The notes under the pieces are model-generated. The model was not told the DNA's origin, did no database searches, and saw nothing but the letters and a program-made list of their open reading frames with translations. A program made the translations under genes and the position numbers. From contig JAHYJI010000011.1 in NCBI GenBank assembly GCA_019429145.1, forward strand, positions 1 to 33,984: a stretch of 33,984 nucleotides of DNA, in the 5' to 3' direction. Shown here one piece after another: positions 1-33,984 of the stretch (within the stretch, counting starts at the first letter, position 1; every line of letters starts with the position of its first letter). Source of the DNA: Coriobacteriia bacterium. GTDB lineage: Bacteria; Actinomycetota; Coriobacteriia; Anaerosomatales; SLCP01.

Positions 1-3000
1 TCGGGGAGAGTGTCGTGGTGTAGAAGACCGAGGCGCCGTCCTGATAGAGGCGGTAGGAGTGCATGCCCGAGCCGGTATCGCTGACCGCGTTCCACTTGAC
101 CGTGACCTTGCCCCACGCGTCACGCTCGAGCGTGACCACGGGCTTTGCGGGCGGGGTGGTGTCGAGAACGCTGATCGACACGGTGGCCGGCGGCGAGTAG
201 TGGGTACCGTCGTACGCCCGGTAGGTGAAGCTCGCCGCACCGAGGAAGCCTGCAGGCGGCGTGTAGGTGAAGGCGCCGTTGGCGTTCAAGGTGACCGTGC
301 CGGTCCCGCTCGCCGGTCCGCTCAGAAGGTGTGCGGTGATGGGGTCGCCATCGGCATCGGTATCGTTCGCGAGCACACCGGGCGCCGGGACGGAAAGTGC
401 GGTGTTGAACGGAGTCGTGAAGGAGTCGTTGACCGCGACCGGAGGGGTGTTGGTCGCCGTCTCGGCGGTCACCGAAAGACCGTAGTCTCCCACGCCATGC
501 TCGGTGTCGAACGCGTGCACCAGGATGCAGATGTTCATGTCGAACGGCGCGATCCATTCGATGCGTGAGTAGTAGTCCTCGCCGCCGTCATCGTCCTCGG
601 CGATAGGCACGTCGCCGCCGGAGAGGTAGAGGAAGAGGACGGTGTCGGAGCCCCACGGACCGATGTGACTCGTCTCGATCACGTACCTCATGCCTGCCTG
701 GACCGGGAAGCAGACCCAGTCCCGGTCGCCGGCCGGCCACAGTGTTCTCGACTGAGGCGGCGCACCGACGGTGATGCTACCGGCCTGACCCGGAGTGTCA
801 TCCGGCTCGTATGCGTCAGATCCGAGCGGTGCGAGGAGCTCGAGAGCGAAGTTGACGGCCAGCGTCGAGCTTCCGTTCCAGTAACCGTGCTCGAACTGCG
901 GAGTGTAGCCATCCGCCTCTACGTAGAACCGGTAGTCACCCGGCCCCCAATCCATCTGGTCATCGACGGCGTACGTGCCGGTGCCACTCGAGAACGCAGT
1001 TCCCGCCCAGAGGTAGTCTTCCAGGGCGTCGTCGTACCAGAATGCCATCACCCGGGCGTCCTCGAGCGGCGTGCCCGTACCAGCCTCGGTCACGGTGCCG
1101 GCCGCGATGGACGTCTGCGCGTCGAGCGCGAAGTTCACGACGTGAGGTGTCTCCCCGTCCCACGCGCGAGCCGCCGTTTCGGGGGCATACCCGGATGCCT
1201 GAGCATGGATCTCGTAGCCGCCCGAGCCGTAACCGAGGTCGTCGTAGACTTCGTACTCGCCCGCGCCGTCCGTGTACGCGAATCCGGCGAGCAGGTACTC
1301 CTCGGCTACGGCATCCCACCACAACGCCTCGACCCGGGCGCCCCCAACGGGGGCTGTGCTCCAGGCGTCACGAACGGTGCCCGTTGCCACCGGCGGTGGC
1401 GTCTCCAGTGCGAAGTTGAAGGAGAGCGTCGTCGTACCGTTCCAGTTCTCGGATCGCGTCTGCGGGAGGTACCCCTCGGCCTCGACGAAGAACTCGTACT
1501 CGCCCGGGCCGAGAAGCAGCGAGTCATAGAGCAGGTAGGTGCCGTCCGGTCCGGTACCCACGAAGCCGGCCCACGTCCACTCGCCCGCGTCGGTGTCGTA
1601 GCGCGTGGCCAGTATCCCGGCATCCTCGATCGGCCAACCGCTGTCGGAGTCTGTCACCATGCCCTGGACGAGCGGTGCGGCAGCCGTGAGCCGGGCGGTG
1701 ATATGGATCGGAGACCACCCGGGGCCGCCCCAGGTACCGAAGTGCTCTTGGGAGGCGTATCCGGCGGCTGACACGACGAACCGGTAGTCACCCGCCCCGT
1801 AGTCCTCCTCGTCGTAGACATCACACGTGCCCTGGGGCCCGGTGTGGCCCTCGCCACCCAACCTCCACTGAAGGTCGGCAGGGTCTTGCTGGAAGGCTTG
1901 CACCGTCGCGCCGTCCAACGGACCGCTGGTCGAACCGTCGATCACTGTCACGATCGCCACGGGCAGCACCGGCACCAAACGGTAGTTGATGTCGAGCGCG
2001 TCCTCGACATACCACACCCCGTCCTGCCAGCGGGTGTAGTAGCCCTCAGCCGAGCAGGAGAAGCGGTACTCGCCGCCACCGCGCCCCATCTCGTCGTAGA
2101 CCGCGTACGTTCCGTCCTTGTGCGAGTAGGCATCTCCGGCCCAGAGATACTCGCCTGCGCCCTCGTGCCACTCCGCCTCGATGCGGGCCCCCTCGACCGG
2201 GACGGGGAAGGAGGAGTCGATCGTGTCGACCATGCCGCGGGCGATCGGCGGCATCGGGTACAGGGCGACGCTGATGTCGAGCGAATCGAAGCCGTCCCAG
2301 TAGCCGACCCCGCCTCCGGAGAAGTAACCCTCCGCCCGCACCTCGAAACGGTACTCGCTCATCTCGTTGCCGGACTCTTCATGGCGGTCGTACTCGTCGT
2401 AGACGGCGTACATGCCGTCAGGCGTGGTCGTCGTCACTCCGCTCAGCAGATACTCCTGAGTATCCGGATCGATCCAGTAGGCCGTCACCTCGGCCCCGGC
2501 TATACCCAGCCCGGTCTCAACGTCACTCACCAGCCCGACCGCCACCGGCGGTCTGCGATCCAGCCTGATCTCCAGCACGAGCGGCGTGCCCCCGGCCCAC
2601 CACACCCACTCCCTGAGATCGGTCAGGTATCCGGGTGCGGACGTGCGAAACTGGAAGAACCCGGAGCCGGCGCCGAGCGTGTCGTAAACGGCGAAGACGC
2701 CGTCCGCATCGGCGAACCCATCTCCGACAGGAATCTGCAGACCTCCCGTCGGAGGCGTCAGAGCGACCTCGACCCGCGCTCCCTCGACCGGCAACAGCGT
2801 GACCGAATCGATGACCTTTCCGGTGGCAAGCACGGACAAGCGGGTCATTCTGATCTCCGGCTGGAGCGGACCGTAGCCGTCCCACTCGTCGACGTACTCC
2901 TCCGACAGGTAGCCGTCGGCCTCCGCAACGAACTTGTAGTCCCCGGATCCATAGTTGAACGTGTCACGGAAGGTGAACAGGCCTTCTTCGTCTGTCGTCT

Positions 3001-4072
3001 CGGTGCCGATGAGGCCCCACTCGTTGGCGCCGAGGTATCGGTACGCACTGACGCGGGCGCCTTCGATGCGCTCGTCGGCGTCAGCATCGATCACCACGCC
3101 GTGGGCGATGGTGCCGGTCGCCACGAGGACGAAGCTCTCGGATACCGGTCCTTCACCTCCCCAGCTGGTCGTCCTCTCAGCGGGGAGGAAGCCGTCTGCA
3201 AAGACCCGCAGAACGTATACTCCCGACCCGACGGTCCCCTGGCCGTACAGGTCGTAGGAGCCGTTCGCGCGACTGATGGCCTCGCCTGCGTAGGTGTACT
3301 CACCCGCTGTGGGATTCACCAACCACCACGCCTCGATCCGCGCACCGGGCAGCAGATCACGCCCCCCGCGGATCTCTCCCCGGAAGAGGTGCGGTAACCC
3401 GACCAGCCAGTAGTCGTGTGAGATGGGAGACGCGCCGCTCCAGTACTCCTCATGATCCTGGGGCTCGAAACCTTGCGCTTCGACGACGAACCGGTAGGTC
3501 CCCGCACCGAACGCGTACTCGTCGTAGAGTGTATAAACCCCCGCACCGTCCGTGACCGCCTCGCCCGCCGAGAACCACTCTTCGGACACCGGCTCCTTCC
3601 ACAAGGCGCGAACTTCAGCGCCCGCCACCGTGAGCGGGGCGCCGACGCCTGCATACACCTTTCCAGTAGCGACAGGCTTCGCAGCGATGAGCGCGAAGTC
3701 GAGCGTGAGCGGGTCGACCCCGTTCCAGTACTCCACGCGCCACTGGGTCACGTAGCCATACGCGCGCACGACGAACGTGTAGTCCCGCTGGCCGTAGCCG
3801 AGCTGGTCATAGATGACGTACAGACCCGCAGAGTCAGTCACATCATCGCCGGACCACAGCCACTCATCAAAGTCCGGGTCGTACCAGGATGCCGACACCG
3901 TCGCGCCCTCGATGCGTGAGGGAGTGCCCGGCCCGGACACCACACCGCTCGCGATGACCGGGGTGTCTGCAGCAATCGCTGCCGTTGCGGGTCCGAGGAG
4001 CACGGCCAGGGTCACCACTGCGGCCAACCAGGCAAGCGGCCGGACTCTCAGACCGGCGTGTGCGTGATGCAT
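1..4072 (-). CDS. Secreted multi-repeat surface protein (3' end beyond window)
   Basis: The frame is open from ATG at 4072 to the left edge (at least 1357 codons); I read it through and found no stop. The C-terminus lies outside the window. Residues 1-32 are a Sec signal peptide (basic start, hydrophobic core, ending near ATAAIAA). Residues ~40-1080 are eleven repeats of about 95 residues, each opening with a GxV turn and carrying a YxVYD...YRFxVxAxGY core and a YWxG motif. They resemble carboxypeptidase-regulatory-like beta-sandwich domains. Residues ~1080-1205 start with DAYEPDDTPGQA, typical of bacterial pre-peptidase C-terminal (PPC) domains. Residues ~1205-1300 carry VLANDTDADGDP and GAFTYTPPAGF, typical of Ig/cadherin-like tandem domains. 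A fibronectin III-like stretch begins near 1302. No catalytic domain is visible. A surface, adhesive or matrix role is inferred. It lies 24 nt behind a lipoprotein gene, with a GGGGAG ribosome site. Confidence 0.88.
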   Translation of the reverse strand, partial: MHHAHAGLRVRPLAWLAAVVTLAVLLGPATAAIAADTPVIASGVVSGPGTPSRIEGATVSASWYDPDFDEWLWSGDDVTDSAGLYVIYDQLGYGQRDYTFVVRAYGYVTQWRVEYWNGVDPLTLDFALIAAKPVATGKVYAGVGAPLTVAGAEVRALWKEPVSEEWFSAGEAVTDGAGVYTLYDEYAFGAGTYRFVVEAQGFEPQDHEEYWSGASPISHDYWLVGLPHLFRGEIRGGRDLLPGARIEAWWLVNPTAGEYTYAGEAISRANGSYDLYGQGTVGSGVYVLRVFADGFLPAERTTSWGGEGPVSESFVLVATGTIAHGVVIDADADERIEGARVSAYRYLGANEWGLIGTETTDEEGLFTFRDTFNYGSGDYKFVAEADGYLSEEYVDEWDGYGPLQPEIRMTRLSVLATGKVIDSVTLLPVEGARVEVALTPPTGGLQIPVGDGFADADGVFAVYDTLGAGSGFFQFRTSAPGYLTDLREWVWWAGGTPLVLEIRLDRRPPVAVGLVSDVETGLGIAGAEVTAYWIDPDTQEYLLSGVTTTTPDGMYAVYDEYDRHEESGNEMSEYRFEVRAEGYFSGGGVGYWDGFDSLDISVALYPMPPIARGMVDTIDSSFPVPVEGARIEAEWHEGAGEYLWAGDAYSHKDGTYAVYDEMGRGGGEYRFSCSAEGYYTRWQDGVWYVEDALDINYRLVPVLPVAIVTVIDGSTSGPLDGATVQAFQQDPADLQWRLGGEGHTGPQGTCDVYDEEDYGAGDYRFVVSAAGYASQEHFGTWGGPGWSPIHITARLTAAAPLVQGMVTDSDSGWPIEDAGILATRYDTDAGEWTWAGFVGTGPDGTYLLYDSLLLGPGEYEFFVEAEGYLPQTRSENWNGTTTLSFNFALETPPPVATGTVRDAWSTAPVGGARVEALWWDAVAEEYLLAGFAYTDGAGEYEVYDDLGYGSGGYEIHAQASGYAPETAARAWDGETPHVVNFALDAQTSIAAGTVTEAGTGTPLEDARVMAFWYDDALEDYLWAGTAFSSGTGTYAVDDQMDWGPGDYRFYVEADGYTPQFEHGYWNGSSTLAVNFALELLAPLGSDAYEPDDTPGQAGSITVGAPPQSRTLWPAGDRDWVCFPVQAGMRYVIETSHIGPWGSDTVLFLYLSGGDVPIAEDDDGGEDYYSRIEWIAPFDMNICILVHAFDTEHGVGDYGLSVTAETATNTPPVAVNDSFTTPFNTALSVPAPGVLANDTDADGDPITAHLLSGPASGTGTVTLNANGAFTYTPPAGFLGAASFTYRAYDGTHYSPPATVSISVLDTTPPAKPVVTLERDAWGKVTVKWNAVSDTGSGMHSYRLYQDGASVFYTTTLSP
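838..3957 (-). repeat. Eleven tandem ~285-bp coding repeats
   Basis: Within the secreted protein gene, eleven units begin near 3957, 3672, 3390, 3115, 2827, 2543, 2245, 1959, 1670, 1390 and 1106, giving a period of about 285 bp (95 residues). Each unit starts with an (A/V)xGxV motif such as ATGKV, ARGMV or AAGTV. A GAxVxA strand, a WxxxxxEYxxAG segment, the YxVYD turn and the YRFxVxAxGY strand follow. The copies are similar in pattern but clearly diverged at both nucleotide and protein level, so the array is old rather than freshly expanded. Unit 3 is shorter and has an altered opening (FRGEIRGG). Confidence 0.85.
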
Positions 4073-4096
4073 GACTCCCCCCATCATTGCCCCCGC

Positions 4097-4624
4097 CTAC
4101 GGTTCCGTCGCGGGTGTCACATCCTGGAGAACGAGCACGATCCGGTCCCCCTGCATCCGGGTCACCACTACTCCGCTGTAGCGGCCACCCGCCTTCACCA
4201 CCTGGTCGCCGAGTATGAACACGACGTTGCGTCCTGTGAGATCGGGAACCCGGCCGTCCTGAGCGCGAGGCTCGGCAGCAGAGACCAGTCCGACGATGCT
4301 CGGGCCGTAGGAGGAGGGGCCGATCCCGTACGGTTCGAACACGACTTCGATCTCGAGTCCCTCGTCATACGAGTCGGGTGAGAGCGCCCAGAGCGAACGA
4401 TCCGGGGGAGCGCTGAGCGGCTCGAGAGACACTCCCGGAGCGGCAGGTGTGGCGGGGGCATCGGAGGGTGGAGGGGCCGGCGTCTGAGTTGCCTGTGCAG
4501 AGGCAGGGGCGGGCGGCGATTGACCGACATCGTTCACAGCACCGCTGTCACAACCGACCGCGGCGACTGCGACGACAAGACCCAGGAACGCGAGAACCAG
4601 GGTCTTCCCAGCACGACTCGCCAT
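4097..4624 (-). CDS. Putative lipoprotein with PilP/GspC-like C-terminal motif
   Basis: This 175-residue protein starts at ATG 4624, behind a GAGGGG ribosome site seven bases upstream. A longer frame to 4750 exists, but it would bury the signal peptide. Residues 1-25 form a lipoprotein signal with a lipobox ending AAVGC, so Cys25 should be lipidated. Residues ~28-75 are a Pro/Ala-rich linker. The C-terminal third (about 120-175) contains FILGDQVVKAGG, then GVVVTRMQGDRIVLVL. This looks like the short beta domain of PilP/GspC-type secretion and pilus proteins; the match is by eye and weak. It ends 24 nt before the multi-repeat secreted protein and is probably cotranscribed with it. The pair could be a surface protein and a small envelope partner, but that link rests only on position. 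Confidence 0.72.
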   Translation of the reverse strand: MASRAGKTLVLAFLGLVVAVAAVGCDSGAVNDVGQSPPAPASAQATQTPAPPPSDAPATPAAPGVSLEPLSAPPDRSLWALSPDSYDEGLEIEVVFEPYGIGPSSYGPSIVGLVSAAEPRAQDGRVPDLTGRNVVFILGDQVVKAGGRYSGVVVTRMQGDRIVLVLQDVTPATEP

Positions 4625-4929
4625 GTGTATGCCCCTCGCGAAACGAGCACCCATGCCCGTCCCGGGAGCCGCGCGCACTCCCAGGGCTACTTCCGGATAC
4701 CCGCCGGAGCAGAATCCAAAACGCGTGGCGTTCCCGTCGCATGGCGGCACGCGTTACGTTTGCCTTTTTCACGGGTAAGACGCCGAGTAGACGACGGGGG
4801 GAATCGGCCCCGGATGTAGCGCGAGCGCGCATCTTCAGAAGAGCTCATCAGACGCGCAAGTGGAAGTGCGATCGGACGGGCCCGTCGAGGCATCCGAGCA
4901 GCCTGAGACCCACGAGCCGAGGGGTTCTC
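4625..4929. other. Divergent intergenic region
   Basis: This 305-bp gap separates the leftward lipoprotein/repeat-protein genes from the rightward giant gene pair, so it must hold both promoters. Frames run through it on both strands, but they lack protein-like composition and ribosome sites. The only clear structure is an imperfect inverted repeat at 4720-4755 flanked by an A-rich run on the left and a T-rich run (tgcctttttc) on the right. I could not settle on a convincing -35/-10 pair in either direction. Confidence 0.6.
4720..4755. promoter_or_regulatory. Inverted repeat in divergent promoter region
   Basis: The arms are AACGCGTGGCG (4720-4730) and CGGCACGCGTT (4745-4755), complementary except for one internal position, with a 14-base loop. 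AAAA lies just left and a T-rich stretch begins about six bases to the right. It could be an operator for a dimeric regulator serving both divergent units, or a hairpin in one of the leaders. The sequence alone cannot decide. Confidence 0.4.
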
Positions 4930-7900
4930 ATGGGGCGCACTACGCTCTCTCACCGGGCATTCCGCCACAACCGTCCAGCTCGCCCCCCCTCGCATGACGA
5001 ACACTCTGTCGAGCGCTTCACCTCCGACATCTCCAGCGACGCGCTGACAATCACGAGGCGTCAGATGGTCACGTTCGCTGGCACTGTAGCTCTCGCCTCC
5101 TCGGCGGGTGTCAAGGCGGCGACCGCATCACTCAGCCCCACGGAGATCGTCGCGGACCGCCGTCGGCTGCGTGCGGTCGTTGCCGGCCGAACGTTCGAGC
5201 TCGACACGCAGCTCTTCGGAGGCTCACCGCATCTCGTTGTGACTCGCACCGCGTCTGCCGTCACAGCGGCGCTGAAGTCGGCAACCTACCCGGGCACCGA
5301 CATCCCCGCCGACCTCGACCTGCACTTCGAGTCACTCGGCGGCAGCACGCGGCTGCGCATTCGCTCCTCCAGCGGAGGGTTCGATGCGACGGTGCCGCTC
5401 CTCGCCTGGCTCGAAGGGCGCGCAACGGCGCGCTCGCGCTTGAACCTCGCGCGGGCGAAGAGCGAGCTGAGTGACGGTCGCATGCTGCGCTTCAGGGGCA
5501 GCGCTCAGGCAACGCTCCACCCAGATCTCACTCTCGACCTCCTGGGAACCGACATCGTGAGCCTGACGGGCTCCGGTGTCTCGCTGGTCGGTAGCGAAGC
5601 CCACATCTGGCTTGCTTCGGCCTCGGCTCCTACCCTCTTCACGCACAGGATCAAGCGGCGCACGTTCATACAGATACGCGGGAAGAACCACGAGTGGAAC
5701 GTCTCGGGCGTGACAACGCCCGCAGGCAGCAGCGTTGCTTTCGATCCGGACTCGTTCGACCAGGCGACGATAGAGGCCGCACAGACGTTGGCCGGACGTC
5801 GGCTCGCCATCGTGAGCTTCGAGAATTCCCATGAGACCGGTGCTGCCCTCCTGAAGCTTGCATCCGGGGCCTCGGGGGGACCAGCGATGCTACCCCTCCG
5901 CAATCCCCGTTACGCGTTCGTCTGCGGCGACCACGACCGCTTCTCGCTCTCGGCCGATGTGGCAGATGCTACGTCCTGGCTCGAGCAGCCCGGCCACAGC
6001 CTGCTGCTCGGCAGGGATACGGACAGCCCCGAGGTAGTCATGCAGGGCTGGGGGGGAACCGCCGAGCAGGTCGAGGGGAAGGTCGAGGTGCTCGGCGTTG
6101 CGGTGCCGATCGAGGGCGTGATCGCAAGCCCGCTGATGTTCCCCTCGGCGCACGCGCCCGCAACCGACCAGAGCGTATCGCTGAGCGGCGGCACGGAGAC
6201 GGACACCCTCGCACCGCAGACCCTCTCGCTCGAAGCCGGCCTGCTGTCGTGGCTCGCCCCGCTGCCGATCTACTTCGCGCTCGATGCGGCCTCGATCACC
6301 CTGACCCGGCCGGAGGACATGCTCACCGTCAAGCTCGAGTTCTACAACCTGCGGCTCCTGGTCGACCTCGAAGTACCGACGCTCTTCCGGCGCGTCGCCG
6401 CGAACCCGTCCTACCTCGTCGTCGAACTCCCCCCGCAGGCACTTCTCGAGCAGGCGTACTACGCTGAGACAGGTACCGCCTCGGCAGCGATGTCGAGCTT
6501 CCTCAACCTGTTGTGGCTCATCAATCCGAAGACTCCTCCGATCCAGGCGCGGATCGCCGAACCGACCAGGCTCGCATTCCGCATACCGGACAGCGTGCTC
6601 TCGGAAGGCATCCCCTACACACTCGAGGGGCTCCTCAACTGGACCCGCTACTCCAACAGCGTCGCTCCCTGGGCACAGGAGACGCCCCAGCAGGTGGCCC
6701 CCGGATCTGGTTCGTTCGGTGCGCTTGTCGCGTCCAACGCCCGCCCGCCCAAGCACGGCACGCACTTCCCGCTCGTGGCGCCGGAGACATCGATCGAGGC
6801 TCCGTGGGGACTCTACCTCTCGCCCTCGGACAATCGCGAGTACTGGTCGCACCGGATCGACCCGCTGGAGCGTGACGGGGTTACCGAGCTCTGGCATACG
6901 ACTCTTACCGGCCGCAGGCGCTGGCAGGCCTGGGGCTGGGGCACGTATCAGCCTGGCGTCCGCGCGGTGTGGGCACGCCACTACTCCACTTCATCGGGTC
7001 GCCTGAACGATGTGCCGGACCTATTCCGGAACAGCTTCACCACGGACGTCGACGATCAGGCAGGCTACGTCAATCGATGGGCACTCGTCGACATCACCGC
7101 GCGATACGGGCACCCGCGCGTAACTGCCGAGCGACTGACACTCACCTCGCTCGGAGCATGGCTGGACCTCAGGGGACAGTGGCCGGTGACGGACTACGCG
7201 GCAGCCGGAGAGTACATCGCTACGGCTCTGGAGGCCTGGACCCACCGGGCCACCATGGGACGCGACCAATTCGTACGCATCGTCAAGGCGGGGCGCCTCT
7301 TCCCCTTCGGTAACCGCGCGTCGCACGTGACCATCACCGAGCGCAAGTTCCAGGAAGCGCCCGACGGCAAGCGGACAGCCTACCTGATACAACGCTCCTT
7401 CATCATCGTGCGCGAACCCGACAAGTCGTACTCGCTGAGCGACACGGGTCAGGGACCGGTCTACCGCGCATTTCCCTTCAAGCGCGTCACATTCAAGACC
7501 CGCGTGACTCCGGACCTCGCCAATCCCTCGACCAATCGTGTGTACACCGCCGACAAGTCCTGGTGGCCGAGACTGCTCTCGACCGGCGGGGACTTCTTGT
7601 TCGAGTACGCCGCAACCGACTGGGACGGCCGCACGACTGACCTCCGTTCGCCGCTCATCTTCGTTCCCGAGGAGTACGCGACGAAGTGGCCCGGCATCAA
7701 CCCCGCCGACGCAGCGGCCGAGATCGATGCGTGCGATGCCGCGATGCTCCAGGTGCAGATAGCCGTGAACGGCCAGAAGGTTGCCTACAGCGAGCCGCTG
7801 CCTGCCTCGGCCACCGAGGACCGGCGAGTGCTCGAGACCCAGATAATCCGTTTCGGAGCGCTCAGCGCCGTGATGACCTCGTGGGCGGCCGCATACGGCA

Positions 7901-9432
7901 AGATCTACTTCTACCCGCGGTTGCACCGCGCCAACGTGCGCCTAGAGGACGTCGAGGCGCTCATGAACGCCGAGTCGGGGACGTGGATCCGGCTCTGGGG
8001 CGGGTACCTCGGCAACGGCTACACGGGCATCAACGCCGAGGGGCGCGTATTCGCTGAGATTTCCGACTCGGGCGCGTTTGGGGACTCCGGAGATGACTCC
8101 GCATCGTCTCTCGCGCTCAACATCTCACCCGAGCGCGCGGGCGGTTTCGCGACGCCGAATCTCTCGGTCACGGGACTTTCCGCCACCGGTGGCGCATTCG
8201 GTGGCACGCCGGAGAACTACGGCTCGGGCAGCCTGAAGGCGGATGACTTCTTCGCGAACGCGAACCCCACGCTCTTCGGGGACATCACGCTCCTCGACAT
8301 CCTGAGCCTGGCAAGCGGTCAGGGCATCAGCCTCGGCCCCAAGGATGTGCCCCTCTTCAACGACTACATCGTCAAGCGCGACGGCGAGACTTTGGCACGC
8401 TACGAATACTCGTGGAACACCGAGAAGTTCGGCAACAAGTCGGCGATCTTCAAACCCAGCAGTTCCCCGAAGACCCGGCTCGAGCTGTTGGCCTTCCTCG
8501 AGAAGAACCTCTCGCGCATAGACGCTCCGCCTTCCTCGGGCGTGAACGGCAGCCTCGTCAACTTCACGCTCTCGCTCTTCGACATCATCGACGTCGAGTT
8601 CACGAGCTTCGGCTTCTCGATCGACACCGGCGGAGACGTCGACGTCACGCCGAAGATCAAGGACATCCGCTTCAGTGGCGCGCTGGAGTTCGTCAATCAG
8701 CTGCGCGAGATCATGAACTTCACCGGCGACGACGGCGGGTTCGCAATCGATATCAACGCCGAGGGCCTCAGCGCCATCGTAACGATCGCGCTTCCCGACG
8801 TCGCAGTGGGCGTCTTCAGCCTGAAGAACATGTCGATCAGCGCCGGGTTCATATTGCCGTTTACCGGCGAGCCGCTTCGCTTCCCGTTCTCGTTCTGCAA
8901 GCCGGAAAGCCCCTTTGAACTCGCGGTCTCGGGCTTTGGCGGTGGCGGCTACTTCATCGTGGAACTCCAGGCGAGCGACACGAACGCCATCGCACTGCTG
9001 GAACTCTCCCTCGAATTCGGTGTATGCGCATCCGTCACCCTGGCAGGCATCGCGAGCGGCAGCGTGGAGATCAAGGGCGGCGTCACACTGCGCATCGCGG
9101 GCGAGGAGCTGTCGTTCACAGCGTTCTTCCGCATGTCCGGGCGGCTCGACATCCTCGGCATCATCAAGGTGTCGGTGCTCTTCAGTCTGACTCTGACGTA
9201 CATGAACAAGAGCGCCGCACTCTCGGCGGGCGAAGGCAACGGCCAGAATGCCATCCTCATCGGCGAGGCATCGCTCTCCATCGACATCGAGATCCTCTTC
9301 TTCTCGTTCAGCGTCACGCTCACGGTCAAGAAGAAGTTCGACGGCGACGACCCGAGGTTCGGTGACTGGATGCTCGAAGACGAGTGGGCGACCTACTGCG
9401 AAGCGTTCGGTCCGGCGACGGTTGGAGCGTGA
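4930..9432 (+). CDS. Giant exported protein of unknown function (Tat signal)
   Basis: A 1500-residue protein. ATG 4930 is chosen because GAGGGG lies five bases upstream and the N-terminus then makes sense; the frame runs open further upstream, but that part has no protein character. A long polar n-region is followed by TRRQMVTFAG (twin arginines at 43-44), a hydrophobic stretch to about residue 62, and an Ala-rich cleavage region (VKAATA). This fits a Tat signal. The rest has no motif I can name. The C-terminal third (about 1170-1480) is dense in alternating hydrophobic beta strands with GFGGGGYF, LEFG and LFFSFSVTLTVKKKF, and ends near WATYCEAF. I recall similar endings in large uncharacterised bacterial proteins, without a known role. 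No enzyme signature or membrane helix is evident apart from the signal. Its stop overlaps the start of the next giant gene, implying joint production. Confidence 0.82.
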   Translation: MGRTTLSHRAFRHNRPARPPSHDEHSVERFTSDISSDALTITRRQMVTFAGTVALASSAGVKAATASLSPTEIVADRRRLRAVVAGRTFELDTQLFGGSPHLVVTRTASAVTAALKSATYPGTDIPADLDLHFESLGGSTRLRIRSSSGGFDATVPLLAWLEGRATARSRLNLARAKSELSDGRMLRFRGSAQATLHPDLTLDLLGTDIVSLTGSGVSLVGSEAHIWLASASAPTLFTHRIKRRTFIQIRGKNHEWNVSGVTTPAGSSVAFDPDSFDQATIEAAQTLAGRRLAIVSFENSHETGAALLKLASGASGGPAMLPLRNPRYAFVCGDHDRFSLSADVADATSWLEQPGHSLLLGRDTDSPEVVMQGWGGTAEQVEGKVEVLGVAVPIEGVIASPLMFPSAHAPATDQSVSLSGGTETDTLAPQTLSLEAGLLSWLAPLPIYFALDAASITLTRPEDMLTVKLEFYNLRLLVDLEVPTLFRRVAANPSYLVVELPPQALLEQAYYAETGTASAAMSSFLNLLWLINPKTPPIQARIAEPTRLAFRIPDSVLSEGIPYTLEGLLNWTRYSNSVAPWAQETPQQVAPGSGSFGALVASNARPPKHGTHFPLVAPETSIEAPWGLYLSPSDNREYWSHRIDPLERDGVTELWHTTLTGRRRWQAWGWGTYQPGVRAVWARHYSTSSGRLNDVPDLFRNSFTTDVDDQAGYVNRWALVDITARYGHPRVTAERLTLTSLGAWLDLRGQWPVTDYAAAGEYIATALEAWTHRATMGRDQFVRIVKAGRLFPFGNRASHVTITERKFQEAPDGKRTAYLIQRSFIIVREPDKSYSLSDTGQGPVYRAFPFKRVTFKTRVTPDLANPSTNRVYTADKSWWPRLLSTGGDFLFEYAATDWDGRTTDLRSPLIFVPEEYATKWPGINPADAAAEIDACDAAMLQVQIAVNGQKVAYSEPLPASATEDRRVLETQIIRFGALSAVMTSWAAAYGKIYFYPRLHRANVRLEDVEALMNAESGTWIRLWGGYLGNGYTGINAEGRVFAEISDSGAFGDSGDDSASSLALNISPERAGGFATPNLSVTGLSATGGAFGGTPENYGSGSLKADDFFANANPTLFGDITLLDILSLASGQGISLGPKDVPLFNDYIVKRDGETLARYEYSWNTEKFGNKSAIFKPSSSPKTRLELLAFLEKNLSRIDAPPSSGVNGSLVNFTLSLFDIIDVEFTSFGFSIDTGGDVDVTPKIKDIRFSGALEFVNQLREIMNFTGDDGGFAIDINAEGLSAIVTIALPDVAVGVFSLKNMSISAGFILPFTGEPLRFPFSFCKPESPFELAVSGFGGGGYFIVELQASDTNAIALLELSLEFGVCASVTLAGIASGSVEIKGGVTLRIAGEELSFTAFFRMSGRLDILGIIKVSVLFSLTLTYMNKSAALSAGEGNGQNAILIGEASLSIDIEILFFSFSVTLTVKKKFDGDDPRFGDWMLEDEWATYCEAFGPATVGA

Positions 9433-12400
9433 TGACGATGGCAACCAAGCAAACCGTCATGTGGACCGCGCTTCCCAACGGCGTGCGCACCGGTAAGGAC
9501 GGCACGCAGTATCTGAGGCTGGCTGCGTTCATGTCGCCGCGGCTGACGAGCACCTCGACGCCGCCACTGACGCTCGGCATGTGGCCGGACTTCGCGACCG
9601 GCGATGAGGCGGTCAACTGGGCATCGACGGTAGCGGGGCTCACGTTTCACCTCGAGTTCCGCCGGAGAACAGACGGGACCGTCTACCGGGTTCCCGCACT
9701 GGCAAGCCGCCGCACCTCGGCGAGCAACCCGTCACTGTGGTCGGAGCTCTTCGGCCCCGGCACACCTGTGGACGGCTACGTCCCGCCGGACCTGAAGAAC
9801 GTCCGGGTGAACTCGTTCGCGGTGAAGGAAGCCTCGGTCGCGCTACGCGACCACGTCGCAGCGATCGCGAGCGCCCCGTCACTCCTGCACCGGGTCCCCG
9901 TTCCCGAGGAGATCATCAATCCGGGCGGCATGATCGACAACCCGCTCACGGCTCACCTCGCCGGGCAGATCCAGTCTGCCGGGACCATGAACCTCATGGC
10001 CGCGCCGGCACCGTCCGGGCCCACCCTCTACGAGCAGTACACGGCGTTCCATCGTCCGTACATGACTGCCGAGACCTGGAGGTCGCGCACGCCCGCGGAG
10101 CTGGCGGCGGAACGCGAGACGGACTTCCACAAGTCGATGACCGCGCTCGGCAACTACCCGGCGCTGCTCCCTCTGCTCGGTATCGTCGTGAACTTGGAGG
10201 TCACGCTCACACCGGCCGTGCTCGCCGAGCTCAACGGCGCCTCGAGGGTGCGTGTGCGGCCGCAGTGGCCGGCAGGGGGATCCACCGTGACACGCGAGGA
10301 TGCCTACCCGTGGACGGCCATCGCTTCCACCGGCAAGTCGACCACCAGTGGCTACCGGGTGACGAGCTTCCGCGCGGCGCCCAAGACCGGAGACTTGAAA
10401 GACGGGTACCTGGTCGTGCGCGATACGTCGGATGACGGCGCCAACGACCCCGTGAGCATCGCCAACATCGACATGGACCTGGCCCTCGGCAAGATGTTCG
10501 CGAGGTTCGACGGCATCGTCCAGCAGATCAACGCACGCGTGCTTCCCCAGACCATGTCGACCATGTCGATGCCGGAGGTGCAATCCACCCAGACGTCCGC
10601 GCTGCGCGATGACATCCAGGCTGGGTTGCCGACTCTCGGCCAGCCGACGATCGCGCTCGCCGTCAACAGAGCCGGAGAGAAACTCGCAGGCTTGCTCTCC
10701 ACCACCCAGGTGAAGAACAAAGCCCTCAGGGACGGCAACCACACGCAGATCGTGCACAACGCCGAGGAGCTGGTGCGCGGATACCGCGTGGACGTGTGGG
10801 ACAGCGTCACAAAGGTATGGCACCCGTTGTGCGAGCGGATCGGAACGTACCGGCTCGGAGACACCGAACTCACCTGGAACGGCGACAATCCCGAGCTTGC
10901 CGACGAAGCCTGGGTACAGCTTGCTACCCAGTCGGATCCGGCGGACGATTCCCTCGCCCCACAGGAGATGCGCCTGAGCGAGGAGATGTTCTCCTGGAAC
11001 GGCTGGAGCCTCGTGATCGAGCGCCCCGGCGCCGCGCTTGCCGAGAGCGGCAACGGCGACGCGACGAACACGATGCGTCGTACCTACATCGGTCCGGACG
11101 GCGAGACCCACCCTCTCGGGGAGTTCGACAACCCGGGCCTGCCGCTTGCGACCTCGTTCCGTGTGCGCCCGGGAACGCTACCGCGGCTGCGCTTCGGGAC
11201 GACCTACCGCTTCAGAGCCCGTGCGGTCGACCTGGCGGGCAACAGCGTGCCGTTCGAGAAGGGAAGCCCGACCGACACGCCCGGCGGAGCGACCGACAAG
11301 CTCACGACCGTCACGCGCGCGCTCGTGCACAAGCGCTACGAGGCCGTGAAGCCGCCCGTCGTCGTCATCCGACATGACCTGGTGCAGGGCGAGTCACCGC
11401 ATCACCTCGTGGTGACGAGCAACTACAACACCGCACCCGGCGCGCCCACCTCCCGGCACATCTGCCCACCCCGGACCTCGTTCACGATGTCGGAGGCCCA
11501 CGGCGCATTCGACCAAACCGCCGTCGGCCGCCCGATGGATGCCTCGCGATACGGGCTGATCAAGTCGAGAGACGCCTGGGACTTCCCTCACAACGATCTG
11601 CCCCCGACCGACCCTGCTCACGGCCGCCAGCTACCGCTGGTCGAGATCCCCAAGCCGCTTCCGTACCTCGCCGACGTCCCGTCCCGTGGCGCCTCCTTCA
11701 CGGATCTTCCCGGGCAGAAGGACAAGACCGGGAAGGTCAACTACGTCGGCAAGGACCCGGTGCTCGGGAGCACCTCGGTCAAGCTGCCTGATGACACGAC
11801 CGTCGTGACCGGTGCGTTCCGCATACCGTTCGACGTCGGAACGAGCGATGACGACGGTGACCGGCGCCCGTTCAAGCTCATCGTGAGCGGCGTCGAGGGC
11901 ACCGACCCACGACTCCCTGTGAAGACCTCGCAGACCGCCCCGACGTGGAACGCGACGAAGCGGGAACTCCGCGTTGCGCTTCCCAAGGCCGAGCAGGTCG
12001 AGGCCGAGGTGAGCTCGTTCGTCAACGCCGACGACCTCAGCGTCTTCGGCACGTACCAGTGGGGGGTTGCGAAGAGTATTCTCCAGAACAAACCGCTGTT
12101 GTTCTCCTCGCTCATCTCCACCTCGAGTCTCGCCTCGTCGGTCATGACCCCCAAGACGTTCGCGCTTCCACTGCTGTCGAAGGACACGCTGGATGCGATC
12201 ACGAACGCGGTGATCGACCTGAGCGTCCTGGGCAACAACTGGACGATCACGCCGGCCGAGAAGCTCACGCTCGTGCACGCGGTCCAGCAGCCGATGATCG
12301 CGCCGAACCTGACGGGTGACATGAAGGTCTACGGGCGCAAGCAGGGCGACACCGCCGCGACCCTGGTGGACTGGGTGCAGATCCACGGCAAGAGCACCGC

Positions 12401-13718
12401 GCGTATCGCGATGAACGCCAAGTGGACCGAGGAGATCGACGATCCCGCCGACGGCCCGCCCAAGTGGGGAGATACCGCCGTGGAGCGCAGCGGCCAGGCG
12501 TTCGACCTTGCCGTCGGCCGGGAGGACACCGTGGCACTCTCGCTGATGCAGGCGCCGCCTCCCGGGGTCACGCTACCGGTCACTCCGCTCACGACGAACC
12601 GGGATGCGAAGGCGCAGCGCCACTCGTTCGGCGACACCAAGCACCGCTACATCAAGTACAGCCTTGTCGCGTCGTCGAGGTTCCAGAAGTACTTCCCCTC
12701 CGAGGCGGAGACGACGCGCAGCGGTAACACCAAGCAACTACACATCCCGAGTTCGGCGCGGCCTGTGCGGCCCGACGTCGATCTCGTGATACCCGCGTTC
12801 AAGTGGACGCGGAGCCTCTCAGGCACCTCGAGCCAGCGCGGAGGCGGACGATTGCGCGTGTACCTGAAGCGTCCCTGGTTTAGCTCGGGTGACGACGAGA
12901 AGCTTGCCGTACTGCTCTGGCAGTCGAGCAATCCTATCGGCGGCTACGACAAGCTGCGGCCCTACGTCACCGAGTGGGGCAACGACCCGCTCTACCGCAG
13001 TAGGGGCTCGCTTCCAAACAACTATCCGACGCCGGCGAACTTCGAGGACTACTCCTCGCTTCACTACTTCAAGTACCCTGCCGAGCTATCCGGCGGCGCC
13101 CTCTACGTCACCGTGCTCGTGTACGACGTCGACTTCGACGAGGAGACCGACCGCTGGTTCGCGGACATCACCGTCAAGCAGGGCAACGCATACTTCCCCT
13201 TCGTCAAGCTTGCGCTTGCACGCTACCAGCGCTGGGCGCTCACGAACCTTCAGCTCTCGCCAACGGTCGAGGTGGATGCCGTGCAACTCACTCCGGACCG
13301 CACAGCCAGCGTGATGTGGGCCCAAAACGCACTCTCGTTCACGGTCAACGTCAACGGGCGCTCGTACGAGGAGGCGCGCTCCGGTTACGGGCCGCGGATG
13401 ACGATGTCGGTCGAGCGGCGCCAGGATGATGGATTCGCGTGGCGCCCCTATCAGCTTCCGGGGCAGACCGTGACCGAATTCGAGATGGAGACGTACCAGC
13501 CGAGCATGTTGCACGTCGGCCAGGCGCGCACGTACTGGAGGCGGACCGTGGCCTTGCGCAGTGCCCTGGACGCTTCAGACTACCGCCTCGTGATCCGCGA
13601 GTACGAGCGGCACTTCACGGGGGCGACCATGCCCACCATCTCCGGAACCGGTCAGGTCGTGGGGGCGCGGCCGGTCTACGTCGACGTGTTGCCGCTCAAG
13701 CCGCCGCTGCAGATGTAG
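9432..13718 (+). CDS. Giant partner protein of unknown function
   Basis: A 1428-residue protein starting at ATG 9432, which shares one base with the preceding TGA (TGATG), with GGAG just upstream. ATG 9438 is a possible alternative. No signal peptide, lipobox or transmembrane helix is visible. Around residues 440-520 it has GYRVDVWDS and WHPLCERIGTYR. Around 575-610 it has RLRFGTTYRFRARAVDLAGNS, which resembles a fibronectin-type strand pattern. Towards the C-terminus come RVYLKRPWFSSGDDEKLAVLL, FPFVKLALARYQ and VDAVQLTPDR. These blocks look like those of large, functionally unassigned bacterial proteins I have seen before, but this is memory, not a search. The overlap with the upstream Tat-signal gene suggests a stoichiometric partner. 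A hairpin follows 11 bases after the stop. Confidence 0.8.
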   Translation: MTMATKQTVMWTALPNGVRTGKDGTQYLRLAAFMSPRLTSTSTPPLTLGMWPDFATGDEAVNWASTVAGLTFHLEFRRRTDGTVYRVPALASRRTSASNPSLWSELFGPGTPVDGYVPPDLKNVRVNSFAVKEASVALRDHVAAIASAPSLLHRVPVPEEIINPGGMIDNPLTAHLAGQIQSAGTMNLMAAPAPSGPTLYEQYTAFHRPYMTAETWRSRTPAELAAERETDFHKSMTALGNYPALLPLLGIVVNLEVTLTPAVLAELNGASRVRVRPQWPAGGSTVTREDAYPWTAIASTGKSTTSGYRVTSFRAAPKTGDLKDGYLVVRDTSDDGANDPVSIANIDMDLALGKMFARFDGIVQQINARVLPQTMSTMSMPEVQSTQTSALRDDIQAGLPTLGQPTIALAVNRAGEKLAGLLSTTQVKNKALRDGNHTQIVHNAEELVRGYRVDVWDSVTKVWHPLCERIGTYRLGDTELTWNGDNPELADEAWVQLATQSDPADDSLAPQEMRLSEEMFSWNGWSLVIERPGAALAESGNGDATNTMRRTYIGPDGETHPLGEFDNPGLPLATSFRVRPGTLPRLRFGTTYRFRARAVDLAGNSVPFEKGSPTDTPGGATDKLTTVTRALVHKRYEAVKPPVVVIRHDLVQGESPHHLVVTSNYNTAPGAPTSRHICPPRTSFTMSEAHGAFDQTAVGRPMDASRYGLIKSRDAWDFPHNDLPPTDPAHGRQLPLVEIPKPLPYLADVPSRGASFTDLPGQKDKTGKVNYVGKDPVLGSTSVKLPDDTTVVTGAFRIPFDVGTSDDDGDRRPFKLIVSGVEGTDPRLPVKTSQTAPTWNATKRELRVALPKAEQVEAEVSSFVNADDLSVFGTYQWGVAKSILQNKPLLFSSLISTSSLASSVMTPKTFALPLLSKDTLDAITNAVIDLSVLGNNWTITPAEKLTLVHAVQQPMIAPNLTGDMKVYGRKQGDTAATLVDWVQIHGKSTARIAMNAKWTEEIDDPADGPPKWGDTAVERSGQAFDLAVGREDTVALSLMQAPPPGVTLPVTPLTTNRDAKAQRHSFGDTKHRYIKYSLVASSRFQKYFPSEAETTRSGNTKQLHIPSSARPVRPDVDLVIPAFKWTRSLSGTSSQRGGGRLRVYLKRPWFSSGDDEKLAVLLWQSSNPIGGYDKLRPYVTEWGNDPLYRSRGSLPNNYPTPANFEDYSSLHYFKYPAELSGGALYVTVLVYDVDFDEETDRWFADITVKQGNAYFPFVKLALARYQRWALTNLQLSPTVEVDAVQLTPDRTASVMWAQNALSFTVNVNGRSYEEARSGYGPRMTMSVERRQDDGFAWRPYQLPGQTVTEFEMETYQPSMLHVGQARTYWRRTVALRSALDASDYRLVIREYERHFTGATMPTISGTGQVVGARPVYVDVLPLKPPLQM

Positions 13719-13729
13719 AAGCGCAGGAG

Positions 13730-13773
13730 AGCAGATGCCCTGTCGCGACCGACGGGGCGACAGGGCATCTGCT
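13730..13773. terminator. Perfect 17-bp hairpin between convergent genes
   Basis: The arms AGCAGATGCCCTGTCGC (13730-13746) and its exact reverse complement (13757-13773) flank a 10-base loop. It lies between the stop of the giant gene pair (13718) and the stop of rho (13796), where a bidirectional terminator is expected. Neither side carries a run of T, so it does not fit the classical intrinsic terminator. It may terminate without a U-tract or protect the two mRNA 3' ends. Confidence 0.7.
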
Positions 13774-13795
13774 TCAGATACGTCAGGGGCAGCTC

Positions 13796-15145
13796 CTACA
13801 GATCCACCCCGTTGCTCTTCTCGTTGGCCTTCTTGGCCATCCGGTGCAGAAACTCCTGGTTGCTCGGCACCTGGCGTAGGCCCTTGATGAGCATCTCGAT
13901 AGCACGCTCGGAACTGTCCACACCGTGCAGAATCCGTCGTAGGCCCCAGACGAACGGTGCCTCCATCGGATCGAGAAGCAGCTCCTCCTTGCGGGTGCCG
14001 CTGGTGACCACGTCGATGGCCGGGAAGATGCGGCGGTCGGCGAGCCTGCGGTCGAGCCTGAGCTCCATGTTGCCGGTGCCCTTGAACTCCTCGAAGATCA
14101 CCTCGTCCATCTTCGAGCCGGTCTCAACCAGCGCGGTCGCCATGATGGTGAGCGAGCCGCCGAACTCGATGTTGCGGGCCGCACCGAAGAAGCGCTTGGG
14201 CGGGTAGAGCGCGGTCGAGTCAACGCCGCCAGACAGGATGCGTCCGCTGGCGGGAGTCGCGAGGTTGTACGCGCGCGCGAGGCGGGTGATCGAGTCGAGC
14301 AGGATGACGACGTCGTACCCGCTCTCGACGAGGCGCTTGGCGCGCTCCATCAGGAGTTCGGCCACGGCGATGTGGTTCTCGCTCGGCATGTCGAAGGTCG
14401 AGGAGACGACCTCGCCCTTGATCGAGCGCTCCATGTCGGTGACTTCCTCGGGCCGCTCGTCGACGAGCAGGCACATGAGGTGGACGTCGGGGTCGTTAGC
14501 CGAGATTGATGCGGCGATCTCCTTGAGGATGGTGGTCTTGCCGGCCTTGGGCGGCGAGACGATGAGCCCGCGCTGCCCCTTGCCGATGGGGGCCACCAGA
14601 TCGATGATGCGGGCGGTGAGCTCGTCCTTGCTAGTCTCTAGCCGGAAGCGCTCGTCGGGGTAGACCGGCGTCAGGTCGCGGAAGTGCTTGCGCCCGCGCG
14701 CCTGCTCCGGGCTCAGCCCGTTGACCGTGTCGATGCGCTGGAGGGCCGCGTACTTCTCGTTGTCTTTCGGTGGCCGCACCTGCCCGCGGATCAGGTCGCC
14801 GCGGCGCAGCTCGCCCCGGCGGATCTGGGACATCGAGCAGTAGACATCCGAATCACCCGGGAGGTAACCGGCCGTGCGGATGAAGCCGTAGCCCTCGGGA
14901 AGGACATCGAGGATGCCTTTGATCTCGACGAATCCCTCGGCCTTGACCTTGGCTTCGAGGACGGCATCGATGAACTCGTCCTTCTTCTTGAGCGCCTTGA
15001 CGTCGAGGCCAAGCTCGGCCGCCATCTCCCGGAGCTCGACGACCTTCTTCGGCTCGAGGTCGGCGCGGGTGATCGACGGCTGAGGCGGCTGCTGGGAAGG
15101 ACCGCCGCCGCCTCGGCGGCCGCGCTTACGAGGTCGTGCGCTCAT
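13796..15145 (-). CDS. rho: Transcription termination factor Rho
   Basis: Rho is the hexameric RNA helicase that ends transcription at untranslated C-rich RNA. The 449-residue reading starts at ATG 15145, overlapping the stop of the transaldolase gene (ATGA). Residues 1-23 form a short basic, Gly-rich tail. Residues ~28-70 are the helical Rho_N domain (VVELREMAAELGLDVK), and ~72-145 the cold-shock-like RNA-binding domain with GYGFIR. The RecA-type ATPase core carries the Walker A SPPKAGKTT (197-205), Walker B VVILLDSITRLARAYN and the SGGVDSTALYPPKRFFGAARN segment. Length and motifs are those of a complete Rho, without the long N-terminal insertion of many actinobacteria. It is the last gene of a run that starts at sppA. 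The usual downstream rpmE-prfA are absent. Confidence 0.97.
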   Translation of the reverse strand: MSARPRKRGRRGGGGPSQQPPQPSITRADLEPKKVVELREMAAELGLDVKALKKKDEFIDAVLEAKVKAEGFVEIKGILDVLPEGYGFIRTAGYLPGDSDVYCSMSQIRRGELRRGDLIRGQVRPPKDNEKYAALQRIDTVNGLSPEQARGRKHFRDLTPVYPDERFRLETSKDELTARIIDLVAPIGKGQRGLIVSPPKAGKTTILKEIAASISANDPDVHLMCLLVDERPEEVTDMERSIKGEVVSSTFDMPSENHIAVAELLMERAKRLVESGYDVVILLDSITRLARAYNLATPASGRILSGGVDSTALYPPKRFFGAARNIEFGGSLTIMATALVETGSKMDEVIFEEFKGTGNMELRLDRRLADRRIFPAIDVVTSGTRKEELLLDPMEAPFVWGLRRILHGVDSSERAIEMLIKGLRQVPSNQEFLHRMAKKANEKSNGVDL

Positions 15146-15804
15146 GAGTTCTTTACCTTCTCCCAGTCGGCCAGGAACGACTCCAGACCGCGATCGGTCA
15201 GCGGGTGCTTGATGCACTGCTGCAGGATCTTGAAGGGAACGGTCGCGATGTCCGACCCCAGAAGCGCGGCACCCACTACGTGGCCCGGATGGCGCACGCT
15301 CGCCGCGATGATCTCGACGTCGTGTCCGAAGTCGTAGTTGTTGATCGCAGCGACGGTGTTGCCGAGATGCTCCAGGCCGTCCTCGGAGATGTCGTCGAAG
15401 CGGCCGATGAACGGCGAGATGTACGCGGCTCCGGCGCGCGCGGCAAGCAACGCCTGCGGCACCGTGAAGCAGAGCGTCATGTTGACCTTGATACCGCGCT
15501 CGAAGAGCTCACGGGTCGCGGCGAGGCCCTCGGGCATCGTGGGTACCTTGACTACAACGTGCTCGTGCAACGCGGCGAGCTCGACGCCCTCGGCGACGAT
15601 CTCGTCCCGCTTCAGACTGACCGTCTCGGCCGAGACCGGCCCGTCCACGATCTCGCAGATCCGCACGATGTGCGCGTGGAAGTCGGCGAGCTTGCCGCCC
15701 TCGCGCGCGTAGAGCGTGGGGTTGGTGGTAACTCCCGAAACCGCTCCCCAACTTGCGGCTTCCTCGATCTCGGCGATGTTCGCCGTGTCCAAGAAAAACT
15801 TCAC
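15142..15804 (-). CDS. tal: Transaldolase / fructose-6-phosphate aldolase family
   Basis: A 220-residue class I aldolase of the short TalC/FSA type, acting on sugar phosphates in the pentose phosphate area. The start is GTG 15804, overlapping the kinase stop as GTGA, with AAGGAGG ten bases upstream. It opens with MKFFLDTANIAEIEEAASWG, and GVTTNPTL (24-31) is the usual barrel signature. VVVKVP carries the Schiff-base lysine, Lys86. ATNYDFG-like and PFIGRFDDI segments and the C-terminal LTDRGLESFLADW complete the fold. It sits between 2-phosphoglycerate kinase and rho, with start/stop overlaps on both sides, so it is translated from the same message. Whether it is a transaldolase or a fructose-6-phosphate aldolase cannot be decided from these motifs. 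Confidence 0.93.
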   Translation of the reverse strand: MKFFLDTANIAEIEEAASWGAVSGVTTNPTLYAREGGKLADFHAHIVRICEIVDGPVSAETVSLKRDEIVAEGVELAALHEHVVVKVPTMPEGLAATRELFERGIKVNMTLCFTVPQALLAARAGAAYISPFIGRFDDISEDGLEHLGNTVAAINNYDFGHDVEIIAASVRHPGHVVGAALLGSDIATVPFKILQQCIKHPLTDRGLESFLADWEKVKNS

Positions 15805-16754
15805 GTCTCGTCTTCCTCCTTAGTCGTCACGCCGTCTTCAGGCGTATCTTCTGAGTTGCGCAGGACCTCGTTGACGACGTGCTCGAGCGTGTCTGCGACT
15901 GTGTGGTCGAGCTGATGGCTGTAGATGACCGGTATTCCGTGCCTGTCGGCCTGGTCCTCGATATAAAGACCGAGCATCCGGATGTTGTCGAAGTTGGACC
16001 GGTACCGCTCGAAGGGCCTGAGCCCATCGGTCTGCACCTCGCGGATGTAGAAGTGGCTGCGATGCGAGTCCTCGTCCTCGACAGCTATCAGGATCTGGAC
16101 GACCCGGGCACCCGGGAAGTCCGATGGTTCGATGTATCCGGGAACGAGATGGATACCTTCGACTACCAGGCTGACGCCCTCTTTCATGCTCCGCTCGATG
16201 AGCGCCTTGACCCCGGATACGACCACTGCCGTCTGCTCCCGGAACCCGACGATGACCGGATCGGCTCCACGGGGTACCGGGACTCGGAGGCTGCGCCACG
16301 CTTCAAATGCGCTTGCATGGAGCGCGGGCATGAGTTCCTCGGTAAAGATAGCACGCATGACCTCACGAATGGAATCCGTCGACACGAAACGCGTGATGCC
16401 GAGCCGGTGTGCGACCTCCGCGGCGATGGTCGACTTGCCCACGCCGGTGGTCCCGCCGATGAGCACGATCACGGGCGTGTCGATCCTGCTCAGCTCGTCC
16501 AGGTGCTGGTAGCGCTCGGCGAAGGACTCGCCCACCATGCGCTGCAGGTAGTCGACGGCCAGGTCCTTGAGCCGGCCCATCGTGATCGAGAGCTCGTCGC
16601 GCTCGCGCAGGTCGTCCTGGATGGCCTGGGCCACCTCGTACGCCTTGCTCGGAGGCAGTCCGGTCGCCGTGAACGACTGGGCGAGAAGCCCCTTGGAGAA
16701 CGGAAGCCCGTGTCGCTTGTCCGAGAGCGTGATGACCTTTCCGGTCGGTGGCAC
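15801..16754 (-). CDS. pgk2: 2-phosphoglycerate kinase with ATP-cone domain
   Basis: It phosphorylates 2-phosphoglycerate to 2,3-diphosphoglycerate, the step before cyclisation. GTG 16754 is chosen because GAGGGGAG lies just upstream and the start sits one base after the stop of the synthetase gene; the longer frame to 16904 is composition noise. The product has 317 residues. Residues ~5-75 form an ATP-cone-like regulatory domain (LPFSKGLLAQSF, LPPSKAYEVAQAIQDDL). Residues ~95-300 are a P-loop kinase: Walker A GGTTGVGKST (100-109), STDSIREVMR, and VVEGIHLVPGYI further on. This layout matches the archaeal 2-phosphoglycerate kinases. The immediate neighbour encodes the next enzyme of the same pathway, which strengthens the call. 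The C-terminal tail is acidic (EDTPEDGVTTKEEDET). Confidence 0.88.
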   Translation of the reverse strand: MPPTGKVITLSDKRHGLPFSKGLLAQSFTATGLPPSKAYEVAQAIQDDLRERDELSITMGRLKDLAVDYLQRMVGESFAERYQHLDELSRIDTPVIVLIGGTTGVGKSTIAAEVAHRLGITRFVSTDSIREVMRAIFTEELMPALHASAFEAWRSLRVPVPRGADPVIVGFREQTAVVVSGVKALIERSMKEGVSLVVEGIHLVPGYIEPSDFPGARVVQILIAVEDEDSHRSHFYIREVQTDGLRPFERYRSNFDNIRMLGLYIEDQADRHGIPVIYSHQLDHTVADTLEHVVNEVLRNSEDTPEDGVTTKEEDET

Positions 16755-16755
16755 G

Positions 16756-18099
16756 CTAAGCTCCCCTCTCTGCGCCGCGCTCGAGCGCGAGGCGCGACGC
16801 TTCCAGCAGCACTCCGTCAAGGTCGCCCCCGTCCACCGGGACAGGAACGTTGTCGCAGAGCACGGTCGGCACCCCTGCCTCCTCGCCCGCGGTGGCCACC
16901 ACATCGATCGCCGCAGCCTTGAGCTCGGTCAGGAGCAGGTCGTACTCCCCGGCGCATCGTTGCATGTCGCGCCGCAACAGCGAGCGGTTCGACAGATGGG
17001 GGCTCGCGCCCACCACGGTGCAGCCGTACTCGTCCTCGAGATGGGCTGAGAGCTTGTCGAGCACGGCCTCCGGTGCGGTGGTCGCGAAGAACACGCGGGC
17101 GCCGTCGACCGGCTCGATCGGCGCGGGCCGGAAGGTGGTCGTGGCAACCGGGAGTCCGGGGCGGGCCTCCTCTACGGCCTGCCGGATCGCCTCGATCTCC
17201 GCTGCCGACGCGTTGGGCTCCTCGGCCGTTGCGAGCACCACCGCATCGGCCTTGCCGAGCCGGAACGGCCCGAAGTAGTCGCGCACGTAGGTCAGACCGC
17301 GCCCGGCTCCCACTACGAGAATCGACGCATCCGCGTGGACCGGCGGGATCGCCGCGCCGGAACCCTCGAGTACGAGCAGCTCCTTGCCGAGCGAGTCGGC
17401 AAGCCGCGCCCCCTCCACTACGTTGCTGAAGTAGGTCTCCCCTGCCATCCCGCCTCCGCAGCGGCGGCAACCGACCGTCGTGACCCGGCTCATGACGGCG
17501 TCCTCGTAGTTGTCGGAGGAGGCATGCTTGCCCTGCTTGGCGAGCTCGAGGAGGTCGGGCGTGGTCAGTGCGACCTCGTCGCCCCGGATGAGCTCGGGCT
17601 CGGCAGGACCTCCGCGACCCATCGCGAGCACGACGATGTCGTGGCCCCGGGCTTTCAGCAGGCGCGCGACGTACGCGGAGATGGCGGTCTTCCCGACCCG
17701 CTTGCCGGTGCCGATGAGCCCCAGCGTGGGCGTCACGGTGTGCAGCGCGGCGGTGGGCGGCGAGAAGTGGAAGTCCGCGCCCCGGTACTCCACGCCGTGT
17801 GCGAGCGCGATGCCCGCGAGGCGGAAGCGGTCCGCGGAAGTCACGACCGGCTCGTCGGACAGGTCGACGACCAGGTCCGGGCCGTATCGCTCTATCGCCG
17901 CGGTCACGGCCCCCTCGGCGCTCGGGGCCGAGACGAGCGGCACGCCGTAGGTCTCGTGCCCGCCGTCGAGGTCGACCTTCTCGGTCCCGCCGAGGAAGGC
18001 GGCCGCGACGACCTCATGCTCGGCAGCCAACTGCTCGAGCGCGAAGCGGACCACCGGCGGGTAGTGCTCGCCGTCGATGAGCGCGACGACACGGCTCAC
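16756..18099 (-). CDS. cpgS: Cyclic 2,3-diphosphoglycerate synthetase
   Basis: It forms the intramolecular phosphoanhydride of 2,3-diphosphoglycerate using ATP. The 447-residue protein starts at GTG 18099, which overlaps the phosphoesterase stop (GTGA) and has GGAGG five bases upstream. The longer open frame to 18687 is antisense-like noise and was discarded. Visible features are an N-terminal MSRVVALIDGEHYPPV block, a P-loop GTGKRVGKT at 130-138, VVLAMGRGGPAEPE, a paired-cysteine segment VGCRRCGGGMAGET, and VLEGSGAAIPPVHAD. These fit the synthetase family known from Methanothermus. It is followed one base later by 2-phosphoglycerate kinase. Together they make a complete two-step route to cyclic 2,3-diphosphoglycerate. 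The symbol is provisional. Confidence 0.87.
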   Translation of the reverse strand: MSRVVALIDGEHYPPVVRFALEQLAAEHEVVAAAFLGGTEKVDLDGGHETYGVPLVSAPSAEGAVTAAIERYGPDLVVDLSDEPVVTSADRFRLAGIALAHGVEYRGADFHFSPPTAALHTVTPTLGLIGTGKRVGKTAISAYVARLLKARGHDIVVLAMGRGGPAEPELIRGDEVALTTPDLLELAKQGKHASSDNYEDAVMSRVTTVGCRRCGGGMAGETYFSNVVEGARLADSLGKELLVLEGSGAAIPPVHADASILVVGAGRGLTYVRDYFGPFRLGKADAVVLATAEEPNASAAEIEAIRQAVEEARPGLPVATTTFRPAPIEPVDGARVFFATTAPEAVLDKLSAHLEDEYGCTVVGASPHLSNRSLLRRDMQRCAGEYDLLLTELKAAAIDVVATAGEEAGVPTVLCDNVPVPVDGGDLDGVLLEASRLALERGAERGA

Positions 18100-18890
18100 A
18101 CCGTCACCTCCCCGGCCTCCGGGCGCCACCGGCAGTAGGTGCGATGGACATCGTGGAAGTCCGCGACGCACTCGGCGCCCGCGAAGGGCTCCTTGAGCAG
18201 CACGCGAACGCGTTCGCGATCGTGGATCTCGACGATGTTGTAGCAAGGGCGCACCCGGCCGCGCAGGCGATGCGAACACGCCGTCCCCGCGTTGACGATG
18301 AGCATGTCCTCCAGCCGCCAGACGTTGGGTACGTGCTTGTGGCCGCAGAGCACCAGATCGGTGCCGCAGTTCGAGAGCACTCTGAGCATGTCTCCGGCGT
18401 CGTAGACGATATTGCGCTCGCGTCCGGTGCCCGGCACGGGTACGAGATGGTGATGCAAACAAACCACCTTGAACTCGTCGGGCTCGCTGAAACGCTCCTC
18501 GATCCAGCGGTACCTCTCGCGACCCACGCGACCGCTGTCCAGATCGGGCTCGGAGGAGTCCAGGCCGAGGAGGCGGATGCCCCCTGCCAGCAGCTCGCGA
18601 CTGCGCGCACCGAAGAGCTCCGTGAAGTGCTCGTCGCCGACGTTGCGCGCGTCGTGATTGCCCATCAGCACGAGGCGGTTCGGGCACTCGATCCGGTCGA
18701 GCAAGCGCTGGGCCTGCGCGAACTCCTGGCGAAACCCCATATCGGTGAGGTCTCCGGTCACTACCACCACGTCGGGCTCGAGCTCGTTGAGCTCGTCGAT
18801 CACCCGGGTGGCCAAACTCGGGATGTGGTAGCGCGACCCGCAGTGCAGGTCGGAGATGTGGGCGATGACGAAAGGTGCGTTCTCGCTCAC
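18096..18890 (-). CDS. Calcineurin-like metallophosphoesterase
   Basis: A 264-residue cytoplasmic phosphoesterase starting at GTG 18890 behind GAGGGAG. It has the full set of two-metal ligands: DLH (Asp14, His16), GD (Asp47), GNHD (78-81 region), the HHH at 146-148 and GHKH (183-186). It lacks a signal peptide and membrane segments. The spacing resembles the class III/CpdA-like phosphodiesterases, which act on cyclic nucleotides or other phosphodiesters, but the substrate is not readable from sequence. It lies 15 nt after sppA and overlaps the cyclic 2,3-diphosphoglycerate synthetase start. Turnover of that cyclic compound is therefore a reasonable guess, though unproven. Confidence 0.9.
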   Translation of the reverse strand: MSENAPFVIAHISDLHCGSRYHIPSLATRVIDELNELEPDVVVVTGDLTDMGFRQEFAQAQRLLDRIECPNRLVLMGNHDARNVGDEHFTELFGARSRELLAGGIRLLGLDSSEPDLDSGRVGRERYRWIEERFSEPDEFKVVCLHHHLVPVPGTGRERNIVYDAGDMLRVLSNCGTDLVLCGHKHVPNVWRLEDMLIVNAGTACSHRLRGRVRPCYNIVEIHDRERVRVLLKEPFAGAECVADFHDVHRTYCRWRPEAGEVTV

Positions 18891-18905
18891 GATCGACTCC
18901 CTCTT

Positions 18906-19889
18906 CTAGCGCGGAAGCGTACGGCGGACAGCGTCGGCGTCGGGCGCGAAGCTGCCGAGGCGTTGGAGGCGACTGCCGAATCCGATGAGGCTGCGCAGCA
19001 ACCCGCTGTAGTCGTCGGCGCTGTACGTCACGACGGTCGGCTCACCCTCGATACCACCCAGCTCGGCGGCACGGTCGAGCGCATCGTTGAAGGTGCCGAG
19101 CGAATCGACCAGCCCCATCTCGCGGGCGACCATGCCCGGCCACATCCAACCGGTCGCCATCTCCTCGACCTCATCGGCGGGAAGCGAACGACCTTCCGCA
19201 ACGATGTCGATGAACTCGCGGTAGGCGACGTCGATGTACTCCTCGAACAGCGCGGTCTCGGTTGCGGTCATGCTCCGGTACGGGCTCCCTGCATCCTTGT
19301 ACTCGCCTGCGGTGAGCACGGTGAACTCGATACCCAGCGTGTCCAGCAACCCCTCGACGTTGGGTATCTGGGCGATAACGCCGATGCTACCCACCGATGA
19401 GGTGGGGGTGGCGACGATCTCATCGCACTGCGAGGACACCATGTACGCTCCCGAGGCACAGATGTCGCCGACGCTGACCACGATGGGCTTCTCGATGCGG
19501 GCGATCTCCATCGAGATCTCCTGCGACGCTGCCACCGTGCCTCCGGGAGAGTCGACCCGGATGAGGATCGCCCTGACGGAGGGATCCTCATCGGCTTGCT
19601 GGAGCTGGTCGACGAAGTACTCGGGCGTGATGATGCCGTTGTAGACGCTTCCCGTACCGGCGATCACGCCGTCGAGGTAGAGAAGCGCCACCGATCCCCC
19701 GGATGTCCGGATCGTCGGACCGCTGTCGTAGGCCCAGAATGCGACGAACGAACACGCGAAGGCGGCGAGCAGCAGCACGACGACCGCACCGATGAACCAA
19801 CGCCACCCGGTGCTCGATCGCTCGGGAGCAGAAGGGGCAGCGGGCTGCTCGGACGCTCGTGGTGCAGGAGTTGCGCCCTGGTGTTCCAT
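18906..19889 (-). CDS. sppA: Signal peptide peptidase SppA (short form)
   Basis: A membrane-anchored serine protease that degrades signal peptides left in the membrane. The 327-residue protein starts at ATG 19889 behind GGAGG. A Pro/Ala-rich cytoplasmic tail (1-28) is followed by one transmembrane helix (about 30-52). The protease domain holds RVDSPGGTVAAS, the nucleophile Ser146 in ICASGAYM and the base Lys198 in AGEYKDAGSPYR, the Ser-Lys pair of this family. TSSVGSIGVIAQIPN is also typical. The length matches the single-domain form of Gram-positives rather than the double-length E. coli protein. It leads the run sppA, phosphoesterase, synthetase, kinase, transaldolase, rho. Confidence 0.94.
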   Translation of the reverse strand: MEHQGATPAPRASEQPAAPSAPERSSTGWRWFIGAVVVLLLAAFACSFVAFWAYDSGPTIRTSGGSVALLYLDGVIAGTGSVYNGIITPEYFVDQLQQADEDPSVRAILIRVDSPGGTVAASQEISMEIARIEKPIVVSVGDICASGAYMVSSQCDEIVATPTSSVGSIGVIAQIPNVEGLLDTLGIEFTVLTAGEYKDAGSPYRSMTATETALFEEYIDVAYREFIDIVAEGRSLPADEVEEMATGWMWPGMVAREMGLVDSLGTFNDALDRAAELGGIEGEPTVVTYSADDYSGLLRSLIGFGSRLQRLGSFAPDADAVRRTLPR

Positions 19890-19949
19890 GGATTCCTCCG
19901 CGCGAGGTGTGGCATGTCGCGGGTGCGACAGCGGATGGCGGTGCTCTCT

Positions 19950-19979
19950 ATATTCCCCGACCGTGGATCATCCGGTCAA
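19950..19979 (-). promoter_or_regulatory. Candidate promoter of the sppA-rho run
   Basis: On the minus strand, TTGACC (19979-19974) and GAATAT (19955-19950) are separated by 18 bases, inside the 105-bp gap between thrB and sppA. The leader to the sppA ATG would be about 55 bases. It is a reasonable housekeeping-type promoter, judged by eye only. Confidence 0.42.
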
Positions 19980-19994
19980 CAGTCGCAGCACACT

Positions 19995-20921
19995 TTAGGC
20001 CAGTGTCGCGCCCGAGCGCGATATCCCGATCGCATACGGCTCGTACCTGCCCTCGAGCGGTTCGATGGCGGGACGGGCCCGAGTGGCGATCTCCCCGGCG
20101 CGCGCGAGTGCGCTCTGGTCATCGGTGTCAGCGACGAGCCCTATCACCGTCGGACCGGCACCCGAGAGCACGGCTCCCGTGGCGCCGGCGGCGAGCAAGG
20201 CGGAGCGCACCGCCTCCAGATCGTCGACGGCGGCAGCACGGTACGGCTCGTGGATCCGGTCGGCCAGACCCGCAGCGAGCGCACGGGCATCGCCGAGTGC
20301 GATCCCCGCGACGAGGAGGCCGGCGCGACCGGCGCTGAACGCTGCGTCGGCGTGGGGCACGGTTGCCGGAAGCAGCACTCGCGCATCGCTGGTCGCGAGC
20401 TGGATCCGGGCGCTCACGATGACGGCCGCCAGCCCTCCGGCCGGCTCGAGCCGTACGCATCGCGGCGTCCCGTCACCCAGGGCCCAGGTCACCGTGAACC
20501 CTCCGTACAGAGCCGCTGCGACGTTGTCGGGATGGCCTTCCAGTTCGGTGGCGAGCGCCAAGAGGGTCTCAGGGTCCAGGTTGCTCCCGCACAGCGCGTC
20601 TCCCAAGATAAGCCCGCCGACGATCGCTGCCGCCGACGAACCGAGCCCGGCACCCGGGGGGATGCTGTTCTCGCACCGCAGAGACGCGGCAAGCCCGGGA
20701 CAACCCGCCTCGGCGAACACCCGGGCCATCGAACGGGCCACGCGGTTGTCGGCTCCGCTGGAGAGCCGTCCCTCGCCCTCACCGACGACCTCGACGTGCC
20801 ACTCCTCGGCAAGTTCGGCGCTGAACCTATTGTGCAGCGCGAGCGCCAGGCCGAACGAGTCGAAACCCGGACCGAGATTGGCGCTGGTCGCGGGTATCGT
20901 GACGGTGTGCACGCGTGACAC
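19995..20921 (-). CDS. thrB: Homoserine kinase
   Basis: It phosphorylates L-homoserine to O-phosphohomoserine in threonine synthesis. The 308-residue protein is read from GTG 20921, seven bases after the hom stop; GTG 20912 would remove three residues and is an alternative. The longer frame reaching 21026 overlaps hom and is not used. GHMP-kinase features are clear: TVTIPATSANLGPGFDSFGLAL at the N-terminus (substrate region), the ATP-binding loop PPGAGLGSSAAA (88-99) and AVLSGAGPTVIGL near the C-terminus. No strong ribosome site is seen, so translation is probably coupled to hom. A thrC gene, which often lies between hom and thrB in actinobacteria, is not present. Confidence 0.96.
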   Translation of the reverse strand: MSRVHTVTIPATSANLGPGFDSFGLALALHNRFSAELAEEWHVEVVGEGEGRLSSGADNRVARSMARVFAEAGCPGLAASLRCENSIPPGAGLGSSAAAIVGGLILGDALCGSNLDPETLLALATELEGHPDNVAAALYGGFTVTWALGDGTPRCVRLEPAGGLAAVIVSARIQLATSDARVLLPATVPHADAAFSAGRAGLLVAGIALGDARALAAGLADRIHEPYRAAAVDDLEAVRSALLAAGATGAVLSGAGPTVIGLVADTDDQSALARAGEIATRARPAIEPLEGRYEPYAIGISRSGATLA

Positions 20922-20928
20922 GGGGACC

Positions 20929-22215
20929 CTAGAGGTCCTCGACGCGGAGGACCGAGTCGACCGACTCGACGATGTCGAGCTGCTCGATCTCGGCAAGCGC
21001 CGCCCGTACGGCCCGCTCCGTCGCACGATGCGTCACGTAGACGATCTCGGCTGTCGGTTCGTCGGCGCCCTTCTGGATGACGCTCGCGAGCGACACGCCG
21101 TGATCTCCGAAGGCCGCGGCCACCCGGCCGAACACGCCCGGCTGGTCGACGACGCGCAGCCGCAGGTAGTAGGAGGTCTCGAGGTCTCCCATGTCACGCA
21201 CGGGCAGCTCCTCGTTGCAGGTGCAGCCGACCAGGCCGAGGCAACCGCGGGAGATGTGACGGGCCACCTCGATCACATCGCCGACCACCGCGCTCGCCGC
21301 CGGCAGCGACCCGGCGCCCTCGCCGAAGAACATCGTCTCGCCGACCGAGTCCCCGACGACGTAGATCGCGTTGTAGACACCGTTGACGCCCGACATCGGG
21401 TGAGACATGCGGATCATCGTCGGGTGGACCCTGATGTCGATGCCGGCCTCTGTGCGCCGCGCGATCGCCAGCAGCTTGATCGCGTAGCCCATCTCCGCGG
21501 CGTAGGCGACGTCGGCCGCCGAGATCGAGCGGATACCCTCGGCCGGCACCTGGTCCATCACGACGCGGCTGTTGAACGCGATCGAAGCGAGGATAGCGAT
21601 CTTGGCTGCAGCGTCGAGCCCGTCGACGTCCGCAGTGGGGTCTGCCTCGGCAAATCCCTTCGCCTGGGCCTCGGCAAGCGCGGAGTCGTAGTCGAGCCCG
21701 TCCTCGGCCATCCGTGTGAGCATGTAGTTCGTGGTGCCGTTGACGATGCCCATCACGCTGGTGATCTCGTTGGACACGAGGCAGTGCTTGAGCGGACTGA
21801 TGATCGGGATGCCGCCGCCCACGCTCGCCTCGAACGCGATGTCCACGCCGTGCTGTGCAGCAGCGTCCATGACCTCCTGGCCGTGGCTTGCCATGAGCGC
21901 CTTGTTGGCGGTCACCACGCTCTTGCCCGATGTGAGAGCCGTGAGTACCACGTCCCGCGCCACTCCGGTGCCACCGATGAGCTCGATCACGATGTCGAGT
22001 TCGGGGTCGGAGATGAGCTCGAACGCGTCAGTGGTGAAGGCCCCCGCGGGCAAGCCGAGCGCGGCTGCGCGGTCGGGGTCCCGGTCTGCGTAACGCGTGA
22101 GCCTGATGTCGACGCCGGCCCGCCTGCGGAAGTCCCCGGCATGCCGACCGAGAATCTCCACTACTCCGGAGCCGACGGTTCCAAGGCCGATGAGGCCGAC
22201 GTTGACGGTGCGCAT
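20929..22215 (-). CDS. hom: Homoserine dehydrogenase with ACT domain
   Basis: It reduces aspartate semialdehyde to homoserine, the branch point toward threonine and methionine. The 428-residue protein starts at ATG 22215 behind a strong GGAGGAAG site. It has an N-terminal Rossmann fold with GLIGLGTVGSG (7-17), the catalytic region VTANKAL (Lys105), EASVGGGIPII, NGTTNYML and GFAEADPTADVDGLDAAAK. The last ~80 residues (LRLRVVDQPGVFGRVAAAF) are an ACT domain, which in this family senses threonine for feedback inhibition. Length and order match monofunctional actinobacterial Hom proteins. It begins the hom-thrB unit. Upstream, TACAAT at 22275-22270 on the minus strand could be its -10, but no good -35 accompanies it. 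Confidence 0.97.
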   Translation of the reverse strand: MRTVNVGLIGLGTVGSGVVEILGRHAGDFRRRAGVDIRLTRYADRDPDRAAALGLPAGAFTTDAFELISDPELDIVIELIGGTGVARDVVLTALTSGKSVVTANKALMASHGQEVMDAAAQHGVDIAFEASVGGGIPIISPLKHCLVSNEITSVMGIVNGTTNYMLTRMAEDGLDYDSALAEAQAKGFAEADPTADVDGLDAAAKIAILASIAFNSRVVMDQVPAEGIRSISAADVAYAAEMGYAIKLLAIARRTEAGIDIRVHPTMIRMSHPMSGVNGVYNAIYVVGDSVGETMFFGEGAGSLPAASAVVGDVIEVARHISRGCLGLVGCTCNEELPVRDMGDLETSYYLRLRVVDQPGVFGRVAAAFGDHGVSLASVIQKGADEPTAEIVYVTHRATERAVRAALAEIEQLDIVESVDSVLRVEDL

Positions 22216-22389
22216 GACTTCCTCCGGTGCAGACTGCGGGGCAGACCGGTGGTTGCCCGGTCACAGCGTATTGTACCCGAGTCCCGGGCCGGGCCGGGTC
22301 GCGCCGCAGTGGTCAGACAACGGTCAGATGTGGTTGGCATGCCTGTGGATACTCGGAATCGAACATACGTTTGACCGAGGGAGGCCGGG

Positions 22390-23034
22390 ATGAGAGGGAG
22401 ACATGCCGCGATACGAGCGGGAGCGGTGGGACTGATCGCGCTGGGCGCGCTGCTGCCCGCGTACGCGTTCGCCGCCTACAAGATGGTGCCGACGACCTGC
22501 ACGAGCAGCTGTGCCAAGCAACAGACCACCTACTGGTGCGGCCCTGCCAGCACGCACTTCGTGCTGCACTCGCAAGGCCGCAGTGTCACGCAATCGACGC
22601 TGGCACGTGAACTCAAGGGGTATTCCGGAGCTACTGCCATAGAGAACATCCCCGCGGTGCTCAATAAGTACAAGAAGGTGTCGATCAAGTACGTGCGTGT
22701 CCCCCGCACCTACATCACGAGCATCTCGCTCGTCCGGAGCATCATCACCTATGCGGTGGACCGCAAGTCCTGCGCTATCCCCTGCGTCAACCCGTACCCG
22801 TACACGAACAGCGCGGGCTACTACTCTCCGGGACTCCCGACCTACAGCGGCACAAAGGCCGGCGGTCACTATGTGGCGATCCGCGGGTACGACATCTCCT
22901 CGACACGAGACTACGTGTACTACTTCGATCCCCACTACAACTCCGCCCACTACGGGACACGGCGCGCGAGCGTCTCGGCCATGGCCCGTTCGATCCTGGT
23001 GAAGAACTATGGCAGCCAGGGTGTCGTGTACTGA
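22390..23034 (+). CDS. Secreted C39-like cysteine peptidase
   Basis: A 214-residue exported protein with the look of a peptidase_C39-like papain-fold enzyme. ATG 22390 follows a GGGAGG site. The signal peptide covers residues 1-28 (hydrophobic AVGLIALGALLPAYAFA). The catalytic set is visible: Gln44/Gln45 before Cys50 in QQTTYWCGPAST, His160 in GGHYVAIRGY, and Asp180 in YYFDPH. Additional cysteines at 37, 41, 128 and 132 could form disulfides outside the cell. There is no ABC transporter next to it, so it is unlikely to be a bacteriocin-export leader peptidase; a free secreted hydrolase is more likely. It starts a plus-strand group of exported proteins and overlaps the next gene by 26 bases. 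Confidence 0.88.
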   Translation: MRGRHAAIRAGAVGLIALGALLPAYAFAAYKMVPTTCTSSCAKQQTTYWCGPASTHFVLHSQGRSVTQSTLARELKGYSGATAIENIPAVLNKYKKVSIKYVRVPRTYITSISLVRSIITYAVDRKSCAIPCVNPYPYTNSAGYYSPGLPTYSGTKAGGHYVAIRGYDISSTRDYVYYFDPHYNSAHYGTRRASVSAMARSILVKNYGSQGVVY

Positions 23035-23929
23035 GGCCGTGCGGGAGCACGGGAGCCGCCGGGTCAGCGCAGCCGGGCGCTGGGCGCGGGCCGGCGCGGG
23101 CATCGCATGGGGTCACGCATGCCTCATCGCAGCGAGCACTCTGGTCCCGGCCCAGGGCATACGGGCTGGAGCGGAGCTCGGCTCACCGGCGCTGCGCGTT
23201 CTCGAGTGGACGCTGCTGCTCCCGCTGAGTCTCAGCGTCGCCGTCGTGCACAGGAGCACGAGCCCGCTGGCGGCAATGGCATCCGGGGGCCTGCCGCTGG
23301 CCGCATTGCCACTTCCCGCCCTCGCCGGCTGGGCGATAGTCGCACTCGTCACCGCGCTCCTGGCAACCCGGAGGCGGGCGGCAGCCCGGGCGGTCCTCGC
23401 CCTCGTGCTGCTGGCAGGTTGTGTCTCGGGCGTCGCGTCAGCTCGTATCGCGGCGAGCGAGCGAGCGGCCGAGCAGTTGTTCCTGCGGATGGTCGCCACC
23501 GACTCCCGTCCCTGGGAGGACCCGGGCTCCCGCTCGGCAGCCAGAACGCTCGTGGCGCGTCATCCGGACTCGCGGTGGGCCTCGGAGGCGTGGCGGGTCA
23601 TCGCCATCGACGCGGAGCAGCGCGGAGACGTTTCCGGCGCACTCGCAGGCTGGAGAGCGTTCGCGGAGTGCTTCGGCGACACTGCGGCGCCCGGGCCCGC
23701 GTTCGCAGCACTGTCTGTGGCGCGCCTGCTCGAGCAGTCTGCTCCGGCGGACATCTCCGCGACGCACTACCTGCGGGCTCACCGATCGATCGGTGCCGGT
23801 GAGGAGAGCGTGCAGGCATGGATCGCGCCGGAGTCTGCACGTGGGCTCGTACGGGTGTCGCGGCGGGAGGGACTCTACGCGACCGCTTGGTACTGGGAGC
23901 GTAGATCGTATCCGGACACGGAAGAGTAA
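23009..23929 (+). CDS. Membrane protein with TPR-like tail, unknown function
   Basis: A 306-residue hypothetical protein. The reading from ATG 23009 overlaps the C39-like peptidase gene by 26 bases; a GTG at 23021 is an alternative start, and the ribosome site is weak either way. Three or four hydrophobic helices are visible (about residues 33-50, 61-80, 95-119 and 128-149). A soluble tail (150-306) carries helical pairs with a TPR-like spacing, including ARTLVARHPDSRWASEAWRV and GDVSGALAGWRAF. The tail may face the outside. I do not recognise the family. The overlap and the following gene 24 nt later indicate shared expression with the peptidase and the LolA-like protein. Confidence 0.75.
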   Translation: MAARVSCTEAVREHGSRRVSAAGRWARAGAGIAWGHACLIAASTLVPAQGIRAGAELGSPALRVLEWTLLLPLSLSVAVVHRSTSPLAAMASGGLPLAALPLPALAGWAIVALVTALLATRRRAAARAVLALVLLAGCVSGVASARIAASERAAEQLFLRMVATDSRPWEDPGSRSAARTLVARHPDSRWASEAWRVIAIDAEQRGDVSGALAGWRAFAECFGDTAAPGPAFAALSVARLLEQSAPADISATHYLRAHRSIGAGEESVQAWIAPESARGLVRVSRREGLYATAWYWERRSYPDTEE

Positions 23930-23953
23930 CGGACTGAAGAGAAGGGGGTCGCA

Positions 23954-25063
23954 ATGAGCATCTCTGGCAGGACGATCCGCAACGTTGGTACGGCAGCTGC
24001 CGCGGCGGCGATGATCGTCGCGTTGGCCGTCACGGCGTCCGTCAACCGCGCTCACGTCGCTCGCGCGTTCGCCGACGACGTGAAGGCGGAGATGGCACGA
24101 ACCTATCGCGATGCATCGACGTGGCGCGCGCACATCGAGGAGCGGGAACTCGTCGCTGACGGCGCCTACCGCACCACCAGACACCGCGTGGCAGTAGGCG
24201 GCCCTAACCGGTACCGCATCGAGACGATCGAGCAGGACGCGAGTGGCAGGGAGGTCATCTCGGTCACCCTGAGAAACGGCAACACCGTCTACGCTGCCAT
24301 GCCGGCGGATGACGGAGGCACACGCGTGCTCGAACTGCGCAACGTTCCGCCGAGTCTGGGCGCGCTGGCAGACAACATGCTCGGCCAGCGGGTCCGCGAT
24401 CTCGCACGAGCGGGACAGATGCGCTACGCAGGGCGTGAGAAGGTACGCGGGAAGGATGCGCTCAAGTTGCAGGTGGAGCCCGACCACGCGGTATGGGTCG
24501 ATGCGACGAACTCCGCCCCCCTGCGTGAGCAGTATCATGCGGACGGCATGCTCACCCACGAGATAGAGTTCCTGCTCTTCGACCCGGAGTCTGCCGTCGA
24601 TCAGTCCGAGTTCGACCCGACCTCACTCGGCGCGCAGCCATCGGTGACAGAGGACCTCGGATTCCGCAGCGCCGACCTGCGCTCCGCACCCGCACTAATC
24701 GGGTTCACGCCGCGGGAGTTCTCGGCCCCCGACGAGTGGCGGCTTCTCGAGTCCGGCTACATCGATCCTCGGGCGGCGTTCGACGGTGCCCCGAACACGC
24801 CCACGTGGATCTCTCACTACACCACACCCGTCGGACCCGTGCTCGTAACCCAGTCCGCCGTGGACGAGAAGTTCGTGCTCTCGCCCGAGGCCGGAGATGG
24901 GACGGAGGGGCCGCTGCTCACCGAGGTCGGCGGTCATCGTGTCGCCTACTACACCGATCCGTGGCGGACCCACGCGACGATGCACGTGGGCGACACGCTG
25001 GTCGCAGTGGAGGGTGTGCTGCCTCCTGAGACGGTTCTCGACGCACTGGCACGGGTACGATGA
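23954..25063 (+). CDS. LolA/MucB-like exported protein
   Basis: A 369-residue protein from ATG 23954 behind AAGGGGG. One N-terminal hydrophobic helix (about 11-30) serves as a signal or anchor. The following ~190 residues (TWRAHIEERELV, RHRVAVGGPNRYRIET, GNTVYAAMP, then YAGREKVRGKDALKLQVEP and HAVWVDATNSAPLREQYH) have the strand pattern of the LolA/MucB/RseB half-barrel, which binds lipids or lipid-modified proteins. The C-terminal part (FTPREFSAPDEWRLLESGYID, then GPVLVTQSAVDE and TLVAVEGVLPPETVLDAL) resembles the DUF4367-like ending found in Gram-positive relatives. No sigma or anti-sigma gene is adjacent. The assignment is structural by pattern, not proven; the role is likely in envelope sensing or lipoprotein handling. 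Confidence 0.78.
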   Translation: MSISGRTIRNVGTAAAAAAMIVALAVTASVNRAHVARAFADDVKAEMARTYRDASTWRAHIEERELVADGAYRTTRHRVAVGGPNRYRIETIEQDASGREVISVTLRNGNTVYAAMPADDGGTRVLELRNVPPSLGALADNMLGQRVRDLARAGQMRYAGREKVRGKDALKLQVEPDHAVWVDATNSAPLREQYHADGMLTHEIEFLLFDPESAVDQSEFDPTSLGAQPSVTEDLGFRSADLRSAPALIGFTPREFSAPDEWRLLESGYIDPRAAFDGAPNTPTWISHYTTPVGPVLVTQSAVDEKFVLSPEAGDGTEGPLLTEVGGHRVAYYTDPWRTHATMHVGDTLVAVEGVLPPETVLDALARVR

Positions 25064-25074
25064 GGAGGACGGGG

Positions 25075-26016
25075 GTGGTGCGCATGCCGGAGACCACAGG
25101 GGCGAGACGCTTCGCGATCATCATCGGGACCCTTCTGCTCGCGTTCGCCCTCGGCGCGTCCGCAGGTTGCTCTCAAGCGGGGGGCGAATCCGGCGACGCG
25201 CCGGGAAGCGGATCAGCTGGACCCGTGGCGGTCGACACCGACGGCGAGCCATATCCCCAGCTGGAGGGGCTCGTGTTCGTCAGACAGGGGTCGATCTGGG
25301 CAGTCGAGGACGGTATCGCCCGTCAGGTTATCGAGAGCGCGTCGCCGTGGTCGCTCCGTGACGCGCGGAGCGGAGACGCCATCACCTACGCTTCGCTCGA
25401 GGGCACGAACGCCCACGTCTACACGGCTGCACGAGGCGACTGGCGGCCCGAGTCGATGTGGGAGACCGAGATGGGCTCGCTGCTCGTCGAGAGCTCACAC
25501 GACGATATCGCCGATGCGCTCTGGTTCTCGGTGAGCGGCGAACAGACTGCCACTATCGGGGTGCGCGACGGGACGGGCAGTGCGAGCACGCTGGAGATGG
25601 CGGTGGAAGCCTCCCCGTACTTCGCGGTCCGCTACGAGGATGGGACTGTCTTCGTAGTGGGGGCTTCGCAGGAACCGGCACGGCTCTACGAAGTAGGAGT
25701 GGAGACACGAGAGCTGCTCTTTGCGGGCACACTCTTCTCTCCACGCCTGTCCCCGGACGGGACCCGGGTGCTGCTGACCGGATCGGACCAGGGCACCGGC
25801 ACGTTCCACCTCTGGGTCGTCGACACCTCGTCGGGATCGCTCGCCGATATCGGAGTCGGTGCGGGTGTGCCCACCGATCCGGTCTGGTCTCGCGACGGCA
25901 CACGCATCGCGTTTCGGGACACGCATACCGGCACGGTGTGGATCGTGCCCGCCACCGAAGGAGCCGAAGCACAAGACACCGGACTGCGCGCCGACGAAGG
26001 GGGACTAGCCTGGTAG
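25075..26016 (+). CDS. Lipoprotein with TolB/WD40-like propeller repeats
   Basis: A 313-residue protein. GTG 25075 is chosen because AGGAGG lies six bases upstream; in-frame ATGs at 25060 (overlapping the preceding stop) and 25084 are alternatives. The signal ends in a lipobox ASAGC, so it should be a lipoprotein of the outer face of the membrane. A Gly/Ser-rich linker follows. The body contains repeated beta-blade motifs, most clearly SPRLSPDGTRVLLTGS, FHLWVVDTSSG and DPVWSRDGTRIAFRDTHTG, the PD40/TolB type of propeller. Blades nearer the N-terminus are more diverged. It is the fourth gene of the exported-protein group. The ligand or partner is unknown. Confidence 0.84.
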   Translation: MVRMPETTGARRFAIIIGTLLLAFALGASAGCSQAGGESGDAPGSGSAGPVAVDTDGEPYPQLEGLVFVRQGSIWAVEDGIARQVIESASPWSLRDARSGDAITYASLEGTNAHVYTAARGDWRPESMWETEMGSLLVESSHDDIADALWFSVSGEQTATIGVRDGTGSASTLEMAVEASPYFAVRYEDGTVFVVGASQEPARLYEVGVETRELLFAGTLFSPRLSPDGTRVLLTGSDQGTGTFHLWVVDTSSGSLADIGVGAGVPTDPVWSRDGTRIAFRDTHTGTVWIVPATEGAEAQDTGLRADEGGLAW

Positions 26017-26090
26017 ACCGGCACGTGCGCTGCGAGCAGCGTGATGTGGTAGCGTGCGCCGGGTACCAACCCCGGAGGAGGTGCCCCAGG

Positions 26091-26756
26091 GTGGAAACCG
26101 CAACAGCTCTTGCGCCGTTCGTCGTCGCCGGATCGATACTGCCGACATGGACGATCGTCGTCATCGCCCTGCTCGGCACCGCTCGGCCGGTCGCGAACAG
26201 CACCGCGTTCGTTCTCGGGAATGCTGCGTTTCGCGCGCTGCTCGGGATCGCCGTGCTGTTCGTGATCCCGCTCCCCGACAGCGAGAGTTTCCGGCTCGAC
26301 TCCGGCGCCTGGGACGCGCGCGCGGTGATCGTGTTCGGCGTGGGGCTTCTCGCACTCGCGGTGTGGCTCTGGACGCGGCCCCCGGCGCCGGAGGGCGACA
26401 GCTGGGTCGAGCGGGCGGAGCAGATCCGCCCGCGGACCGCGTTCGTGGCCGGCGCTCTGATGACCGCCTCTCCGGGCGTGCAATACGCCTACCTGCTCGG
26501 AGGGTTAGCCGCTGTGCTCGAAACCACGGGCGGTCCTGTCGACCGCGTCGTCGCCCTGGGGGTGTTCGTCCTTGCCCTGCAGTGGATGCTCGCAACGCCG
26601 ATCGCGATCTACCTGCTCTTCCGCGAGGGCGCGGAGCGCATCCTGAAACGGATGAAGTCGTGGCTGAGAGTGTACGGTCAACGGCTGATAGCGGGTGTGC
26701 TCGGGGTCGCGGGGACGTACGTCTTCGTCATCGGAGCTATCCAGCTACTCGGCTGA
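26091..26756 (+). CDS. Six-helix membrane protein, Gap/SfLAP (LysE-like) type
   Basis: A 221-residue polytopic protein from GTG 26091, with GGAGGAGG nine bases upstream. A longer open frame overlapping the lipoprotein gene is not coding-like before this point. Six hydrophobic helices are visible (about 5-28, 38-60, 77-95, 117-140, 152-178 and 196-220), with a charged loop RPPAPEGDSWVERAEQIRPR between helices 3 and 4. The layout, with a Pro-containing first helix (SILPTWTIVV) and TASPGVQYAYLLGG in helix 4, resembles the Gap/sulfolipid-addressing proteins, small transporters related to LysE that move lipids in mycobacteria. Family identity is by pattern. It ends 11 nt from a convergent lipoprotein gene, with no terminator visible. 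Confidence 0.72.
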   Translation: METATALAPFVVAGSILPTWTIVVIALLGTARPVANSTAFVLGNAAFRALLGIAVLFVIPLPDSESFRLDSGAWDARAVIVFGVGLLALAVWLWTRPPAPEGDSWVERAEQIRPRTAFVAGALMTASPGVQYAYLLGGLAAVLETTGGPVDRVVALGVFVLALQWMLATPIAIYLLFREGAERILKRMKSWLRVYGQRLIAGVLGVAGTYVFVIGAIQLLG

Positions 26757-26767
26757 GTCCGGTCGCC

Positions 26768-27217
26768 TCACCTGGCGGCGCCATCCGTTCGCACACTGAC
26801 CGCCACGGTGGTCCGCCCGTCGTCCATTCCACGGATGTCCACGGTCGAGGCAGCCCCTTCTTCCATGCGAAACTCCAGGCGAACGAGGCGCTCGTCCTCG
26901 ACCGGGTCCCCGGCCGCGAGCGTCCATCCGCCCGCGGCATACTCCCGCCGGTGCCACTCGACAACCCTTTCGTACGGGTCGGCCAACACCTGCTCGTAGG
27001 TCCAGGCCGCACCGGGTTCGACTTCCTTCATGAGCACGCTGACGCCGTCGTGCACCGGCACGCCGAGGTCGCGAAGGGCTCTCTCGACGGCCTCGATCTC
27101 AGTGCCTTCATCGAAGACCGGTTCGAGCGGCCCGTCGGCCGGCGCACACCCGGGGATGACGAGCAGTGCGGCGCAGACAGCCGCGGCGAACAGACGGAGC
27201 ACCCGTTGTCCGTCCAT
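26768..27217 (-). CDS. Small lipoprotein downstream of lysA
   Basis: A 149-residue predicted lipoprotein. ATG 27217 gives a short basic n-region, a hydrophobic core (LFAAAVCAALLVI) and a lipobox IPGC; upstream frame extension to 27382 lies inside lysA and is rejected. The mature part is one small alpha/beta domain with YEQVLADPYERVVEWHRREY (helical) followed by strands LVRLEFRMEEG, STVDIRGMDDG and TTVAVSVRT. I do not know a named family for it. It starts 11 nt after the lysA stop and is likely expressed from the argS promoter. Nothing links it to lysine synthesis except position. Confidence 0.8.
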   Translation of the reverse strand: MDGQRVLRLFAAAVCAALLVIPGCAPADGPLEPVFDEGTEIEAVERALRDLGVPVHDGVSVLMKEVEPGAAWTYEQVLADPYERVVEWHRREYAAGGWTLAAGDPVEDERLVRLEFRMEEGAASTVDIRGMDDGRTTVAVSVRTDGAAR

Positions 27218-27228
27218 GCCCTCGCCTC

Positions 27229-28593
27229 CTAGACGACGTCGTTGCGCATGAGGTCGTCGTAGGTCTCGCGCTTGATGACCCAGCGCCACTGCCCGTCGCG
27301 CACGAACACCACTCCGGGGCGAACCTGCTTGTTGTAGTTGCTCGCCATCGACTGGCAGTACGCGCCGGTCGCGCAGACGCATAGGATGTCATCGGGCTCC
27401 GGGCACTGCAGCGGGGCGTCGTTGACCACGATGTCCCCGCTCTCGCAGTGCTTGCCGGCCACGGTAGCGACCATCTCGCGCGGCTGGTCGGCCTTGTTGG
27501 CGAGCAGCGCCTCGTAGTCCGCCCCGTAGAGCGAGGTGCGGATGTTGTCGGACATGCCCCCGTCCACCGCCACGTACGTGCGGATGCCGGGAATCTCCTT
27601 GACCGAGCCGACGGTGTAGAGTGTGACCCCGGCGTTCGCCACGATGGAGCGCCCCGGCTCGACGGCCATGCGCGGCACCGCCAGCCCGTGCTTCTCGCAC
27701 TCCTCCTTGATGCCGTCGACCACCACCTTGCCGAAGTCCTTGACGGTCGAGGGTTCGTCCGGCGCACCGTACGCGACGCCGAGCCCGCCTCCGACGTCGA
27801 GCATGCGTACCGGCTCACCCGTCTCGCTCTCGATCTCGCGCATGAAGGCGACGATGACCTCGATGGCGCGCGCGAAACTGTGCAGCGCGAAGATCTGCGA
27901 ACCGATGTGCATGTGCAGGCCATCGAAGTCGATACCGGGCAGGGCTATCGCACGCTTGACCGCCTCCATCGCGAGACCCTGGTTCAACCCGAAGCCGAAC
28001 TTGGAGTCCTCGGCGCCGGTCATGATGAAGTCGTGCGTGTCCGCCTCGACGCCCGGGGTCACACGGATGAGCACCTTCTGCGAGGCACCACGCTCCGATG
28101 CGAGTGCGGAGAGCCGTTCCATCTCCTCGAAGTTGTCCACGACGATGCGTCCAACTCCGGCATCGAGACACTCGGCGAGCTCGGCAGGGGTCTTGTTGTT
28201 GCCGTGGACCTGCACGCGCCCGGCCGGAAAGCCGGCACGGATCGCATAGGCGAGCTCTCCCCCGGATGCACACAGCAGACAGCAGTCTTCCTCGGCGACG
28301 ATCCTGATCATCGCGAGCGAGAGGAACGCCTTGCCCGCATAGACGACGTCCACGTCGGGCCAGTGAAAGCGCGTCCAGCGCACATACTCGGAAAGCTGGT
28401 GGCGGATCGTTTCCTCGTCCATGACGTAGAGCGCGGTGCCGGCCTCGCGAGCCAGGTCGACCATGTCGACTCCACCGATCCACAGGTGTCCGTCGCGTAC
28501 CTCGGCGGTCAAGGGCAGGACCGGAGCGAGATCGGCAGCGGTCTTCTGGTCGGGGACCGCCGGCGGGCGGGACGTGCTCGGCTTGGCAGCCAT
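27229..28593 (-). CDS. lysA: Diaminopimelate decarboxylase
   Basis: It removes CO2 from meso-diaminopimelate to give L-lysine, using pyridoxal phosphate. The 454-residue protein starts at ATG 28593 behind GGAGGAG. The PLP lysine is Lys88 in VVYAGKAFLS. The barrel also shows HIGSQIFALHSF (229 onward), DVGGGLGVAYG and EPGRSIVANAGVTLY, which binds phosphate and substrate. The C-terminal beta domain has CESGD (383-387), whose cysteine comes from the neighbouring subunit, and YNKQVRPGVVFV. The family and length are standard. It follows argS by 10 nt, the common actinobacterial arrangement. Confidence 0.97.
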   Translation of the reverse strand: MAAKPSTSRPPAVPDQKTAADLAPVLPLTAEVRDGHLWIGGVDMVDLAREAGTALYVMDEETIRHQLSEYVRWTRFHWPDVDVVYAGKAFLSLAMIRIVAEEDCCLLCASGGELAYAIRAGFPAGRVQVHGNNKTPAELAECLDAGVGRIVVDNFEEMERLSALASERGASQKVLIRVTPGVEADTHDFIMTGAEDSKFGFGLNQGLAMEAVKRAIALPGIDFDGLHMHIGSQIFALHSFARAIEVIVAFMREIESETGEPVRMLDVGGGLGVAYGAPDEPSTVKDFGKVVVDGIKEECEKHGLAVPRMAVEPGRSIVANAGVTLYTVGSVKEIPGIRTYVAVDGGMSDNIRTSLYGADYEALLANKADQPREMVATVAGKHCESGDIVVNDAPLQCPEPDDILCVCATGAYCQSMASNYNKQVRPGVVFVRDGQWRWVIKRETYDDLMRNDVV

Positions 28594-28603
28594 GGAACTC
28601 CTC

Positions 28604-30316
28604 CTACATCCGTTCGGGCGCGCTCACGCCGACCAGGCCGAGCACGGTGGCGAGCGCGATCCGGGTGGCATCGACCGCGTAGAGGCGGGCGGCGGTGAGA
28701 TCGGCGTCGTCCGGGTCGACCACCCGGCACTGCGTGTAGAACTGGTGGAACGATGCCGCAAGCTCCTCGGCGTAGCGGGTGAGCTTGTTCGGGGCGAGTT
28801 GGCGCGCGGCCACCTCGACCACGTCGGGGAACTCGGCAAGCTTGCGCATGAGTGCCAGCTCCGGCTCGCTCGCGAGTAGGTGGAGAGGTGCGTCACCGGC
28901 CACGAGCGCCGTGGCGGTCGCTGCGATGTCCACGGTGGTGTCAGCCGTGTCGGCGCCCGCGGCCTTTCGCAGGATCGCGCAGATGCGAGCGTGCGCGTAC
29001 TGGACGTAGAAGACCGGGTTCTCGCTCGACTGCTCCTTGGCGAGCGCGATGTCGAAGTCGAGTGCCTGGTCGGTCGAGCGCCTCAGGAAGAAGTAGCGCG
29101 CCGCATCGGGGCCGACCTCGTCGAGCAGGTCCTCGAAGGTCACCATCTCCCCGGTGCGCTTGCTCATCCGCACGACCTCGCCCCCCCGGAAGAGGTTGAC
29201 GAGCTGGCCGATGACGATGGTGAGCTTGCCCTCGTGGCCGAGCGCGGCGACGGCCGCTTCCATCCGCTTCACGTAGCCGTGGTGGTCCGCCCCCCAGATA
29301 TTGATGACGCGGTCGAAGCCGCGGTCGTACTTGTCGGCGTGATACGCGATGTCGGCCGCGAAGTAGGTGTAGGAGCCGTCGGCCTTCTTGAGCACGCGAT
29401 CTTTGTCGTCGCCGAGTGCGGTCGAGCGGAACCACAGCGCGCCTTCATGCTCGTAGGTGTGACCGGCCTCCTTCAGGCGCGCCAGCGTACGCTCCACCGC
29501 GGTCACGCCGTCGGCGGGAGACGCGACGTGCAGGCTCCGCTCGGAGAACCACACGTCGAAGTCCACACCCATGCCGTGCAAGACGTGCTCGAGATGCGCC
29601 AGCACCTGGGCGTAGGCCCGCTCGAGGAAGTGCGACTCACGCCCGGACGGCTCGGCATCTGCCCACTTCTCGCCTTCGTCCTGGAGGATCTCGCGAGCGA
29701 TCTCGGTGATGTATGCCCCGCGGTACCCCTCCTCGGGAAACTCCACCTCGCGCCCGCACAGCTCGAGGTAGCGCGCGGCGACCGACTTGGCGAAGGTGTC
29801 CATCTGGACGCCCTGGTCGTTGATGTAGAACTCGCGCTCGACGAGCCATCCCGCGTGAGCGAGCACGCGGGCCATGCTGTCCCCAAGCGCTGCCCACCGG
29901 CCGTGGCCGACATGCATCGGCCCCACGGGGTTGGCCGAGACGAACTCGACCTGGACGCGCCTGCCGCCGCCCTCGTCGACGCGCCCGTACCCGGAACCCG
30001 CCAGCCGCACCTCGGTAAGCACGCGCTGAAGGGCATTGGCCGAGAGCCGGATGTTGATGAACCCCGGACCGGCGACCTCGACAGCGGCAACGTCCTGGTG
30101 ACCGCTCATGCGTGCGGCGATCGCCTCGGCGAGCTGCCGGGGATTCATGGCGGCCGCCTTGGCCGAGACCATGGCGACGTTGGTCGCCCAGTCGCCGTGC
30201 GACGGGTCGCGGGGACGCTCGACCCGGACCTCCGGCACCTCGGCGAGGACCACGTCGCCCGCGTCGACTGCGGCGGCGAGCGCGTCACGGACGAGGGTGG
30301 TGGCGAGCTCTCTCAC
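28604..30316 (-). CDS. argS: Arginyl-tRNA synthetase
   Basis: A 570-residue class I synthetase charging tRNA-Arg. The start is GTG 30316, with GAGGAG about ten bases upstream. The N-terminal tRNA D-loop-binding domain (about 1-110) ends before the catalytic fold with NPVGPMHVGHGR (the HIGH motif as HVGH, 135-138). MSKRTG (384-389) is the KMSKS-like loop. The C-terminal helical anticodon-binding (DALR) domain contains NPVFYVQYAHARICAILR. The protein ends LGLVGVSAPERM, the usual terminus of the family. It leads the argS-lysA-lipoprotein unit from the promoter described nearby. No T-box or other leader element is visible; the expected leader is only about 38 bases. Confidence 0.98.
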   Translation of the reverse strand: MRELATTLVRDALAAAVDAGDVVLAEVPEVRVERPRDPSHGDWATNVAMVSAKAAAMNPRQLAEAIAARMSGHQDVAAVEVAGPGFINIRLSANALQRVLTEVRLAGSGYGRVDEGGGRRVQVEFVSANPVGPMHVGHGRWAALGDSMARVLAHAGWLVEREFYINDQGVQMDTFAKSVAARYLELCGREVEFPEEGYRGAYITEIAREILQDEGEKWADAEPSGRESHFLERAYAQVLAHLEHVLHGMGVDFDVWFSERSLHVASPADGVTAVERTLARLKEAGHTYEHEGALWFRSTALGDDKDRVLKKADGSYTYFAADIAYHADKYDRGFDRVINIWGADHHGYVKRMEAAVAALGHEGKLTIVIGQLVNLFRGGEVVRMSKRTGEMVTFEDLLDEVGPDAARYFFLRRSTDQALDFDIALAKEQSSENPVFYVQYAHARICAILRKAAGADTADTTVDIAATATALVAGDAPLHLLASEPELALMRKLAEFPDVVEVAARQLAPNKLTRYAEELAASFHQFYTQCRVVDPDDADLTAARLYAVDATRIALATVLGLVGVSAPERM

Positions 30317-30360
30317 GGGTCACAGACTCCTCGGAACGGGGCGGAAACAGCGGGCTATCC

Positions 30361-30389
30361 AGAATAGCGCGAGGTGACCCGTGCGGCAA
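30361..30389 (-). promoter_or_regulatory. Candidate promoter of argS-lysA
   Basis: Minus-strand TTGCCG (30389-30384) and TATTCT (30366-30361) are exactly 17 bases apart, 45 bases before the argS GTG. Both hexamers match the housekeeping consensus at four of six positions. It lies in the short gap between the small membrane protein gene and argS. Confidence 0.5.
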
Positions 30390-30409
30390 CGCAGCGAAAC
30401 GCATGCGCC

Positions 30410-30655
30410 TCAGCGAATGGCCCTGCCGATGGCGAGCAGGATGATCGCTCCGATGGTGGCCACGATGATCGACCACAGGTCCACCCCGCCAACGCCGCTG
30501 AACCCGAACAGTCCCATCACGAACCCGCCCACGAGCGCCCCGATGATACCGAGGATGACAGTGACGATGCACCCTTTGCGCTCTCCCCCGCCCATGATCG
30601 CCTGGGCGAGCAGTCCCGCAACCAGACCCACCGCCACCCAGCTCAGCAGACCCAT
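30410..30655 (-). CDS. GlsB/YeaQ/YmgE family small membrane protein
   Basis: An 81-residue, strongly hydrophobic protein of the transglycosylase-associated (GlsB/YeaQ/YmgE) family, often linked to stress but without a settled function. ATG 30655 is chosen because GGGAG lies six bases upstream and the length then fits the family (~80-85 residues); a frame to 30685 and ATG 30661 are less well placed. Three helices are visible: GLLSWVAVGLVAGLLAQAIM, then CIVTVILGIIGALVGGFVMG, then SIIVATIGAIILLAI, joined by Gly-rich turns (GGGERKG). It appears to stand alone between rlmH and argS. Confidence 0.9.
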   Translation of the reverse strand: MGLLSWVAVGLVAGLLAQAIMGGGERKGCIVTVILGIIGALVGGFVMGLFGFSGVGGVDLWSIIVATIGAIILLAIGRAIR

Positions 30656-30730
30656 CGACATCTCCCTTCGCTCGCGTGCGGGCATGCCAGGAAGATACCC
30701 GTTCGGGAGCGAATGACCGGCATCACGCGT

Positions 30731-31195
30731 CTAGCGGTGGTACGGCTCGCCGCGCACGATGCGGAAGGCCCGGTAGATCTGCTCGAGCAGGACCACGCGC
30801 GCGAGCTGGTGCGGCAGCGTCATCGGGCCGAGACTGAGGCGGGAGTCGGCACGGGCGAGCACGGCAGGATCGAGGCCCGCTGCCCCGCCGAGAACGAACG
30901 CCACGTGACTGCGGCCGCCCACCATGTGATCGGCAAGATCGGCGGCGAAGCCCTCCGAGGACAGTGCGCGGCCTGAGATCTCGAGTGCGACAACGTGGGC
31001 GCCGTCGGGCAGCGCCCGCAGCACATCGGCAGCCTCCTCGGAAAGAGCGCGCGCCTCGTCGCGGGTCACGTCACGGTCGGGCACTTCGATCACCTCGACG
31101 GTGGCATACGGCCGCAACCGCTTCAGGTACTCGGCGGCAGCATCTCGCCAGTAGGCCTCCTTGAGGCGACCGACGGCGACGAGCGTGATCTTCAT
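30731..31195 (-). CDS. rlmH: 23S rRNA (pseudouridine1915-N3) methyltransferase RlmH
   Basis: It methylates pseudouridine 1915 in helix 69 of 23S rRNA on the assembled ribosome, with S-adenosylmethionine. The 154-residue protein starts at ATG 31195, overlapping the htrA stop by one base (TGATG). It is a small knotted (SPOUT) enzyme: MKITLVAVGRLKEAYW at the start, VALEISGRALSSEGFA in the middle, FVLGGAAGLDP (cofactor-binding loop, 100-110) and the invariant-looking C-terminal LPHQLARVVLLEQIYRAFRI and GEPYHR. Length is typical. Translation is probably coupled to htrA. Confidence 0.97.
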   Translation of the reverse strand: MKITLVAVGRLKEAYWRDAAAEYLKRLRPYATVEVIEVPDRDVTRDEARALSEEAADVLRALPDGAHVVALEISGRALSSEGFAADLADHMVGGRSHVAFVLGGAAGLDPAVLARADSRLSLGPMTLPHQLARVVLLEQIYRAFRIVRGEPYHR

Positions 31196-32475
31196 CAGCG
31201 GTCGGCGTCGGAGCCGAGCGTGACCGTGAGGTCCCGCTCCGTGTCCGCTCTGATCACGGCCACCTCGAGCACGTCGCCCACGCTGGATGCGCGGACGACA
31301 GCGACCAGGTCCTCGGCACGGGCGATGTCCCGGCCTCCCGCCTCAACGATGATGTCGCCCCGTTGCAGGCCACCCGAATCAGCGGGCGAGCCGGGCTCCA
31401 CGAACTGTACGAGCGCACCCGCGCGCGCCGGCAGGTCGAACTGGACCGACAGGTTCTCGTCGATCGTCACCGACTGGACGCCGAGGTAGGGGTGGATGGC
31501 CTCCCCGGTCTCGATCAGCTGGTCGGCGACGTTGCGCGCGAAGTCGGAGGGTATGGCGAAACCGATGCCTGCCGAGGAGCCCGACGTGGATTGGATGAGC
31601 GTGTTGATCCCGATGAGCCGGCCCTCGGCGTCGACGAGCGCCCCGCCGGAGTTGCCGGGGTTGATGGCCGCATCGGTCTGGATGAGGTTGGTGTAGCGAG
31701 CGATCCCGAGGCCTTTGCCGTCGGGCGTGCGCTGGAGTGCGGAGATGATGCCGGCGGTCACCGTCTTCTCGAGCCCGAAGGGACTGCCGACCGCGACCAC
31801 GAACTGGCCGACCTCGAGGTCTGCCGAGGGGGCGAACGCGATGGCGGGGTGACCGTTACCCGGGATCTTGAGCAGCGCGAGGTCCGTGGACGGGTCCACG
31901 CCGCTCACCTCGGCCTCCATGTCCTGCACTCCGACGGTCACGACCACCCGGTCGGCTCCCTCGATCACGTGGTAGTTGGTCAGGATGTAGCCGTCCTCGC
32001 GGACGATGACTCCGCTGCCGTTGCCGACCTCACGCAGCTCCACGCTTCCGGTGAACACGTTCCTGAACTGCTGCTGGACCGAGACGTTGACCACCGAGGG
32101 GGTGACCTTGGACGCGACGGCGACCGCAGCATTGACGTTGCCGTCCACAGTGATCTGCGTCTCGCTCGGCCGGGTATTGGTCGGCGCCTCGGTGCGGGTC
32201 AGTGGCCGAACGCCCGGAACGAGCCCGACCGCCCACATGATCCCCGCGGCCACCAGGACGCCACCGACGATGGCGCCGAGTCCTGCCGAGATGATGACGG
32301 CAGCGCTCGACCACCGTTTGACGAGCGCCGGCTCCTCGCAGGGCTCGTCGTCGGCAGATCCCGTGTACTCGCACACGGGGAGGGGGCCCTCTACCGTGAC
32401 GTAGGCGGGCTCGGGTTGTCCGGTCGTCTCGCCGGGAGCATCCGGCTCGATGGTGTCGTCGCGCTCGTCGCTCAT
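31195..32475 (-). CDS. htrA: Membrane-anchored HtrA/DegP-type serine protease
   Basis: A 426-residue envelope quality-control protease with ATG at 32475 and GAGGAC upstream. An acidic cytoplasmic tail (1-52, with two cysteines at 35 and 46) is followed by one transmembrane helix (about 57-85). The trypsin-like domain carries His169 in TNYHV, Asp198 in DPSTDLALLK and Ser276 in INPGNSGGAL. The PDZ domain (about 330-420) includes GALVQFVEPGSPADSGGLQRGDIIVE. This is the usual actinobacterial HtrA plan with a single PDZ domain. It overlaps rlmH by one base and has its own likely promoter in the 125-bp gap after nuoN. Confidence 0.96.
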   Translation of the reverse strand: MSDERDDTIEPDAPGETTGQPEPAYVTVEGPLPVCEYTGSADDEPCEEPALVKRWSSAAVIISAGLGAIVGGVLVAAGIMWAVGLVPGVRPLTRTEAPTNTRPSETQITVDGNVNAAVAVASKVTPSVVNVSVQQQFRNVFTGSVELREVGNGSGVIVREDGYILTNYHVIEGADRVVVTVGVQDMEAEVSGVDPSTDLALLKIPGNGHPAIAFAPSADLEVGQFVVAVGSPFGLEKTVTAGIISALQRTPDGKGLGIARYTNLIQTDAAINPGNSGGALVDAEGRLIGINTLIQSTSGSSAGIGFAIPSDFARNVADQLIETGEAIHPYLGVQSVTIDENLSVQFDLPARAGALVQFVEPGSPADSGGLQRGDIIVEAGGRDIARAEDLVAVVRASSVGDVLEVAVIRADTERDLTVTLGSDADR

Positions 32476-32518
32476 GATCGTCCTCGGAATCGCGGGTGGT
32501 CACTATGGATACGCGGTG

Positions 32519-32549
32519 AGTATACCCGCGGGGCCGGACGGACTGTGAA
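32519..32549 (-). promoter_or_regulatory. Candidate promoter of htrA-rlmH
   Basis: Minus-strand TATACT (32524-32519) matches the -10 consensus at five of six positions. TTCACA (32549-32544) lies 19 bases upstream, a slightly long spacing. It sits 44 bases before the htrA ATG, in the gap after nuoN. No stress-sigma pattern was recognised. Confidence 0.45.
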
Positions 32550-32600
32550 GCGTCAGCATCTTCTCCACCACAAGAACACGCAGGCCAGCGCGGTGCGCTC

Positions 32601-33980
32601 CTAGCCGAGCAGCGCTCCGAGCCCTCTGAGAAGCGGGGAGGCAGCCAGACCGATCACAACGGTGCCGGCCACGAGCGCGACCAGTGCCACGGTGGCCGCC
32701 GGCGAGGCGACCCCCTCTCCTGAAACGCCCACCTGCTCGCCGAAGAACATCTCCCGCACCACCCGGAAGTAGTACCCGGCCGACACCACACTCGTCAGGA
32801 CGCCGAGCACCACGAGCACCCACAGCGAGGAATCGACCGCGGCGCCAAAGAGGTAGAGCTTTCCGAAGAAGCCCGCGAACGGCGGGATCCCGATGAGCGA
32901 GAGCAGCCAGACGACCACCGACCAGGCAAGCCACGGACGCCGTGCCGCCAACTGCGCCAGGTCGGTGATCTCCGTGCCCTCCTCGGCGGCAACCAGCATG
33001 ATCGCCATCGAGGGCAGCGCGTACGCCACGGCATAGAAGACAGCGGCCGTGTATCCCGTGTCCGTACCCGGGGCCAGCGCCATCAGCAGGTAACCCGTAT
33101 GCGCGACGCCGGAGTACGCCATGAGACGGCGCAGATCGCTTTGGGGCAGCGCGGCGAGGTTGCCGAGGAGCATCGAGGCAACGGAGGCAACCGCCACGAG
33201 CGTGACGAGCGTCGGCATGTCGGGGGCGATCGCCGAAAGCAGGCGTGCGATGACGGCGATGCCCGCAATCTTGGGTACGGTGGATACGAACGCCACCGAT
33301 GCGGGCGCCGCTCCCGCGTACGCGTCGGGAGCCCAGTAGTGGAAGGGGGCGGCCGACATCTTGGCGAGCAGGCCGACGAGCGTCAGCAACACGGCGACGA
33401 GTCCGAGAATGCCCGCCCCCTCGATCGAGAGTTCGGCAAACGCGGTCGAGCCCGAGATGCCGTAGAGAAACGACAGACCGTAGAGCATGATGATGCTCGT
33501 GAGCATCGAGAGCAGGAAGTACTTGAGCGCGCCTTCCAGCCCCGAGACGTCGCGCCGGCGGTAGCCCATGAGGACGTATGCGGGCATGGTCGAGAGTTCG
33601 AGGGCGATGTACATGACGATCAGATCGCGCGCCATGCACAGGAGCATGCCGCCTGCGGCCGCGAAGAGCGCGAGCGCGACCGCATCCCGCCGGCGCTCGT
33701 CCGACATCCCCCTGCCGGCGACCCAGAGCGCCCACACGGCGGTCAGACCCGCGACGCCCGTGCGTGCGAAGCGCGCGACGCCGTCGGGCTCGATCTGCCC
33801 GAACACCATCGGTCCCCCGGTGCCGCCAGCAGCCACGAGAAGCGCTGCGACCCCGGCAAGAGCCGCAGCGATGTACGCGGCTCCCTTGTCGCGCCCGGGC
33901 AGGAACTCTCCGAAGAGCGCGGCGAGCGCTCCCGCTACGACGAGGACCTCGGGGACGAAGTGCCAGTAGCCCGAGAGCAT
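32601..33980 (-). CDS. nuoN: NADH-quinone oxidoreductase subunit N (complex I)
   Basis: A 459-residue polytopic membrane subunit of respiratory complex I, one of the three antiporter-like proton-pumping subunits. It begins with ATG 33980 directly after TAG at 33983-33981, which is likely the stop of the preceding nuo gene (nuoM in the usual order), outside this window. About fourteen helices are visible. Motifs include LALFAAAGGMLLCMARDLIVMYIALELSTMPAYVLMGYR (given as successive pieces: DLIVMYIALELSTMPAYVL carries the helix 5 Glu), GALKYFLLSMLTSIIMLYG, and PFHYWAPDAYAGAAP, the hallmark of this family. GFFGKLYLF follows near the C-terminus. No other nuo gene is in view, and the gene ends the cluster. 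Confidence 0.96.
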   Translation of the reverse strand: MLSGYWHFVPEVLVVAGALAALFGEFLPGRDKGAAYIAAALAGVAALLVAAGGTGGPMVFGQIEPDGVARFARTGVAGLTAVWALWVAGRGMSDERRRDAVALALFAAAGGMLLCMARDLIVMYIALELSTMPAYVLMGYRRRDVSGLEGALKYFLLSMLTSIIMLYGLSFLYGISGSTAFAELSIEGAGILGLVAVLLTLVGLLAKMSAAPFHYWAPDAYAGAAPASVAFVSTVPKIAGIAVIARLLSAIAPDMPTLVTLVAVASVASMLLGNLAALPQSDLRRLMAYSGVAHTGYLLMALAPGTDTGYTAAVFYAVAYALPSMAIMLVAAEEGTEITDLAQLAARRPWLAWSVVVWLLSLIGIPPFAGFFGKLYLFGAAVDSSLWVLVVLGVLTSVVSAGYYFRVVREMFFGEQVGVSGEGVASPAATVALVALVAGTVVIGLAASPLLRGLGALLG

Positions 33981-33984
33981 CTAG

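Follow-up and report, generated by a model that had tools for sequence, protein, structure and literature searches.

Tat hitchhiker complexes such as Ni-Fe hydrogenase, formate dehydrogenase and PaoABC are encoded by adjacent genes, and only one of their subunits bears a twin-arginine signal; export of a partner without a signal in such a complex is an established Tat mechanism (PMC10924467; PMC4273604). The same layout is found in two very large genes, here called A and B, in the genome of a Coriobacteriia bacterium (contig JAHYJI010000011.1; the 33,984 nucleotides analyzed are referred to as the window). An earlier note, made from the letters of this DNA, had described them as genes of 1500 and 1428 codons that overlap by one base. 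These coordinates were confirmed (Table 1): A and B share one base in TGATG at 9430-9434. The start of A at 4930 is supported by its good ribosome-binding site. The true start of B, in turn, may be its second ATG, at 9438 (MATKQTVMWTALP; 5 nt after the stop of A), since in 85 loci the family opens directly with M..Q..WT.LP.G; the starts of the homologues align at this ATG. With a divergent small gene upstream of A and the convergent rho downstream of B, A and B stand alone as a probable two-gene operon.

Table 1. Features of the A-B locus (positions in the window)
Feature	Positions	Strand	Basis or remark
Probable ribosome-binding site of gene A, GAGGGG	4919..4924	+	sequence
Gene A	4930..9432	+	1500 aa plus TGA; no known domain; conserved family
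Twin-arginine (Tat) type signal of A	5047..5124	+	sequence; RR at residues 43-44, then hydrophobic stretch
N-terminal part of A, about residues 70-439	5137..6246	+	homologue starts; absent from many homologues
Core of A, about residues 440-1140	6247..8349	+	alignment; model, mostly confident
C-terminal amphipathic beta meander of A, strands between residues 1279 and 1470	8764..9339	+	model; two-residue hydropathy alternation
Probable ribosome-binding site of gene B, TTGGAG, inside A	9422..9427	+	sequence
Gene B	9432..13718	+	1428 aa plus stop (1426 aa from ATG 9438); no signal peptide
Probable terminator, perfect 15-bp inverted repeat, between B and convergent rho	13731..13772		fold z = -6.25, computed on 86 nt (13715-13800)
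Synteny boundary with same-genus genomes; A and B on inserted side	13795..13798		DNA match ends just past 3' end of rho

The earlier note could name no domain in either protein, and the match to a characterized family that might have contradicted it was sought by sequence, profile and fold searches and not obtained. Neither A nor B matched anything in Pfam, NCBIfam or the PDB at E<10, and profiles built from 70 and 81 homologues found no significant PDB chain. Searches of their relatives against the family libraries returned sub-threshold Tat-signal and chance matches only, and neither protein showed a domain for which a ligand or an activity is known; a known enzyme or domain was rejected by all three kinds of search. 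We also rejected a known anti-phage defence system, as no PADLOC model matched A or B at E<1, and a phage origin, as no relative was present in 50,697 phage records or in a scan of viral contigs with B as the query. Just two matches, both weak, came from PHROGs (E 0.44 and E 0.011); the second of these is an FN3-like segment of B, RFRARAVDLAGN, matching phage central tail fibre J. Shared ancestry of A and B was rejected as well (hhalign probability 0.4%, E 0.16). A literature search, of incomplete coverage and run without locus-tag queries, found no publication on the pair. Within the libraries and literature searched, the A-B pair is undescribed, with no recognizable family, fold or described pair.

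We scanned 84,980 species genomes with the B alignment, obtained 295 relatives and kept the best 80 loci, which span 12 named phyla (Actinomycetota, Armatimonadota, Acidobacteriota, Aminicenantota, Bacteroidota, Balneolota, Chlorobiota, Chloroflexota, Bacillota, Pseudomonadota, Thermodesulfobacteriota and Krumholzibacteriota). Among these best 80 of 295 relatives, 77 loci could be tested, and every one of the 77 has A as the immediate upstream neighbor of B, in the same orientation; the contigs of the other three begin inside B. In a further co-occurrence test, the A and B profiles were each searched separately in every genome. A was found in 11 of 347 genomes of the window's phylum and B in the identical 11; in the phylum to which locus L033, a Saccharicenans bin, belongs, 237 genomes were searched and both occurred in the same nine, two of which (G467 and G469) had turned up before in the B scan. 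Genome sets would be identical by chance with a probability of about 1e-20 for the first sample and about 1e-16 for the second. When the class was sampled, relatives of A and B were adjacent in two genomes, and two more A genes stop at contig ends. Order and strand never vary, and with start codons picked by rule the A-B spacing has a median of 16 nt and is at most 33 nt in 72 of 85 loci. Pairwise distances of A and of B correlate with r = 0.94, a value inflated by shared ancestry. Neither clustering of flanking ORFs nor a Pfam tally of the 131 nearest neighbors revealed a conserved third gene, and a third partner was rejected: the neighbors are generic regulators and transporters, plus lineage-specific synteny in Aminicenantes and Marinifilum. 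The other result that might have contradicted the earlier note, homologues of A and B seldom being neighbors, was not seen either. A and B are an obligate, undescribed module, and the conservation of the pair proposed in the earlier note extends more widely than it had claimed.

The Tat-type signal that the same note had read on A also holds. Its twin arginine lies in TITRRQMVTFAGTVALASSAG (residues 40-60; TRRQMV, then TFAGTVALAS) and is aligned in all five order-level A sequences. Under a rule that requires RR-x-phi followed by an uncharged hydrophobic stretch, 33 of the 64 complete A genes carry a Tat-like signal (32 by the rule, and L072 by eye), against a background of 105 of 1472 long control ORFs from the same loci. 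Because about half of the family has no recognizable Tat signal, export is not needed everywhere. The signal occurs in the window's order, Aminicenantota, Armatimonadota, Chloroflexota, Marinifilum and the giant rhizobial forms, and all four distant giant A proteins examined have it. It belongs to A only: B is without a signal in 85 loci, and the three B frames that satisfy the rule are unconvincing, as their matches precede the start codon or are internal. This genome encodes TatC (E 7.9e-53), and each of the 17 genomes tested gave a TatC family match, which in one case was weak and lay at the end of a contig. On plasmid pC of Sinorhizobium meliloti, a 55-aa TatA-family gene (L023:25631-25798) directly follows B, an arrangement established for this plasmid rather than for the family at large.

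Structure prediction, proposed in the earlier note as a check, was carried through for each protein separately; it gave models of pLDDT 81-82, both usable, and no known fold. The model of A (residues 440-1500; many A homologues begin near residue 450) has a pLDDT of 81.9 and a pTM of 0.70, and that of B (229-1428) a pLDDT of 80.9 and a pTM of 0.67. Fold searches returned no known fold covering A or B. For A, Foldseek gave weak matches to porins, LptD, MTP and P47, and comparison with viral models gave porin-like matches, neither leading to a fold assignment; B, whose model contains Ig/FN3-like beads, matched Ig/FN3 chains only, with low TM-scores. The C-terminal meander of A shows a clear strand periodicity: nine successive strands alternate by 2.5-5.2 hydropathy units (mean over 70 homologues), while alternation in the strands of B is mostly below 3. 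Because these nine strands alternate so strongly, the model points to a C-terminal sheet of A with one strongly hydrophobic face. Strong amphipathic strands occur too in barrels and sandwiches without lipid ligands. Across phyla, at about 30% identity, B has 44 polar positions with conservation of 95% or more, which points to a single task shared by B homologues. All sequence blocks quoted in the earlier note were found in A or B, and RPWFSSGDDEKLAVLL and FPFVKLALARYQ are strongly conserved across phyla.

We suggest that A and B would be two obligate parts of one molecular module, which would fold in the cytoplasm and associate there; a physical complex of the two is probable. In this genome, and in the roughly half of the family in which A has a Tat signal, the folded complex would then be exported by the Tat translocase, with the signal-less B hitchhiking on A. 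We give such co-export an even chance; at 1500 plus 1428 aa, the complex would be an unusually large Tat cargo. B would serve as a scaffold containing Ig/FN3-like beads, placed outside the cell or, in lineages without a signal, in the cytoplasm. More tentatively, the hydrophobic face of the C-terminal sheet of A could contact lipid, a membrane or another hydrophobic ligand.

The A-B pair appears to have moved between phyla, probably on plasmids and islands. Several large plasmids carry it, and a tblastn search of plasmids showed the two genes side by side in Cupriavidus, Diaphorobacter, Rhizobium and Streptomyces. Distant giant forms, with A of about 3050-3310 aa, occur in Sinorhizobium, Ruegeria, Agrobacterium and Rhizobium. 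In plasmid pRlX2 of Rhizobium ruizarguesonis (L017:14938-19180), gene A is broken up into two ORFs that lie in different frames, probably by a frameshift. The tree mixes phyla, placing Bradyrhizobium with Acidobacteriaceae, Rhodoblastus with Acidobacteria, and an Oscillospiraceae bin inside Pseudomonadota; single cases of this kind are no proof of transfer, as bins may hold foreign contigs.

In this genome, the evidence for transfer is more direct, and the location of the pair is accessory. Three genomes of the same genus are without A-B, and their rho region has 86-93% DNA identity to the window up to 13795-13797, at the boundary listed in Table 1. The DNA after rho is common to all three relatives; here it is found on another contig, C43, at 95-96% identity from C43:3826, and the first 3.8 kb of C43 has no match to it. 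Because the relatives' post-rho DNA sits on C43, outside the window, at least 17 kb including A and B appear to have been inserted next to rho, provided that both contig ends belong to one insertion; the alternative is a rearrangement beside rho. The inserted side that carries A and B also encodes, within the window, a giant surface protein (2-4087, minus strand) with CarboxypepD_reg repeats and cadherin/Big_9 domains; it is incomplete and has at least 1362 aa. The other probable island end (C43; L170:1-3770) encodes a protein that resembles, by eye, cell-wall-binding repeat 2 proteins. The window further holds a putative small lipoprotein gene (4097-4750, minus strand), with no Pfam match and no relatives in six genomes from this genus and family, and a gene for a probably secreted C39-like peptidase family protein (22390-23034, plus strand; Peptidase_C39_2, E 1.5e-11).

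Patchy distribution with transfer, carriage on plasmids and the island location beside rho would also be expected of a membrane-active, two-part competition factor, with A and B secreted or released by lysis, the sheet of A inserting into the membrane of rivals, and the genes spreading by transfer on islands and plasmids. The amphipathic strands of A and its weak Foldseek matches to porin barrels fit such a factor as well. However, no immunity-like third gene is conserved beside the pair, A and B have no similarity to toxin families in Pfam or NCBIfam, and B is conserved throughout, without a variable toxic end; we consider this explanation unlikely. It is likewise improbable that A and B build a cell-surface structure or adhesin, forming a big assembly with Ig-like beads outside the cell, as other surface proteins of the island do: the Ig/FN3-like matches of B and the presence of the CarboxypepD_reg/cadherin protein and the cell-wall-binding-repeat-like protein on the same island agree with it, but A and B have no cell-wall anchor or binding domain, some lineages are without any signal, and very strong conservation of polar residues across phyla is unusual for adhesins. 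A cytoplasmic module that coats or handles hydrophobic material inside the cell, its Tat signal being secondary and export added in some lineages, would account for the 31 of 64 complete A genes without the signal and for the approximately seven state changes needed on the tree, but classic Tat signals recur in many separate branches, so that loss is as likely as gain, and we regard this as very unlikely.

The reading that we prefer, an obligate A-B complex with Tat co-export where A has the signal and hydrophobic contact by A, has in its entirety about equal chances of being right or wrong. A broader generalization is doubtful: A-B would represent a previously undescribed class of giant two-protein machines, spread over at least 12 phyla and mobile on plasmids and islands, in which a folded complex of about 310 kDa is exported by Tat via one signal and the sheet of A, hydrophobic on one side, handles lipid or other hydrophobic matter. 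Two genes that stay together wherever this could be tested, in distant phyla, and that are transferred, must do something specific.

Among known systems, bridge-like and AsmA/TULIP lipid carriers and the microsomal triglyceride transfer protein resemble A in having a series of long strands with one hydrophobic face, as predicted for A, and MTP and P47 are among its weak Foldseek matches. However, the TM-scores of A with these targets are low, at 0.05 to 0.10, with no sequence or profile match and no membrane anchor; we do not assign A to the bridge-like, AsmA or TULIP carriers. Outer-membrane beta-barrels (porins, LptD) share with A a meander of long amphipathic strands and are among its best Foldseek matches, but these have TM-scores of about 0.1-0.3, the pair is present in monoderm Streptomyces, and the signal of A is of the Tat type, not Sec; we therefore rejected this class as well. 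With phage central tail fibre J and other FN3 chains, B shares one short FN3-like segment, whereas no phage or viral relative of A-B was found. The Tat hitchhiker complexes share their layout with A-B, as B, itself without a signal, is always encoded beside A. In contrast to them, A-B has no detected cofactor motif or redox domain, half of its family is without the signal, and it is far larger. It is of interest for the way in which two giant proteins may join in one complex, and for the capacity of the Tat pathway to export a folded complex of such size via one signal.
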